Shown here: in pieces, positions 1 through 64,000 of the stretch
Layout of the letters: the number at the start of each line of letters is the position of its first letter
Numbering within the stretch: position 1 is the stretch's first letter
Origin: Clostridia bacterium
Lineage (GTDB): Bacteria; Bacillota; Clostridia; Oscillospirales; Acutalibacteraceae
Reading direction: 5' to 3'
Length of the DNA stretch: 64,000 bases
NCBI GenBank assembly: GCA_024404095.1
Contig: JAKSQO010000003.1
Coordinates: 1-64,000, forward strand
Program-made: the position numbers and the translations under genes
The notes under the pieces: generated by a model
Database searches by the model: none
What the model saw: only the letters and a program-made list of their open reading frames with translations
Told to the model about the DNA's origin: nothing

Positions 1-50
1 GTATTTTATCAGCTTTTCTTGGACTTTTGTAGGTACCTCTGATTTGGCGG

Positions 51-113
51 TTACTTTCCGAACGAAAACCAATCCATTTCAATATCTTTAATTTTCGTTG
101 TTTTTATTTCCAT
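51..113 (-). pseudogene. Possible remnant of an alpha/beta-hydrolase gene start
   Basis: A GAGG ribosome site (about 118-121) precedes an ATG that reads only 20 codons before TAA. The end of the short peptide (DIEMDWFSFGK) resembles the N-terminus of clostridial alpha/beta-hydrolases, which usually continue through a glycine-rich turn. Here the frame stops and the rest runs off the window edge in other frames. It may be a gene truncated by a frameshift or deletion, or chance. Weak call. Confidence 0.25.
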
Positions 114-225
114 AATATACCTCTTGACATTTTTTATTTCTCCTGAAATTTCATATACTATATCACAGGGTCAGAAATTTATCAAGCGCATAGTTCTTCA
201 AAAACTTGTATCTCATAAAACATCA

Positions 226-247
226 GCGGCAGGGTTTCCCCTGCCGC
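226..247 (-). terminator. Terminator of the giant surface-protein gene
   Basis: A perfect 9-bp GC-rich stem (GCGGCAGGG / CCCTGCCGC, loop TTTC) begins 8 bases past the stop codon. On the minus strand it is followed by a short T-run (TGATGTTTTAT). The U-tract is modest. Confidence 0.7.
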
Positions 248-254
248 CTTGCTG

Positions 255-3200
255 TTATTTATTTATAACATATTCGAGTGTGCCTGCGTCATGCCAGCCG
301 TATGCGTCGAGTATTCTTACTGTTGCAATTCTTGTTCCTGTTGAGTGGAACCATACCTTGCCTGTGAATGTAAGTGTTCCGTCCGCGTTTACTGTTGCGC
401 TGTCGGATTTCTTTGTAACTGTTTTGCCCTCTTCGTTCTTGAGCTGTACGCTCATTACGTCAGATCCTGTTACTACTGTAAATCCTACCGGTCCGCTTGC
501 GCCCTCTGTCTTTGCAAGCTCTGCGCTTACAAGTCCTGAGTCTGCCTTTACATACTCATTTGTGAAGTTATAAGCAAGCTCCTTGTCTTCCCATACCTTT
601 GAGCCGCTTTCCTTTACTCTTACTCCGATATTTCCCTCTGCAAGAGTTGACTTAACTGTCCAGATTTCATATGCCAGATCCTTGCTTGTGCTGCTTACTA
701 CATTGCCCTGTGCATCGTAGCTTACTATTGTCACTCTGTCATCGTATCTGTCATATGATCTTGTTCCGTTGCCCTTATCGAGCTCAATGAACTGAACCAT
801 ATTCGCTCTGTCTTCAACCTTTACATTGTATGTATTGGTTATTCCGACTGTCGGTACATACTGAACATCTACTACCTTGCCCTTTGCAGGTTCTGCGCTT
901 GCGTCGTAAAGATTGATTTCAAATCCGTTGAGGCTGAATGTATATATTCCTCCTGCGTATTCGTCATCCTCTACTGTAAGAAGAAGATTTCCTTCTGCAT
1001 CTGTCTTTACGGTTGCAGTTGTCTTGTTAGTAGCGCGGTCATTAACAGTAATTGTGTAGCTCTTATTCGGCTCACCTGTATTCAGAAGAACCGTGTTGCC
1101 TGTTGTTCTGTAAACATTATCAACAAGTGTTGAGTGTTCGTCTGTCAGAATTGTGAAGCCTGAAGCATTGATGCTTGCTGTATCAATTCCGCTTCCGCCG
1201 GTTTCTGAAAGCAACGCTGATCCTGCTGAAGCTGTCTCTACATACACCTTATCCGGATCTATTCCTTCTATCTTAAAGACTTCTTCAAATACATTACCCC
1301 ATCTGTCGATAATATGAACATACGCATATGAGTTACTTTGCGGATAAAAATTCGGTGCCCATCCGTCTGAGCCTGACCACGAATGATAGCCTAAACCTTC
1401 TGTCGGGCTGCTCAATTTTTTACTGAAAGCATTTGTGAACTGTACAAGATTATTGAAGTTTTCCTTAATAAACGCATGAATATCCCCGAGATCAGTGCTC
1501 TTAATTTGACACTTCGAATTATTGTTCGAAGAACCTACATTAAAGATATAGAAGAAAGAACAGAAGTTGTAATTCTTTTCAGCATTTGGATCAGTATCAT
1601 ATTCCGAATCTTCTATTGCATAAAGATTTATCGGTTTTGCATAGTTCTTATCTGCGTTATGGTTGTCTCTATCATCAACACTTGATTTATCCCAACCGTG
1701 GATTTCCCAGTTGTTTGCTCCACCTGATGTTCTCCAAAGGTGATACTGATTGAGTTTTTGGTCATATTCTGTTCCATTATCCCACTGTGAAGCTGTTACA
1801 CTAAATCCGTTTGCAGGCTTATAGCTGATAATAATCGTTATCTCGTTGGATGATGCATCTGCCATATCAACAGCATTGGTACCGTTTACAAGGTCATTAC
1901 CGCTCTTAAGGGCTGATTTCTTAGCCATTGTTTCGTTAAGACTGTCGTCATGAGCCTTGAACTTATATACAGCTTCTTCTCTTATCGCTGAAAGCTGAGG
2001 GCTAAGTGTGATGACAGCTTTTTTATTATAACTGTGATTTATTCCGATACCATTATCAGTATAAGCTTCATACTGTGTGTTTGTAATTTCTTTATTTTCT
2101 ACTTTTGCAGATTCTGTTTTGTCACTATAAGTTATTACTGTTGATTCAAGTGTAGCTGTTGTCGGATAGCATACTCGTCCTTCTCTTTCGGCAATATCAT
2201 CAACTGATATAACAACTTTCGGTTTGTTAACATTAGTATACATATAGTAGGTATGTGAACCTGCATCTGCTAATACAAAGTTTACGCCTTTACTGTTGCT
2301 TGAATCAAAGATATTATCCTTATTCGCTTGCGATAACGCCGCCGTTGTTTCATATACCTCAAATGTCGGTGTTGCGTTGACCTGCGTTTTATTGGCATAT
2401 GCTTTAGCCATTGCTGCAACCTCAGCATTCAAAAGTTCCTGTGCATTGCCACTCTTTGTTTTTCCATCAGCAGAATTAAACTCAAAATTATTTGCTGCTT
2501 TGAGATTACTGTTTATGATAGCAGAAGCATCCTTTTTAGCATACAGAGCACTATTCAAGTCGCCTGTTGCATAATGGTTCAGGTTCATATCTTCAAGCTT
2601 ATTGCCGGTTGTTTTGCTTCCGTTTTTATCAATAACAGTAAAGTTATTGAAATAATTACTGTGGAGAGGCTCAAGTGAATTGCCAAGAGATTTCGCAGAA
2701 CTGATAATTCCGTTTTCTCCGTTAACCGCATTTTTGAGATTTGATACAGTTTCTGCCGTAACAGCACTAATAGCCTTTTTCGCATTTACATATGCAGTTC
2801 TTGCACTATCATAAGCGCTCCAAGACAATCCTGTGTACTGCGTTGTACCGCTTGACGCCTGATTAGCTACCCATTCATTTTTATCGGTGTCAAAACGTAT
2901 ACCGTCAACAACCTGAATTGTCGGATTATTCTCAGGATAACTATTTTTTGCATTTTCTGCGTCAGTTACATCATACCATACCGCATAGAGGGTCTTTGTT
3001 TTGTTTGATGTCTTTTTTGCATCCATGTACCAGCTGTTAATTGTATCCTTGCTAACATTGCCATTTGGATAGAACTCTGCAACAGTTGCGTTAGGAGCTG
3101 TACTCCAACCTATAAACAGTTTGTTTGCGTTTGTATTGTTTTTGGGTATTGCGCTGCTGATAACGCCGTCAGCTGTTGCTGTTGTCGCCTTATCATAGAT

Positions 3201-6200
3201 AAGTGTCCATGATGATGCACCAGACGGATTAGTCGGCATATTTCTTATATCACCAGTAGTATTTGGGTCGTAAATAAGACTAAATGTTTCCGCTGTCCAT
3301 GTTGCTGTAAGCGTAACAGTAACATTATCATCTGCTGTAAGATTTTTGAAATAAACATCTCCTGTTTCGCCGTTAAAGCATACTGTTGAAGAATTGCTTA
3401 TTCCATTTTCGGGGCTATCCGTCGCACCCCATTTTGCGGTTTTATTATTGAGATTGTCTGTAACCTTCCAGCCAGTAAAGATATAACCTGTTCTCGTAGG
3501 AGCAGAAACCTTGAATACAGTATCATAAGTTGCATTTCCAGGGTGATTTGTTCCAAAAGTACCGTACGCAAGATCATATTCTATATTATAAGTATTAGTT
3601 TTCCACTTTGCAAAGAGTGAATAATTCTTTGCTTCTGCGGTTGTAGTACGTACTATCTGTGTACCCGAACCATTAGGCCCCGTGTACCAGTTCTCGAAGG
3701 TATAGCCTGTTCGTGTGGGTTTACGTGCAGTATCAAAACCGCTTACGATATTATTGAACGTATTACCTGACGAGTAAGTAAATGTATCCTCACGTGTTGT
3801 ATACGTTGCCGGATAGTTTACGTTGCCATAATATGAGGTTTCATTGTATGGGCCATTATTGGGTACAACACGAATGTTTTTAAACTCACATGTGTCACCG
3901 CCATAGTTGACATCGAAACGAACTGCTACATATTTACAGTTTGCAGGAGTTGTAGTTGTTGATGATGCAGTAACCCACTCCGAATTACTTGTGCCACAGC
4001 TTGCCCATTCTCCATTTGGATTTATGATTTTTAAATCCTTATCAAAGAAGAAAAGAAGCATATCAGCAACATATTCATCTCCACTGGTCGATGCTTTGGC
4101 AGTACGTCTGTAGTCAAACATAAATTTTATAGACGTGTTTGCCGGGATTTCCATATAGTACAGATTCGGACTATATATGTTTGTTTCGTATTCGGTATAC
4201 GCTTCTTTGTTAGGTTCCTTTTTGTTTTCAAGTCTAAATGAACCGTTTCCAAGATCTGTCAAACTTCCCTCTGATGAAGATCCATGGAAGGCAAATGAAC
4301 CGATAATTCTTTTACTTGGTTCACTTTTGCTTCGATGCCATCCCTCGTAAGAGAAGTAATTATCATATGAAACAGAATATGTGTTATTTTCCCAATGTGC
4401 GTACAAATAGAGGTTAGGACAAGTTGTATCATAACCCTTACCCTGTTGTTTTGCAAGGAATGCAACAGAAATCATATCACCCGGGAGAACCGCTGCATTT
4501 GTTCCGGTACCATATAAATTATATGAATCAGATTTTGCACCCCATGCTGCCAAACGGTATCCTTCATTTGTGTAGGGTAAATCCAGTTTACCGCGTGTTG
4601 TAATCGTATCCTCAGATGACAATGTACCGATAGGCTCATTCTTAGTCGGACTTCCTCCGTTGGATACATAGTAGACATTATAGGTAAGAGCCGTCCATTT
4701 GGCTGTATAGGTTACTGCTGTTGTATTTACCCAATTAGCCGTTTTGCCATGTTTAATGGGCTCTCCAACCCCCTCTTTTAACCAGCCATCAAATTTATAG
4801 CCCTCTCTTGTAGGAGCAGCAATAGCACTTCCGCCGTTTGCTACTGCACCGACAGTAAACGGAGAATCATATGTAGCGATATTTGCATATGTCTTTTCTA
4901 CGGTTTGACCGTTGAATGTACCGCCATTTGGATCATATGTTACGTCATACTTATTGGGTGTGTAATAGAATGTCCAGCCAATGTTGCTTGAACATACATT
5001 TTTGATGCTATCTTCTGTTGCACCAACTTCTTCTATTTTTATGTTTGTAAATGTCGTTGTTGCGTTTGGTGTTGTATTACCAAATCTAAACGAAATAAAA
5101 TTACAGTTGCCAGTAGTGGTGAATGTTATACTCTGATCTCCTAAACCATAATTTCCTCGATAAGGATCGGTTCTTCCCTGTTCAGGATTCGCATATGATG
5201 AGGATATATCCTTCAGCATAAACTCATAAACCTGAGCCGTAGTACCTGATGCAGTATAAGAGAGCTTATACGTTGTATTTGCCTTAACAGGTAAAAAATA
5301 CAAATTTGATGCCGTTGGCATTGATGTATAGTTATCTATGGCAGGGTTACCATTGCTATCCGTACTTGTACTCTTGAATGTGAGCGATTTATTTGTATCG
5401 TTCCAAGTAACGCTTGAAACATTTTTACCTGTTTTTGAACCTTCAGCTTTCATAAATGCTTCGCCGTCAAAATTACGTTCAAAATGATCAAATGTGTAAC
5501 CTGTATATTCATTCGATCCTGCTGAAACAGTATCACCGTAAGTATAGGTTTCTGTTTCTGCGGGATTTTCAAGAACTTTAGCATTAACAGTAGATATGTG
5601 ATTTGCCGTTGCTGTGCTTGTTTCCTTTTCAAGGCCACTTGCCGTAGTGTTAATATTTGTTTTCGCACTGTCAATTTGAGCCTGTGTTACGTCAATAGAA
5701 CCAAGTTTTAAATATGCATCTTTAATTGCATTGATGTAACTGTTCCAAGTATTTGACTTATAGTAATCAGACTGCTTACCTGTCGAAATCTCTTCGTTAA
5801 GAATTCGACGAAGCTCCGCTTTGTTAACTTGAACAACTTCACAGGCAGTAAATGACGTTGCTGTCTTTTTGTTTTCTTTCGTATTAGTAGCTTCTGCTTT
5901 GACGAAGAATGACTTTACATTACCAACATTTACATTTTTAATATCTCCAGTTTTCTGTCCGGTTTCACTAACACTATAAGATGATGCGATAGAGCTATTT
6001 GCAGCAGCTGCTGTTAATGAGCTAACTCCCGAGTTGTTCCATTCATAGTCAGACATAATACATGAAGCGTTACAATTTGAGGAGCCACCGCCTGAGCTAA
6101 AGTATGCCTTAACCGTCAAATTAGGCATATTAAACTTTGTATATCTTGAGTTATCAACTACCAGATAACCGATACCACCTGTACCGGTTTCACTATGTGA

Positions 6201-8582
6201 TTCTTTCTTGTCCACGTGTCCTGCATAGTGCATTGATGTCGTCATTGAAGTGCTTCTCTTAGGACAATCATGCTCATGTGGGCGCCACGAAACATTTGTC
6301 GTCGGATAAAGTATAGGATAACCTGTTGCTGCTCCGTCAACTGAGAAACCACCTGCATATGAGCCTGATGATGACCAGTATCCAATATCACTATCAGAAC
6401 TCTTTGCACCTATAGTAGGAATATAATAGGTTAAGCCAGCCTTTGTAAGAAGGGTTGACTCAAATGAAGTGCGGATACCTGTAATACCATAAATTACAGC
6501 AAAAGAACTGTTGTAATATGCCGTATTTTGATAGCTCTTACTCTGTGAGTTTGTCGCACCTGTTGAAGAATCAAGGCAGGGTGCATAAACAATCGAATAT
6601 GCTTTTGTAGAGTAAGATACACTATTGATAACATATGTTGCAGTCCACTCAATCTGTGTTGTAGTGTTCTGTGAAATTGCAGTTAAAAGTGTGCCTGCAG
6701 TGATAGTTGAAGCAAGGGAGCTCGTATCTGACGATTTACTAAGTGTAACCGATGCACCAGAAGTACAAGCAACACTGACACTTGTTGCACCGGGAACATT
6801 AAGATAAACATTACCAGTTGTATTCTCACCTGTTCTGAGTGCACCGTTGTCGGCATTTTCACGATCAACATAATACTGAAACTCTTTCATATTACCGGTT
6901 GAGGGCTTAAGATAAATAACTTCTGGAACATAGAAAGTAAGAACATAAGATGTATTTGAACTTACTATTTTTTTCTGTTTTGCCGCAATAGTATCTTTTG
7001 AAATTGAAACAGTATCTGTTGTTGCTGTGGGGTCGCAAAGAATAAGAGCCTGTGTTTTCATACTACTGTAATAAGAACTGAAGCTTGAATCATTCACTCT
7101 GTCGATGTTTGACTTCAAACCTTCACAATATGCCTGACGGATGGCATCCTTATCAACAACAGTTGTATGAAGACCAACACCAAAATAAAGGTTTACCCAT
7201 CTTTCAATGCCAAGATAGCCGTCCCAGTTCTGCCTGTACTTAAATTGTATTGATACACCTTTGCTTTTTTCCGGAATTGCACCGTTGAGAGAGTAAAGAC
7301 CCCATGTTCGTGCATTGTCAGAACCCGCACCATTCTTATAATCTGAACGGTCAACAGATGCAGTAATGCCCTGCGCTGTCTCATAGTTTGAGTCATATGC
7401 CTGAATGTAGTCAAGGTATGCGTTACCTCCACCGACATCAAAATAATAACGAATGTAACCTACACTCAGATTAGGAATCTGACTATAGTCGGTGAAACGT
7501 GACTTATCAACAACCATGTACGCTACGCCGGTTAAGTATGTATTGCCACTTACACCGCCGTCTTCTACATCATTATGGTTAGTACCTGATGGTCTCATAT
7601 TGGTATATGAACCGTAATCAGTATAATTTGTTCGGAAATAGAAATTATCAGACTTTTCATCAATCCTATTTGGGCAAACAAGCACTGTCCTCGGTGTTGT
7701 TTCCGGAAAATGTTTTGTGTCTCTATAGTCTTCAGAAGGAATAGTATAACTTGAGCCATCATTTGCCTGACCAATAAAACGTATAAGTGGAGCAGTATAA
7801 GCACCTGATGTGTTTGTATAACTATGTGATCTGTTACCAACTGCTGCATAATCCATAGCACCAGTGATAAAACCGAAGCCATCTGATTTAGTGTTATTTA
7901 AAGTACCATCGTGTAGTGCATAACCCGATACACCTGTGAGCTGGAGGCGGGGTTTGTAGATACCTGTATACATAAACTCCAAGCGAGTTGAGCCGTTAAC
8001 TACGTATGCAACTACCCACTCAATGATGTAAACATCACCCTCGATTGCACCTGTAAGCGTTGAGTTTGCGTCTATTGTTACATTGATTGAGTTTGTGCCG
8101 CTTGCAAGTACTGTGCCAGATGAAACAGCTGTTGCTGTGCTTGCCGCTTTAGCCGCTGCGATGTTTTGACCATTGGAGATTCCGTTACCCACAAGCTTAA
8201 GTTTTGAAGTTGCAACTTCCTCATAGCTATAGCTCGATTTGCTTGTTCTGTGCCAGAGATTGTTAACATAAAGCTTAACATCTGTTGCATCAGGATTGGA
8301 AAATGTTACAGCACCTGATTCAGCCTTCGAGTTTCCAGCTTTACCGCTTTCAACGTCAATCACGCTGAAATACTCGAAGTTATCTGCGCCCGGTTTAAGA
8401 TAAATTGTTTCCGGGGCATTGGCACGCTGTGCTGCTATTGATGAACCCATTGTATTGGCATCAACGTCAACCCATGCCTTAGAATCAATCTTTAAAATTG
8501 ACGGGTCAAAAATAAAGAATGTGGTTATGAGCATGGCAAGGCACAGTACCATACTCAACGTACGTTTGAGAATTTTTTTCAT
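255..8582 (-). CDS. Giant secreted multi-module surface protein (2,775 aa) with InlB-type repeats and FIVAR-like segments
   Basis: Probable adhesin or cell-surface matrix protein. Residues 1-36 are a signal peptide (two lysines, hydrophobic stretch). Two related modules follow, about residues 57-470 and 552-930. Both open with a PE-x-IYLKP strand, share a VVD-(K/N)-SR segment near residues 358 and 808, and end in a helical FIVAR-like stretch (about 476-542 and 930-990). Roughly residues 1200-1870 carry about five InlB/Listeria-Bacteroides-type repeats (YDPNGG, PTREGY-x-F-x-GW, AKW), interrupted by two beta-rich jelly-roll-like insertions that end in TFTNIKIEE and CEFKNIRVV. A clearer FIVAR domain lies near 1900-1970, then Ig-like repeats run to the C-terminus. 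No LPXTG sortase signal or C-terminal membrane anchor is visible, so attachment is unknown. The ribosome site AAGGAGG (8591-8597) fixes the start. Function is inferred from architecture only. Confidence 0.85.
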   Translation of the reverse strand: MKKILKRTLSMVLCLAMLITTFFIFDPSILKIDSKAWVDVDANTMGSSIAAQRANAPETIYLKPGADNFEYFSVIDVESGKAGNSKAESGAVTFSNPDATDVKLYVNNLWHRTSKSSYSYEEVATSKLKLVGNGISNGQNIAAAKAASTATAVSSGTVLASGTNSINVTIDANSTLTGAIEGDVYIIEWVVAYVVNGSTRLEFMYTGIYKPRLQLTGVSGYALHDGTLNNTKSDGFGFITGAMDYAAVGNRSHSYTNTSGAYTAPLIRFIGQANDGSSYTIPSEDYRDTKHFPETTPRTVLVCPNRIDEKSDNFYFRTNYTDYGSYTNMRPSGTNHNDVEDGGVSGNTYLTGVAYMVVDKSRFTDYSQIPNLSVGYIRYYFDVGGGNAYLDYIQAYDSNYETAQGITASVDRSDYKNGAGSDNARTWGLYSLNGAIPEKSKGVSIQFKYRQNWDGYLGIERWVNLYFGVGLHTTVVDKDAIRQAYCEGLKSNIDRVNDSSFSSYYSSMKTQALILCDPTATTDTVSISKDTIAAKQKKIVSSNTSYVLTFYVPEVIYLKPSTGNMKEFQYYVDRENADNGALRTGENTTGNVYLNVPGATSVSVACTSGASVTLSKSSDTSSLASTITAGTLLTAISQNTTTQIEWTATYVINSVSYSTKAYSIVYAPCLDSSTGATNSQSKSYQNTAYYNSSFAVIYGITGIRTSFESTLLTKAGLTYYIPTIGAKSSDSDIGYWSSSGSYAGGFSVDGAATGYPILYPTTNVSWRPHEHDCPKRSTSMTTSMHYAGHVDKKESHSETGTGGIGYLVVDNSRYTKFNMPNLTVKAYFSSGGGSSNCNASCIMSDYEWNNSGVSSLTAAAANSSIASSYSVSETGQKTGDIKNVNVGNVKSFFVKAEATNTKENKKTATSFTACEVVQVNKAELRRILNEEISTGKQSDYYKSNTWNSYINAIKDAYLKLGSIDVTQAQIDSAKTNINTTASGLEKETSTATANHISTVNAKVLENPAETETYTYGDTVSAGSNEYTGYTFDHFERNFDGEAFMKAEGSKTGKNVSSVTWNDTNKSLTFKSTSTDSNGNPAIDNYTSMPTASNLYFLPVKANTTYKLSYTASGTTAQVYEFMLKDISSSYANPEQGRTDPYRGNYGLGDQSITFTTTGNCNFISFRFGNTTPNATTTFTNIKIEEVGATEDSIKNVCSSNIGWTFYYTPNKYDVTYDPNGGTFNGQTVEKTYANIATYDSPFTVGAVANGGSAIAAPTREGYKFDGWLKEGVGEPIKHGKTANWVNTTAVTYTAKWTALTYNVYYVSNGGSPTKNEPIGTLSSEDTITTRGKLDLPYTNEGYRLAAWGAKSDSYNLYGTGTNAAVLPGDMISVAFLAKQQGKGYDTTCPNLYLYAHWENNTYSVSYDNYFSYEGWHRSKSEPSKRIIGSFAFHGSSSEGSLTDLGNGSFRLENKKEPNKEAYTEYETNIYSPNLYYMEIPANTSIKFMFDYRRTAKASTSGDEYVADMLLFFFDKDLKIINPNGEWASCGTSNSEWVTASSTTTTPANCKYVAVRFDVNYGGDTCEFKNIRVVPNNGPYNETSYYGNVNYPATYTTREDTFTYSSGNTFNNIVSGFDTARKPTRTGYTFENWYTGPNGSGTQIVRTTTAEAKNYSLFAKWKTNTYNIEYDLAYGTFGTNHPGNATYDTVFKVSAPTRTGYIFTGWKVTDNLNNKTAKWGATDSPENGISNSSTVCFNGETGDVYFKNLTADDNVTVTLTATWTAETFSLIYDPNTTGDIRNMPTNPSGASSWTLIYDKATTATADGVISSAIPKNNTNANKLFIGWSTAPNATVAEFYPNGNVSKDTINSWYMDAKKTSNKTKTLYAVWYDVTDAENAKNSYPENNPTIQVVDGIRFDTDKNEWVANQASSGTTQYTGLSWSAYDSARTAYVNAKKAISAVTAETVSNLKNAVNGENGIISSAKSLGNSLEPLHSNYFNNFTVIDKNGSKTTGNKLEDMNLNHYATGDLNSALYAKKDASAIINSNLKAANNFEFNSADGKTKSGNAQELLNAEVAAMAKAYANKTQVNATPTFEVYETTAALSQANKDNIFDSSNSKGVNFVLADAGSHTYYMYTNVNKPKVVISVDDIAEREGRVCYPTTATLESTVITYSDKTESAKVENKEITNTQYEAYTDNGIGINHSYNKKAVITLSPQLSAIREEAVYKFKAHDDSLNETMAKKSALKSGNDLVNGTNAVDMADASSNEITIIISYKPANGFSVTASQWDNGTEYDQKLNQYHLWRTSGGANNWEIHGWDKSSVDDRDNHNADKNYAKPINLYAIEDSEYDTDPNAEKNYNFCSFFYIFNVGSSNNNSKCQIKSTDLGDIHAFIKENFNNLVQFTNAFSKKLSSPTEGLGYHSWSGSDGWAPNFYPQSNSYAYVHIIDRWGNVFEEVFKIEGIDPDKVYVETASAGSALLSETGGSGIDTASINASGFTILTDEHSTLVDNVYRTTGNTVLLNTGEPNKSYTITVNDRATNKTTATVKTDAEGNLLLTVEDDEYAGGIYTFSLNGFEINLYDASAEPAKGKVVDVQYVPTVGITNTYNVKVEDRANMVQFIELDKGNGTRSYDRYDDRVTIVSYDAQGNVVSSTSKDLAYEIWTVKSTLAEGNIGVRVKESGSKVWEDKELAYNFTNEYVKADSGLVSAELAKTEGASGPVGFTVVTGSDVMSVQLKNEEGKTVTKKSDSATVNADGTLTFTGKVWFHSTGTRIATVRILDAYGWHDAGTLEYVINK

Positions 8583-8833
8583 AAAAATTTCCTCCTTATT
8601 CTTTAATCTATATGTAATTACATGAAACGGAATAACCCGGTTTTCATATATATGCCGAAACGGAATTTTTAAAATGCTTACACCATACTAACCAATAATA
8701 TTTTAAATCAATCAGTTTTTCTGTTTCAGATAATAGAATTGAGCATTATCTAATTCATTCCACATCTTGTTCAAATTTCCATAAAAACTATTCGTTTGCA
8801 ACAAATAATATGTATTATTATCCATATTATTAT
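8583..8833 (-). other. Long AT-rich 5' leader of the giant surface-protein gene
   Basis: About 250 bases separate the predicted transcription start from the ATG. It contains two copies of ATTCCGTTTC (plus-strand positions 8624-8633 and 8657-8666) and a small stem of AGATAAT/ATTATCT. I could not match it to a known riboswitch or leader. No gene is seen here. Confidence 0.4.
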
Positions 8834-8839
8834 ATCTAT

Positions 8840-8868
8840 AATATATAAGATTTTCACATTTAGGTCAA
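8840..8868 (-). promoter_or_regulatory. Promoter of the giant surface-protein gene, with overlapping palindrome
   Basis: On the minus strand, TTGACC (8863-8868), a 17-base spacer and TATATT (8840-8845) match a sigma-A promoter. A perfect 10-bp palindrome, GTCAATTGAC (8864-8873), overlaps the -35 box and could be an operator. Transcription from here would give a leader of about 245 bases. Confidence 0.6.
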
Positions 8869-8927
8869 TTGACATTTTGCACTAAATGCATCAATTTTCT
8901 TATTTAGATTTTACTAAAGTTACAAAA

Positions 8928-8954
8928 AGAAAATACGGCAGATTATCTCTGCCG
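8928..8954 (-). terminator. Terminator of the secreted metallophosphoesterase gene
   Basis: A 7-bp stem, CGGCAGA/TCTGCCG (8936-8954), sits 9 bases past the stop. On the minus strand it is followed by the T-rich run TATTTTCTTTTTG. Confidence 0.85.
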
Positions 8955-8963
8955 CACAAGTTC

Positions 8964-10400
8964 TTATTTACCTGAAATTCCCGCAAAAAACGGAACTTTT
9001 ATATCATACTTTTTCTTAAGGTCACTGCGAACTCCGATGTTATTAAAAATCGAATAAACTCCACCAAGGAATCTTACAATATTATTTATCGGGTTGAATG
9101 TCCTTTTCGGATGACCGCCCTGCTGTGTTGTTTTTGAAATAGTAAATTCGTTAAACGGAGTGCTCTCACCGTCATAATAGCTCTTAATCACAATCGAATT
9201 TTCTGAGAAATCAAGAACATTGTAAATTACGTTTTCTGTATCTACATACTTTCCGATATGCTCGCCGACAGGCGGTATTTCTCCGTCATCAAGCGAACGA
9301 GGTCTGTTGATTGAACCCGAAACCATGTAAATGCTGCCCTTCGCATCGGTAACCTCGTTGATGTCCGCAATCGGTGTCACCGTCTTCTTGTTATACACAA
9401 CATTCGACATTGTGTAGTAATGGCTGTGTCCCATAAGCACAAGGTCGATAGCAAATTCATCAATAAGGGGCATCCACAAAAGTCGAATAAGCTTGTTCTC
9501 ACTCTCTCGGTGAGGAATACGTGAGCCGAGAAGGTCGTGGTGGAACATCGCAACCCTCCATTTCACGTCAGGATTCGCTTTAATTGCATTCTTAATAAAT
9601 CTGCGATGATACACACCGTCCGCATTGTTTGAATCGCAAACGAGGAACAGCGTATCACCCTTGACAAACCAATAGTCACCGCCGATATAACTCTTTATTC
9701 CCTTATCGTTTGTCTCAGGATTCGCATTGAAATATCTGTAATCAATATTTTTTCTGTCATGGTTTCCTTCAAGAATCGCTACTGTTGTATTCTTTGCATC
9801 AGCCGAAGAAACATATCCGCAGTATTCGTCTCTTCTGCCAAGTGACGCCTGATCGCCTGTTGAAAGAATAAGAGAAATGTCGCTCTTTTCTTTAGCCTGT
9901 GAAATTACAGAAGCAAATTTTCCTGAATTATTCTTTATGCTGTCCTTGTTTTCTTCATCATAACTGATGTGAACATCTGTTACATAGAGCGCTGAAAATT
10001 CGCTTCTCGTTGAAGTTGTAATGCTGTAAACAGCCGATTTATAACCATCAGAATTACAGGTGTAATAATATGTAGTGCCTTCCTTAAGAGAGGTGATATG
10101 TGCCTCGGCAGAATAGTCACCCTGCGGAGTTGCAGTCACATTTGCAGTAATCTGTTGTGCTTTTGACATATCCTTGCTTTCACTCAGCAGTACATAATTT
10201 CTATCTTTTGAATCCGTGTACCATCTGATTGTTCTTTCGCTTTCGGTCTGTCCGGGCGCAACATACACACCCTTTTCAATATCTGTACTGTTAGATTGCC
10301 AATATGCGTTCCAGCTGTCCTGAGCAAAAGCCACACCTGTGCAGCTGAATGCAATTACAATACAAAGAAATACAGATAAAGCTCTTTTCATATTTCTCAT
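8964..10400 (-). CDS. Secreted calcineurin-like metallophosphoesterase with N-terminal Fn3-like domain
   Basis: Predicted exported phosphoesterase of the purple-acid-phosphatase-like type. Residues 1-26 form a signal peptide ending VAFAQ. Residues 45-130 look like the fibronectin-III-like domain seen before the catalytic domain in this family (ERTIRWYTDS, GTTYYYTC). Metal-binding motifs are intact: D-V-H at 142-144, GD at 182-183, GNHD at 212-215, HH at 287-288 and GHSH at 324-327. The substrate is unknown; phosphate release from organic phosphates is the usual role. A GGAGGA site precedes the ATG. The gene has its own promoter and terminator, so it is probably monocistronic. Confidence 0.9.
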   Translation of the reverse strand: MRNMKRALSVFLCIVIAFSCTGVAFAQDSWNAYWQSNSTDIEKGVYVAPGQTESERTIRWYTDSKDRNYVLLSESKDMSKAQQITANVTATPQGDYSAEAHITSLKEGTTYYYTCNSDGYKSAVYSITTSTRSEFSALYVTDVHISYDEENKDSIKNNSGKFASVISQAKEKSDISLILSTGDQASLGRRDEYCGYVSSADAKNTTVAILEGNHDRKNIDYRYFNANPETNDKGIKSYIGGDYWFVKGDTLFLVCDSNNADGVYHRRFIKNAIKANPDVKWRVAMFHHDLLGSRIPHRESENKLIRLLWMPLIDEFAIDLVLMGHSHYYTMSNVVYNKKTVTPIADINEVTDAKGSIYMVSGSINRPRSLDDGEIPPVGEHIGKYVDTENVIYNVLDFSENSIVIKSYYDGESTPFNEFTISKTTQQGGHPKRTFNPINNIVRFLGGVYSIFNNIGVRSDLKKKYDIKVPFFAGISGK

Positions 10401-10424
10401 ATACTCTCCTCCAGTTTTTTCTTT

Positions 10425-10453
10425 ATTATACCATATTATATTTTTCTATTCAA
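10425..10453 (-). promoter_or_regulatory. Promoter of the metallophosphoesterase gene
   Basis: On the minus strand, TTGAAT (10448-10453), a 17-base spacer and a perfect TATAAT (10425-10430) lie about 25 bases upstream of the start codon. Confidence 0.7.
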
Positions 10454-10464
10454 TCTTAATCTTA

Positions 10465-10499
10465 AAAAAGGAAACGGGCAGCACAAAACGTACTGCCCG
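10465..10499 (-). terminator. Terminator of the dockerin-protein gene
   Basis: A stem of CGGGCAG/CTGCCCG (10475-10499), extended by ACGT pairing inside, lies 15 bases past the stop. On the minus strand it is followed by TTTCCTTTTTTAAG. Confidence 0.85.
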
Positions 10500-10513
10500 A
10501 AAAGAATTTCAGA

Positions 10514-13500
10514 TTATTTGTTAACAATATCTGAGAAAGCAATCTGATGATCCGCACGTGCTGAAGGTGCCTGATCGATCGTTGTCTTCATGATACCTGC
10601 GTTAATTACAGCGTTAGCATCCTTTGTTGAAAGTGTTTCGTCACAGTCAACGTCACCAGCAAACTTAATATAAGCATTGCTTGTATTTGTGCTGAGAAGA
10701 CGAGATGCATAACATCTGAGGATAACAGCATCTGTACCATCTATAAGTCCATCACCGTTAACGTCACCGAAGAAGATAACTGTGTATTCACGTTCTGTAA
10801 TAAATACGCCGTCACCGTCAAGGTCTGAACGAAGAAGAACCTTAGCGCCTGTACCGTTACCATTGCTTGTCGGAACGATATCCATTCTTGTGCAGCCGTT
10901 TGTAGCATAAGCCATAAGCCACTGATCCATATATGTTACGAAATCACCGAAATCTTCTTCGTCAAGCTCTGTGTAAAGAGCTTCTTCGAAGCCGTAAAGG
11001 TAAGAATTAACCTCATCCTTAAGGAAGTATGTCTCGTTAGGATCATAGTAATCAATAACAGGAATTGTTACAAGTGCATTGTAGGCCTTGTTAAGTCTTT
11101 CTGTTACACCGTCAACGATTGCCTGGCTGTCAGCGTCGTACCAAACCTGACGAACAAACTTAAGTGCTTCATTATATGTTTCAACAACATTCTGAACTGA
11201 CTTATCTGTGAATACTGCAGGGCTGTCAAGGAAAACAAGGTTATCAATAGCAGCGATAAGTGCTGAGTAATCAGCATCACCAAGACCAGCATTGAGCTTC
11301 AGTCCTCTGATTGCATCACGAAGTTCGCTTCTTGCTGTGTTAACCTTTGACTGCGGATAGTCACCAAGTGTTCCGCGATCCTTGTACTGGTTATATTCGT
11401 TTACAACCTTAGTTGCAAAGTTATATGCCTTAACGTATGCATCCCATGATCTGTTTGTATAAAGCTGATCGCCGTTACCGTCAACATTAGATGTGATTCT
11501 GGGATTATTGTTTATGATTCTGAGAAGATAGAAATCATTTGCTGCAGGCTGGTTTGCAAGAAGCCAGTCATCATAAACGTGCTGGAGATAGTAGTACGCA
11601 TATGTGATATCTGCACGCTTAACTGATTCGCCGTTATCAAACTGTTCAATAAGCTTTGCCGCATCACCGAGAGCGCCCTTGAAATCTTTGTATGTCCATG
11701 GGTCGAAGTCAACTGTATGACAGAATGTGTAGCCATCCTCGTAATACTCGATGCCTTCGTTGTCAGGAATCTTAAGCTCGTTATAAAGAGTCTTAAGCTG
11801 ATTCATGCTGTAAGAACCTGTGAATGTATTTGCAAACTGTCTTTTGATATATCCGAACTGATCAAGGTCAATAATTCCGACAAGCTCGCAGATAAGGTCA
11901 AGTGATTCAGCTGCAACTGCACCGCTCTGAGTAATGTTCGGAAGGCTCTTCATGAGCATTCTTACTGTATTCTTAAGACCTGTGTTTGCAAGTGAGCCGC
12001 CTGAGTTCTTTGTCTGAAGAATCTGGTCAAGAGTTGTGTAGTCATAAGGAACAATAAGTCTATTAAGCTGGAAGTCGTTTGTGCTCTGGTTAGCCTTTTC
12101 AACAGGGAGCTTAAACACGCCATTGAGGATTCTTGCAAGGAGGTTGCTGAGAACCTTTGAAAGCGGCTTGTTAAGATCTGAGTCTGAACGACGACCGATA
12201 ATACCAAGAAGACCGTTGATATCGAAGTTAAGAACATTACCGATAATGCTGTCCATAAAGAGGTTCTGCATACCGTACCAGCTGTCCTCAACACCGTAGA
12301 AGATGTTTGTAAGAGGAATCCACTGATTTGCAGACATATAAAGCTTGTACCAGGGGTTGTTTGCATATGTCTGTCTGTCGCTTGCATTCGGATACATTGA
12401 GAACAATGTAACATACTTTCCGAGGAATGTTTCGAAGCAGTCATTAAGAAGTTCTACAAAAGAAGGAGTAAGATTGCTTGACTCGAAGGTAGTCTGACCA
12501 ACAAGATAATAGTTAAGAACAGCAGCTGCAACATCAAGACACTGATCTGAATCAGGATCAAGAGCACCCTGATCAATCATCTTCTGGAAGTCAGCATTTT
12601 CGCTGTGAACAAGTTCTTCACAAACATTGATAAGTGTGTATGTAGCAAGTTCCTTGATTGTATCGCAGTTGTCGGGGAAGTAAACACCGTCAACAAATGC
12701 TTCAAGAAGCATCTTTGCAAGGAAAGCGAAGAGCTCCTCGTCACCCATTGTTTCAATAGCTGCTTCCTGCTCTGCTGTAAGAGGAGTAAAGTCAGAAGTA
12801 AATGACGGAAGCATAGGAACTACCATTCGGATAAGGTCTGAGAACATACCTGCAAAGAGGTCTGTAAGCTGGAGGTGTGAACCCATAGCTGTAGGCTCAA
12901 ACCAGATATACTTCTTAAGTCCAACCTTGATGATGTACTCAAGAGCAACATTGAGCTTGTCAATGGGCTTCGGTCTCTCAGGATTCTCTACACCCTTCCA
13001 GCGAAGGAATTCTTCTACTACATTAACGTCATCCTCAGGTGTATCTGCACTGACTACGCCTGCTTCAACGAGAGTATTGTAATCAACGAAAAGGTTGATA
13101 GCAACATCAAAGTATGAAGTCTCTGTTGCATCGTAATCATCAGGAGCAACCTTGAGAAGTTCGAGTATAAGTGAACCTGCGAAAGGAATAACGATATCAT
13201 CAACAAGTGCGTTAACTGTATTGATAATGAAATCGTATGTAGAAGTGCTTGTAAGGCTTATGTCGCTTGCATTAAGTGAAGGAAGGATAGAAAGAAGACC
13301 CATCTGATTTGTAATCTTACCCTCTTCATCTCTTTCGATAGGAATACTCATAAAGTCAGCTACTGTTGCAACTGTTTCCTCATCGAGAAGGTTGAATACA
13401 AATGTAAGAACTCGGTCGTTAAGGAAGGTCTGAACCATATTGTCAAGATTATAGCTGTCAGCTGCACCCTCAACATAGCCTGTATCCTGACCGTCATTCA

Positions 13501-14083
13501 TGAGAAGCTTATAAACCATATCACAGACGTATCCATGAACATTCTTGAGCATAGGAACTTCTTCATAAAGATCAAACCAACGGTTAATAAAACCTAATGA
13601 AAATGATCCGTCAAAAATACCTGCAAGAACATCTGCGTTGTCATCAAGTGAAAGGCAGTTACAGATAACCATAAACAGCTGGAAATCAGAAAGATTTGCA
13701 TTTCTACGTCTGTTAGAGCTGTTGCGGAGTGCCTTAACATTAAGCTTTTCGATATCACCAAGGTTAAGGACACCTGAAGCGAGACCGTAGAGCGTACTGC
13801 TCATAACTTCGTCAAGTGTATCGCAAAGAGTATCAAATGAAGAAATATTGATATCGATGCCTACGATTGACTCATGGATATCCATGGGAGCAAATACTTC
13901 ATCATCAAGCATATCAAGCAAAGCAGTAGCTGCCTGATCGTTGGTGAAGTAAGGAGTAAGGATAGAGTCATATCCTGCCGGCTCCTCATAGCTGGTCTTG
14001 TACGCACTGACACCGATGGTGAAAGTTGAAAGAATCAACAGCATCGACAACAGAACGGACAAAAGTCGTTTAGATTGTTTCAT
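10514..14083 (-). CDS. Large secreted dockerin-containing protein (1,189 aa)
   Basis: Exported protein with a signal peptide (residues 1-27, ending GVSA). The C-terminus holds a type-I-like dockerin: two calcium-binding loops starting near residues 1107 (DVNGDGLIDGTDAV) and 1144 (DVDCDETLSTKDAN), each followed by a helix. A dockerin normally plugs into a cohesin on a scaffold, so this protein may join a cellulosome-like or other cohesin complex. FIVAR-like helical repeats cover about residues 870-1030 (NRSWDAYVKAY; ARSELRDAI). The remaining 850 residues are mostly helical, acidic and leucine-rich, with no glycosidase, esterase or peptidase motif that I recognise. The second dockerin loop is less canonical. 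No cohesin is seen in this window. The start is supported by a GGAGG site. Confidence 0.85.
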   Translation of the reverse strand: MKQSKRLLSVLLSMLLILSTFTIGVSAYKTSYEEPAGYDSILTPYFTNDQAATALLDMLDDEVFAPMDIHESIVGIDINISSFDTLCDTLDEVMSSTLYGLASGVLNLGDIEKLNVKALRNSSNRRRNANLSDFQLFMVICNCLSLDDNADVLAGIFDGSFSLGFINRWFDLYEEVPMLKNVHGYVCDMVYKLLMNDGQDTGYVEGAADSYNLDNMVQTFLNDRVLTFVFNLLDEETVATVADFMSIPIERDEEGKITNQMGLLSILPSLNASDISLTSTSTYDFIINTVNALVDDIVIPFAGSLILELLKVAPDDYDATETSYFDVAINLFVDYNTLVEAGVVSADTPEDDVNVVEEFLRWKGVENPERPKPIDKLNVALEYIIKVGLKKYIWFEPTAMGSHLQLTDLFAGMFSDLIRMVVPMLPSFTSDFTPLTAEQEAAIETMGDEELFAFLAKMLLEAFVDGVYFPDNCDTIKELATYTLINVCEELVHSENADFQKMIDQGALDPDSDQCLDVAAAVLNYYLVGQTTFESSNLTPSFVELLNDCFETFLGKYVTLFSMYPNASDRQTYANNPWYKLYMSANQWIPLTNIFYGVEDSWYGMQNLFMDSIIGNVLNFDINGLLGIIGRRSDSDLNKPLSKVLSNLLARILNGVFKLPVEKANQSTNDFQLNRLIVPYDYTTLDQILQTKNSGGSLANTGLKNTVRMLMKSLPNITQSGAVAAESLDLICELVGIIDLDQFGYIKRQFANTFTGSYSMNQLKTLYNELKIPDNEGIEYYEDGYTFCHTVDFDPWTYKDFKGALGDAAKLIEQFDNGESVKRADITYAYYYLQHVYDDWLLANQPAANDFYLLRIINNNPRITSNVDGNGDQLYTNRSWDAYVKAYNFATKVVNEYNQYKDRGTLGDYPQSKVNTARSELRDAIRGLKLNAGLGDADYSALIAAIDNLVFLDSPAVFTDKSVQNVVETYNEALKFVRQVWYDADSQAIVDGVTERLNKAYNALVTIPVIDYYDPNETYFLKDEVNSYLYGFEEALYTELDEEDFGDFVTYMDQWLMAYATNGCTRMDIVPTSNGNGTGAKVLLRSDLDGDGVFITEREYTVIFFGDVNGDGLIDGTDAVILRCYASRLLSTNTSNAYIKFAGDVDCDETLSTKDANAVINAGIMKTTIDQAPSARADHQIAFSDIVNK

Positions 14084-14214
14084 CTAAATGCACCTCCATT
14101 AAATTTGCTTAAGTTCTCTTTACCTTAAGCGTGGATAACGGCAAAAGATAATAATACTGATACTATTACACTTTTACTTATGTTAAGTTTACCAAATAAT
14201 TAACAGTTTGTAAA

Positions 14215-14228
14215 TAGCGAAACCGCTA
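14215..14228 (-). terminator. Weak hairpin after the MocR-type regulator gene
   Basis: A short stem, TAGCG/CGCTA with an AAAC loop, lies 16 bases past the stop. On the minus strand the following bases are only moderately T-rich, so termination here is uncertain. Confidence 0.35.
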
Positions 14229-14243
14229 AAATTTCAGGAAAAT

Positions 14244-15587
14244 TTATGTGCAATATATTGTATTTTTCATCAGATTTATTGATTTATAAATATCGTTTTC
14301 CGACACGCCGGCAGATGATACAAATATTTCAACCTCTTTTTGTTCACTTTGACTTACTCTTTTTACAGCAATGCCGTTTTGTAAAAGAAGCGCTTTAATA
14401 TTTTCCGGTGATTTATTCGTTTTGATTCGAAAACTGACAATAAATCCCGAGTCGCTTACTTCTATCGACTGCGGATTGAATTCGCTTTCAATCATATTCT
14501 TCAATATTTTTGTCTTGTTTTCAAAAACCTTTCTCGCCTTCTTTATCTGTGCAACCAGTTTTCCGTCTGTAATATATCTCGCAAGTGCAATCTGTTCTGT
14601 CTTTGACGCAGTCTGATTATAAAGATTTCCGCGTAATCTGTATTCATCCGCAAGCTTTTGCGGAAGCACCATAAAGCTGATACGTATTGACGGCAGAAGC
14701 AGACGTGACATTGTTCCGATATATGCAACGTTTTCTCCTCCGTCAAGTCCCTGCAAAGATGAAACCGGTCTTGAAATATAGCAGAATTCGCTGTCAATAT
14801 CATCCTCGATAACAATACTGTTATGCTCACGGGCAAAGTTAAGCATATTGATTCTGTCCGTAATGCTCATTATACCGTTGTTTTTATATCTTGACGGTGA
14901 AGTATAAATAAAATTAACATCAGCTATTCCATCGTACTCTCCCCTGTTTTTAAATATCTTATATCCGTAATCGTTAAATACAGCCATGCCCTGCCTGAAC
15001 GGACTCCCGCTGAATATAACTGACGAACGCTTTTTTTCAAGAGAACAGAGAAGATAAATCAGATTCTGTACGCTCGCTCCGATTACAATCTGAGACGGAC
15101 GGCAGACAACACCCCGCTGTGAGCCGGCGTAATCACTTAAAGCCTTTCGTAAATCATATTCACCCTGATATTCACCGTAGCTTATCAGTCTGTCCTCACA
15201 TCTGAGTGCATTCTTTATATATTTTTGCCACAGCTTGAAATCGAAACAATCAGGATCAGCTGAGGAACCCGATAAATCAAATTCAGGTTTTGATATTTCT
15301 TCATATTCCTCACTGACCCTGTTTACATTTGCATTCTTCGGCAAATCAGAAATCTGACTGACGTAATAGCCGCTCTGACTTTTCGCATAAACATAGCCCT
15401 CAGCAGTCAACTGCATATACGCACTTTCAACTGTCATTTTGCTGATATTGAACTCTGAACAGCACTTGCGTATTGACGGAAGCTTGTCGCCATATTTCAA
15501 TGTTCCGTTAATAATCTGATCTCTGTAATACATATATAATTGTATATACAGCGGTTCACCTTCATAATTTCTGAATAACTCGTTCAT
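14244..15587 (-). CDS. MocR/PdxR-type GntR-family regulator lacking the PLP lysine
   Basis: Transcription factor joining an N-terminal GntR winged helix (about residues 8-75: PLYIQLY, LPSIRKCCSEFNISKMTVESAY) to an aminotransferase-fold domain. Length (447 aa) fits the family. In standard MocR proteins the PLP Schiff-base lysine sits in GTFSK. Here the segment reads GTMSRLLLPSIRIS, so the lysine position (295) is arginine, and the usual EDDYDSEF reads EDDIDSEF. The ligand domain may therefore bind PLP without a covalent link, or bind something else. It is divergent from an ECF vitamin transporter S component across about 117 bases. In that arrangement MocR proteins often control vitamin B6 uptake, which is an inference here. 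It probably binds the shared intergenic region. Confidence 0.88.
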   Translation of the reverse strand: MNELFRNYEGEPLYIQLYMYYRDQIINGTLKYGDKLPSIRKCCSEFNISKMTVESAYMQLTAEGYVYAKSQSGYYVSQISDLPKNANVNRVSEEYEEISKPEFDLSGSSADPDCFDFKLWQKYIKNALRCEDRLISYGEYQGEYDLRKALSDYAGSQRGVVCRPSQIVIGASVQNLIYLLCSLEKKRSSVIFSGSPFRQGMAVFNDYGYKIFKNRGEYDGIADVNFIYTSPSRYKNNGIMSITDRINMLNFAREHNSIVIEDDIDSEFCYISRPVSSLQGLDGGENVAYIGTMSRLLLPSIRISFMVLPQKLADEYRLRGNLYNQTASKTEQIALARYITDGKLVAQIKKARKVFENKTKILKNMIESEFNPQSIEVSDSGFIVSFRIKTNKSPENIKALLLQNGIAVKRVSQSEQKEVEIFVSSAGVSENDIYKSINLMKNTIYCT

Positions 15588-15704
15588 AAACTGTCCTTAT
15601 CATAATTATTGATACTGTCTATTTTAACAATGACAAATCTGTTGTATAGTATATATCAAATCAGAATAAAAATCAACAACAAAATCAACTGAGGTGATTT
15701 CTCT

Positions 15705-16262
15705 GTGAAAAAGAACGTTTTACGGCAAATAATTCTTGCTTCGCTTCTTGCAGCAATGACAACGGTATTGACATATTACATAAAAATACCTACAATAAAC
15801 GGGTACATTCACGTAGGTGACAGCGTTATTTATATTGCCGCCTGCCTCCTGCCGACGCCGCTCGCTATGCTTACGGGTGCGCTCGGCGGAATGTTTGCGG
15901 ATCTGCTCGGCGGATATACAATGTATGCATTGCCGACTTTTATTATCAAGTCATTGCTTGCTGTCGCATTCACAAGCACAGCGAAGAAGATTGTAAACAA
16001 GAGAAACGCTCTGGCAACAGGCATCGGTGCAATAATTACAGTTGTCGGTTATTATTTCTCTGAGGTTATTATCGTAGCAATGACAAATGCTTCAGATTTT
16101 GCACAGTTTAAAACTGAGCTCTTCAACGTCGTTCCGTGGAGTGCATCGGTCGCAACCTTTCCCGGCAATATTGTTCAGGCAGTTGCAAGCGCAGTCATCT
16201 TCTTTATTCTCGGAACAGCACTTGACAAATCAAAGGTAAAACAAAAGATAATAAAATATTAA
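15705..16262 (+). CDS. ECF transporter S component, possibly for a B6-type vitamin
   Basis: Substrate-capture membrane subunit of an energy-coupling-factor importer, with about six hydrophobic segments in 185 residues. The N-terminal pattern (KIPTINGYIHVGDSVIY, followed by GALGGMFADLLGGY) is typical of the ECF-type S-component family around PF07155. It would work with shared EcfA/A'/T subunits encoded elsewhere. The start is GTG (15705), set by GAGGTGAT at 15691-15698. The divergent MocR/PdxR-like gene suggests pyridoxine or a related vitamin; the sequence alone does not fix the substrate. The radical SAM gene follows after 18 bases, probably in the same transcript. Confidence 0.85.
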   Translation: MKKNVLRQIILASLLAAMTTVLTYYIKIPTINGYIHVGDSVIYIAACLLPTPLAMLTGALGGMFADLLGGYTMYALPTFIIKSLLAVAFTSTAKKIVNKRNALATGIGAIITVVGYYFSEVIIVAMTNASDFAQFKTELFNVVPWSASVATFPGNIVQAVASAVIFFILGTALDKSKVKQKIIKY

Positions 16263-16280
16263 AATACAAGGTGATTTAAA

Positions 16281-16883
16281 ATGGCAGACATCATTTACAC
16301 ATACGAGGGAAGCGCATATCTGAACATTACAAACAAGTGTCCGTGCTCCTGCGTTTTCTGTATCAGAAGCAACGGTGACGGACTTGGTTCGGCGGAAACT
16401 CTCTGGCACAAAAAAGACCCGACTCTCGACGAGATAAAAGCCGAAATTGATTCATTTGATTTTACTCCGTATAAAGAAGTTGTTTTCTGCGGTTACGGTG
16501 AGCCGACACAGGCACTCGACAACCTTATTGAATCAGCAAAATATCTTAAGGAAAAATACGGTCTGAAAATTCGTCTGAACTCAAACGGCCTCGGCGATCT
16601 GATAAACGGAAAAGAAACGGCAAAAATGCTCAGCGGAATTGTAGACTGTATTTCAATCAGCCTGAACGCTCCTGATGCAGAAAGCTATCAGCGTGTAAGC
16701 CGTTCAAAATTCGGTGATAAATCATTTGATGCAGTAATAAAATTTGCATCTGATTGCAAGAAATATATTCCCGAAGTAAAATTTACGGTTGTCGATGTGA
16801 TAACCGCAGAGGAAATCGAAAAATGCAAAAAAATATCATCAGAACTCGGAATACCTCTCAGAGTTCGTGAGTGGATAAAATAA
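16281..16883 (+). CDS. Radical SAM protein of the TatD-associated type
   Basis: Iron-sulfur enzyme with the CxxxCxxC cluster motif formed by C20, C24 and C27 (with an extra C22), followed by GYGEPT near residue 76, the SAM-contacting motif. At 200 residues it is a short single-domain protein. It resembles the family often found linked to or beside TatD nuclease genes; no tatD is visible here. The reaction is unknown. The ribosome site AAGGTGATT precedes the ATG, 18 bases after the ECF gene. A strong terminator follows directly, closing this two-gene unit. Confidence 0.82.
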   Translation: MADIIYTYEGSAYLNITNKCPCSCVFCIRSNGDGLGSAETLWHKKDPTLDEIKAEIDSFDFTPYKEVVFCGYGEPTQALDNLIESAKYLKEKYGLKIRLNSNGLGDLINGKETAKMLSGIVDCISISLNAPDAESYQRVSRSKFGDKSFDAVIKFASDCKKYIPEVKFTVVDVITAEEIEKCKKISSELGIPLRVREWIK

Positions 16884-16888
16884 TTACT

Positions 16889-16918
16889 ATACCTTCGCTT
16901 CGGCGGAGGTATTTTTTT
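16889..16918 (+). terminator. Terminator after the radical SAM gene
   Basis: A 9-bp stem, ATACCTTCG/CGGAGGTAT (one G-U pair), is followed by seven Ts. It lies between the radical SAM stop and the start at 16952 and argues against any upstream start for the next gene. Confidence 0.88.
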
Positions 16919-16951
16919 CACCTTTTTACAAAAGCTATCAACGGTGATGCT

Positions 16952-17629
16952 ATGCTTATTTCTCTTGTCCGTGCGTTAATTTTGTATATACTTATCTTTT
17001 TCTGTATGCGCCTTATGGGAAAAAGACAGCTTGGAGAGCTTCAGCCGACAGAGCTTGTTATAACAATTCTTGTTTCCGCGATTGCCGCGGTTCCGATGCA
17101 GGACAATGCTCTGCCCCTCGGCAATTCAATTGTCGCTGTTCTTCTGCTTGTTTCGCTTGAAATTATCAACTCTTCAATCGTTTTGAAAAGCAGCAAATGG
17201 CGAAGCTTTTTTGAGGGAAACTCTATTGTAATAATCCGTGACGGAGTTATTGATCAGAAACAGCTGAAAAAACTGCGCTTTTCCGTTGACGATTTGCTTG
17301 ACCAGCTGCGTCAGAAGGATGTATTTGACATCAATGACGTGCAGTATGCAATTATAGAAACAAACGGTCAGCTCAGCGTTATGTTAAAGCCAGAAAAAGA
17401 ACCGGTTACCGCCGAGATGATTGACATAAACAATTTCGAAAAAGGACTGCTTTGTTTGGTGATAAACGACGGAGAAATATTGAAAAGGACATTCGAAGAA
17501 TGCAATATGAACGAGAAAAAGCTGAACAAAATATTAAGCGAAAATAAAATAAAAGCAGAGGACGTTTTCTTTATGCTTGCGGATAAAAAAGGCAATGTAA
17601 CTATCGTACGAAAAGAGGCTGAAAAATGA
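16952..17629 (+). CDS. DUF421 (YetF/YrbG family) membrane protein
   Basis: Membrane protein with about three N-terminal transmembrane helices, then the cytoplasmic DUF421 domain (225 aa). The signature MGKRQLGELQPTELVITILVS follows the first helix and is intact. The frame is open upstream to 16871, but that start would lie before the terminator at 16889-16918. GGTGA at 16944-16948 supports 16952. Its stop overlaps the start of the DUF4363 gene (ATGA), a pairing common in Firmicutes, including many spore formers. The biochemical role is not established. Confidence 0.85.
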   Translation: MLISLVRALILYILIFFCMRLMGKRQLGELQPTELVITILVSAIAAVPMQDNALPLGNSIVAVLLLVSLEIINSSIVLKSSKWRSFFEGNSIVIIRDGVIDQKQLKKLRFSVDDLLDQLRQKDVFDINDVQYAIIETNGQLSVMLKPEKEPVTAEMIDINNFEKGLLCLVINDGEILKRTFEECNMNEKKLNKILSENKIKAEDVFFMLADKKGNVTIVRKEAEK

Positions 17630-18003
17630 ACCGACTTGCCGCCGCCCTTATCCTTCTTCTTATCTCTGTCAGCGTTAGTGTATCGGGTTATTTTTATATA
17701 GTACAGTCAGCTGATGAAATAATAAACGTCATCTCAGAGGACAGAAAGCTTACTCTTGAAAGCGGAAATATATCTCCGGAGCGTGCAGAAAAAATTCAGA
17801 AAATATGGAAAGAAAAGGAAACATTTCTTGTTGCAATTCTTCCGCACGAGGAGCTGGATGAAATTGAGATGAATATAAAAAAACTGTCGTATTATCAACA
17901 ACAAGATTTTGCCGAGGAATATATTAAAGCTCTTAATGACTGCACAAGCAGGCTTGAACATATTTCCGAATCGGAAAAGCTTGATTTCAAATCACTATTT
18001 TGA
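17626..18003 (+). CDS. DUF4363 family protein, partner of DUF421
   Basis: A 125-residue protein with one N-terminal hydrophobic segment (about residues 4-26), acting as signal anchor or signal peptide, followed by a charged, helical extracytoplasmic part (ERAEKIQKIWKEKETFLVAILPHEELDEIE). Translationally coupled to the DUF421 gene by a 4-base overlap. The two families often occur as neighbours and probably act together at the membrane. Function unknown. Confidence 0.75.
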   Translation: MNRLAAALILLLISVSVSVSGYFYIVQSADEIINVISEDRKLTLESGNISPERAEKIQKIWKEKETFLVAILPHEELDEIEMNIKKLSYYQQQDFAEEYIKALNDCTSRLEHISESEKLDFKSLF

Positions 18004-18082
18004 ACAAACGGTTAATTCGTATCCATTATGATTGACAATTTTCCTGCCTCGTGATACAATCACGCTGAAGGAGATGATTCGT

Positions 18083-18502
18083 ATGCTATGGATATGGGTA
18101 GCTGCAATTGTCATTTTTATAATCATTGAAGCCATAACCGTTCAGCTCGTCACCATATGGTTTGCTGTCGGTGCGGTCGGCGGATTGATTGCAAGTCTTT
18201 TCAACCTTCCCGTCTGGGTTCAGGCGTTGGTATTTGTTGCGGTTTCTGCGGTAACTCTTGTTGTTACAAAGCCATTTGTAAAACGCTTTACGCAGAGCAA
18301 AAAACAGCCTACCAATGCCGACAGACTAATAGGACAACAGGCAGTTGTTACTGAACCTATTGACAATCTTATGAGCAAGGGTGCCGTAACTGTCGGAGGG
18401 CTTGAATGGACAGCACGCACATCGGACGGCTGTAAGGCGGAAAAAGATACAGTTGTCACCGTCGAAAAAATCGAGGGTGCAAAGCTGATAGTAAAGATTT
18501 AA
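18083..18502 (+). CDS. NfeD-like membrane protein
   Basis: Short NfeD-type protein (139 aa): two or three N-terminal transmembrane segments (about residues 1-70), then the small OB-fold NfeD domain (GQQAVVTEPIDNLMSKGAVTVGG). NfeD proteins pair with SPFH/stomatin proteins, and the gene immediately downstream is one, 12 bases away. The pair is thought to organise membrane microdomains. An in-frame ATG at 18032 exists, but AAGGAG at 18068-18073 sits 9 bases before the ATG at 18083, which I prefer. Confidence 0.85.
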   Translation: MLWIWVAAIVIFIIIEAITVQLVTIWFAVGAVGGLIASLFNLPVWVQALVFVAVSAVTLVVTKPFVKRFTQSKKQPTNADRLIGQQAVVTEPIDNLMSKGAVTVGGLEWTARTSDGCKAEKDTVVTVEKIEGAKLIVKI

Positions 18503-18514
18503 AGGAGTGTTATT

Positions 18515-19447
18515 ATGGAAAATTTCGGCACATTTTTAGCATTGGGTATTCTCATTTTTATTGTAATTGTTCTCGTAATTTCAAACGTCAAAATTGTTCC
18601 TCAGTCACGTGCATATGTTATTGAGCGTCTCGGCGCATACAAAGAAACATGGCAGACAGGTCTTCACCTTAAGCTTCCGTTCTTTGAAAGAATCGCAAGA
18701 AACGTATCGCTCAAAGAGCAGGTCGTTGACTTCCCGCCGCAGCCTGTTATCACCAAGGATAACGTAACCATGCAGATTGATACGGTTGTTTTCTTCCAGA
18801 TAACAGACCCTAAGCTCTACGCTTACGGCGTTGAAAATCCGATTTCCGCAATTGAAAATCTTTCCGCTACAACGCTCAGAAATATTATCGGTGAGCTTGA
18901 GCTTGACCACACTCTCACTTCAAGAGATACAATCAATGCAAAAATTCGCGGTATTCTTGACGAGGCAACCGACCCGTGGGGCATCAAGGTTAACCGTGTT
19001 GAGCTTAAGAACATTCTTCCTCCGCCCGAAATTCAGGACGCAATGGAAAAGCAGATGAAGGCTGAGCGTCAGCGCCGTGAAGCTATCCTTCGCGCCGAGG
19101 GTGAAAAAGCAAGTCAGGTGCTTGTTGCCGAGGGTCGTAAGGAATCTCAGATTCTTGCCGCTGAAGCTGACAAGCAGGCAGCGATTCTTCATGCAGAAGC
19201 TGTCAAGGAAGCAAAAATCCGCGAGGCTGAGGGTCAGGCTGAGGCTATTCTCAAGGTTCAGGAAGCCGAAGCAAAAGCAATTGAGCTTATCAACTCAGCA
19301 AATCCGAGTGACGCATATCTCAGAATCAAGAGCCTTGAGGCATTCGGTAAAGCGGCTGACGGTCAGGCAACCAAGATTATTATTCCGTCAGAAATTCAGG
19401 GCGCAGCAGGTCTTGCAAACGGCATAATTGAAGCCGTAAAAAAATAA
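18515..19447 (+). CDS. SPFH/Band 7 protein (stomatin-like, QmcA/YbbK type)
   Basis: Membrane-anchored SPFH protein of 310 residues, a usual length. One N-terminal transmembrane helix (about residues 6-25), the Band 7 domain (VPQSRAYVIERLGAYKETWQTGLH and following), then a long alanine/glutamate-rich coiled coil (about 180-260: EKASQVLVAEGRKESQILAAEA) and a conserved tail with AFGKAADGQATKIIIPSE. Such proteins form oligomeric scaffolds in membrane microdomains. It forms a pair with the preceding nfeD-like gene, and a clear AAAGGAGTG site precedes the ATG. Confidence 0.92.
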   Translation: MENFGTFLALGILIFIVIVLVISNVKIVPQSRAYVIERLGAYKETWQTGLHLKLPFFERIARNVSLKEQVVDFPPQPVITKDNVTMQIDTVVFFQITDPKLYAYGVENPISAIENLSATTLRNIIGELELDHTLTSRDTINAKIRGILDEATDPWGIKVNRVELKNILPPPEIQDAMEKQMKAERQRREAILRAEGEKASQVLVAEGRKESQILAAEADKQAAILHAEAVKEAKIREAEGQAEAILKVQEAEAKAIELINSANPSDAYLRIKSLEAFGKAADGQATKIIIPSEIQGAAGLANGIIEAVKK

Positions 19448-19474
19448 TCACAAGCAGAAAGTCAAGGAATATTT

Positions 19475-21058
19475 ATGAACCGATTATCATCTGAAAATAA
19501 AAACAAAAGTGTCAACAGCCTGTTGGCACTTTTGTTGCTGACAGCATTCTCGTTTACCGTTCTTTATATCTGCACTTCGTCAAGTCCGAGATATGCAATA
19601 AATCCGTGGGTTGACGCAAATGCGTTTTTCACAGTCGGAAAAGGTATGGCAAAGGGAATGATACCGTACAAGGATTTGTTTGAGCAAAAAGGTCCCCTGC
19701 TCTACCTCATCCATTGCATTGCATACAAGATTTCAAACACATCCTTTACAGGTGTTTATGTTCTGGAATCGCTTTCTTTAACCATTACGCTTTTCTTTGT
19801 TTACAAGCTCGCAAAGCTTTGCATAAATGAAAAAGCTTCTGTTCTTGTTTCCGTAATCACAGGTGTGGTTATCACTAACACTTTCGCACTTTATCTCGGA
19901 GACAGTGCCGAGGAATTTTGTCTTCCGAGCCTTGCAATCGCAATTTATTATCTTGTTAGGTTTTTTCGCAATCCTGACAGTAAAGAGCTGAAAGGGTATA
20001 CATATTTCATCTGTGGAATTCTCGCAGGTTGTGTTGCAATGATAAAATACAGCATTATCGGAATTTGGTTCGCGTGGATGGCTTGCATCGCACTCTACAC
20101 TCTGATAATAAAAAAGGATGTCAAATCCGCATTTGTAAATTCGATAATTTTCCTTATCGGAATGGGTGTTTCTTTTATTCCGTGGATAATTTATTTTGCG
20201 GCTAACGGAGCACTTAAAGATTTTATCGTTACTTACTTTATTATCAATTCGGGCAGCTATTCAAGAGATAAAACAACAGGCATTCTTCATCTTCTTAAGA
20301 ATGTTTATAACCGTCTGGTAATATATTCGCTCTATTCTGAATGGCTCTCAATTCTTTCTTTTGCAGGTGTTGTTCTCGCCTCGGTTACAAGAAGAATTTT
20401 CCCGAAGAAACTTGTTCCTCATTTTGTTTTCCCCGCCGTATTCATCTGCCACATATTTCTTACATATTTCGGCACAGGAATCGCATATTATCATTTAACC
20501 TTTGCTGTTTTCGTTCCGCTTGCGTTCATCGTTTTATTCTCATACTTTGAAATGCTTGTAAAGGACAAAAAAATCCGTCAGGCTGTTTCAATCACCCTGA
20601 CAGCGGTTCTGTGTATCGGTGTTATTCCTTTCTCAATGTATAACAGTACCAGCTCAAAAACGGTTCACAGAAAAACTGAAGACACAGTTCAGTACAGCTT
20701 CAGCCACTACATAACCGAGCACAACCCGAACGCAAAGGTTCTCAATCTCGGATTCCTTGACGGCGGATTTTATGTTATGAACGATACACTTCCTCCGTTC
20801 AAACACTTTGAACGTCAGAATATTCCACCTGAAAAATACGCGGAGAATGTTAACGAGCAGATGCGTTATCTTAACGAAGCATTAGCGGATTATGTTATTG
20901 TGCGTCAGACAAAAGAACCCGACGAAAAACGCAATCATCAATATTATCCGACACTTTCAAAAAACTATTCTCTTGTTAAGACACAGCAGGAAAAAATCAT
21001 TGACGTCAACACAAAAGAAATGACATTGACGTTCTATCTGTATGAAAAGAATAAATAA
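19475..21058 (+). CDS. GT-C type membrane glycosyltransferase-like protein
   Basis: Polytopic protein of 527 residues with roughly ten transmembrane helices and a C-terminal soluble domain (from about residue 400). The first external loop holds PYKDLFEQKGPLLYLIH, typical of bacterial GT-C (ArnT/PMT-like, PF13231-type) proteins, with the acidic residue of WVDANAF as a likely catalytic-loop aspartate. These enzymes move sugars from polyprenyl-phosphate donors onto lipids, wall polymers or proteins outside the membrane. Acceptor and sugar are unknown. It follows the SPFH gene by 27 bases and ends at a strong terminator. Confidence 0.78.
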   Translation: MNRLSSENKNKSVNSLLALLLLTAFSFTVLYICTSSSPRYAINPWVDANAFFTVGKGMAKGMIPYKDLFEQKGPLLYLIHCIAYKISNTSFTGVYVLESLSLTITLFFVYKLAKLCINEKASVLVSVITGVVITNTFALYLGDSAEEFCLPSLAIAIYYLVRFFRNPDSKELKGYTYFICGILAGCVAMIKYSIIGIWFAWMACIALYTLIIKKDVKSAFVNSIIFLIGMGVSFIPWIIYFAANGALKDFIVTYFIINSGSYSRDKTTGILHLLKNVYNRLVIYSLYSEWLSILSFAGVVLASVTRRIFPKKLVPHFVFPAVFICHIFLTYFGTGIAYYHLTFAVFVPLAFIVLFSYFEMLVKDKKIRQAVSITLTAVLCIGVIPFSMYNSTSSKTVHRKTEDTVQYSFSHYITEHNPNAKVLNLGFLDGGFYVMNDTLPPFKHFERQNIPPEKYAENVNEQMRYLNEALADYVIVRQTKEPDEKRNHQYYPTLSKNYSLVKTQQEKIIDVNTKEMTLTFYLYEKNK

Positions 21059-21100
21059 AAAAGACTGCGGAGAATTTCAAAAAGTTCTCCGCAGTTTTTT
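21057..21100. terminator. Bidirectional terminator between the GT-C and PHP genes
   Basis: An 11-bp stem, ACTGCGGAGAA/TTCTCCGCAGT (21064-21095), is flanked by an A-run on the left and a T-run on the right. It therefore serves the plus-strand GT-C gene and the minus-strand PHP gene, whose stop is at 21102. Confidence 0.92.
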
Positions 21101-21101
21101 A

Positions 21102-22496
21102 TCAGAAATCAAAATATTTTTCTCTGAGTTTCTTTCCTCTGCCGTAAACAAATTCAAGCGCTGCTTTTGCATCCGCTTTTTCTTCGTCAGTACCTGTAAT
21201 ATACTGCTTCATCAGTCTGCCCTCTTCGTAGCAAAGCTCATCGTGAATCGGGAAATAATTCTCAATTAAGAAACTACTGTATCTTACAAGACGACCCTCA
21301 CCGACAACTCGGTATTCCGTGCTGATTGTGTCGACTGCAGTTGAATAGAAATCCTTGATTGACTGAATAAGAGCTTTTCTCTCATTTTCAGGTGAGAAAA
21401 CAATTGTCTCGCAAATGAATGCGCCCTTATTTGATTCGTAGGAAGAATGACTGTCCGTACTTCCTACAATCGGCATACGGATTCCCTTTGCCATAGCCTC
21501 GTAATACAATACTGTCTGGAAGCCGTTATGCTCAAAATATCTCTCACCGCCGAGAACCTCAAAAGCATCAAAAGGCTTCTGCTCAAACATATATTTTGTA
21601 AATGCTTCGGGTACATGATACGCGTCACGTTTCCATGTCGGATGAGCGAAAATACCAAGGCCGTTTGCCTTGCGGATTTCATCAAAAATCCAACAGCATG
21701 AAGCATAAGGAACAGCGTCAACATCATCGGGAACTTCTGTATTGTCAGCAAGCTCCTGCATCTTTTTCTGATACTCGTCATATGACATAATATCGGGAGC
21801 TTTTCCGTAAAGTGAACGGTACTTAAGGTCAGGACCGACCTCTTTAAGATGGTCGCCGTCGGTAAGTGCGTTTATGCTGTACTCCGCACCGAAGCTGACA
21901 ATATGAACATCGTTTGTCTTTCCGTTGATTCTCGGCATATGAACTTCCTCACCGGGAACAATGTTCAGCTCAATATTTACATCCTTGTATGCGTCAATAG
22001 CTTCGAGTGACGGATAGTATCTTTTGTGGTCGCTGATTACCATAAAGTCGTATCCGTAACGTCGATAGTTTGCACAGACAACCGGCGGTGTCTGATTTCC
22101 GTCAGAGCGGTTCGTATGCATATGGAGATCACCCATAAACGGATAACGTCCTCTCAAATCCTCGTCAACACAGTAAACAGAGAATCTTTCCATACCCTTT
22201 TCGCCGTCAAAGAATTTGAGGTGATATTTCTGCTCCTTGTTGAAGGTGTGTTCAATATCAAAACCGCCGTTTTCATTGCATATAACCTTTTTACGTCTGA
22301 AATCTCCCGTTGCGGGGAAGTCTCTCGGATTGCCATCCTCAAGTGCGCAGATAACAAGCTCGTACTCCCTGCCGGGTTCAAAATCCTGATCGCATCCAAG
22401 CGGTCTTATGTGAATAGTTGTCGGCTTGTCCTTTACAACAACAAGCGGATAAACATCATAATTATTCAAAATATCATCAAGTTTTTTATGTGCCAT
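21102..22496 (-). CDS. PHP-domain metal-dependent phosphoesterase-like protein
   Basis: A 464-residue protein with an N-terminal beta-rich domain (about residues 1-120) followed by a PHP domain. The PHP metal motifs are visible: GDLHMHTNRSDG near residue 126, ISDHKRY near 158, PGEEVH near 183 and a late STDSHSSYE. This family hydrolyses phosphate esters or acts as an uncharacterised hydrolase; the substrate is unknown. There is no signal peptide. The open frame extends 18 codons further, but AAGGAGATAA just before 22496 decides the start. It has its own promoter and ends at the terminator shared with the GT-C gene. Confidence 0.83.
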   Translation of the reverse strand: MAHKKLDDILNNYDVYPLVVVKDKPTTIHIRPLGCDQDFEPGREYELVICALEDGNPRDFPATGDFRRKKVICNENGGFDIEHTFNKEQKYHLKFFDGEKGMERFSVYCVDEDLRGRYPFMGDLHMHTNRSDGNQTPPVVCANYRRYGYDFMVISDHKRYYPSLEAIDAYKDVNIELNIVPGEEVHMPRINGKTNDVHIVSFGAEYSINALTDGDHLKEVGPDLKYRSLYGKAPDIMSYDEYQKKMQELADNTEVPDDVDAVPYASCCWIFDEIRKANGLGIFAHPTWKRDAYHVPEAFTKYMFEQKPFDAFEVLGGERYFEHNGFQTVLYYEAMAKGIRMPIVGSTDSHSSYESNKGAFICETIVFSPENERKALIQSIKDFYSTAVDTISTEYRVVGEGRLVRYSSFLIENYFPIHDELCYEEGRLMKQYITGTDEEKADAKAALEFVYGRGKKLREKYFDF

Positions 22497-22530
22497 TTTG
22501 AGTTTATCTCCTTTATCTAAAAGTATAATA

Positions 22531-22560
22531 ATTATATCATTCAACGGCAAAATATGTCAA
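22531..22560 (-). promoter_or_regulatory. Promoter of the PHP gene
   Basis: On the minus strand, a perfect TTGACA (22555-22560), an 18-base spacer and a perfect TATAAT (22531-22536) lie about 35 bases before the start codon. Confidence 0.75.
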
Positions 22561-22574
22561 TCGAATAAGTATAC

Positions 22575-22609
22575 AAAACTGCGCAAAATTTTTGTCATTA
22601 CGCAGTTTT
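22575..22609 (-). terminator. Terminator of the mannosidase-TfoX operon
   Basis: A 9-bp stem, AAAACTGCG/CGCAGTTTT, with a 17-base loop directly follows the TfoX stop. The stem itself supplies the T-run. Moderate strength. Confidence 0.6.
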
Positions 22610-22929
22610 CATTTTCGCTTTTTCGTTTTAGGCTCGGGCAAATCATCGTACATTCTGTTAAAAAGCTCAGTCAGAAAATCCCTGTTGTCAACATCGCCGA
22701 CTAACAGCATTTCCCTGCCGCCCTCATAAGGCAATTCGTATTCAGCCTCAGGCATAAGCTCAATCGCACCTCTGACAGGCTTCACAAGTAATCTGTCATC
22801 ATAAATTCCGCCTGCAATTTTTCCTCTGTAATAAATAATAAATTCACCCATCATCGCCCTGTATGATATTTCATCAAGGTCGGACAACTGCTCTAAAATA
22901 AAATCAAGATATTCTCTGCTCGAACTCAT
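22609..22929 (-). CDS. TfoX N-terminal domain protein
   Basis: A 106-residue protein matching the TfoX-N domain (SSSREYLDFILEQLSDL, RAMMGEFIIYYRGKIAGGI, PYEGGREMLLVGDVDN). TfoX was named for competence control in Haemophilus, but stand-alone TfoX-N proteins in Firmicutes have no settled role. The start at 22929 is set by GGAGG about 8 bases upstream and lies one base past the stop of the transporter gene, so the two are coupled. The C-terminus is a lysine-rich tail. Confidence 0.85.
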   Translation of the reverse strand: MSSSREYLDFILEQLSDLDEISYRAMMGEFIIYYRGKIAGGIYDDRLLVKPVRGAIELMPEAEYELPYEGGREMLLVGDVDNRDFLTELFNRMYDDLPEPKTKKRK

Positions 22930-22930
22930 A

Positions 22931-24094
22931 TTAAAACCTCCATGCTGAAAGGAGCAATCCGGGAACTGCAACTATTGCAAAAAATGCCCACGAAATAAGA
23001 GTAAAAGCTTTTACAAATTTCAATCCGTTTTTCGGATATTCTCTGATGTAAATTCTGTAGTTAATTACAGATGCAAGTGAGCCGATAAGCGAACAAAGTC
23101 CTGCCGTATCTGCGCCGTAGAGAAGGGCGGAAAGATTGGTTGTAAACGGATAAAGAACAATTGAAGCCGGCACATTTGAAATAACCTGGCTTAACGCAAT
23201 CGCCCACCAGTATTCGTGCTCAGCAACGCTCTTTGAAAGGAATTCCGAAATTGTCGGATTTGCCGCAATTGAGGACGAGAAAATAAAGAAGCATAAAAAC
23301 GTCAACAGTAAAACATAGTCTGTCTGCTTCAGCAATTGTTTATCAACGATATACACCGCAACAGCGACTATAATTGCCGCAATGTACCATAACGAGGTTC
23401 TTGTTACAATCGTCAGAATAATCATCATAAAAAGAAGAATGTAAACTATTCTGTTCTTCTTTTTGTCGGCGCTCCACCGAGTGTCGGTAGTTTCAGATGA
23501 AAGCACAATTTTTTCACTCTTATCCTTATGATAAAGAATACGTATAAACAAAATGAGAAGCAGTCCCGAAAAAACATTCAGCGGCAGCATATGAAGCATA
23601 AACTTCCATACAGACACTCCCGATTTGCCGAACAAAAACAGATTTTGCGGGCTGCCGAAAGGCATAAGCATTGAGCCGCGTATAGCCGCAATATTTTCCA
23701 TGGAAATTACAGGTAAAATATATTTTTCCTTTTTGCCCGAACGAAAGAGAAGAATCGTAAGCGGAACAAAAATTATCAGCGAAACATCATTTGTAACAAA
23801 CATTGACGTGAAGAAAACTCCGAATACAAGAAACAGCGATAAGCCGAACATCGTGCTCAGCTTTGACGAAAATCTTATAAGCGGAAGAAAAATATTTTCT
23901 TTTTTGAAGCCCTCAAGAACCGTAAGCATCATAAAAAGAGTTGCAAGCGTTTTCCAGTCAATATCAGAAATAAGTGCCGCGCTTGGCGGTGTTATAAACA
24001 ACGCAATTACTGCCGCCAGCACAGAGACCGACAGCATGATTTCTTTTTTCAGAAGCTCTTTAATTTTTACAAAAACTGATTTTGAACTTTCCAT
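22931..24094 (-). CDS. ArsB/NhaD/CitM superfamily ion transporter
   Basis: Polytopic membrane protein (387 aa, about ten to eleven helices) of the ion-transporter superfamily that includes ArsB, NhaD and CitMHS. The conserved half-helix signature MLMPFGSPQNLFLF (near residue 145), preceded by FVTNDVSLIIFVPL near 100, marks the substrate or ion site. Substrate is unresolved: arsenite, Na+/H+ or dicarboxylate are all possible. At 387 residues it is slightly short for the family but seems complete. It lies in the mannosidase operon. Confidence 0.8.
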   Translation of the reverse strand: MESSKSVFVKIKELLKKEIMLSVSVLAAVIALFITPPSAALISDIDWKTLATLFMMLTVLEGFKKENIFLPLIRFSSKLSTMFGLSLFLVFGVFFTSMFVTNDVSLIIFVPLTILLFRSGKKEKYILPVISMENIAAIRGSMLMPFGSPQNLFLFGKSGVSVWKFMLHMLPLNVFSGLLLILFIRILYHKDKSEKIVLSSETTDTRWSADKKKNRIVYILLFMMIILTIVTRTSLWYIAAIIVAVAVYIVDKQLLKQTDYVLLLTFLCFFIFSSSIAANPTISEFLSKSVAEHEYWWAIALSQVISNVPASIVLYPFTTNLSALLYGADTAGLCSLIGSLASVINYRIYIREYPKNGLKFVKAFTLISWAFFAIVAVPGLLLSAWRF

Positions 24095-24137
24095 ATTTTC
24101 ATCCTGATTTTTTATGCAATAATATCTGAATCTTCAA

Positions 24138-24602
24138 TTACGATTCGTTTACAAGCTTACCTGTGATATGCTCGGGCACAATCTCAAGGCATTGAACTTT
24201 ACTGCTGAAATTTTCAATTTCTTTTTCAATATAGCTTTGGTCATCCGTGAATTTAAGGCATAGATTTCTGCTGATTTCAACCGTTCGTTCATAGTCCTCA
24301 ACAAATTTTATTCTGCCGAAAACAATAACGCTTTTTATATTCAGCGCCCACTCGCCTTCACAGCGATAGCCATCATCATAAACGCAGAAGGAAACCTTAT
24401 CACACTTTTTGATTGCATCAATTTTGTGTCCTTCCTTTGCGCCGTGAAAACAGATGTGTCCGTTATCCTCGCAGTACCAGTAATCTATCGGTAGTCCGTA
24501 GGGATATCCGTCATCTCCGATAACAGAGAGAACTCCCCTCGGCTGACTTTTAAGAACAGCGATACATTCTTCTTCACTTATCTGCTGTTTAAATCTTCTC
24601 AT
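24138..24602 (-). CDS. PNPOx-like flavin-binding protein (NimA-type family)
   Basis: A 154-residue protein of the pyridoxamine-5'-phosphate-oxidase-like split-barrel fold, closest in pattern to the NimA-related group (GVLSVIGDDGYPYGLPIDYWY, ICFHGAKEGHKIDAI, SFCVYDDG). Members bind FMN or heme and act as small reductases; some give nitroimidazole resistance, which cannot be assumed here. The nearest ribosome site (AAGGAGAG) is about 18 bases before the ATG, an unusually long gap, so translation may be weak or start slightly upstream at a non-ATG codon. Confidence 0.83.
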   Translation of the reverse strand: MRRFKQQISEEECIAVLKSQPRGVLSVIGDDGYPYGLPIDYWYCEDNGHICFHGAKEGHKIDAIKKCDKVSFCVYDDGYRCEGEWALNIKSVIVFGRIKFVEDYERTVEISRNLCLKFTDDQSYIEKEIENFSSKVQCLEIVPEHITGKLVNES

Positions 24603-24628
24603 TTTTCTGAATATAAGAATCTCTCCTT

Positions 24629-25282
24629 TTAACTCATCATTATTATTCCCTGCACAATAAACAGTTCACCAAGAATATATGTAAGCATACAGAGAAAAAA
24701 GCTTTTAAAATATCCGTTTTTATAATATCTGACAACAAACAATGTGCAATCTGAAACAAAGAACAGAACAGCACCGATATAAGCCACAACCGAACCAAAG
24801 CAGGGATTGCTTAAAAGCTGCATCAACGCAAAAATATTCATACTGCTGTTTGCAAGCAGATAAATATACATAGGTACAACCATCATTTTCGGTGTTGTCG
24901 GCTTGACAAGTCTGATTATCACAGCTGAAACAGTGAAATAAACAATCGCCGCAGGAATTATTGCAAGCCAATTGACAAACAAAAAATCCACCCTTGCCAC
25001 ATAAACGGCAATAAACAGAAAATGTGACAGCATAAAGCTGATTCCGCCTGCCGTAAACCACGCATTTGTTTCCAGCATAAGCAACACATCGCCAAACCAG
25101 CTTGCCGCAAGTGCCGCAACGAGAATCCAGTTGATTTCCTGCACGGAAGCAACATAATATGCAGTTATCAGCGGAAGCAGAAGCGGTTTTGAAATATTTT
25201 TATGTTTTGTGAAAAGATTCAGTGCCGAAGCTACCAGCAAAAATCCGAGAAAAACAAACCTTATATGTTCAGAATAATGCAC
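24629..25282 (-). CDS. YhhN-family membrane protein (lysoplasmalogenase-like)
   Basis: A 217-residue protein with seven or eight transmembrane helices. The family pattern is clear: SKPLLLPLI near residue 32, WFGDVLLM near 62, GGISFMLSHFLF near 80 and GAVLFFVSDCTLF near 170. The family includes enzymes that hydrolyse the vinyl-ether bond of lysoplasmalogens. Plasmalogens occur in anaerobic clostridia, which fits. The start is TTG at 25285 or GTG at 25282; AGGAG at 25290-25294 is better spaced for the GTG. Confidence 0.83.
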   Translation of the reverse strand: MHYSEHIRFVFLGFLLVASALNLFTKHKNISKPLLLPLITAYYVASVQEINWILVAALAASWFGDVLLMLETNAWFTAGGISFMLSHFLFIAVYVARVDFLFVNWLAIIPAAIVYFTVSAVIIRLVKPTTPKMMVVPMYIYLLANSSMNIFALMQLLSNPCFGSVVAYIGAVLFFVSDCTLFVVRYYKNGYFKSFFLCMLTYILGELFIVQGIIMMS

Positions 25283-25298
25283 CAAATCACTCCTAAAA

Positions 25299-27983
25299 TT
25301 ATTTTATTTCAAATTCAAGAGTTATCAGTTTATGCGGAACAAGTGAAAACTCAGTTAATGCATTGTCGCTGACCTTGCCGAGTCTTTTCTCCTCAAGCGT
25401 TGTTTCGTATATCGCAGAAACCTCTGTGTTCGGCATTGTCAGTTCAACTGAACCGTCAACCGCCTTGTCTGAATTGTTGAGCAATCTGACAATAAGAGTG
25501 TCCCGCTCCATAGCCTGTTTAAAACAGGTAACAATAACACCCTCACCCGTCAGCTTAATTGCAGAGCCTGTATCGGGAATTGTAACCTCGGGACATTTAT
25601 ATTCGGGAAGAACGCTTTCCTCAGGTTTGCGGTTAAATTCCGTGATAAGCGGAGCAACAAAAGCTGAAACCTCTTTAAGCAGGTTTGCCTTGTTTCCGTC
25701 ATAGGGAATAATTGCAAGCTCGTAATCAATTGAAGTAAGATTCTGAGCTTCGTGACATTTATACTCGGGAGTGATTGCAAATGTCATTGTATCAATATCT
25801 TCAACGCAGCGCAGAAGTGTAAGTGCAAGCGACTGAACCTGATTGTCGATACATTCGTATTCGTAAATTCCCTTTGCCGCAATACCCAAGCCTGCACCGT
25901 CACCGCTGACGCAGCAGTAATCAATAAACGGCTTTGTCGGGTAATCCTGTTCACGAGGAAGCTCGGGATCAAACGGTACATTTATCTCACGCTCACAATG
26001 GTCAAATGCCTGACCGCCTGCAGAAACAGCGTTTTTATAATTTGTCGGGAATAAAACACGAAGACGATGATATCTGCTCTGATTTTCAATATGAATTTTA
26101 AGACCGACTTTTCTGTCACCCTTCATAAGCGAAACAACAGCTTTTATCTTAAGCGGTTTGCAGATTTCGGAACGCTTCTTTCTGTCTGCTGTAAGCCCGT
26201 CGGGAATGCTCATTTCAAAACAAAGCTCATATGCCGCACCGAGCGGAGTATCGAACAGGCAGGTAATCGAGGTCGGCGCACCCGAATAAATCACACGTCT
26301 GTCATTCTCAGGTTCACAGTGAACATAAACAGAATCGCACTCACCTGTATCCTCAAAAATAAGTGCACCTTCTGTCACTGCTTTTGCATTAGTTTTATCC
26401 TTAATAGTTAATCTGCCGCTAACATCAATCGAAACTGATATAAATTCGTTTTCAATTGAGCACGGATTTGTTTCAATATGATGATAACGTCTGTTGTCAA
26501 CGCGCTTTTCATCCTCGGTCTTTACCATTTTAAGCTTCATCCAGCCTGCGGCAGGTACTGTCGGCAGGTCAAGAACAGCGTCAATTTTCCAACGCTTGCC
26601 CCATGTCGGATGACCGCGGCGCGGATTGTATCTTACATCACCGACAAGTTCCTTGCCGATTATCGACATCTCAACCTTCTGTCCGTCAGGTGCATACAGT
26701 TCAAAGAAGCCGTCGCAGTAGCCTGCGGGAATATCAAATGAAACCTTCTTTGCGCCGCTGATTTCATATGAAGAAATGTTAAATACAAATACAGCAGGGT
26801 CATCTGATGAACAGCTCATAATATATCTGAGCGCATTATTCTCTTCCTGCTCGCTAAGTGATATTGCCGCACCGTAACGAGCCATAACCTGCTCAAAAAC
26901 CTCGTCAACCGAGCAGCAGCCGAGACTGTCGTGTGCGTGATTTTCAAGAACATATTTCCAAGCTCTGTCAAGCGACCACTTCGGATATTTTGCACCAAGC
27001 AGCCATGATGCGGCAGCAAGCGGTTCAAATCGGTCAACAAGGTGCTTTTCTGATTCCCAATGACGTTTTTTCTGTCGGGGATGAAGTGAGTTTGTCGATT
27101 CAAGTATATCTTCAAAAGTATAAATCAGCTCACCCTTGACCTGTTCGGGCTTTTTCCCCATAGCTTCATAATCGGCAAGCACGTCAGCGGCAAACTCCTC
27201 GGGTGTCGACTGTTTAACCTCAATATTGGGGAACAATGCACGGATTTTGTCAATAACCTCAAGCAAATCCTCCTGCGCCCACGAATGGTCAATACCGTTG
27301 AGCCAGAACATATGGCTTGTTTCAGAATTATAAAGGCAGTATTCACGCAGAGCTTCAACACGGTTCTTTATTCCACGTCTGCGGAATGTTACACCGTCAA
27401 TAACCTCGTCAAAATCGTCCTCATTTTCGGGCAGAGTTGTAGCAAAACCATAGCCCGAACGGGAGTTGAACATATGCGCACTTGTGCCGTCAGAGCCAAT
27501 CCATTCATAAACACTCTTCTGATTTTTCGGATGACCTCTCCATGCCATCGAAGCGTGAATATCAAAGCCTGCAAGAATCTGCGGAATCTGTGACGCATGA
27601 CCGAACTCGTCAATCTCATACGAAAAGCGCATTGCTCTGCCAAGCTCCCCGGACTTTTTCACACCGTACTGGAGATTGCGCACAAGAGCCTCACCACCGA
27701 CAATATTTTCAAGCGGCTGAGTGTACCAAGGGCCGACAAGAAGCTGTCCGTTTGAAACAACCTTCTTAATTCTGTCTTTCATCTCGGGGCGTGCTGTAAG
27801 ATAGTCGTCAACCAACGCATACTGACCGTCAGTAATAAAGCGATAGTCGGGCTTGCGCTCAAGCAAATCAATCAGCTTGTCAAACAATGAAACAAGTCTG
27901 ACAAGGTATTTTTCGTGAGACTGATACCACTCTCTGTCCCAATGTGTGTTGCTTAAAATATGATAAACTTCTTTATTCGGCAT
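25299..27983 (-). CDS. GH38 alpha-mannosidase
   Basis: Cytoplasmic alpha-mannosidase of 894 residues with no signal peptide. The N-terminal metal-binding motif NTHWDREW (near residues 13-19) and the nucleophile region EIDEFGHASQIPQIL (Asp near 125) define GH38. NHAHDSLGCCSVDEV near residue 360 is the second metal-site segment. Long C-terminal beta domains follow. It resembles the bacterial MngB-like branch and probably trims mannose from imported oligosaccharides such as N-glycan or mannan fragments. The frame reads six codons further upstream, but GGAGG sits correctly before 27983. It is the first gene of an apparent five-gene operon. Confidence 0.92.
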   Translation of the reverse strand: MPNKEVYHILSNTHWDREWYQSHEKYLVRLVSLFDKLIDLLERKPDYRFITDGQYALVDDYLTARPEMKDRIKKVVSNGQLLVGPWYTQPLENIVGGEALVRNLQYGVKKSGELGRAMRFSYEIDEFGHASQIPQILAGFDIHASMAWRGHPKNQKSVYEWIGSDGTSAHMFNSRSGYGFATTLPENEDDFDEVIDGVTFRRRGIKNRVEALREYCLYNSETSHMFWLNGIDHSWAQEDLLEVIDKIRALFPNIEVKQSTPEEFAADVLADYEAMGKKPEQVKGELIYTFEDILESTNSLHPRQKKRHWESEKHLVDRFEPLAAASWLLGAKYPKWSLDRAWKYVLENHAHDSLGCCSVDEVFEQVMARYGAAISLSEQEENNALRYIMSCSSDDPAVFVFNISSYEISGAKKVSFDIPAGYCDGFFELYAPDGQKVEMSIIGKELVGDVRYNPRRGHPTWGKRWKIDAVLDLPTVPAAGWMKLKMVKTEDEKRVDNRRYHHIETNPCSIENEFISVSIDVSGRLTIKDKTNAKAVTEGALIFEDTGECDSVYVHCEPENDRRVIYSGAPTSITCLFDTPLGAAYELCFEMSIPDGLTADRKKRSEICKPLKIKAVVSLMKGDRKVGLKIHIENQSRYHRLRVLFPTNYKNAVSAGGQAFDHCEREINVPFDPELPREQDYPTKPFIDYCCVSGDGAGLGIAAKGIYEYECIDNQVQSLALTLLRCVEDIDTMTFAITPEYKCHEAQNLTSIDYELAIIPYDGNKANLLKEVSAFVAPLITEFNRKPEESVLPEYKCPEVTIPDTGSAIKLTGEGVIVTCFKQAMERDTLIVRLLNNSDKAVDGSVELTMPNTEVSAIYETTLEEKRLGKVSDNALTEFSLVPHKLITLEFEIK

Positions 27984-28009
27984 AACGTCCTCCAAAAGCA
28001 TTTTTCTTT

Positions 28010-28038
28010 ATTATAAACGTATCTGAAATTATTTCCAA
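28010..28038 (-). promoter_or_regulatory. Promoter of the alpha-mannosidase operon
   Basis: On the minus strand, TTGGAA (28033-28038), a 17-base spacer and a perfect TATAAT (28010-28015) lie about 27 bases before the mannosidase start. Confidence 0.7.
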
Positions 28039-28122
28039 GTCCTTTTGAATAAAAATATTTGATATTGTTATTTTTATTAAAATATGGTATTGTAGTATTA
28101 TCAAATGAATTGAGGTGTTTTT

Positions 28123-29427
28123 ATGTTCAGAAAAATATTCAGTCTTTTCGTTTCCCTTTTTATGACTATCGCAATAGGTTCAACCCCGATGCCTGAAGTA
28201 ACAGGCACGGCAGTGCCTTATGACGGAAGCTTCAAACCCGTAATAAGATTTGTTGTTTCGAGCGACTCTCATGTTAATGAGTTTGCTGACAAAGGTTGTG
28301 TCCGCATAATGAAAATGCTTGAAACAGGATACAATGCTGCACAGTCTGACCCGGAATACGGCAAGCTTGATGCCGCTGTTCTTGTAGGTGACATTACCGA
28401 CAGTGGAAAGCCTACCGCATTTGCATCAATTAAAGCGTGTGTTGATAACACTCTTCGTGACGGCACAGACTTTATGTGTGTTGTAGCAAAGAGCCACGAC
28501 AGCTACAAGGGCAGAATCAGCAGAAGCTACGCTTCTCAGATTTCGGGTGATTCTGCCGATTTCCACAAGATTATAAACGGCTATCATTTCATTGGTATCT
28601 CCGCTTCGCCGACATCACTTAAACACTACACAAAGAAACAGCTCAAATGGCTTGACGCTGAGCTCGCAAAGGCAGTTGCCGATAAGCCTGAACAGCCTGT
28701 ATTTGTATTCCAGCACGAAAACATTACAAACACAGTTTACGGCAGTTATACCGAGGACGGCTGGGGCGTTGAATTTTTCACAGAAATTCTCTCCAAATAT
28801 CCGCAGGCAGTAGATTTCTCAGGCCATTCACACTATCCTGCAAACGACCCGAGATCAATCTGGCAGGGTGCATTCACAGCCATTAACGACGGCGGTCTTA
28901 ACTATTATGAATTCACAATCGACGGACAGAATGTACAGCACCCCGAAAGCAGCAGTAATATGGCGCATATGCTTCTTGTTGAGGTTGACGCTGCCAACCG
29001 CGTAAGAGTTCGAGTTTGTGACCTCAATGCCGAGGCCGTTATGACAGAGTATATGATTGACAACATTACAGAACCTGTAAAGACAAAATATGCTCACGAT
29101 ACACGCCATGCAAATGCGACTGCACCTGTACTTACATCTGCCCCCGAGGTTTCGGTTAACGGTTCAGATGCAGCAATAACAGTAAAACCTGCAACGGCAG
29201 GAAAAGATGATGTCGTTTTCATTTACAGAGTTAACGTAACAAACAGCAAGGGCGAGGTTGTTTCTTCACAGAAATCGCTCGGAGATTATTATAAAAATCC
29301 CATACCTCAGGACATTCGCTTTACAGTCGGCAGTCTCAATGCAGGTAACTACACAGTAAGCGTTGTCGCTGAAAGTGCATGGGGTCCGCAGAGTCAGCCC
29401 GTAACCACAAGCTTTACAGTAAAATAA
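28123..29427 (+). CDS. Secreted metallophosphoesterase with altered GNHD motif
   Basis: A 434-residue exported calcineurin-like protein with a signal peptide over about residues 1-20. Metal-site motifs are D48-S-H50, GD at 89-90, H198 in FQHEN and GHSH at 234-237. The central GNHD motif reads K-S-H-D (123-126), so the asparagine that bridges or binds the second metal is serine. Activity or metal choice may differ. A C-terminal Fn3-like domain occupies about residues 335-433. The ribosome site GAGGTG precedes the ATG. The peptide deformylase gene follows 11 bases later, probably co-transcribed. Confidence 0.85.
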   Translation: MFRKIFSLFVSLFMTIAIGSTPMPEVTGTAVPYDGSFKPVIRFVVSSDSHVNEFADKGCVRIMKMLETGYNAAQSDPEYGKLDAAVLVGDITDSGKPTAFASIKACVDNTLRDGTDFMCVVAKSHDSYKGRISRSYASQISGDSADFHKIINGYHFIGISASPTSLKHYTKKQLKWLDAELAKAVADKPEQPVFVFQHENITNTVYGSYTEDGWGVEFFTEILSKYPQAVDFSGHSHYPANDPRSIWQGAFTAINDGGLNYYEFTIDGQNVQHPESSSNMAHMLLVEVDAANRVRVRVCDLNAEAVMTEYMIDNITEPVKTKYAHDTRHANATAPVLTSAPEVSVNGSDAAITVKPATAGKDDVVFIYRVNVTNSKGEVVSSQKSLGDYYKNPIPQDIRFTVGSLNAGNYTVSVVAESAWGPQSQPVTTSFTVK

Positions 29428-29438
29428 AAGGATAAATT

Positions 29439-29849
29439 ATGATAAAAGATATAATTCACGACCCGATTCTGCTTGCACAGAAATCCAAGCCTGCAACAGA
29501 GGAAGACATTCCGATTGCGGATAATCTGATTGATACGCTAAGAGCTAATTCTGGCAGATGCGTAGGCATGGCGGCAAATATGATTGGTGAAACAAAACGC
29601 ATTATCGTTTTTGACGATAACGGTAAGATTGCAGAGATGTTTAACCCCGAAATTATCTCGGGAAAAGAGCAGTTTGAAGCCGAGGAAGGCTGTCTTTCGC
29701 TGACAGGCACACGCAAAACAAAACGGTACAAAGCAATCAAAGTCAAGTGGCAAAACCGCCAATTTCAGTATAGAATTAAAAATTTCACAGGCTTGACAGC
29801 ACAGATTATTCAGCACGAAATTGACCATTGTAACGGAATATTGATATAG
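29439..29849 (+). CDS. def: Peptide deformylase, variant with altered motif 1
   Basis: Metalloenzyme that removes the N-terminal formyl group from new proteins. Motif 2 (EEGCLSL) and motif 3 (QHEIDHCNG) are intact, giving the Cys and two His metal ligands and the catalytic Glu. Motif 1, normally G-x-G-x-A-A-x-Q, reads VGMAANMIG, so the conserved glutamine is methionine. At 136 residues it is shorter than housekeeping deformylases (about 150-190). Similar short variants occur in other Clostridia and may be a second deformylase. It follows the metallophosphoesterase gene by 11 bases. Confidence 0.85.
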   Translation: MIKDIIHDPILLAQKSKPATEEDIPIADNLIDTLRANSGRCVGMAANMIGETKRIIVFDDNGKIAEMFNPEIISGKEQFEAEEGCLSLTGTRKTKRYKAIKVKWQNRQFQYRIKNFTGLTAQIIQHEIDHCNGILI

Positions 29850-29852
29850 AAA

Positions 29853-29883
29853 ATTCCTGCGAGAGCTAAGCTTTCGCAGGAAT
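29853..29883. terminator. Bidirectional terminator between def and the XRE gene
   Basis: A 10-bp stem, ATTCCTGCGA/TCGCAGGAAT, lies between the def stop (29849) and the stop of the minus-strand regulator (29891). AT-rich flanks on both sides suit termination in both directions. Confidence 0.75.
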
Positions 29884-29890
29884 AATTATT

Positions 29891-30172
29891 TTATAACGAT
29901 TCCAAAAAGTTTATCAGTAAATCCTTCTGTTTCTTATTGAGCTTTGACATTGCATTATAAATATCATCTTCAACTTTATCAGTATCAAAAAAATCCTTAA
30001 GGCTAATATCTAATCCATAGCAAATATATTCAAGATATTCAACCGTTGGTTGCTTATTTCCTAATTCTATATCTCTTAAATAACTTTGCGACACACCGCT
30101 GAGATTTGCCAGCTTATTAACAGTTATATTTTTCTTTTCTCTGAAAAACCTTATTCTTTCGCCTACATCCAT
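29891..30172 (-). CDS. XRE-family HTH regulator
   Basis: A 93-residue DNA-binding protein. The helix-turn-helix lies at about residues 4-60 (GERIRFFREKKNITVNKLA, SGVSQSYLRDIELGNKQPT), followed by a short helical tail, the usual layout of small XRE repressors. The AGGAG site supports the start. A 5-3-5 inverted repeat, TTTTG-TTG-CAAAA (30217-30229), lies just upstream and could be its own operator. It faces away from the small secreted-protein gene at 30517. Confidence 0.88.
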   Translation of the reverse strand: MDVGERIRFFREKKNITVNKLANLSGVSQSYLRDIELGNKQPTVEYLEYICYGLDISLKDFFDTDKVEDDIYNAMSKLNKKQKDLLINFLESL

Positions 30173-30216
30173 AGAAACGCTCCTAAAATTAACTCTATAG
30201 ATATAATGATATCAAA

Positions 30217-30229
30217 TTTTGTTGCAAAA
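30217..30229. promoter_or_regulatory. Candidate operator in the XRE gene upstream region
   Basis: The inverted repeat TTTTG-TTG-CAAAA lies 45 bases before the XRE start. Size and symmetry fit a small repressor site. This is inference from position only. Confidence 0.3.
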
Positions 30230-30244
30230 ATTACAGCTATAGTG

Positions 30245-30273
30245 TTGACTTCGTATCTCTATTGTGATATTAT
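30245..30273 (+). promoter_or_regulatory. Promoter facing the small secreted-protein gene
   Basis: TTGACT (30245-30250), a 17-base spacer and TATTAT (30268-30273) form a good sigma-A match on the plus strand. It implies a leader of about 235 bases before the start at 30517. The intervening AT-rich stretch carries no gene or known riboswitch that I recognise. Confidence 0.5.
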
Positions 30274-30516
30274 TGTTATCAAATAATATATGAATATGAT
30301 TTTTGAGGAAAATATTCTACATTCAAATCAAAATGAACCCCCATTAACTCAAAATATATTCATTGACAAAGAGGGTGTATAATTATGTAGAAAAAATAAC
30401 AAACATCATTTTTGAAAGGGAAAATCATTATAAAATATAACTGTTTTATTAGTAGACGGTTATAGTAAAACATCGTTTTCATTAAAAATGCTTAAAATCA
30501 AAAGGAGATTTCAGTT

Positions 30517-30954
30517 ATGAAAAAATTGGTATCATTATTACTTTGTATTGCAACAGTATTATCATTATGTTCAAGTCTCGTTGTATTCTCTTCAGCAAAA
30601 ACAGCCGTAAAAACCGGACGTTTCAACGGAAGTGTTGTAGTCTATTTGAATAAAGATTCTAAAGGAAAATACCAAAACGCAAAAGTTAAAATTTGCTCAT
30701 TCAGTGCAACCAACATAAAAAATAACGCAACAATTCATATAAAACTTTATGATCTCAAAAACAAATACATATGTGAATTTGATACTACATCTGGTTCTAA
30801 AATAAACCTAGGAAATGATCATTCAGGATATAAAATTGTTATGTCCGCTAAACAGAAATCAGGAAATTCTATTTCTACTCAGTCTTGGAATTGGACTAAT
30901 CTTGGAAAATGCTACTACTGGTCTGTAGATGCTACAAGCAACTGTCATTTCTAA
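30517..30954 (+). CDS. Small secreted protein of unknown function (145 aa)
   Basis: The signal peptide (residues 1-29, ending VFSSAK) is followed by a beta-rich mature domain of about 115 residues with many Asn, Lys and Ser and four cysteines (in KICSF, YICEF, KCYYW and SNCHF), which could form disulfides. No known domain recognised. The local DNA is more AT-rich than its neighbours and codons favour AAA and ATT, hinting at acquired DNA. A perfect AAAGGAG site precedes the ATG. It sits alone between an XRE regulator and the fucose operon. Confidence 0.75.
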   Translation: MKKLVSLLLCIATVLSLCSSLVVFSSAKTAVKTGRFNGSVVVYLNKDSKGKYQNAKVKICSFSATNIKNNATIHIKLYDLKNKYICEFDTTSGSKINLGNDHSGYKIVMSAKQKSGNSISTQSWNWTNLGKCYYWSVDATSNCHF

Positions 30955-31008
30955 AAGACTTTTTGAACAACAAAAACTATTAAATAAAGTTTGATTTTCT
31001 AACTCAAA

Positions 31009-31052
31009 AAAGTTAAAGCCTGTTATTTCAATATGAATTAACAGGCTTTTTA
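31009..31052. terminator. Bidirectional terminator between the small secreted gene and fucI
   Basis: An 11-bp stem, AAAGCCTGTTA/TAACAGGCTTT (31015-31049), is followed by Ts on the plus strand and by AACTTTTTTG on the minus strand. It serves both converging genes. Confidence 0.85.
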
Positions 31053-31069
31053 TTTATCTAAATATTAAA

Positions 31070-32866
31070 TTATTTGTAAAGCGGACCGTATGTTGCGCAA
31101 GCACGGTAGTCCTGACCTTCCTTGTCCATACCGAAATAGTTCCAGTTTGCAGGACGGAAGATTTTCTCTTCGGGAACGTTGTGAAGTGAAACAGGAATAC
31201 GGAGCATTGAGCACATTGTGATGATATCAGCACCGATATGACCGTATGTTGATGCACCGTGGTTTGCGCCCCAGTTGTTCATGAGGTCATAAGCTGACTT
31301 AAATGCGCCCTTGCCGTTGCAGATGGGTGCGAACCATGTGCAGGGCCATGTGTAGTCTGTTCTCTTCCAGAGTGTGTCTGTAACCTCGTCGGGAAGGTTT
31401 ACATAATAACCCTCACAGATCTGGATTGTCGGGCCGACACCCTTAACATAGTTGATACGGATCATTGTTGCAGGCATTTCTGCACGTGTAACGAAACGTG
31501 ATGAGAATCCGCCGCCACGGAAGTAACCCATATCGGATGTATTCCATGTTGTTGCCTTAAGCATCTTGTCAACATCCTCATCTGTAACGTCGAACCACTT
31601 CTTCATGCAGGGCTCGCCCTTTTCGTTGCGAAGCTCGCCGCAAGCATCAAGGCAGGATGCACCTGAGTTGATAAGGTGGATAAATCCGCCTGCTTCCTTA
31701 GCGTGACCCTCGATGTCATAGCCTGTAACTCTCTTAACTGACTCTGCACTCCAGTGAGTACGAACGTCAGAGAACATTGACGGCTGATTTGTAAGAAGCT
31801 TCTGGAAGAGCATTGAAATACCGTTGAGAACATCATTCTCTGTTGCGAGGATGTAGGGTTCTCTTACGCCGTTCCAGTCAAATGATGTATTGAGAAGAGC
31901 TTCTGCAAAGTCTGCATTCGGCCAATGGTCTGTCCACTGACGCTGACCCTGGAAGCCTGCTGCGATAGCATTGTGACCTGCCATCTCTTCTTCTCTGCCC
32001 TCGGGAAGATTCTTGTTGCCGTTCATCAAATCCTTGATGATGCACATCATCTTAACTGTGAACTCCCAATCCTTTTCCTTCTCTTCGTCTGACTTTCTTA
32101 CGAACTCGGGGTTCTTGTCGAAGCCTTCTTTGCAGTTTTCCTTTGTCCACTTAAGAGCCTTCTGGAACTCTTCCTCATCGTAGATGCCCTCGTCCATTCG
32201 ACGGAGAATTTCTACCTCGTCAACTGACTCAACGCGGAGACCGAGATACTCTTCCATGAAATCGGGAATAATTGATGAACCTGCGATGCCCATGCAGATT
32301 GAACCAATCTGAAGATATGACTTACCCTTCATTGTAGCAACAGCAACAGCTGAGCGTGCAAAACGGAGAAGCTTTTCCTTAACATCGTCTGTGATATTTT
32401 CTGAATCGTCAGCTTCCTGAACCTCACGGCCGTAGATGCCGAATGCAGGAAGGCCCTTCTGTGCGTGTGCTGCAAGAACTGATGCAAGATAAACTGCACC
32501 CGGACGCTCTGTTGCGTTGAAGCCCCATACACCCTTGATTGTCATCGGGTCCATATCCATTGTTTCTGAGCCGTAGCACCAGCAGGGTGTAACTGAAAGA
32601 GTGATTGAAACGCCCTCTTTCTTGAACTGCTCTGCGCAAGCTGCTGCCTCAGCAACACGACCGATAGATGTGTTTGAGATAACAACCTTAACAGGCTCGC
32701 CGTTTGAATAGCAAAGATTCTCCTCAAAGAGCTTCTTAGCTGCCTTAGCCATACCCATTGTCTGATCTTCGAGAGATTCTCTTACCTTAAGAGGTCCTCT
32801 TCTGCCGTCAATGATAGGACGGATACCGATTACAGGGTATTCGCCTAAGTATCTGTTTTCTGCCAT
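31070..32866 (-). CDS. fucI: L-fucose isomerase
   Basis: Converts L-fucose to L-fuculose, the first catabolic step after mutarotation. At 598 residues it matches the family length (about 590). Recognisable segments are [19 protein letters not shown] at the N-terminus, [29 protein letters not shown] near 100-130, and [22 protein letters not shown] near 300. The enzyme is Mn-dependent and cytoplasmic. L-arabinose/D-arabinose isomerisation is a possible side activity. AAGGATG precedes the ATG. It is the last gene of the fucU-kinase-fucI operon. Confidence 0.95.
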
Positions 32867-32890
32867 ATTAAATCATCCTTTCGTGATTGA

Positions 32891-34354
32891 TTATACTATT
32901 TTAAGGAAATCAGCGTAAGCCTTTTCCCATTTGTCTGTGTCAATGGGTTCATATATTTTAAGTTCGGAGGAGTCGGCAACAATCTTTCTTGCCTGTCCGA
33001 TATTCTCAACGCTTCCGTCAGACATAAACTGAACTGCAACGTTACCCATAACAGTAGCTTCAATCGGGCCTGCCTTAACCGTACGGTTACAGGAATTTGC
33101 GGTAAACTGACAGAGAAGTCCGTCCTTTGTACCGCCGCCTATAACGTGGATTACAGGGTAATCCTGCTCGGTGCATTCACGGAGCTTTTCAAATGTGAGC
33201 TTGTACTTCATTGCAAGGCTCTCGTAGATACAGCGCATAATTTCGCCGACTGTCTGCGGTACATACTGACCTGTCTTTTCGCAGAACTCCTGAACTCGCT
33301 TCGGGATGTTTCCGTGAGGAACAAACTCGGGAGCATCGGGGTCAATAAAGCACTTGAATGGTTCAGCCGCAAGTGCAAGCTTTTCAAGGTCGGCATAGGA
33401 ATAATCCTCGCCCTGTCTCTGCCACTGACGGCGACTCTCCTGAATGAGCCAAAGACCGATAATATTCTTGAGGAAGCCTGTCGAACCGTCAAAGCCGCCC
33501 TCATTTGTGATATTGATATTAAGAGAAGTTTCGTTGACAATCGGTTTTTCAAGCTCTGTGCCGAACAGCGACCATGTGCCGCTTGAAAGGAATGCAAACT
33601 TGCCGTCCTCGCACGGAACGGATGTGATTGCCGACTGTGTATCGTGACCGCAAACAGAAATTACAGGAACAGGGTCAACACCGCACTCCTCACATACCTC
33701 GGGAGCAAGCTCGCCGAGAACTGTACCCGGCTTTACAATCGGAGCAAAAAGGCTTTCTTTAATACCGAATGCATCAAGAATCTCCTTTGACCATGAATTT
33801 GTCTTGAGGTCAATAAGCTGTGAGGTAGATGCGATTGAATATTCAGCGCACATCTTGCCTGTCAGCATATATGCGAACAGGTCGGGCATAAAGAGCATTT
33901 TATCAGCTCTTTCAAGCATCCACGGTCTGTATTTTTTGAGTGAAATAAGCTGGAACAGAGTGTTCAGCTCCATGAACTGAATACCTGTTATGCTGTAAAG
34001 CTTTTCCTTCGGCATTGTCTTGAAGGCTTCTTCAACAAGTCCGACAGTTCTTGTATCACGGTAGTGAATCGGGTTTTCCATAAGTCTGCCCTCGGAGTCA
34101 ATAAGTCCGAAGTCAACACCCCATGTGTCAATACCGATACTGTCGAATCCGCCTGCCATACGTGCCTTGATGATGCCCTGCTTAATCTCGTGGAAAAGTC
34201 GGAGCACATCCCAGTACACAGTACCGCCGACGCTTACAGGGTCGTTTGAGAAACGGTGAACCTCCTCAAGCGTAATTTTTTCGCCGTCAAACTGACCGAT
34301 TATAGCTCGTCCGCTTGAAGCGCCGAAGTCAAAAGCAAGAACTCTCTTAGTCAT
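32891..34354 (-). CDS. FGGY-family sugar kinase, rhamnulokinase-like; probable L-fuculokinase
   Basis: An ATP-dependent sugar kinase of 487 residues. The N-terminal phosphate loop FDFGASSGR (8-16) and the DTWGVDFGLID segment near 77 are typical of the RhaB branch, and a late GGGTKDGLLCQFTAN marks the ATP-binding half. Lying between a fucose mutarotase and a fucose isomerase, it most likely phosphorylates L-fuculose, though by sequence pattern it would be called rhamnulokinase. Substrate is inferred from context. Its start overlaps the end of fucU by 8 bases. Confidence 0.88.
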   Translation of the reverse strand: MTKRVLAFDFGASSGRAIIGQFDGEKITLEEVHRFSNDPVSVGGTVYWDVLRLFHEIKQGIIKARMAGGFDSIGIDTWGVDFGLIDSEGRLMENPIHYRDTRTVGLVEEAFKTMPKEKLYSITGIQFMELNTLFQLISLKKYRPWMLERADKMLFMPDLFAYMLTGKMCAEYSIASTSQLIDLKTNSWSKEILDAFGIKESLFAPIVKPGTVLGELAPEVCEECGVDPVPVISVCGHDTQSAITSVPCEDGKFAFLSSGTWSLFGTELEKPIVNETSLNINITNEGGFDGSTGFLKNIIGLWLIQESRRQWQRQGEDYSYADLEKLALAAEPFKCFIDPDAPEFVPHGNIPKRVQEFCEKTGQYVPQTVGEIMRCIYESLAMKYKLTFEKLRECTEQDYPVIHVIGGGTKDGLLCQFTANSCNRTVKAGPIEATVMGNVAVQFMSDGSVENIGQARKIVADSSELKIYEPIDTDKWEKAYADFLKIV

Positions 34355-34775
34355 TGATTACAACACCCTTTTGAAGAATAATGTTTGCGTAAATTGCTGT
34401 TTCGCCTGTTGCAATGATTGCGAAAGCACCCTTTGCCTTATCGTAGAAATCAAAACGCTCAACAAGCTCGATACCCTTGTCGCCCTCGTTCTTCTTGATG
34501 ATTTCTTCATAAGTAGCCCAGATTTCGGGACGGTTGTCGGGGTCGCCGTTGTCCATAAGACCAACAGGATTCTCAACATAAGTATCAAGCGGCATAAGCT
34601 TGAGGATAGCATCAAGAATCTCGGGAACGCCGTGACCGTCACAGCGAATAAGTCTCTTTGCATTTGTTGCTGCGGGGAAATTGCCGTCACCGATTACAAG
34701 ATAATCGCCATGGCCCATTTCCATAAGTGTTTTAAGAAGCTCCGGTGAAAGTACGGAGGGTATGTTTTTAAGCAT
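34347..34775 (-). CDS. fucU: L-fucose mutarotase (RbsD/FucU family)
   Basis: Interconverts the alpha and beta anomers of L-fucose so that the isomerase gets its preferred form. At 142 residues it matches FucU. The signature MLKNIPSVLSPELLKTL, then MGHGDYLVIGDGNFPA, is intact, with the catalytic histidine in MGHGD. The frame extends six codons further upstream, but GGAGTGC sits correctly before 34775. First gene of the fucose operon, with a perfect TATAAT upstream. Confidence 0.92.
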   Translation of the reverse strand: MLKNIPSVLSPELLKTLMEMGHGDYLVIGDGNFPAATNAKRLIRCDGHGVPEILDAILKLMPLDTYVENPVGLMDNGDPDNRPEIWATYEEIIKKNEGDKGIELVERFDFYDKAKGAFAIIATGETAIYANIILQKGVVIND

Positions 34776-34821
34776 TTTAAGCACTCCAATCAAATTAGTT
34801 AAAGGCAGATTTACACCTATA

Positions 34822-34850
34822 CATATGTATTATACAATAAACATCCGTAA
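34822..34850 (-). promoter_or_regulatory. Probable -10 region of the fucose operon promoter
   Basis: On the minus strand a perfect TATAAT lies about 55 bases before the fucU start (plus-strand ATTATA near 34830). The -35 region is only a weak T-rich match, which suggests an activator may be needed. Coordinates are approximate. Confidence 0.4.
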
Positions 34851-34866
34851 AAATAAAGTAAATAGC

Positions 34867-34895
34867 TTGAAAAATTTGCATAAATTTGGTTTAAT
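34867..34895 (+). promoter_or_regulatory. Promoter of the comM-like gene
   Basis: TTGAAA (34867-34872), a 17-base spacer and TTTAAT (34890-34895) lie 30 bases before the TTG start at 34926. Confidence 0.6.
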
Positions 34896-34925
34896 ATTTT
34901 TAGTAATTGATTTGAGGTGAGCGCA

Positions 34926-36455
34926 TTGTTTGCAAAGGTTAACAGCATGGGCATTTACGGCATGGAGGTTTTTCCTGTGAGCGTTGAGGCTGACATTTCC
35001 TCGGGTCTGCCGAGGGTTGATGTTGTCGGTCTGCCCGACTCTGCCGTAAGCGAATCCAAGGACAGAGTCCGTGCGGCAATAAAGAACTGCGGTTTTGACT
35101 TTCCTGTCAGCAGAATTACACTCAACCTCGCACCTGCTGACAGACGAAAAGAAGGTCCGATTTACGACCTTGCTATCCTTGTTGCACTCTTACAGGCATC
35201 CGAGCAGATAAATGTTGACCTCGGTGGCTATGCGTTTCTCGGTGAGCTCTCGCTTGACGGCAAAATACGTCATGTCAACGGTGTTCTGCCTATGGTTATC
35301 GGCGCACAGCAGTTCGGAATGAAGAATGTATTTGTACCCGAAGAAAATGCAAATGAGGCGGCCGTTGTCGAAGGTATCAGCGTGCTTCCCGTATCAGAGG
35401 TGTGGCAGGTTATTGACCATTTGAAAGGTCTTAACCGCATTGAACCTGCCGTTCCGTCTGACAAGCACATGGAAAGTGCGTTTCTTTATATGCCCGACTT
35501 TGCAGACGTAAAAGGTCAGTTTGAAGCAAAGCGTGCGCTTGAGGTTGCCGCCGCAGGTGGACACAACACACTTATGATTGGCAGTCCCGGCACAGGCAAG
35601 AGTATGCTTGCCAAAAGAATGCCGTCAATACTCCCCTCAATGACATTTGAAGAAAGCCTTGAAACAACTAAAATATATTCAATCGCAGGTGCGCTTAAAG
35701 GTAAATCACAGCTTATCACCGAACGCCCGTTCAGAAGTCCGCACCATACAGTATCAACTGTCGGTCTTTCGGGCGGCGGCTCAATCCCAAAGCCGGGCGA
35801 AATGTCGCTTGCTCATAATGGAATACTTTTTCTTGACGAGCTTCCTGAGTTTTCAAGACAGGCTATGGAAATAATGCGTCAGCCGCTTGAGGACGGAGTG
35901 ATTACAATTTCACGTGCTTCGGGTACATCAAGCTATCCGTGTTCGGTTATGCTTGTCTGCGCAATGAACCCATGTCCCTGCGGCTACTACGGTCACCCTA
36001 CAAGAGAGTGTACCTGCCGTGAGGGTGCGGCGGCAAAATATCTCTCAAAGGTCAGCGGACCTCTGCTTGACCGAATTGATATTCATATTGAAGTTCCGCC
36101 TGTGGATTTTGACAAGCTGTCTGACGAAACACGGGGAGAAAGCTCGGCAGAAATCAGAAAAAGAGTTGAAGCGGCAAGAAAAATTCAGCAGGAAAGACTT
36201 AAAGGCACAACCGCCAACTGCAACGCACAGATGAATTCGGCGATGACACGTGAATTCTGCAAGGCAAGTGACAAGGCGATGTCAATGTTACAGATGGCAT
36301 TTGACAGGCTGGGACTTTCGGCACGTGCTTATGATAAAATACTTCGTGTTTCACGGACAATAGCCGACCTTGATAACTCGGAAATTATCGAAGCCACACA
36401 CATAGCCGAAGCAATTCAATACCGTTCACTCGACAGAAAATTTTGGACAAAATAA
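34926..36455 (+). CDS. comM: ComM/YifB-type magnesium-chelatase-like AAA+ ATPase
   Basis: A helicase-like AAA+ protein; ComM promotes branch migration during natural transformation in Gram-negative species, and YifB homologues are widespread. The N-terminal Lon-like domain (AKVNSMGIYGMEVFPV) is followed by Walker A (GSPGTGKS, about 219-226), Walker B (GILFLDELPEF) and a zinc-like cysteine patch (NPCPCGYYGHPTRECTC). The 509-residue length fits. I choose TTG at 34926 because GAGGTGA lies 5 bases upstream and family members start MxAKVNS. A GTG at 34917 is also in frame but overlaps that ribosome site. Confidence 0.9.
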   Translation: MFAKVNSMGIYGMEVFPVSVEADISSGLPRVDVVGLPDSAVSESKDRVRAAIKNCGFDFPVSRITLNLAPADRRKEGPIYDLAILVALLQASEQINVDLGGYAFLGELSLDGKIRHVNGVLPMVIGAQQFGMKNVFVPEENANEAAVVEGISVLPVSEVWQVIDHLKGLNRIEPAVPSDKHMESAFLYMPDFADVKGQFEAKRALEVAAAGGHNTLMIGSPGTGKSMLAKRMPSILPSMTFEESLETTKIYSIAGALKGKSQLITERPFRSPHHTVSTVGLSGGGSIPKPGEMSLAHNGILFLDELPEFSRQAMEIMRQPLEDGVITISRASGTSSYPCSVMLVCAMNPCPCGYYGHPTRECTCREGAAAKYLSKVSGPLLDRIDIHIEVPPVDFDKLSDETRGESSAEIRKRVEAARKIQQERLKGTTANCNAQMNSAMTREFCKASDKAMSMLQMAFDRLGLSARAYDKILRVSRTIADLDNSEIIEATHIAEAIQYRSLDRKFWTK

Positions 36456-36480
36456 AGCAGGGTTCGCCCTGCTTTTTCTT
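36454..36480 (+). terminator. Terminator of comM
   Basis: A stem of AAAGCAGGG/CCCTGCTTT with a TTCG loop directly overlaps the stop codon region and is followed by TTCTTTTT. The reverse strand also carries an A/T-rich flank, so it may help end the converging ddh gene. Confidence 0.85.
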
Positions 36481-36481
36481 T

Positions 36482-37453
36482 TTATAATAGCTTCATAGTA
36501 TTTATACTTTCGGGCAAAAGCAACACAGGCGGAATATCTAAAACTGTTCGACATCCTGTTTCGCCTTTTTTATTAAGTCTGTATGCTGCTCGGGCAAATG
36601 CCGCAAGAATGCTCCCTGTAAATTCGGGATTTGAATCAAGCTTCAGACTGAATTCAACCGTATGATTTATGTTTTCATCCGTTTTTCCGTTTCTGATTAC
36701 CCTGCCGCCATGAGGCAATCCGCTGTGGCTGTGTTTCATCTCTTCCTCAGATATAAAATTAACTGTTGTATCATAGTCTGCAAAATAATTGGGCATCGTT
36801 TTTATTTTCCGTTCGATTTCTTTTTTATTTGCTCCGTTTTCGGCAACGACATAACATTCGCGCGTGTGCATTTCACGTGCAGAAAAATCTGCATTATCAC
36901 CATTCTGAACTTTTTCAATCGCACTCATTACAGGCACAGTATACTGACGGGCATCAAGCACGCCGTCGATACGCCGCACAGCATCGGAATGTCCCTGACT
37001 TACTCCCCTGCCCCAAAAGGTGTATGTATTGCCACTCGACAAAACCGCCTGCGAATAAATTCGTGCAAGAGAAAACAAACCCGGATCCCAACCGACAGAG
37101 ATTATCGCAGTCTTTTTGCTTGATTTTGAAATTTTATCAACTGCATCAAAATGTTCTTTTATTCTTGTGTGCGTGTCAAAACTGTCTATTACATTAAAAT
37201 ATTCTGCGATTTTCGGAGTTGTCAGCGGCAAATCACACGCACTGCCTCCGCAGTTAATAATTACATCTATTTCATTTTTAAATTCTGCAATTCTGTTATA
37301 CTCAATCACCTGTGCGCTGTCAGTTCTTAATTTGATATTCTTTGGATTTCGTCTTGTAAAAACAGCACTCAATTTCATATCCGAGTTTAATTCAATTGCT
37401 TTTTCGACACCTTTTCCGAGATTACCGTATCCCGCAATACCGATTTTTATCAT
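36482..37453 (-). CDS. ddh: meso-diaminopimelate dehydrogenase
   Basis: NADPH-dependent enzyme that makes meso-diaminopimelate from tetrahydrodipicolinate in one step, supplying lysine and peptidoglycan. It has 323 residues (family about 320-330). The Rossmann motif GIAGYGNLGKG (4-14) is at the start; further marks are SVGWDPGLFSLAR near 120 and FWGRGVSQGHSDAVRRIDGV near 145, a diagnostic Ddh segment. The presence of ddh implies a meso-DAP cell wall. GGGTGG precedes the ATG. It is divergent from the PadR operon across 124 bases. Confidence 0.93.
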   Translation of the reverse strand: MIKIGIAGYGNLGKGVEKAIELNSDMKLSAVFTRRNPKNIKLRTDSAQVIEYNRIAEFKNEIDVIINCGGSACDLPLTTPKIAEYFNVIDSFDTHTRIKEHFDAVDKISKSSKKTAIISVGWDPGLFSLARIYSQAVLSSGNTYTFWGRGVSQGHSDAVRRIDGVLDARQYTVPVMSAIEKVQNGDNADFSAREMHTRECYVVAENGANKKEIERKIKTMPNYFADYDTTVNFISEEEMKHSHSGLPHGGRVIRNGKTDENINHTVEFSLKLDSNPEFTGSILAAFARAAYRLNKKGETGCRTVLDIPPVLLLPESINTMKLL

Positions 37454-37517
37454 ATAACCACCCTTTTAAAGTTATATAACAAATGTATTCAGAAGTATGG
37501 GAATTATTAAAAAAGAC

Positions 37518-37546
37518 TTGACAGTTATAATACCTTGTGTTACAAT
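37518..37546 (+). promoter_or_regulatory. Promoter of the PadR operon
   Basis: A perfect TTGACA (37518-37523), 17-base spacer and TACAAT (37541-37546) form the strongest promoter in the window. It lies about 30 bases before the padR start. Confidence 0.78.
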
Positions 37547-37558
37547 GCATATACATTG
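37543..37558. promoter_or_regulatory. Candidate PadR operator
   Basis: The inverted repeat CAATG-CATATA-CATTG overlaps the -10 box and transcription start of the PadR promoter. PadR-family repressors bind short palindromes of this kind, often containing ATGT/ACAT or similar halves. Autoregulation is inferred. Confidence 0.45.
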
Positions 37559-37577
37559 AATTACGAGGTGTTATATT

Positions 37578-37904
37578 ATGCGTTACAGTAAAGAACTTTT
37601 AAAAGGCAGTACATCCACTCTTGTTATGAGCGTACTTGAGTCAAAAGATATGTACGGTTACAAAATTATCCGTGAGCTTGAAATACGTTCTGAAAATGCG
37701 TTCGAGATGAGCGAGGGTACACTCTACCCTATTCTGCACGCACTCGAAAAAGAAGGATATCTTGAATCATATTGGGAAACATATGACGGCAGAGAAAGAA
37801 AATACTACCATCTGACAAAGAAAGGTATCAAACAGCTTGAGGAAAAGAAATCCGAATGGAAATCATTCTCCGCAAGCGTTGACCGTGTGTTGAATTTTGC
37901 CTGA
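37578..37904 (+). CDS. PadR-family transcriptional repressor
   Basis: A 108-residue winged-helix repressor of the short PadR (subfamily 2) type. The pattern is complete: LLKGSTSTLVMSVLES, DMYGYKIIREL, EMSEGTLYPILHALEKEGYLES, GRERKYYHLTKKG. It is followed after 12 bases by a membrane protein, and PadR genes in Firmicutes usually repress such a neighbour. A good promoter and a candidate operator lie upstream. Confidence 0.93.
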   Translation: MRYSKELLKGSTSTLVMSVLESKDMYGYKIIRELEIRSENAFEMSEGTLYPILHALEKEGYLESYWETYDGRERKYYHLTKKGIKQLEEKKSEWKSFSASVDRVLNFA

Positions 37905-38097
37905 GGTGATGAGCTTATGACTGTTGATGAATATGTAAAACTTGCCTCGGCAAAGATTACGGCAAGGAAAAAGCGTGAACAATTTGAAAAGGAAATGAAA
38001 AATCATATCCTTGACCGTGTCGAATATTACACGGACGCAGGATATGATGAAAATACGGCTATTGAAAAGGCCTTACAACATATGGGCGATGCCGAAA
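37901..38097 (+). repeat. Direct repeat copy A (start of first PadR-linked membrane protein)
   Basis: This 197-base stretch, from just before the start codon to codon 60, matches copy B at 39109-39305 with about 11 differences by eye (about 94%). Most changes are synonymous; two alter residues. The genes diverge sharply right after. Confidence 0.9.
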
Positions 38098-39092
38098 AAA
38101 TAAGCTCAGAAATCGCGAAAGTCTATGGGAATCCTCATATTTTTAATATAATCTTCTCGGTTATGTTGGTTTTAATTATCCCATTTCTATGCTTTATTTT
38201 ATTCTATCTTGAAGCGGAAATCTCGGGAAATATACATTATACTATGGCTTTAGAAGAACTTATTGTTTTTGGAATTATCCCGGCTGTTATGCTATTGCTC
38301 AACCACAAAGGCCGAATTTTATGTATGGTTGAACTGTTCTCAATCGAAGTAATATATATAGTATTCCGAGTTTTATCAAGAAACCTTTATTCGGTTCTTC
38401 TTTTTGCAGCTTACACAATTTTCACAGGAAAGCAGGAAGTTCTTTCTGTTATCTACAATCAAAATACGGAATTGAACAATTTTCCTTTTTTACTTGTCAG
38501 TATAGCTTTTGCTTTCATAATAGAATTTCTTCAGATTATCCTTATTATTACAAGCAAAGGTTTTAAGAAAAAAACAGACATAAAAATCAAAAAAATCGCC
38601 CTCAATTCTCTCAGAATAATTATCGCCTTTTGCTTTTGTATCAGCATTGCGATTCCCTTTTTATGTACATATCAGAGCAAATATTTCAATGTTAATTTTG
38701 TCTTTTTAGATAAAAAAACAGAGCCTGATAAAATAAGCTGGTTTGAAGATTTCCCAATAGTTCCTTATCCTATGAGCATAGTCGGTACTACTGAAAATAA
38801 AACAAACTATACCATAAAAGAAGAAACGAGAATTACAGTAAAAACATCCATACGAGGACTTACATACACGGCAAAAGTATTTGATATTGAATACAAATCT
38901 GATTATAAATATCTTGCTGTATTGCCGGAGCATATAGCATTCGGAAGCGGAATTTTATTTGACGGACAGGTAACCGAAAGAAACTATGCAGAAACTCAAT
39001 ATTATGAATTATCAGACAATGAAACAATATACGGTGAAATAGGAGAAAGCACTCCCGAATTCCGATTTATTGTTCACAAGGCTGAAAACTAA
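37917..39092 (+). CDS. Membrane protein with N-terminal permease-prefix-like domain, first copy
   Basis: A 391-residue protein. Residues 1-70 form a charged helical domain (VDEYVKLASAKI, MKNHILDRVEYYTDAGY, ALQHMGDAE) like the 'permease prefix domain 1'/DUF1700-type regions found after PadR genes in Firmicutes. About six transmembrane helices follow (residues 75-250), then an extracytoplasmic domain of about 140 residues. Function unknown; it may sense or respond to envelope stress under PadR control. Its first 65 residues are nearly identical to the next gene's, while the rest differs strongly. Confidence 0.78.
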   Translation: MTVDEYVKLASAKITARKKREQFEKEMKNHILDRVEYYTDAGYDENTAIEKALQHMGDAEKISSEIAKVYGNPHIFNIIFSVMLVLIIPFLCFILFYLEAEISGNIHYTMALEELIVFGIIPAVMLLLNHKGRILCMVELFSIEVIYIVFRVLSRNLYSVLLFAAYTIFTGKQEVLSVIYNQNTELNNFPFLLVSIAFAFIIEFLQIILIITSKGFKKKTDIKIKKIALNSLRIIIAFCFCISIAIPFLCTYQSKYFNVNFVFLDKKTEPDKISWFEDFPIVPYPMSIVGTTENKTNYTIKEETRITVKTSIRGLTYTAKVFDIEYKSDYKYLAVLPEHIAFGSGILFDGQVTERNYAETQYYELSDNETIYGEIGESTPEFRFIVHKAEN

Positions 39093-39108
39093 TGTTGCTG
39101 AACTTCAA

Positions 39109-39305
39109 CTGAGATGATGAGCTTATGACTGTTGACGAATACGTAAAACTTGCCTCGGCAAAGATTACGGCAAAGAAAAAACGTGAACAAATCGAAAAAG
39201 AAATGAAAAATCATATCCTTGACCGTGTGGAATATTACACGGATGCAGGATATGATGAAAATACGGCTATTGAAAAGGCCTTACAACATATGGGCGATGC
39301 TGAAA
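39109..39305 (+). repeat. Direct repeat copy B (start of second PadR-linked membrane protein)
   Basis: The second copy of the 197-base repeat lies 1,208 bases after copy A. It includes the ribosome site region and start codon, so the gene start as a unit has been copied or converted. Confidence 0.9.
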
Positions 39306-40396
39306 CCGTCGGTACGGAAATAGGTAAGGTCCATAAAAGTGTTTTAAGCTTTATTATTGATGTTTTGGCTGTGCTGCCTTTACCGCTTGTTGCCTATATT
39401 ATTCTTTTTGTGTCTTTTGGTTACGAAGGAACAGGAAATTTAGGCCACCATTTTATTTCCGAATTTCTATTTTTGTTCATTCCGCCTTTTATCTCTGTCA
39501 TTGTAAACAGAAAAGGCAAACATCTGACCATAATGATTCTGAACTTAATCACAACAACACTTTATATCGGATTTCGGATTTATACAAAAACATTTTGTTC
39601 GCAAATCCTGTTCATTCTGTGGCTGATTATTTCGGGACAGACATCCGACGGCTTACCTCTTCTGCATAAAACGTGGTTAAAATCCGACAGCATACCGCTG
39701 ATAATCGCAACACTTATGATGTTTGCTGTTATTATCGGAATTCAGATTTTTTACATTAGCATTACAAGTCAGAAAATCCCCCGACCCAAGCACAATAAAA
39801 TCAGACAACATCTTATACGGGCAATAAGCACCATAACCTTTACTTCATTTATCATAACGCTTTTTGCAGGTATTTTTTATTTCAGAACATCAGAGGACTA
39901 TCGACCGCTTGATTTAATATATTTTATTGACTGCGATGAGATGACAGACATAAAAAGCGTTGATTATGAAACAGACGGCTTTCCTCTATATGTAGATTAT
40001 GATTTGTTCGTTTTAGGAATCTACCATACAAACTGGGGCGGATATTTTTTTGGAAACGTAACCTCTGATGAAGCGTTCTGTATTCCCGAGATAAAATACT
40101 ATTCAACAAACATAAAACATATGTCATACGGCAGACAAGTAATAGAACATACATATCATGCAGATAAACGCTATGTTGCTGTAATTCCGATGATTGCTTC
40201 GGAAGAAGATTTTGAAGTAAACGTACCCGATTACGCTCATGCAAAGTGGTTTGATACAACAAAAGACACTGTGCTGAGCGATGAGTTAAACGGTGAACAC
40301 AAGGAAGACGCAGAATACATAATCACACTTACAGACAACACGGAATTTACAGAAGCAAAAAAATATTACAAAATCAACAAAGACGCTTATCAGTAA
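39125..40396 (+). CDS. Membrane protein with N-terminal permease-prefix-like domain, second copy
   Basis: A 423-residue paralogue of the preceding gene: the same N-terminal 65-residue domain (changes R to K and F to I), about six transmembrane helices (residues 75-250) and a larger extracytoplasmic C-terminal domain (about 165 residues) rich in Asp, Tyr and His with little visible similarity to the first copy. Both genes are under one promoter with the PadR repressor. The shared domain with divergent outer parts suggests one cytoplasmic partner and two different outside signals or targets; this is inference. Confidence 0.78.
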   Translation: MTVDEYVKLASAKITAKKKREQIEKEMKNHILDRVEYYTDAGYDENTAIEKALQHMGDAETVGTEIGKVHKSVLSFIIDVLAVLPLPLVAYIILFVSFGYEGTGNLGHHFISEFLFLFIPPFISVIVNRKGKHLTIMILNLITTTLYIGFRIYTKTFCSQILFILWLIISGQTSDGLPLLHKTWLKSDSIPLIIATLMMFAVIIGIQIFYISITSQKIPRPKHNKIRQHLIRAISTITFTSFIITLFAGIFYFRTSEDYRPLDLIYFIDCDEMTDIKSVDYETDGFPLYVDYDLFVLGIYHTNWGGYFFGNVTSDEAFCIPEIKYYSTNIKHMSYGRQVIEHTYHADKRYVAVIPMIASEEDFEVNVPDYAHAKWFDTTKDTVLSDELNGEHKEDAEYIITLTDNTEFTEAKKYYKINKDAYQ

Positions 40397-40402
40397 TAAG
40401 AG

Positions 40403-40435
40403 AAAAGACTTTCGACCGAAAATCGAAAGTCTTTT
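40403..40435. terminator. Bidirectional terminator between the PadR operon and aspS
   Basis: A perfect 13-bp stem, AAAAGACTTTCGA/TCGAAAGTCTTTT, lies between the plus-strand stop (40396) and the aspS stop (40444). It carries its own A- and T-runs for both directions. Confidence 0.92.
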
Positions 40436-40443
40436 GTTATAGC

Positions 40444-42231
40444 TTATTCTTCTGTATTCTTAACTGCAATTCCAAGCTCATCAAGCTGAATTGTGTCAAC
40501 ATTTGCAGGACAGCCTGTCATCGGCTCACTTGCATTCTGTACCTTCGGATAAGCAACTACATCACGAAGGCTTTCACAACCGAGCATCTGCATAACAAGA
40601 CGGTCAAGACCGATACCCATACCACCGTGCGGCGGTGCACCGTAACGGAATGCGTCAAGCAGATAGCCGAACTTTGCATATGCTTCCTCTTCTGTGAGGT
40701 TGAGGAGTGAGAAAATTCTGCTCTGAAGCTCGGGGTTTGTGATACGGATTGAACCTGATGAAAGCTCAATACCATTGAGAACAAGGTCGTATGCCTTTGC
40801 ACGAACCTTAGCCTTATCTGTTTCAAGGTACTCAAGGCACTCGTCCATAGGAGCTGTGAAGGGATGGTGCATTGCAACCCATGTCTGTGAATCCTCGTCC
40901 CAATCGAAGAACGGGAACTCTGTAATCCAGAGAAGATTATACTGTCCCTCGGGGATGATGTCGAGTTTCTTTGCAACCTCCTGACGGAGTGCGCCGAGAA
41001 CTGAGAATACGATAGAATTCTTTGCGTCGCCGACGATAAGAACTACGTCGCCTGCCTCTGCGCCTGCCTTTTCAAGGATAGCCTTCATCTCGTCCTCTGT
41101 AAGAAACTTTGCAAATGAAGATGAAACTGTGCCGTCCTCGCCAAGTCTAACCCAGGCAAGACCCTTTGCGCCGTTGCCCTTTGCCTTCTCAGTGAGCTTG
41201 TCAATTTCCTTACGTGTAAGAGTTGAGAAAGCCTTCTTTGCTGTGATTCCTCTTACAGAACCGCCTGCGGCAACAGGACCGCTGAACACACCGAAGCCGC
41301 AATCCTTAACGATTTCGCTCAGGTCATAAAGCTCAAGACCGTAACGTGTATCGGGCTTATCTGAACCGTAGCGCTCCATAGCGTCCTTATATGTAAGTCT
41401 GGGAAGCGGAGTTGTGATATCAACACCGAGAGCTTCTTTGAATACTCTCTTCATATAGCCCTCGCCGATTGCAAGAACGTCTTCCATATCAACAAAAGAC
41501 ATTTCAAGGTCAATCTGTGTGAACTCGGGCTGACGGTCAGCACGAAGATCCTCGTCACGGAAGCAGCGTGCAATCTGCATATATCTGTCAAAGCCAGCTA
41601 CCATTGAAAGCTGCTTGTAAAGCTGAGGCGACTGGGGAAGAGCGTAGAATGAACCGTTGTGGATACGGCTCGGAACAAGGAAGTCTCTTGCTCCCTCGGG
41701 AGTAGAACGGATAAGTATAGGCGTTTCAATCTCGATAAAACCGTTCTCATCGAAGTAGTCACGTGTAATCTTGCAGATTTTGTGACGCATGATGATGTTC
41801 TTCTGAAGGTCGGGACGGCGAAGGTCAAGATAACGGTACTTAAGTCTTGTAAGCTCCGATGTCTGGCAGTTTTCAATAATCTCGAAGGGAGGAGTTTCGC
41901 TCTTTCCGAGAACTCTGAGATCCTTAACATCAATTTCAATCTCACCTGTGGGGATATCCTTGTTCTTTGATGAACGCTCACGGACAACGCCCTTTGCCAT
42001 AAGTACAAACTCGCTTCTTGCGCCGAAAGCCTTGTCAAAAATTTCCTTATCGGTATTCTCGTCAAAAGCAAGCTGAACAATGCCTGTTCTGTCGCGAAGA
42101 TCAATAAAGATGAGTGAACCGAGGTCACGCTGACGCTGTACCCAGCCTGCAACGGTAACCTCTTTGCCTGCATCGCCTATACGTAAATCACCGCAATAGT
42201 CGGTGCGTTTTAAGCCTGTCATAAAATCCAT
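40444..42231 (-). CDS. aspS: Aspartyl-tRNA synthetase
   Basis: Charges tRNA-Asp (class II). At 595 residues it has the bacterial size. The N-terminal OB-fold anticodon-binding domain (AGWVQRQRDLGSLIFIDLRDRTGIVQ) is followed by motif 2 (RCFRDEDLRADRQPEFTQIDLEMSF), the bacterial insertion domain and motif 3 (GLDRLVMQMLG). QPEF with DLRADRQ is the bacterial-type signature. The start overlaps the hisS stop codon by one base (TAATG), with GGAGG inside the end of hisS, so translation is coupled. Last gene of the gyr-his-asp operon. Confidence 0.96.
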   Translation of the reverse strand: MDFMTGLKRTDYCGDLRIGDAGKEVTVAGWVQRQRDLGSLIFIDLRDRTGIVQLAFDENTDKEIFDKAFGARSEFVLMAKGVVRERSSKNKDIPTGEIEIDVKDLRVLGKSETPPFEIIENCQTSELTRLKYRYLDLRRPDLQKNIIMRHKICKITRDYFDENGFIEIETPILIRSTPEGARDFLVPSRIHNGSFYALPQSPQLYKQLSMVAGFDRYMQIARCFRDEDLRADRQPEFTQIDLEMSFVDMEDVLAIGEGYMKRVFKEALGVDITTPLPRLTYKDAMERYGSDKPDTRYGLELYDLSEIVKDCGFGVFSGPVAAGGSVRGITAKKAFSTLTRKEIDKLTEKAKGNGAKGLAWVRLGEDGTVSSSFAKFLTEDEMKAILEKAGAEAGDVVLIVGDAKNSIVFSVLGALRQEVAKKLDIIPEGQYNLLWITEFPFFDWDEDSQTWVAMHHPFTAPMDECLEYLETDKAKVRAKAYDLVLNGIELSSGSIRITNPELQSRIFSLLNLTEEEAYAKFGYLLDAFRYGAPPHGGMGIGLDRLVMQMLGCESLRDVVAYPKVQNASEPMTGCPANVDTIQLDELGIAVKNTEE

Positions 42232-43580
42232 TACATTATGCCTCCTAAAAATTTGCTTATATCAACACTTTTATCATCGCTTACCAAGTTCTGTAATTCA
42301 CTTGCCGCGCTCTGAAGTGATAAGTCCATGAAGGAATCTGCGAAATCTTCAAGATTTATTTCTGTTGTTTCGCCTGTTTCCATATTTTTAACCTTGGCAA
42401 TACCCGATGCGATATCGTCATCGCCGAGAACAGTTGTATATCTTGCGTTTATCTTGTCGGCATACTTCATCTGAGCCTTAAGCGAACGTCCGACAACATC
42501 GAATTGTGCGCTCATACCCGACTGGCGAAGCTCAGTAGCAAGTGCCGCCGCCTTATATGAAGCATTTTTGCCGATATTTGCGATATAAATATCACACTTC
42601 TTTGCCTCGGGAAGCTCAATTCCCTGAGCCTCAAGAAGAAGAAGAAGTCTTTCAATACCCATACCGAAACCGAGTGCGGGAACGTGACTGCCGCCGATTT
42701 CTTCAATAAGTCCGTCATAACGTCCGCCTGCGCAGACAGCAGCCTGTGCGCCGAGTGAATCGGTTACGAACTCGAAAACAGTACGTGTGTAATAGTCAAG
42801 ACCGCGAACAATGTGCGGATTGACCTCATAAGAGATGTTCATTTCTTCAAGATACTTTTTAACCTCTTCAAAATGCTCACGGCAATCGTCGCAGAGATAA
42901 TCAAGAATTATCGGAGCACCTGCGGCAATCTCGTGGCAGATAGGACTCTTGCAGTCAAGAATTCTCATCGGGTTTCTGTCAAGACGCTCAAGACAGGTCG
43001 GGCAAAGCTCGTCCTTGCGGCTCTCAAAATATGCCTTAAGTGCTGTCTGATACTCTTTACGACAGGTCGGACAACCGATTGAATTGATTTCAAGTCGGAT
43101 TCTGTCTATACCGAGGAAGCCGAAAACCTCATTGCCGACAGAGATAACCTCCGCGTCAGCAGCCGGAGATTCTGCGCCGTAGCACTCAATACCAAACTGG
43201 TGGAACTCACGAAGACGTCCGGCCTGGGGCTTTTCGTAACGGTAGCAGGATGTAAGGTAGCTGACCTTCTGCGGCATCGGCTCATTCTGAAGTCCGTGCT
43301 CGAGAAAAGCTCTTGCCGCACCTGCTGTGCCCTCGGGACGAAGTGTGATTGAACGACCGCCCTTATCGTCAAAGGTATACATTTCCTTCTGAACAACGTC
43401 GGTGGTATCACCTACTGAACGTGTAAAAAGCTCAGTATGCTCAAAAACAGGTGTGCGGATTTCTTTGAATCCGAACTCACTTGCTATTTCAAGCACAGTG
43501 CTTTCAATAAACTGGTTTTTGTGGCTGTCAGCAGGCAGAACATCCTGTGTGCCCTTGATAGCCTTTGTAATTAACGCCAT
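42231..43580 (-). CDS. hisS: Histidyl-tRNA synthetase
   Basis: Charges tRNA-His (class II). The 449-residue length is slightly above the typical 420-430. Motif 1 region (KGTQDVLPADSHKNQFIE), motif 2 (RYEKPQAGRLREFHQFGIECYG), the histidine-specific GGRYDGLIEEIGG and motif 3 (GFGMGIERLLLLLE) are all present. An internal four-cysteine patch near residues 171-215 (CPTCRKE; CPTCLERLD) suggests a zinc-binding insertion, as in some bacterial HisRS. GGAG precedes the ATG. The zinc-ribbon gene lies 4 bases upstream. Confidence 0.96.
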   Translation of the reverse strand: MALITKAIKGTQDVLPADSHKNQFIESTVLEIASEFGFKEIRTPVFEHTELFTRSVGDTTDVVQKEMYTFDDKGGRSITLRPEGTAGAARAFLEHGLQNEPMPQKVSYLTSCYRYEKPQAGRLREFHQFGIECYGAESPAADAEVISVGNEVFGFLGIDRIRLEINSIGCPTCRKEYQTALKAYFESRKDELCPTCLERLDRNPMRILDCKSPICHEIAAGAPIILDYLCDDCREHFEEVKKYLEEMNISYEVNPHIVRGLDYYTRTVFEFVTDSLGAQAAVCAGGRYDGLIEEIGGSHVPALGFGMGIERLLLLLEAQGIELPEAKKCDIYIANIGKNASYKAAALATELRQSGMSAQFDVVGRSLKAQMKYADKINARYTTVLGDDDIASGIAKVKNMETGETTEINLEDFADSFMDLSLQSAASELQNLVSDDKSVDISKFLGGIM

Positions 43581-43584
43581 AATT

Positions 43585-44235
43585 TTAACTCCTTATATCT
43601 TTACTGTCTCTGGAAATTATGTGATATGCAATAAATCCGGGCATAAGTGCATTAAATGCTATAATTGCAATTGCCATAGGCTGAACAACATTCAGACCTG
43701 CGTAAAATACAATTGAGAAAATGCCCTCAATAACGCCGAGCGCAAGGCATACCCATTTGATTATTTTTCCGTTTCCGATTGCGCCTGATGCTTTCAGAAT
43801 CATAATAATATCTATTATAAGAATGTTTGCAAGAACCGAGAAATAATAGACAATTGACTTTACATCCGAAGCAAGATAATCCGAATTTTTCGCAAAGCCG
43901 ACAATCCAGTTTGCAAGAAAAGGCAGGCTTAAGACAACTCCGAAAATATCTGCAACCGATCTTTTCATCCCCTTGTAATTGCCGAATACAAACGGCAGAA
44001 TAACAAGATAAACAACTATACCTATTACTATTGCTGCGGAATTATAATAATCGCATTTAAAAAACAGGCTGAAGAAGTTGAGAACGACAAATATAAATGA
44101 GATCGCAAAAAATGAGATTACACTTGCAAGCTCCTTTACATCTCTTTTTTTCTTCTTCTGAATGGGCTTGCCGCAATGCGGACAGCGAAAAAGATTTTCG
44201 TTTTCTATATTTTTTTTACAGTTTTTACAACGCAT
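43585..44235 (-). CDS. Zinc-ribbon membrane protein of unknown function
   Basis: A 216-residue protein: an N-terminal zinc ribbon (C-x2-C at residues 3-6 and C-x2-C near 18-21), a lysine-rich linker (about 25-32) and five or six transmembrane helices. Such zinc-ribbon membrane proteins are common in Clostridia with no known role. GGAGG precedes the ATG. It lies between mgsA and hisS in the long operon; a hairpin of GACAACCC/GGGTTGTC (44258-44285) precedes it. Confidence 0.75.
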   Translation of the reverse strand: MRCKNCKKNIENENLFRCPHCGKPIQKKKKRDVKELASVISFFAISFIFVVLNFFSLFFKCDYYNSAAIVIGIVVYLVILPFVFGNYKGMKRSVADIFGVVLSLPFLANWIVGFAKNSDYLASDVKSIVYYFSVLANILIIDIIMILKASGAIGNGKIIKWVCLALGVIEGIFSIVFYAGLNVVQPMAIAIIAFNALMPGFIAYHIISRDSKDIRS

Positions 44236-44257
44236 AAATCCTCCATAGCCGCACTAA

Positions 44258-44285
44258 GACAACCCTCTGCAAAACAGGGGTTGTC
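44258..44285 (-). other. Hairpin between mgsA and the zinc-ribbon gene
   Basis: An 8-bp stem, GACAACCC/GGGTTGTC, without a T-run on the minus strand. It is not a typical terminator. It may stabilise or process the transcript between mgsA and the downstream genes. Confidence 0.4.
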
Positions 44286-44303
44286 AGCGCTATTAGTACA
44301 AAA

Positions 44304-44708
44304 TCAATACTTGGGATTAACGATGTCTCTCCAGTCAAGATCGCCGCGGTCAAGGCTGTGAATAAGAGCCTCCGCCGTTGCGATGTTTGTAGCCGCCGGA
44401 ACATTGTGAACGTCACAGATTCTGAGAAGACTGTTAACATTCGGCTCGTGTTCCTTCGGGTCAAGAGGGTCGCTGAAAATCAGGAGCATATCAATTTCGT
44501 TGCAGGCAATGAGAGAACCGATCTGCTGATCTCCTCCCTGTGCGCCGCTTAAGAATTTTGTGATATCAAGACCTGTTGCGTCAGCAACCTGCTTACCTGT
44601 TGTGCCTGTTGCAAAAAGTCTGTGTCGGCTGAGAATACCGCAGTATGCTATACAGAACTGAGTCATAAGTTCTTTCTTAGCGTCATGTGCAATAAGTGCA
44701 ATATTCAT
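44304..44708 (-). CDS. mgsA: Methylglyoxal synthase with one active-site aspartate replaced
   Basis: Converts dihydroxyacetone phosphate to methylglyoxal and phosphate, a bypass used under phosphate limitation or sugar overload. At 134 residues it is near the usual 130-155. Active-site landmarks are intact: FATGTTG (32-38), GGDQQIG with catalytic D60, D80 in SDPLDP, and H87. The fourth acidic residue, E. coli D101 (in HDPDV), reads N90 here (HEPNV). This may lower or modify activity. GGAGG precedes the ATG. Confidence 0.9.
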   Translation of the reverse strand: MNIALIAHDAKKELMTQFCIAYCGILSRHRLFATGTTGKQVADATGLDITKFLSGAQGGDQQIGSLIACNEIDMLLIFSDPLDPKEHEPNVNSLLRICDVHNVPAATNIATAEALIHSLDRGDLDWRDIVNPKY

Positions 44709-44723
44709 AAATTAACCTCCTGT

Positions 44724-46232
44724 TTAATACTTTGAAAAATCTGTCAGTTTGTGAGATGCTTCCCAGTCTTTCTGGTAATATTCTTTGTTTGTTTCATTTA
44801 TCCTGTTTGTAAATTCGGTCATTTCCTGCTCTGTCATAGGTGTAATTTCACCGAATTCTTCCGACTTACCAAAAGTCATAAAGTGCGTAATAAGGAACGC
44901 ATGGATTGCACACAAAACTACACATCCAAAACAAACCGCCGCACGGATAAGTACAGGTTTAAAGATTTTTATATTTCTGATTTTCTCGAGTTTAGGACTA
45001 TCATCCTTATCAACTTCAGCTAATGTAAACAAGAGAAAAACCATATACATAAATATTGCAGGAACGCAAGCTCTGAATAACGGTTTTGCAGTTATGCCCA
45101 TTACCATTTGCGAGCCTGTTCCGAGAGCAAATGAAATAAAAGGAATCGCCGTTTTCTTTTCAAAGAAAATCAGAAGTGTTGTATATGCAAAAACGGCAAA
45201 AAACATTGTAACGCCGACAACCCATACCACAAATACAGCGTAGCTCAACGCAGTCGGTAAAGTAAATCCTGCAATAAAATGATTTGCAACTATACTCAGC
45301 GCAATAAGTCCCGTATTTCCTGCAAAAACTACACCGAGAAAAACTGCAAGCGGAACATTTGCTTTTTTCGTAAATTTATTGAGTCGTTTAACCTTAATAA
45401 GCCAGTAAATCATCGAAGCGGTAAGCAACGTGAGAATCACAAACATGTTCAGACTTGAAAACCAGTTGTCTCTGAATACAATAAATATATTGTATATTAT
45501 TCCTGCTATGCCCGGGTTACCCTGTTTATCCATTCTCGCTGATGTGCCGGGTGAAAGAATATCAGTCAAATAACCTGCAATTGCAAAAATAATCTGTACA
45601 ATCAGTCTTTTGTCGATCTTTCCCTCCTGAATAAGCTTTGCAAGAAAAAGAATTACAAATAATCCCACTGCCATAATTCCGCACTGTTCTGTCGTTGCTG
45701 AAAGAATAAATGCAATCGGGAAAAGCCACACTGAAGACGGATTATTTTTATATAGAATCATCGTTGCAATAATGCCAACAACAGGATAGAAATAGTTAAA
45801 TGAACCTATAAGCCAATAGACAGATTCGCAGTATACTACAGGACCTGTAAGGAACATAACTGCTATTCCGTAAACAGCATATTTAAAAGCATCATTTCTA
45901 TTTTGAGTTGCAGCTCTTGAAACTACAAAGCAAGTAAACGGAAGCATAAATGATGTTATTGCTTTCCATAGTAGAATTGTTGCCTTGTTCCTTAAAAATA
46001 TCAGACAAAGAATATGCACAAAAGTACGCCCATTATAGTTCATAATATGCCATTTTATAAACTGCACTATCTGAGGTAAATTGCATACGGCAGCCTTTTC
46101 ATAAAGATAGTCATCACCGTATAGTTCAAACGGTGCAAGTCTTATAAAATAAATTATTGCAACAATTGCAACGGTAATCCAGAAAAACATTTTACTGAAT
46201 TTATCATCTTTAACCTTCGATAAGTCTTTCAA
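44724..46232 (-). CDS. DUF6056-type multi-spanning membrane protein
   Basis: A 502-residue polytopic protein with about eleven transmembrane helices. The first outer loop has the pattern FELYGDDYLYEK, then NGRTFVHIL, which matches DUF6056-like membrane proteins related to GT-C glycosyltransferases; the DD pair would be the candidate catalytic residues. Likely an envelope polymer or glycolipid enzyme, but unproven. The start is TTG (46232) with AAGGATG 8 bases upstream. It sits 15 bases after gyrA and 15 bases before mgsA in the long operon. Confidence 0.72.
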   Translation of the reverse strand: MKDLSKVKDDKFSKMFFWITVAIVAIIYFIRLAPFELYGDDYLYEKAAVCNLPQIVQFIKWHIMNYNGRTFVHILCLIFLRNKATILLWKAITSFMLPFTCFVVSRAATQNRNDAFKYAVYGIAVMFLTGPVVYCESVYWLIGSFNYFYPVVGIIATMILYKNNPSSVWLFPIAFILSATTEQCGIMAVGLFVILFLAKLIQEGKIDKRLIVQIIFAIAGYLTDILSPGTSARMDKQGNPGIAGIIYNIFIVFRDNWFSSLNMFVILTLLTASMIYWLIKVKRLNKFTKKANVPLAVFLGVVFAGNTGLIALSIVANHFIAGFTLPTALSYAVFVVWVVGVTMFFAVFAYTTLLIFFEKKTAIPFISFALGTGSQMVMGITAKPLFRACVPAIFMYMVFLLFTLAEVDKDDSPKLEKIRNIKIFKPVLIRAAVCFGCVVLCAIHAFLITHFMTFGKSEEFGEITPMTEQEMTEFTNRINETNKEYYQKDWEASHKLTDFSKY

Positions 46233-46247
46233 AATTACAACATCCTT

Positions 46248-48794
46248 TTAAATGTTATTTTTCACATCATCGGTTTCATCTGCTGAAATTTCCGTTTTTT
46301 CTGTTTCTTCTACAGTATTCTCCTTTTCCTCCTCGTGAGGAACGGGAGTGATTGTGATTATTCTTTCGCTGTCAGTAACACGCATTACGCGTACGCCCTT
46401 TGACGGACGTGCGAATGTGCTGATACCCTCGGCTGGAATTCTGATAATAATACCATCAGATGCAATAAGAATAATATCCTCACTGTCGTCAACTGATGTA
46501 ACTGCGGCAACCTTGCCGTATTTATCTGTATGGTAGTTGATAAGACCCTTACCGCCTCTTGACTGGATACGGTAATTGTCAAAATCGCTCTTGCGTCCGT
46601 AGCCTGTTTCGCTGACGGTAAGAATTGTCTTGCCCTCTTCAACAGCCGCTACACCTACTACCTCGTCGCCGTCCTTAAGCTCGATAGCCTTAACGCCTCG
46701 TGCGGTTCGGCCAATGGGACGTGCATCGTTTTCATTAAAGCGGATACACATACCGTCTTTGGTTGCAACAATAAGGTCATCCTCACCGCGTGTCATCTTA
46801 ACCCATGCAAGCTCGTCGCCCTCGTCAAGAGTGATGGCGATAACACCTGTGCGGCGGATATTTGAGTATTCATCAACAGATGAACGCTTAATGATGCCGT
46901 TGCGTGTAAACATACAAAGGTATTTGAAGTCATCATCTTCCTTTGTCCATCTGTTCATTGAGGAAATCTTTTCATCGGGCTCAAGCGGAAGAAGGTTTAC
47001 AATATTCATACCCTTGCTTGTACGTGAACCCTCGGGAATTTCATAGCCCTTGAGCTTGAATACTCGTCCTCTTGTTGTAAAGAAAGCAATCTGATCGTGA
47101 GTCGAAGCGGTGAACATTGTCTTTACAATGTCATCCTCTCTTCGTGTAAGACCCTTTATGCCCTTACCGCCTCGGCGCTGAGTCTGGTATTCATCCATCG
47201 GAATACGTTTGATATATCCGAAATCAGTAAATGTGAATACGCAGGTCTCCTCGGGAATAAGATCCTCGATATCAACCTCGCCCGAAACATTCTGAATTTC
47301 TGTACGTCTGTCATCTCCGAACTTGTCCGCAATTTCAAGAGCCTCAGCCTTAACAACGCCGAGAAGCTTTGACTCGTCTGCAAGCAGTTCGAGGAATTCG
47401 GCAATTTTAATTTTAAGTTCTCCGAGTTCATCCTCAATCTTCTGTCTTTCGAGACCTGTCAACTGACCCAGTCGCATCTGAACGATTGCCTGTGCCTGAA
47501 CATCGTCAAGTCCGAAACGCTCCATAAGAGCTTCCTTACCTTCATTGACGCTCTTTGATGAACGGAGGATTGCAATAACCTCGTCGATAAAATCAAGAGC
47601 TGTAAGAAGACCTTCGAGAATGTGTGCTCTGTCCTGAGCTTTTTTGAGATCGTACTGTGTACGTCTTGTAACAACCTCCTGCTGGAAGTCGATATAATTT
47701 CTGAGAACATCCTTAAGTGTAAGAATCTTCGGCTCACCGTTTACAATAGCAAGCATAATTACACCGAATGTTGTCTGAAGCTGTGTAAATGAATAAAGCT
47801 GATTAAGTACAACCTGCGGATTTGCGTCACGCTTGAGGTCGATTGAAATGTGCATACCTGCCTTTGAAGAATAGTCGTTAATATCGGAGATTCCCTCGAT
47901 TTTCTTATCCTTAACAAGGTCTGCAATACTTTCAATAAGCCGAGCTTTATTTACTGTATACGGAATTTCCGTAACCTTTATTTCAAAGCGGCCGTTTTTC
48001 TTTTCAACAATTTCCGCTCTCGCTCTTACAACAACCTTACCTCGGCCTGTTGCATATGCGGCACGGATGCCCGAGCGGCCCATGATGATACCGCGTGTCG
48101 GGAAGTCGGGACCCTTGATGTGCTCCATAAGCTCGTCAAGAGTTGCATCGGGATTGTCGATAAGACAGCACATACCGTTGATAACCTCGCTGAGGTTATG
48201 AGGAGGAATGTTTGTTGCCATACCAACAGCGATACCCATTGAACCGTTTACAAGGATATTGGGGAAACGTGACGGAAGAACTGTCGGCTCTTTAAGTCTG
48301 TCATCGTAGTTTGTTGTGAAATCTATTGTATCCTTGTCGATATCTGTCAGCATTTTAAGAGCCATTTTGCTCATACGTGACTCTGTGTATCGGTAAGCAG
48401 CCGGCGGGTCGCCGTCGATTGAACCGAAGTTACCGTGACCGTCAACAAGCATATATCTCATAGAGAAAGACTGTGCAAGACGTACCATTGCATCATAAAC
48501 GGAAGCGTCACCGTGAGGATGGTAACGACCGAGAACAGAACCGACGGTGTCGGCGCATTTACGGTAAGCCTTGTCGGGAGTCAGATTGTTCTCATACATA
48601 GTATAGAGAATACGGCGGTGAACGGGTTTCAGACCGTCACGAACATCGGGAAGCGCACGGGATACGATAACTGACATTGAGTAGTCAAGGAATGCCTTGC
48701 GGACTTCTTTGTTGATATCAATATTATAAATCTTGGTGTTTTCAAGATTGGCGACAAAATCCTCATCGGGATGCAAGTCTTTTTCCTTAGCCAT
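46248..48794 (-). CDS. gyrA: DNA gyrase subunit A
   Basis: The breakage-reunion subunit of DNA gyrase (848 aa). The QRDR reads [15 protein letters not shown] (91-105), the catalytic tyrosine is in AAYRYTESR (about Y136), and the GyrA box [11 protein letters not shown] lies near residue 545, which separates gyrase from topoisomerase IV. The six-bladed C-terminal wrapping domain is present, ending in an acidic tail. The position of E. coli Ser83 is alanine (A97), a state seen in mycobacteria and linked there to lower quinolone sensitivity. A strong GGAGGAGG-type site precedes the ATG. Confidence 0.97.
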
Positions 48795-48814
48795 TTTGCA
48801 ATCCTCCTCCTTTC

Positions 48815-51699
<2,885 letters not shown>

Positions 51700-51750
51700 T
51701 TTTATGCTCCTTAAAATATATAATTATGATAGTACATTATAATCTAATAG

Positions 51751-51779
51751 ATTATATCATATATATGTAAATTTGTCAC
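51751..51779 (-). promoter_or_regulatory. Promoter of the gyrBA-hisS-aspS operon
   Basis: On the minus strand, GTGACA (51774-51779), a 17-base spacer and a perfect TATAAT (51751-51756) lie about 50 bases before the first gene. Confidence 0.7.
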
Positions 51780-51839
51780 CCTTTTTTTGCAAGAAAATTT
51801 ATCTTTTTTCGTGCATTTACACGATACATTTTTCTTGAC

Positions 51840-51868
51840 TTGATATAATAATTATGATAACATATTAT
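51840..51868 (+). promoter_or_regulatory. Promoter of the ddl operon
   Basis: TTGATA (51840-51845), a 17-base spacer and TATTAT (51863-51868) lie about 47 bases before the ddl start. It is divergent from the gyr operon promoter about 60 bases away. Confidence 0.55.
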
Positions 51869-51914
51869 ACTGTGTAAATATGGGCTTAAAATAATTTCTG
51901 GAGATGAAAATTCA

Positions 51915-52985
51915 ATGAAAAATGCTCTTGTTCTTTTCGGCGGAGTATCAAGCGAGCACGACGTTTCAACAGTGTCTGCAAGCTATGTTCTCGATAACAT
52001 TCCGACCGAAAAATACAACGTAATCAAAATAGGAATAACCAAGGACGGCCGCTGGTTCAAGTATGACGGTGAAATCAGCAATCTTCCCGAGGATAAGTGG
52101 GTTAAGGATACGGATAACCTCACAAAAGCGGTTATCTCCCCCGACAGAAACGACCACGGCATCATCGTTTTCGGCAAGGATAAAGTCGAAACAATCCGCA
52201 TTGACGTGTGCTTCCCTGTTCTTCACGGCAAAAACGGTGAGGACGGCACAATTCAGGGATTTCTGCAGGTAGCAGGCATTCCGTTTGTCGGCTGTGATAT
52301 GATTTCCTCTGCCTGCTGTATGGACAAGGTTATGACAAACACACTTGCCGACGCGGCAGGAATCGCACAGGCAAAGTGGATTGGTCTTAACGAATACAAT
52401 TACAGAAAGAATCCGCAGATGTATATTGACAAGGCTGCCGATTATCTCGGCTTCCCGATTTTCGTAAAACCTGCAAACGCAGGCTCATCTGTCGGAGTAA
52501 GTAAAGCAAAGGACAAGGACGCTCTTGTAAAGGCTATTGATATCGCCTTCGCAGAGGACAACAAGCTCGTTCTTGAGGAAGGCATAACCGGCATGGAGGT
52601 TGAATGTGCGGTACTCGGTAATGAGGAGCCTATCGCTTCAATCTGCGGTGAAATTGAACCTGCAAATGACTTTTACGACTACGAAGCAAAGTATGTTAAT
52701 CCCGCAAGCCTTCTTCACATTCCCGCACGTCTTGACGATGCAAAGATGAATGAAGTTCGTGAAGCCGCAAAGAACGCTTATATCGCTCTCGGCTGCACAG
52801 GTCTTGCAAGAGTTGACTTCTTTGTACGTGAAAGCGACGGAAAGGTTATGCTCAACGAGCCGAACACCATTCCCGGCTTCACTTCAATCAGTATGTATCC
52901 CAAGATGTTCGCCGCTTCTGGTGTCCCCTACTCCGAGCTTATTGACCGTCTGTTTACATACGCACTGGAGAAGTGGGACAAATGA
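51915..52985 (+). CDS. ddl: D-alanine--D-alanine ligase
   Basis: An ATP-grasp ligase that makes the D-Ala-D-Ala dipeptide of peptidoglycan (356 aa, usual length). The N-terminal LFGGVSSEHDVSTVSA, central KPANAGSSVGVSK and late MLNEPNTIPGFTSISMYPKM are diagnostic. The omega-loop region reads DFYDYEAKYVN, the D-Ala type, rather than the form seen in D-lactate (VanA-type) ligases, so no vancomycin resistance is implied. GGAGATG precedes the ATG. First gene of a ddl-DUF1934-argS operon. Confidence 0.95.
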   Translation: MKNALVLFGGVSSEHDVSTVSASYVLDNIPTEKYNVIKIGITKDGRWFKYDGEISNLPEDKWVKDTDNLTKAVISPDRNDHGIIVFGKDKVETIRIDVCFPVLHGKNGEDGTIQGFLQVAGIPFVGCDMISSACCMDKVMTNTLADAAGIAQAKWIGLNEYNYRKNPQMYIDKAADYLGFPIFVKPANAGSSVGVSKAKDKDALVKAIDIAFAEDNKLVLEEGITGMEVECAVLGNEEPIASICGEIEPANDFYDYEAKYVNPASLLHIPARLDDAKMNEVREAAKNAYIALGCTGLARVDFFVRESDGKVMLNEPNTIPGFTSISMYPKMFAASGVPYSELIDRLFTYALEKWDK

Positions 52986-53404
52986 GCTGGCTTATCACAA
53001 TAAACGATACCCACAAGACTGACGGTCAGGTTGAAAACTCTGAGCTTGAAACCGTGGCTGAGGTCAGCGGAACCGAAAACGACTACAAAATTGAATATGA
53101 CGAGCAGAGCGAAGAGATGAAGGGCTGTCACACAACCGTTCACGTTACAGACGGATGCTGTGTCCACATCACACGCAAGGGCAGTTACAGCACCGAGCTG
53201 ATGATGGATAAGGGCAAACGCAGTCAATGCTGTTACATAACTCCTGTCGGTCAGATTTCAATGGGCGTTTTCACCTCGAGAGTAATCTCGGAATTCACAG
53301 AAAAAAATATAAAACTTGATTTTACATATACGCTTGATTTTAACAACGAGCTTATCAGCCGCAACAGAGTAAGAATTGCGGCGGCAAATAAGGAGGCTGA
53401 ATAA
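52982..53404 (+). CDS. DUF1934 (YwiB-like) protein
   Basis: A 140-residue beta-barrel-like protein of the DUF1934 family, which in Bacillus (ywiB) also lies directly before argS. Marks are the alternating strands SELETVAEVSGTE, TTVHVTDGCCVHITRKG, and a C-terminal DFNNELISRNRVRI. The calycin-like fold suggests binding of a small ligand; function unknown. ATG at 52982 overlaps the ddl stop (ATGA), and three upstream codons in the same frame belong to ddl. argS follows 2 bases later. Confidence 0.85.
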   Translation: MSWLITINDTHKTDGQVENSELETVAEVSGTENDYKIEYDEQSEEMKGCHTTVHVTDGCCVHITRKGSYSTELMMDKGKRSQCCYITPVGQISMGVFTSRVISEFTEKNIKLDFTYTLDFNNELISRNRVRIAAANKEAE

Positions 53405-53406
53405 AA

Positions 53407-55095
53407 ATGTCTTATATTGTTAAGGAAGTTGAAGCACAGCTTAAGAGTGCAATCGGAAACGCAGTTGCCAAAGCTGTTGAAAAAGGTGTCTTTAGCGCCG
53501 CTCCGACAGCAGAGTTCAAGGTTGAAGTTCCTGCCGACAGAGCTAACGGCGATTTCTCGGCAAATGCAGCTATGGTATGGGCTCGTGAGCTTCATAACGC
53601 ACCACGTAAGATTGCTGATGCAATAATGGCTGAAATCGACCTTGAGGGCACTTATTTTGAACGTGCCGAGGTTGCAGGCCCCGGATTTATGAATTTCTAT
53701 CTTGACGGCAGATACTATGCCGCTATTCTTAAGGATGTCACCGAAAAGGGTACAATGTACGGCCATTCCGATATGGGCAAGGGCAAGAAAGCTCTTGTTG
53801 AGTTTGTTTCCGCAAACCCCACAGGTCCTATGCACGTCGGTAACGCTCGAGGCGGTGCCATGGGTGACTGCCTTGCTGAGGTTCTTTCATGGGCAGGTTA
53901 CGAAACCGAGCGTGAGTTCTACATCAATGACGGCGGTAATCAGATTGAAAAATTCGGTCTTTCACTCGATATCAGATACCGTCAACTTTTTGAGGACGGC
54001 ATTGAGATGCCCGAGGATTCATATCACGGACAGGATATTATCGACCACGCCAAGGCTTTTGCTGAAATACACGGTGACAAGTTTATGTCGGCTTCCGAAG
54101 AGGAAAGACGCAAGGCTCTTGTTGAATACGCTCTTCCCCTCAACATTCAGGGACTTGAAAGAGACCTTCTCAAGTATAAAATCAAATACGATACATGGTT
54201 TAAGGAAAGCACGCTTCACAACAGCGGTGCCGCAAAAAAGGTTGTTGCAGACCTTACCGAAAAGGGTTATACCTACGAGATGGACGGAGCTGTATGGTTC
54301 AAGGCTGAGCAGTTCGGCTGTGACAAGGACTTTGTTCTTGTACGTTCAAACGGATTCCTCACCTACATCGTTCCCGATATCGCATATCACTACAACAAGC
54401 TCTGCACAAGAAACTTCGATATAGCAATTGACATTCTCGGTGCTGACCATCACGGCTATGTGCCTCGTCTTAAGGCGGCTCTTCAGGCACTCGGCGTTGA
54501 CCCCGAAAGACTTCATGTTGTTCTTATGCAGATGGTTCGTCTTGTTAAGGACGGTGAAATCATCAAGGCTTCCAAGCGTTCAGGCAAGGCTATCACACTT
54601 GTAACTCTGCTTGAGGAAGTTCCGATTGATGCCGCAAGATTCTTCTTCAATATGCGCGAGGCTAACACACATTGCGACTTTGACCTTGACCTTGCCGTTG
54701 AGGAATCCTCACAGAATCCTGTTTACTACTGCCAGTATGCACACGCAAGAATATGCAGTATTTTCAAGAAGCTTGCCGCTGACGGAATTGAGCCGAAGGA
54801 CTGCTCAGTTGAAGACCTCTGCCTGCTCAAGACTGAGGAAGAAAAGGAGCTTATCCGCTACATTGCTTCCCTCACAGATGAGGTTGAGCATGCCGCTGTT
54901 GCGCTTGACCCGTCACGTCTTACAAAGTATGCTGTCGGACTTGCAACTCTGTTCCACAAGTTCTACAACGCCTGCCACGTTCAGTGCGGTGACGAGGCGC
55001 TTATGCAGGCAAGACTTTATCTTTGCGGATGCGTCAAGAGCGTTCTTAAGAATGTTCTTGAAATGCTTAAGATATCGGTTCCTGAAAGTATGTAA
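53407..55095 (+). CDS. argS: Arginyl-tRNA synthetase
   Basis: Charges tRNA-Arg (class I, 562 aa). The N-terminal ArgRS domain is followed by the HIGH motif as HVGN (143-146, in SANPTGPMHVGNARGG), and a degenerate KMSKS region in GEIIKASKRSGK near residue 385. The DALR anticodon-binding domain occupies the C-terminal 130 residues (YCQYAHARICSIFKKL, LYLCGCVKSVLKNVLEML). AAGGAGG lies before the ATG, inside the end of the DUF1934 gene. It ends at a strong terminator. Confidence 0.96.
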   Translation: MSYIVKEVEAQLKSAIGNAVAKAVEKGVFSAAPTAEFKVEVPADRANGDFSANAAMVWARELHNAPRKIADAIMAEIDLEGTYFERAEVAGPGFMNFYLDGRYYAAILKDVTEKGTMYGHSDMGKGKKALVEFVSANPTGPMHVGNARGGAMGDCLAEVLSWAGYETEREFYINDGGNQIEKFGLSLDIRYRQLFEDGIEMPEDSYHGQDIIDHAKAFAEIHGDKFMSASEEERRKALVEYALPLNIQGLERDLLKYKIKYDTWFKESTLHNSGAAKKVVADLTEKGYTYEMDGAVWFKAEQFGCDKDFVLVRSNGFLTYIVPDIAYHYNKLCTRNFDIAIDILGADHHGYVPRLKAALQALGVDPERLHVVLMQMVRLVKDGEIIKASKRSGKAITLVTLLEEVPIDAARFFFNMREANTHCDFDLDLAVEESSQNPVYYCQYAHARICSIFKKLAADGIEPKDCSVEDLCLLKTEEEKELIRYIASLTDEVEHAAVALDPSRLTKYAVGLATLFHKFYNACHVQCGDEALMQARLYLCGCVKSVLKNVLEMLKISVPESM

Positions 55096-55103
55096 ATATA
55101 AAA

Positions 55104-55140
55104 AACAAGCGCAGAAGACTTCAAAATCTTCTGCGTTATT
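55104..55140. terminator. Bidirectional terminator between argS and the histidine kinase gene
   Basis: A 9-bp stem, CGCAGAAGA/TCTTCTGCG (55110-55135), has A-runs on the left and TTATTTTT on the right. The kinase stop on the minus strand is at 55146. Confidence 0.88.
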
Positions 55141-55145
55141 TTTAC

Positions 55146-56468
55146 CTATTTCATAATCGGGATGTATATTTTCTCGTTAAACACCTTACCGTTTGTTGTT
55201 ATTTCAAATCTGCCGTTCATCTGCGACATAATTCGTGAGCAGGTTTTAAGTCCGATTTTTGTGCTTTCGGCATTTCTCAGCTCCGACTTAGCGGTGTTTT
55301 CACATTCAACAACAATGTTTTTATCTTCGACATATGCGCTGACGTAAATTGTTTTTGATTCGTCTGCATATCGCTTAAAGTTAGAGAAAATATTATCTAT
55401 TACTCTTTTGAACATATCCACATCAATGTATATGTATATATCGGTGTCAATCTTATGCGGAACTTCAACCGTGAAGCCCTCCTGCATAAGGTCGATAACA
55501 TATTCGCCGAGAAGCTGAGTAAACAGCTGTTTCGCTTCAAACTTCTGAAAAATGAAGTCCGTATCATCTTTGCCGTAAACATAAAAATAGCGGAACATTG
55601 TATCGGTAAGCTCTTTCAATCTATACGCCTTATCCTTGCAGATATTGGCGTATTTTTTCATTTCATCAATATTGGTCACGCTATCATCTGCCATCAACTC
55701 AGAAAAGCCGATAATAGATGTCAGCGGGGTTCTGATATCATGAGATATTGACGTAAGCAAATCGTTGTTTGATTTTATTGCATCCTGCTCTTTCTGATAA
55801 TGCTCAATAATCGACCTGCGCATAGCGTCAATATTTTTGCCAAGCTCTCCGACCTCATCCGTACCGTCTATTGATACTACTCTTTCCATGTCACCGCACG
55901 ATACAGCCTTCACCTGTCTTGAAAGCGTGAGAATACGTTTGATTGTTTTTCCGAATATCACAAACAGAATTGCGATAGCGACTACGCAGCCTATAATCAG
56001 CGCCGCATAATCAACATAGTTAAAATATCCCATATAAGTGTTATCCTTGATAACAACATTATATTTTCCGTGTTTTTGTTCAACCTCAATGTAATCAACG
56101 TTTCTGTTCAGGAAAGATTTTGAACTGCTTACGTTATACGTTGTTGTAAAATAGCCGTCGCTCTCAAAAATCAGCCTGTCGGTTTCCGCCTCAAATGCAT
56201 ACAGATACAAACCGGGTTTGTTTTTCAGCCAATCCTGAATACTTATAATAGGATTATCGCTGTTATACTGCGATCGAGTAAACTCTTCAAATTCCTTGCT
56301 GATTTTTTCCATTCTTTCCTCATTTGCGCTGACAGACATATACACCTTTTCAACGGCATATTTGCCGACAGAGCTTACAAGCATAGAACACAGCGTACCT
56401 ATAACGACCGCCATGGCAATGGCAAAGCCCGCCTGAAAGCCAAGTGAATTTTTAATTTTTTTCAACAT
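55146..56468 (-). CDS. Sensor histidine kinase with shortened ATP-binding domain
   Basis: Membrane sensor kinase of 440 residues: first helix about 15-35, extracytoplasmic domain 36-152, second helix 155-173, HAMP about 174-225 and HisKA with the phosphorylated H243 in SISHDIRTPLT. The HATPase domain has the N-box (NIFSNFKRYA) and a GLKTC glycine segment, but the DxGxG G1 box and long ATP lid are missing; the segment between is short (VVECENTAKSELRNAE). Comparable compact kinases exist in Firmicutes. It overlaps the response regulator gene by 17 bases, so the two are coupled. The signal is unknown. Confidence 0.9.
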   Translation of the reverse strand: MLKKIKNSLGFQAGFAIAMAVVIGTLCSMLVSSVGKYAVEKVYMSVSANEERMEKISKEFEEFTRSQYNSDNPIISIQDWLKNKPGLYLYAFEAETDRLIFESDGYFTTTYNVSSSKSFLNRNVDYIEVEQKHGKYNVVIKDNTYMGYFNYVDYAALIIGCVVAIAILFVIFGKTIKRILTLSRQVKAVSCGDMERVVSIDGTDEVGELGKNIDAMRRSIIEHYQKEQDAIKSNNDLLTSISHDIRTPLTSIIGFSELMADDSVTNIDEMKKYANICKDKAYRLKELTDTMFRYFYVYGKDDTDFIFQKFEAKQLFTQLLGEYVIDLMQEGFTVEVPHKIDTDIYIYIDVDMFKRVIDNIFSNFKRYADESKTIYVSAYVEDKNIVVECENTAKSELRNAESTKIGLKTCSRIMSQMNGRFEITTNGKVFNEKIYIPIMK

Positions 56469-57129
56469 AGAGATAGCCCTTTCCCCACTCAGTCAGAATC
56501 AGCTTCGGAGCTTTGAAATTATCCTCAAGCTTTTTTCTCAGGTTCAGTATATGAACCATAACCTTGTTTGCCGAAGCAGAGTTGCACGCCTCTTTCCACA
56601 CGCTCTCATATATTTCATTCATATCAAAAGGAATACCGCGATTTGAGTAAAGAAAATAAAGCACCTCAAATTCTTTCTCGGTAAGCTTTACCTGTTCACC
56701 GTTTTTAAAAACACGCCTTTTGTCAGCATCAATTTTTACTATTTCCTCTGAGGGATCATCCTCTTTATAACGTCTGAGCAAAGCTTTCACACTGAATATA
56801 ATCTGAATGCTTGAAAACGGCTTTGAAATAAAATCATCACCGCCAGCGTCATATGCACGTATCATATCTTCCTCGGCGGATTTCGCCGTCAGATAAAGCA
56901 CAGGACAATCGGTAAACACACGAATACGTTTTACAGCCTCAAATCCGTCAATTCCGGGCAAGCCGATATCCATAACGATAAGCGAATATCTCTTTCCCGA
57001 CTTAATTGCTTCAACAGCCTGCACAGCGTCGGGCATACACTCAACGGCAAAGCCTTCTTTTTCAAGAAGCATTGAAACAAGCTCACGGATTTCATTATCA
57101 TCATCAACTACAAGAATTTTTGAAGTCAT
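56452..57129 (-). CDS. OmpR/PhoB-family response regulator
   Basis: A 225-residue two-component regulator. The receiver domain has D10/D11, the phospho-acceptor D54 in IVMDIGLPGIDG, and the conserved lysine in YLTAKSAEE near 92. The C-terminal winged helix (EKEFEVLYFLYSNRG, VMVHILNLRKKLED, TEWGKGYLYVEK) is of the OmpR type. The open frame reads 16 codons further upstream, but GGAGGAGAT just before 57129 fixes the start. It pairs with the histidine kinase that follows. Confidence 0.93.
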   Translation of the reverse strand: MTSKILVVDDDNEIRELVSMLLEKEGFAVECMPDAVQAVEAIKSGKRYSLIVMDIGLPGIDGFEAVKRIRVFTDCPVLYLTAKSAEEDMIRAYDAGGDDFISKPFSSIQIIFSVKALLRRYKEDDPSEEIVKIDADKRRVFKNGEQVKLTEKEFEVLYFLYSNRGIPFDMNEIYESVWKEACNSASANKVMVHILNLRKKLEDNFKAPKLILTEWGKGYLYVEKN

Positions 57130-57148
57130 TTTATCTCCTCCCTGTTTT

Positions 57149-57177
57149 AGTTTATCAGCAATCCGAGTATTTTTCAA
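57149..57177 (-). promoter_or_regulatory. Promoter of the two-component operon
   Basis: On the minus strand, TTGAAA (57172-57177), a 17-base spacer and TAAACT (57149-57154) lie about 20 bases before the start codon. The -10 match is moderate. Confidence 0.5.
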
Positions 57178-57182
57178 TCATA

Positions 57183-57224
57183 AAAAGCAAAAAAGTATGG
57201 ACTATGAAAAATCACAGCCCATAC
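57183..57224 (-). terminator. Terminator of the ceramidase-like gene
   Basis: A 12-bp stem with two G-U pairs, GTATGGACTATG against CACAGCCCATAC (57195-57224), is followed on the minus strand by TTTTTTGCTTTTT. Confidence 0.82.
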
Positions 57225-57239
57225 CTGAATCATTATAAT

Positions 57240-59099
57240 TTATCTTACGCTGTCAACAAGGCTCTTGAACTCTGTAACAACCTTTGATGCTGTTGTTCCG
57301 CCGAATGAGATAAGGCACCATGTATCTGTATCAACCTCATCATTCTTTGCGTCGTACTGCATACCTGCCATAACGAACTCGTTATCAGGCTCAATATAAC
57401 CGATAGCATCGTTCATAAGGTCAAATACGATAAGATTATCGCCGTATGTATCACGGAGAGCCTCAAAGCCGAAGCCGTCAATGCCTTTGCCGCCGAGAAG
57501 AATTTCGCCGTATGTTTCGCCGGGGCAGATTTCAACAAGAAGTGAATCTCCGAGCTCCATATAGCCGCACTCAGTTACTGAGTAATACTTGCCTGTTGCC
57601 TTGTCATAAAGGAAGAAATAGTCTGTGATACCTGACTTGCCGACAATGCACATAAGCGGGTTTGTAACTTCGATAAGGTACTGCTTATGAGCAATGTTGA
57701 GGAAAGGCTTAACTGTTTCCGCCTTGACAGGCTGCCAGCCCTGATACCATACGGAATAGCCCTCGCTGCCTGCAAGCTCGTTTACACCGAGGAAGTCACC
57801 GAGGTCATTGTTGAGCTTTGCGCACTCAGCCTCAGTCTTTGTAAGTCCGAGAATGATATATCCGATTTCGTGGCCGTAACGTACAGCCTCTTCATATCTG
57901 TTGAGGTCAAGACCGTCATCGGAATTGCCTCTTGTGTATGTAATTGTACCGATACAGCCCTGAATGTAAATGAAGTTGTAGCCTGCCGCATTGACAACCT
58001 CTTCAATGTAAGGAACAAAGTCAGCTGAGATAACCTCGAACTCGAAGCCGGAGTTTTCGGGATGTGCGCTGAATGTTGCGATCATTGTCGGAGTCTTTGT
58101 CTTGTCTGTCGGCCGGAACTCAAGTCTGTAAAGATTTGTGTCAAATGCATCGGGAGCGGTTCTGTCACGAAGATATCCGCTGATATCCTTCTTTGCAAGT
58201 GTGAGTGTACCGTCTGTCATATCTGCATATGCTTCCTTGATTGTCTTTGTTGTCTGATCAACAATCTTCTTAAGGAATGTACGGTTAACACCGCTCTTGA
58301 TATCTGTGATTCCGAGATTTGAAAGGAAAATGTTGTTGAGAACATTTGTTACTGTGTTGTCCCAAACACCCTGAAGGTCAATACCGCTGTGTGTATGAGT
58401 AACAGAGATATTAACGCTGACAATGTTGTTTGCTGCCGCAAAATCAGCAATCTCCTGACGGATAAGTCTTACATCAGCGTTTGCAATGCCGATTGCATCA
58501 AGAACTGCGAAAACAACATTTCCTCTGCCTGAACCGTCATTAAGAATAATTGTACGAACTGAAAGTCCGTCAAAGGTTTCATATGTTTCAGCCATAAGAC
58601 CGTAGCCGCCCATCGTATAGGGCACTTCGCCGAAGTCATCGGGCATAATTGAAGCCTCTGCATAACCGAGATTCCATTTTGCGCCTGCAACGGGAGCGTC
58701 AACAAAATCCTTCATGCCTGCATAGAAATTGCCGTAATTGTCAAGATTGAAATCCGCAAAATCGTTAATTACAGAAGTCTTTGGAATCACAAGACCGAGC
58801 ACCTTGCCGAGAACATTGATAAGCAGATTGCTGAGAGTGTTTACAAACTTTGCAAGTCCGTTCATGAACACCGTCTTGAAATCAGTTGAGGAAAGTGCCT
58901 CAAACTTATCACCTATTGCGTTTGCTGTGTCGATGATTTTTCCCTCATCAACAGCGCTGCTGATATAATCAGCAAAATTGCTTGTTACAGTTTCTTCAAC
59001 AACAGGCTGTGTATCCTCTGCAAAAGCGCAAACGCTTGCAGGGATAAGGAGACTGAAGCAAAGAAGAACTGAAATAACTGATAAAAATATCTTTTTCAT
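57240..59099 (-). CDS. Secreted neutral/alkaline ceramidase-like protein
   Basis: Exported protein (619 aa) with a signal peptide (1-27, ending VCAFA). After an N-terminal helical region (about 30-140) it matches the neutral/alkaline non-lysosomal ceramidase N-terminal domain: WNLGYAEASIMPDD near 142, a histidine pair HTHSG (235-239) and SAHPENSG with H346, the expected zinc ligands. Ceramidases split ceramide into sphingosine and fatty acid, and host or dietary sphingolipids are available in the gut. The serine motif of well-studied ceramidases (such as GDVSPN in Pseudomonas) is not evident, so another amide or ester may be cut. The frame reads 19 codons further upstream; AAGGAG sets the start at 59099. 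Confidence 0.82.
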   Translation of the reverse strand: MKKIFLSVISVLLCFSLLIPASVCAFAEDTQPVVEETVTSNFADYISSAVDEGKIIDTANAIGDKFEALSSTDFKTVFMNGLAKFVNTLSNLLINVLGKVLGLVIPKTSVINDFADFNLDNYGNFYAGMKDFVDAPVAGAKWNLGYAEASIMPDDFGEVPYTMGGYGLMAETYETFDGLSVRTIILNDGSGRGNVVFAVLDAIGIANADVRLIRQEIADFAAANNIVSVNISVTHTHSGIDLQGVWDNTVTNVLNNIFLSNLGITDIKSGVNRTFLKKIVDQTTKTIKEAYADMTDGTLTLAKKDISGYLRDRTAPDAFDTNLYRLEFRPTDKTKTPTMIATFSAHPENSGFEFEVISADFVPYIEEVVNAAGYNFIYIQGCIGTITYTRGNSDDGLDLNRYEEAVRYGHEIGYIILGLTKTEAECAKLNNDLGDFLGVNELAGSEGYSVWYQGWQPVKAETVKPFLNIAHKQYLIEVTNPLMCIVGKSGITDYFFLYDKATGKYYSVTECGYMELGDSLLVEICPGETYGEILLGGKGIDGFGFEALRDTYGDNLIVFDLMNDAIGYIEPDNEFVMAGMQYDAKNDEVDTDTWCLISFGGTTASKVVTEFKSLVDSVR

Positions 59100-59127
59100 A
59101 CTCTTTCTCCTTTCACGAGATAGAGTA

Positions 59128-59156
59128 ATTATACCACAAAACTTTCCGTTATTCAA
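59128..59156 (-). promoter_or_regulatory. Promoter of the ceramidase-like gene
   Basis: On the minus strand, TTGAAT (59151-59156), a 17-base spacer and a perfect TATAAT (59128-59133) lie about 28 bases before the start. Confidence 0.72.
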
Positions 59157-59252
59157 TATTTAAAGTATGCTAAATTTTCAGTATGGAACTACTTGAATTT
59201 GACAATACAATGTGATAGTATAAATTTACAGTAAATTAACGGAGGGTTAATT

Positions 59253-60185
59253 ATGAAACTTGATGCAATCATGGATGCGCTGAAATTTGCGTATCGTCAG
59301 AAAGCCGCTGTATACGCAGTCGGAGACTTTTTCAAAAATATATTTGCAGGCGGATTTTCGTTTAAAAGATTATTCGCAGGTATTCTTGCATTTTTTGAAA
59401 TGTTCGCCTGTGTTCTCTTTGACAAGCCTGTAACACCTCGCGGACCGGAGCTTGACCTTGAAGGCTATCATCTCGTTTTCTGTGATGAATTTGAGGGTAA
59501 TGAGCTTAACATGGATGTGTGGAAGCACCGCGGTCTCGGAACTCGCCGAACAGGATTCAACGGAGAAAGCCAGGTTTCTGTCAGCAACGGCAATCTTTAC
59601 CTTACAGGCGAATACCTTGAGGACGGCGCATACGGCGCAGGCTGGTACACAGGTATGATAAGCCTTAGAGAACATTACAAGCAGGGTTATTTTGAAATCC
59701 GCTGCAAGTGCAACAAGGACAAGGGATTCTGGAGTGCTTTCTGGATTCAGTCACCTAACAACCCGTATGACCACTATATCTCACAGGGCGGTGTCAACGG
59801 TGCTGAGCTTGATATTTTTGAAGCTATGAGCGGCGATAAAATACTTAAAAAGAATCGCAATTCTGTTACTCAGACAATCCATTGCAACGGCTGGGATGAC
59901 GATATTGAGAACATTGATTCAAGATGTCTCGGCATTTTCAAGGTCGGCAACGATATTTACGATGAGTACAACACCTACGGTCTTAAATGGACAGAGGACG
60001 AGTACATTTTCTATATCAACGGTGTTGAAAGCGCACGCAGTTCATTCGGTAACGGCGTTTCACAGATTCCCGAGGAAGTAATCGTTTCACTTGAAATTCC
60101 CGATGAGCTTCCCAAAAAGATTGCTTCAAACAAAGACTACTCAACACAGATGGTTGTTGACTATGTAAAAATTTATCAGCAGTAA
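59253..60185 (+). CDS. GH16 family glycoside hydrolase
   Basis: Beta-glucanase-like enzyme (310 aa). The catalytic signature ELDIFE (185-190) gives nucleophile E185 and acid/base E190; CDEFEGNELNMDVWKH near 77 and YFEIRCK near 146 are further GH16 marks. Likely substrates are beta-1,3- or mixed beta-1,3-1,4-glucans. There is no classical signal peptide; an amphipathic, hydrophobic N-terminal stretch (about 28-58) could tether it to the membrane. GGAGGG precedes the ATG. A GH3 beta-glucosidase follows on the same strand under its own promoter. Confidence 0.92.
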   Translation: MKLDAIMDALKFAYRQKAAVYAVGDFFKNIFAGGFSFKRLFAGILAFFEMFACVLFDKPVTPRGPELDLEGYHLVFCDEFEGNELNMDVWKHRGLGTRRTGFNGESQVSVSNGNLYLTGEYLEDGAYGAGWYTGMISLREHYKQGYFEIRCKCNKDKGFWSAFWIQSPNNPYDHYISQGGVNGAELDIFEAMSGDKILKKNRNSVTQTIHCNGWDDDIENIDSRCLGIFKVGNDIYDEYNTYGLKWTEDEYIFYINGVESARSSFGNGVSQIPEEVIVSLEIPDELPKKIASNKDYSTQMVVDYVKIYQQ

Positions 60186-60190
60186 TATTA

Positions 60191-60222
60191 AAGGCTGAGC
60201 CGTTCATCGGTTCAGCTTTTTT
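60191..60222 (+). terminator. Terminator of the GH16 gene
   Basis: A 9-bp stem, GCTGAGCCG/CGGTTCAGC (60194-60216, one G-U pair), is followed by six Ts. Confidence 0.9.
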
Positions 60223-60235
60223 GATTTATTATGTA

Positions 60236-60264
60236 TTGTTTAACAGATTTTTATATGCTATAAT
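60236..60264 (+). promoter_or_regulatory. Promoter of the GH3 gene
   Basis: TTGTTT (60236-60241), a 17-base spacer and a perfect TATAAT (60259-60264) lie 34 bases before the start codon at 60299. Confidence 0.68.
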
Positions 60265-60298
60265 ACACTTGTTATTTTATTCGGAATGGAGATTCTGT

Positions 60299-62674
60299 AT
60301 GGAAAAATATGCAAGATTCAAATATCAGCCGTGTATTCCTCTCGGAAAAGACGGCAGATGCGTAACAGCATCCAAGGAGCATACCTCACTTTCACGTCAG
60401 GCAGCAGGCGAAGGTATGGTTCTTCTCAAAAACATCAACAACGCACTTCCGCTTAAAAAGGGTGAAAAGGTTGCTCTGCTCGGCAAAACCACAATTGAGT
60501 ATATTAAGGGCGGCGGCGGAAGCGGTGACGTAAACTGCCCGTACATCCGCAACGTCTATGAGGGTATGTGCGAAAAGAAAGCTGAGGGCAAGGTTGATAT
60601 CTATCTCCCCCTTATTGATTTTTACAAGGACTACGTTGAGGAAATGGAGAAGAATGTTCCCACGCAGGAACAGATTAACGCAACGTGGGATGTTGTAAAC
60701 AATATGGATTTCTGCCAGCTCCGCGACGATATGACATATGACACATTTCAAAGTATGTTCGTCAAAGAAGCCGATATCTCCGATGAGCTTATCGAGGGTG
60801 CGGCAAAATTTGCAGAAACAGCAATCATTACAATCGGACGCTTTTCCGCTGAGGGAACAGACAGACGTGTTCTCGGCGGTGACTATATAACGTCTGATGT
60901 TGAAAAGCACCTTATCGACAGAGCGACAAAGCTTTTCAGCAAGGTTATCGTTGTGCTCAACGCAGGTGCGGTGCTTGACTGCGAATATTTTGCGGATAAC
61001 GATAAAATTCAGGCTGTGCTTATGGGCTGGCAGGCAGGTATGGAGGGCGGCGGAGCTATCGCCGATATTCTCTGCGGTGACGTCAACCCCTCAGGCAAGA
61101 TGCCCGACACGCTTGTTAAATCTTATGACAGCTATCCGAGCAAGGCTGATTATGAGGTCGGCTTTGAATATGTCGATTACAGCGAAGATATCTATGTCGG
61201 ATACAGATACTTTGAAACTGTTCCGGGTAAGCAGAAAGATGTTCGCTATCCCTTCGGATTCGGTCTTTCATACACAACCTTCGACATCAGCGGAAGCTTT
61301 TGCGGACACAGCGACGGAAAAATCGTTGCCGTATGCACAGTTAAAAACACAGGCAGCTGTGCAGGCAAAGAGGTTGTTCAGCTTTACTACTCTGCTCCGC
61401 AGGGCAAGCTCGGCAAGCCGTCAAAAGAGCTTGCAGGCTTCAAAAAGACAAAGCTTCTCAACCCGGGCGAATCAGAAACACTTGCAATCACATTTAACGT
61501 GAACGATATGGCAAGCTTTGACGACCTCGGAAAAATTGCAAAATCCGCATATGTGCTTGAAAAGGGCAATTATAAATTCTATCTCGGAACATCGGTAAAG
61601 GATAACGTAAAGCTTGATTATGAGTATACGGTAGATAACGATACCGTCACAGAACAGCTCACTCAGCTTTGCAAGCCGTTCAAGCTTGAGAAGAGAATGC
61701 TTGCAGACGGAAGCTATGAAGCACTTCCGACGGGTGAGGAAAGTTATTTCTATGGTGAGAACAAGCCGTCAGATGCCGTTGCGCCTGAAGAACTCGTTAT
61801 GTTTGACAAGGTCGGCACAGACATCACAATGGACGAATTTGTAGCTCAGCTCACAATTGATGAGCTTAAGGATTTCGTAGGCGGTCAGCCGCCGACAGGC
61901 GTTGCAAACACAGGATGCTTCGGCGGAATAAAGAGAGTCGGCGTTCCTGCCGTACCGACAGCTGACGGTCCCGCAGGTCTGCGTCTCGACACCAAAACAG
62001 GTATTCCGACAACAGCGTGGCCGTGCGCAACTCTGCTCGCAGCGACGTGGAATCCCGATATCGTTTACGAGGTCGGTGCGGCAGCAGCTTCTGAGCTGAG
62101 AGAAAACAACCTCGGTGTATGGCTTGCGCCTGCGCTCAATATTCACAGAAATCCTCTCTGCGGTCGAAACTTTGAGTATTTCTCAGAGGACCCTGTTCTT
62201 GCAGGTAAAATGTGTGCCGCTGAAATCAGAGGTATTCAGTCACAGAAAATTGCAGTTTCAATGAAGCACTTCGCCTGTAACAATAAGGAGCCGAACCGCT
62301 TTGCCTGCGATTCACGTCTTTCAGAACGTGCTCTGCGTGAGATTTATCTCAAGGGCTTTGAAATCTGCGTCAAGGAGGCTGACCCGTGGACGGTTATGTC
62401 GTCATACAACCTCATCAACGGTCAGCACACTTCCGAAAGCTATGAGCTTCTGACAGGTATTCTCCGTAACGAATGGGGCTTCAAAGGCATGGTTGTAACC
62501 GACTGGGGTGTCAAGAATGACCCCGTAAAAGAAATCAAAGCCGGCAATGATATGAAGATGCATTGCGGATACCCCGAAGACCTGCAGAAAGGTCTTGATG
62601 ACGGAAGAATAACAAGAACAGACCTTGAGGTTTGCGTTAAACGTATTCTTGAAATGTTTACAAAGCTTGCATAA
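60299..62674 (+). CDS. GH3 beta-glucosidase with swapped domain order
   Basis: Exo-acting beta-glucosidase of 791 residues. The usual C-terminal alpha/beta domain comes first (AGEGMVLLKNINNALPL near residue 37), then an Fn3-like domain (about 340-404), and the TIM-barrel that normally opens GH3 proteins comes last (about 508-791), with LAPALNIHRNPLCGRNFEYFSEDP and nucleophile D735 in VVTDWG. This permuted order is known from Ruminococcus and Butyrivibrio beta-glucosidases. No signal peptide; it probably cleaves imported cello- or laminari-oligosaccharides released by enzymes such as the upstream GH16. The frame extends 26 codons further, but GGAGAT before 60299 and the promoter decide the start. 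Confidence 0.93.
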   Translation: MEKYARFKYQPCIPLGKDGRCVTASKEHTSLSRQAAGEGMVLLKNINNALPLKKGEKVALLGKTTIEYIKGGGGSGDVNCPYIRNVYEGMCEKKAEGKVDIYLPLIDFYKDYVEEMEKNVPTQEQINATWDVVNNMDFCQLRDDMTYDTFQSMFVKEADISDELIEGAAKFAETAIITIGRFSAEGTDRRVLGGDYITSDVEKHLIDRATKLFSKVIVVLNAGAVLDCEYFADNDKIQAVLMGWQAGMEGGGAIADILCGDVNPSGKMPDTLVKSYDSYPSKADYEVGFEYVDYSEDIYVGYRYFETVPGKQKDVRYPFGFGLSYTTFDISGSFCGHSDGKIVAVCTVKNTGSCAGKEVVQLYYSAPQGKLGKPSKELAGFKKTKLLNPGESETLAITFNVNDMASFDDLGKIAKSAYVLEKGNYKFYLGTSVKDNVKLDYEYTVDNDTVTEQLTQLCKPFKLEKRMLADGSYEALPTGEESYFYGENKPSDAVAPEELVMFDKVGTDITMDEFVAQLTIDELKDFVGGQPPTGVANTGCFGGIKRVGVPAVPTADGPAGLRLDTKTGIPTTAWPCATLLAATWNPDIVYEVGAAAASELRENNLGVWLAPALNIHRNPLCGRNFEYFSEDPVLAGKMCAAEIRGIQSQKIAVSMKHFACNNKEPNRFACDSRLSERALREIYLKGFEICVKEADPWTVMSSYNLINGQHTSESYELLTGILRNEWGFKGMVVTDWGVKNDPVKEIKAGNDMKMHCGYPEDLQKGLDDGRITRTDLEVCVKRILEMFTKLA

Positions 62675-62682
62675 AAAGAAAT

Positions 62683-62720
62683 CCGCCGAAGAGGAACAAA
62701 TCCTTTTCGACGGTTTTTTT
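62683..62720 (+). terminator. Terminator of the GH3 gene
   Basis: A 13-bp stem, CCGCCGAAGAGGA/TCCTTTTCGACGG with minor mismatches, is followed by seven Ts. It overlaps the 3' end of the converging ECF gene. Confidence 0.9.
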
Positions 62721-63297
62721 ATCTGATTTTTATTCGCAGTATCCTTACTATCGCGGGGCAAAGAATAATATTTATTCCGAGCTCGAAGAGAAAGTTGCCG
62801 CCGACAAGTCCGAGAAGCATATATTTCACAGGGCTGTCAAAGCCTGCGCCCATTCCCCACTGTGAAATCGTATCATAAAAGAACAATCTGCATCCGATAA
62901 GGAATATTCCCGTGTTGACTATCGGACAGGCAATCGCAGAAACAATCACGGCAAAATACTGATTCACCTTTGCAAGAGTCTTATAAATAAGACCTGCGGC
63001 AAGTCCGCACAACGCACCTTTCAACAGAACAGTCACAATCGTTCCCGGTACGCTGATTGCCAGAAATGCTGCGGCATCTGTCATAAGTACAACAACACCG
63101 AATATAAAGCCGAGCCACATACTCACGAGCGGGCCGCACATAGCCGCACCGACAATAATCGGCACAAGAACAAGCGAAACCGAAAAAGGTCCGAGGTGAA
63201 TAAACTGTCCGAGCATCTGCAATACAATTACAGTCGCCGTCAGCACCGCGCCCATTGTCAGGGTCATCAGATTGCTTTTCTTGTTTGTTGCTTTCAT
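62719..63297 (-). CDS. ECF transporter S component, probable pantothenate-type
   Basis: Membrane substrate-binding subunit of an ECF importer (192 aa, about six helices). The family pattern is seen in LGPFSVSLVLVPIIVGA near 45 and WLGFIFGVVVLMTDAAAF near 70. It lies 87 bases downstream of coaX on the same strand, and pantothenate transporters are often placed beside pantothenate kinase, so pantothenate is the likely substrate. The open frame extends 28 codons further upstream, but AAGGAGG is correctly spaced before 63297. Confidence 0.8.
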   Translation of the reverse strand: MKATNKKSNLMTLTMGAVLTATVIVLQMLGQFIHLGPFSVSLVLVPIIVGAAMCGPLVSMWLGFIFGVVVLMTDAAAFLAISVPGTIVTVLLKGALCGLAAGLIYKTLAKVNQYFAVIVSAIACPIVNTGIFLIGCRLFFYDTISQWGMGAGFDSPVKYMLLGLVGGNFLFELGINIILCPAIVRILRIKIR

Positions 63298-63384
63298 AAA
63301 ATTTCCTCCTTGCTGTCGTCCGTCAAGCGGTACAACGCATAAAATTTTTATATTATCCCCAGCGGGAAATACAACCAACAATTA

Positions 63385-64000
63385 TTATTTCTTATTATTT
63401 TTTAAATATATGATGTTTAATCCTTTCAGTACAAGATTATCATCTTTTGTAATTTCTGTTTTGCAGTATCTTACAATCGGTTCCGCAAGACCTCCTGTGG
63501 CATAAACCTTGAACTGCTTACCGAATTCTTCACAAAGGCGCTCCGTCATTCCGTCAATCAGGCTTGCATTGCCGTAAATAACACCCGAGCGCATACAGTC
63601 AGCTGTATTCTTTGCCGCAACTGCATTCGGTGCTCCGAGTCCGACCTCGGGAAGCTGTGCCGCACTTTCTGACAGAGCGTGAAGTCCTGTCATAACTCCG
63701 GGTATAATCGAAAGTCCGTCAAACGTGCAGTTTTCATTGACAACAATCATTTTTGTTGCCGTTCCGAAATCAATCACAAGTGCGGGACTGCCGTAAATCC
63801 CGTGCACCGCCGCACAGGCACATATAATATCAGCCCCTACCGATGACGGAATATCACAATGAATGTTTACCCCTGTCTTTATTCCGGGGCCTACAAGCAA
63901 CGGCTCTATACCGAAAACAAAGCCGATTGACTTTGCGAAGGTTGCTGTGAGCGACGGAACAACCGACGAGATTATAGCACCGTTTATCTCGCTTTTGTCA
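63385..64000 (-). CDS. coaX: Type III pantothenate kinase, 5' end outside the window
   Basis: Phosphorylates pantothenate, the first step of coenzyme A synthesis; the type III form is typical of many Firmicutes. The visible 204 codons run in frame to the window edge (SSVVPSL near the edge), so roughly the first 55 residues are missing. Diagnostic parts are GPGIKTGVNI, the ASKHA phosphate motif VIDFGTATKM, the PGVMTGLHALSESAAQLP segment and YATGGLA near the end. It probably forms a transcript with the S component downstream. Confidence 0.93.
   Translation of the reverse strand, partial: DKSEINGAIISSVVPSLTATFAKSIGFVFGIEPLLVGPGIKTGVNIHCDIPSSVGADIICACAAVHGIYGSPALVIDFGTATKMIVVNENCTFDGLSIIPGVMTGLHALSESAAQLPEVGLGAPNAVAAKNTADCMRSGVIYGNASLIDGMTERLCEEFGKQFKVYATGGLAEPIVRYCKTEITKDDNLVLKGLNIIYLKNNKK

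Follow-up and report, generated by a model that had tools for sequence, protein, structure and literature searches.

Surface display in uncultured clostridia of the fibre gut is mostly deduced from sortase, SLH or dockerin signals. Several described systems come close to the protein reported here. In Ruminococcus flavefaciens, the scaffoldin ScaE, with one cohesin and an LPXTG anchor, holds the cellulosome on the cell (PMC5301203); anchoring scaffoldins of this type belong to organisms with many dockerins and combine an N-terminal cohesin with C-terminal surface attachment. A survey of anchoring scaffoldins covers SLH, LPXTG, LysM, a C-terminal TM helix and Cu-amine-oxidase-like domains (PMC11557425). 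CWB2 (PMC4973711) and SLH are non-covalent wall anchors, each a common module on unrelated surface proteins of one genome. The type IX secretion CTD of Bacteroidota (e.g., that of PorU) is Ig-like, strictly C-terminal and found on unrelated exported proteins. Finally, export, very great length and repeated beta domains characterise the giant surface proteins of Apilactobacillus kunkeei and SiiE-type Ig-repeat adhesins (PMC12863079). The protein described below resembles the latter in these respects, although no sequence relation to them was found and both its head and its tail are undescribed. Its C-terminal domain (CTD) differs from that of type IX secretion in occurring in a monoderm, in its length of about 215 aa with two predicted sandwiches, and in that neither sequence similarity nor machinery was found. 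Unlike CWB2 and SLH, to whose Pfam families it shows no match, it is predicted to have a double Ig-like fold and always stands last. Where ScaE-type scaffoldins use LPXTG and sortase (PMC5301203), cohesin proteins of the genus studied here have an Ig-like CTD, whereas the giant protein itself is devoid of a cohesin.

The window analysed is a 64,000-nt stretch of the genome of a herbivore-gut clostridial bacterium. It contains, at 255..8582 (-), a gene with an intact ATG-to-stop frame for a giant protein of 2775 aa. One more complete paralogue (L007, 2615 aa) lies 92 kb away in the same genome. The features of the gene were as follows:

8475..8582 (-): signal peptide region, residues 1-36 (MKKILKRTLSMVLC...), with a hydrophobic N-terminus, almost unchanged in the L007 paralogue
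8516..8656 (-): 5' block spanning leader, start and signal peptide, DNA 87% identical to the L007 paralogue
7011..8429 (-): N-terminal module 1, residues 52-524, beta-sandwiches and helices
5805..6941 (-): N-terminal module 2, residues 548-926, homologue of module 1
5631..5822 (-): FIVAR-like helical segment, residues 921-984 (E 0.0025, 18.8 bits, cut-off 29.2)
2943..5630 (-): InlB/List_Bact repeat stalk with two insertions, residues 985-1880 (PF09479, four stretches)
2403..2945 (-): helical-looking linker, residues 1880-2060, with no convincing Pfam match
903..2402 (-): conserved pre-C-terminal region, residues 2061-2560, common to giant proteins of other species
258..902 (-): CTD, residues 2561-2775, two predicted Ig-like sandwiches
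217..902 (unstranded): 686-bp block spanning the CTD, its stop codon and the next 38 bp, 100% identical in the distant paralogue (92 kb)

The product would be a Sec-exported surface protein composed of a duplicated beta-rich head, an InlB/FIVAR stalk, the pre-C region and a C-terminal double-Ig domain. Based on its sequence, we give a probability of about 0.5 to its being a giant surface adhesin or matrix protein retained at the C-terminus through the CTD, which behaves as a cassette; an adhesin or matrix role is in itself plausible.

A first-pass annotation of this DNA had recognised two related modules in the N-terminal head, and these proved to be full-length homologues (residues about 52-524 and 548-926). 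In the self-alignment that had been proposed as a check, module 1 against module 2 gave a local score of 132, far above the shuffled sequences (mean 46.8, SD 7.6, maximum 85 of 500; z 11), so the similarity is significant; other parts of the 2775-aa protein scored only 36-55. The BLASTP E value was 1e-7 with 23% identity, and profiles of the first and second modules built from several species aligned over their full length (384 columns, hhalign probability 99.9, E 6e-31). The first-module profile also retrieved second modules from relatives in other species, from which we conclude that the duplication is old and has been conserved. Both motifs pointed out earlier, PE-x-IYLKP and VVD-(K/N)-SR, are kept in both modules. 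The FIVAR-like helical closure attributed to each of them stood in part: helices follow both modules in the AlphaFold2 model, and a FIVAR match was found at the second module only, with a score below the cut-off. The view that the head resembles no recognised domain was also upheld, as neither stretch had a Pfam, NCBIfam or PDB sequence match and a PDB sequence search with the head profile retrieved nothing. The AlphaFold2 model of residues 46-985 showed beta-sandwiches followed by helices (a helical bundle), of fair quality for module 1, where many blocks reach pLDDT 70-90, and poor for module 2. Fold searches with it (Foldseek, VIA) returned only generic tandem Ig, cadherin, macroglobulin and pilin matches with Z at most 6.8; no specific fold was assigned to the head, given generic matches at Z under 7 and the poor model of module 2. 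The profile searches and structure predictions suggested at the outset thus gave a head undescribed in sequence databases, with generic Ig-type fold matches only. These results indicated that the duplicated head is a real, undescribed module, and it defines an undescribed family of giant adhesin-like proteins in many genera. Probably it is the outward, ligand-binding end of the protein, and we infer for it an adhesive role.

The exported nature of the protein and its InlB stalk were corroborated by the N-terminal signal sequence and by List_Bact repeats (PF09479; 46.9 bits, cut-off 27, E 3e-12, four stretches). Apart from these InlB-type repeats, Pfam recognised in the whole protein only one sub-threshold FIVAR (PF07554, 18.8 bits at residues 921-984, curated cut-off 29.2), a cut-off that is passed in CTD relatives such as L042. 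Two insertions in the InlB repeats had been described as jelly-roll-like; they are indeed present (about 1040-1195 and 1400-1580), and the fold found no confirmation, since they matched neither a Pfam family nor each other. As stated earlier, there is no sortase signal: the last 60 residues contain no LPXTG, a C-terminal hydrophobic segment is absent, and the CTD is the very end of the protein, which thereby falls outside the sortase-anchored surface proteins. Pfam detected neither dockerin (PF00404) nor cohesin in it, so that it does not show the cohesin plus wall-interacting domain of an anchoring scaffoldin. The CTD and the conserved pre-C region of about 500 residues were absent from the earlier reading, and the CTD is the only concrete lead on how the giant protein is anchored.

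The gene that precedes it on the same strand (8964-10400, -) codes for an exported protein with Metallophos and purple acid phosphatase N-domain (Pfam), and the giant paralogue is likewise preceded on its strand by a gene for an exported protein (L007, 11318-12991, -) judged metallophosphoesterase-like from sequence. Two genes away from the giant gene, 10514-14083 (-) encodes an exported 1189-aa protein with a type I dockerin at the C-terminus and no other Pfam domain.

Matches to the 215 residues of the CTD (2561-2775) stand at the C-termini of many large ORFs whose sequences are otherwise unrelated. Profile searches detected it in 18/18 genomes of the genus, with 2-11 matches each, part of them fragments. 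In a sample of 394 genomes of the order, five had any match, and strong ones occurred only in this genus and one sister genus. Among 40 distinct strong CTDs, the distance to the stop codon is zero in 26, at most one residue in 33 and at most nine in all 40; each is the single strong copy in its protein, and an LPXTG-like motif follows it in 0/40. The CTD proteins with full-length ORFs open with a hydrophobic signal-like segment. Their other domains include rhamnogalacturonan lyase PL11, subtilase, CotH, BspA-type LRR, VWA, FIVAR, InlB repeats and a cohesin-like domain with FIVAR; assignment of partners to ZmpB, LnbX and similar NCBIfam families was rejected, the scores being far below cut-offs and due to common repeats only. 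Beside an LRR-like fragment, L098 (G000:C10) has a degenerate CTD remnant at 1834-2046, probably a decayed CTD gene. Conserved features of the CTD include TRTYDRY and AYExW, and seven positions are fully invariant among 29 diverse copies, including two Trp and the aromatic YExW motif. AlphaFold2, run with an alignment of only three sequences, predicted two Ig-like sandwiches of seven strands each, with pLDDT of about 67-87 in the second. Fold matches were generic (SiiE, whose Ig domains rank third, transglutaminase, KIR and PorU CTD among them). A PDB sequence search with the CTD profile gave no match, nor did secretion-tail NCBIfam profiles match the CTD in 24 CTD proteins at E 0.01; residues 2561-2775 had no credible match to SLH, CWB2 or other known wall-binding Pfam families even at E 5. 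Weak Pfam matches to beta-propellers, RHS and FlgD_ig were attributed to chance. Being undescribed, always terminal and present on many unrelated exported proteins, the CTD is a candidate for a new means of holding proteins at the surface. Such a domain outside the sortase, SLH and dockerin classes would expose a hidden set of surface proteins in each genome.

Comparison of the window gene with its paralogue in L007 revealed that nucleotides 217-902 are identical, in flanks that are 72% (300 bp upstream) and 53% (150 bp downstream) identical. As this 686-bp block is close to where a contig of the draft assembly ends, it could be a mis-resolved repeat, against which speak the frame, which stays open, and the like pattern in other genomes. 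In a quartet of genes from G014 and G009, the first 600 residues are 64-73% identical between orthologues and 23-24% between paralogues, whereas the CTDs are 85-90% identical between paralogues of one genome versus 78-81% between orthologues. In other same-genome pairs, CTD DNA is 71-82% identical and the unrelated upstream DNA only 41-50%. A tree of 40 CTDs grouped them by genome, with 24 changes versus 29.3 after shuffling (0/200 shuffles as low). The leader and signal peptide are also kept between the two paralogues of the window genome. These comparisons showed that the CTD moves as a DNA cassette, with independent conversions in two more genomes (G009, G014). Recombination keeps the copies alike within one genome, and the genus reuses the cassette on exported proteins that are otherwise unrelated, among them cohesin-like ones in which it occupies the place of a scaffoldin's wall anchor.

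Cohesins are present in the genomes of this genus, together with 15-32 dockerin matches and two or more sortases each. A family of 580-640-aa proteins (L091, L092, L093, L099; similar ones in L096 and L097) consists of a signal peptide, a cohesin (28.1 bits in L091, cut-off 24.1) and a divergent CTD-like end, and its genes in L093, L096 and L097 adjoin a dockerin-ending gene. A second, conserved family of 1190-1430 aa combines a cohesin-like N-domain, FIVAR repeats and the CTD, and is encoded directly downstream of a cohesin-dockerin gene; its N-domain aligned with the first cohesin group (A9 vs A10) with hhalign probability 96% and E 3.5e-9, and its best PDB matches, although weak, were scaffoldins, ScaE among them. 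Judged by sequence, the CTD occupies in these proteins the spot of the known scaffoldin anchors while matching none of those listed. It would be a possible new way of keeping cohesin-dockerin complexes on cells, and the giant protein would belong to a lineage-specific set for surface display, in which cohesin-CTD proteins take a position like that of anchoring scaffoldins. The order cohesin-dockerin gene, then cohesin-like/FIVAR/CTD gene, is kept in L042 (3237-8662) and in orthologues in L048, L054, L059, L104 and L109. In L094 (G000:C15, 3726-8508), two sortase-like genes lie close to the gene for an exported cohesin-dockerin protein and may amount to a covalent anchoring system in the same genome.

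Because of its terminal position and the variety of its partners, surface retention by the CTD is favoured over other explanations. Most likely, the CTD would hold the giant protein at the cell surface non-covalently and independently of sortase, through a lineage-specific partner, and its copies would be uniform in each genome because all of them must fit one common receptor. That the CTD is in general a new lineage-specific domain for surface retention or sorting in monoderm gut bacteria, displaying adhesins, proteases, lyases and cohesins, is a tentative proposal with somewhat less than even odds. The sortases and dockerins of the genus count against surface retention by the CTD, as they provide other anchors, and so do the facts that tandem Ig-like domains are often mere spacers and that some giant head relatives have another C-terminal end. 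An inert Ig-like domain without a dedicated partner, acting as a spacer or stability cap and dispersed by recombination, would agree with the generic fold and with the divergent CTD copies found as tandem repeats near the C-terminus in L062-L065; the seven invariant positions, the presence in all genomes of the genus and an exchange restricted to the CTD make it unlikely.

It is also doubtful that the proteins are secreted freely, with the CTD as a module binding plant polysaccharide, mucin or another protein and its terminal position due to history only. The carbohydrate-active enzymes among the partners, the frequent binding of ligands by Ig-like folds and the lack of an anchor motif after the CTD speak for it, but binding modules are usually found internally or N-terminally as well, whereas the CTD was terminal in 40/40 cases across unrelated architectures and is also carried by cohesin, protease and LRR proteins. 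A signal for export or sorting by a dedicated machine, perhaps removed and working as in type IX secretion but in a monoderm, would explain why a domain of about 200 aa stands strictly at the end of many unrelated cargo proteins. The PorU CTD (6za2) and the second Ig-like domain can be superposed (Z 8.5, 3.0 A over 89 residues), but this score is tied with many unrelated Ig folds, the CTD matches no NCBIfam model and no partner machine was identified, so we regard this explanation as quite improbable. Surface retention through a common binding partner, the reading preferred here, would account for the within-genome uniformity of the CTD.

Single-sequence searches with the head found relatives in 11/60 related genomes from three genera, and profile searches in 26 of 300 sampled genomes of the family (14/135 genera), in ORFs of up to 4966 codons. 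Giant proteins bearing the head thus occur in at least 14 genera of this family. The named relatives, titled Ruminococcaceae, Oscillospiraceae or Clostridia bacterium, are MAGs obtained from horse faeces, roe deer colon, goat rumen and further sources of rumen type, in line with the gut Firmicute origin proposed by the first-pass annotation. In the window genome, two further paralogues (L008, L009) run off contig ends, and not all CTDs or truncated paralogues there were read over their full length, the copies on C16 and C56 being cut by contig ends. Some giant head relatives have, in place of the CTD, a dockerin (L067, L068, L078; by sequence) or divergent Ig repeats (L062-L065); in L067, L068 and L078, a segment like the second module stands alone in 1760-1840-aa proteins with the dockerin-like end. 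No relatives were found in viral contigs, in phage records (CTD query) or in plasmid records (module-1 query), so nothing points to a phage or plasmid source. The giant homologue in L085 is split by a frameshift over overlapping frames (2883-5333 and 5302-8370), which could represent a pseudogene, an assembly error or phase variation. In three species (L082, L086, L088), ParA/ParB-like genes adjoin the head-bearing giant gene upstream, in two of them together with an apparent mnmE-gidA-gidB set, suggesting a conserved position near the chromosome origin.
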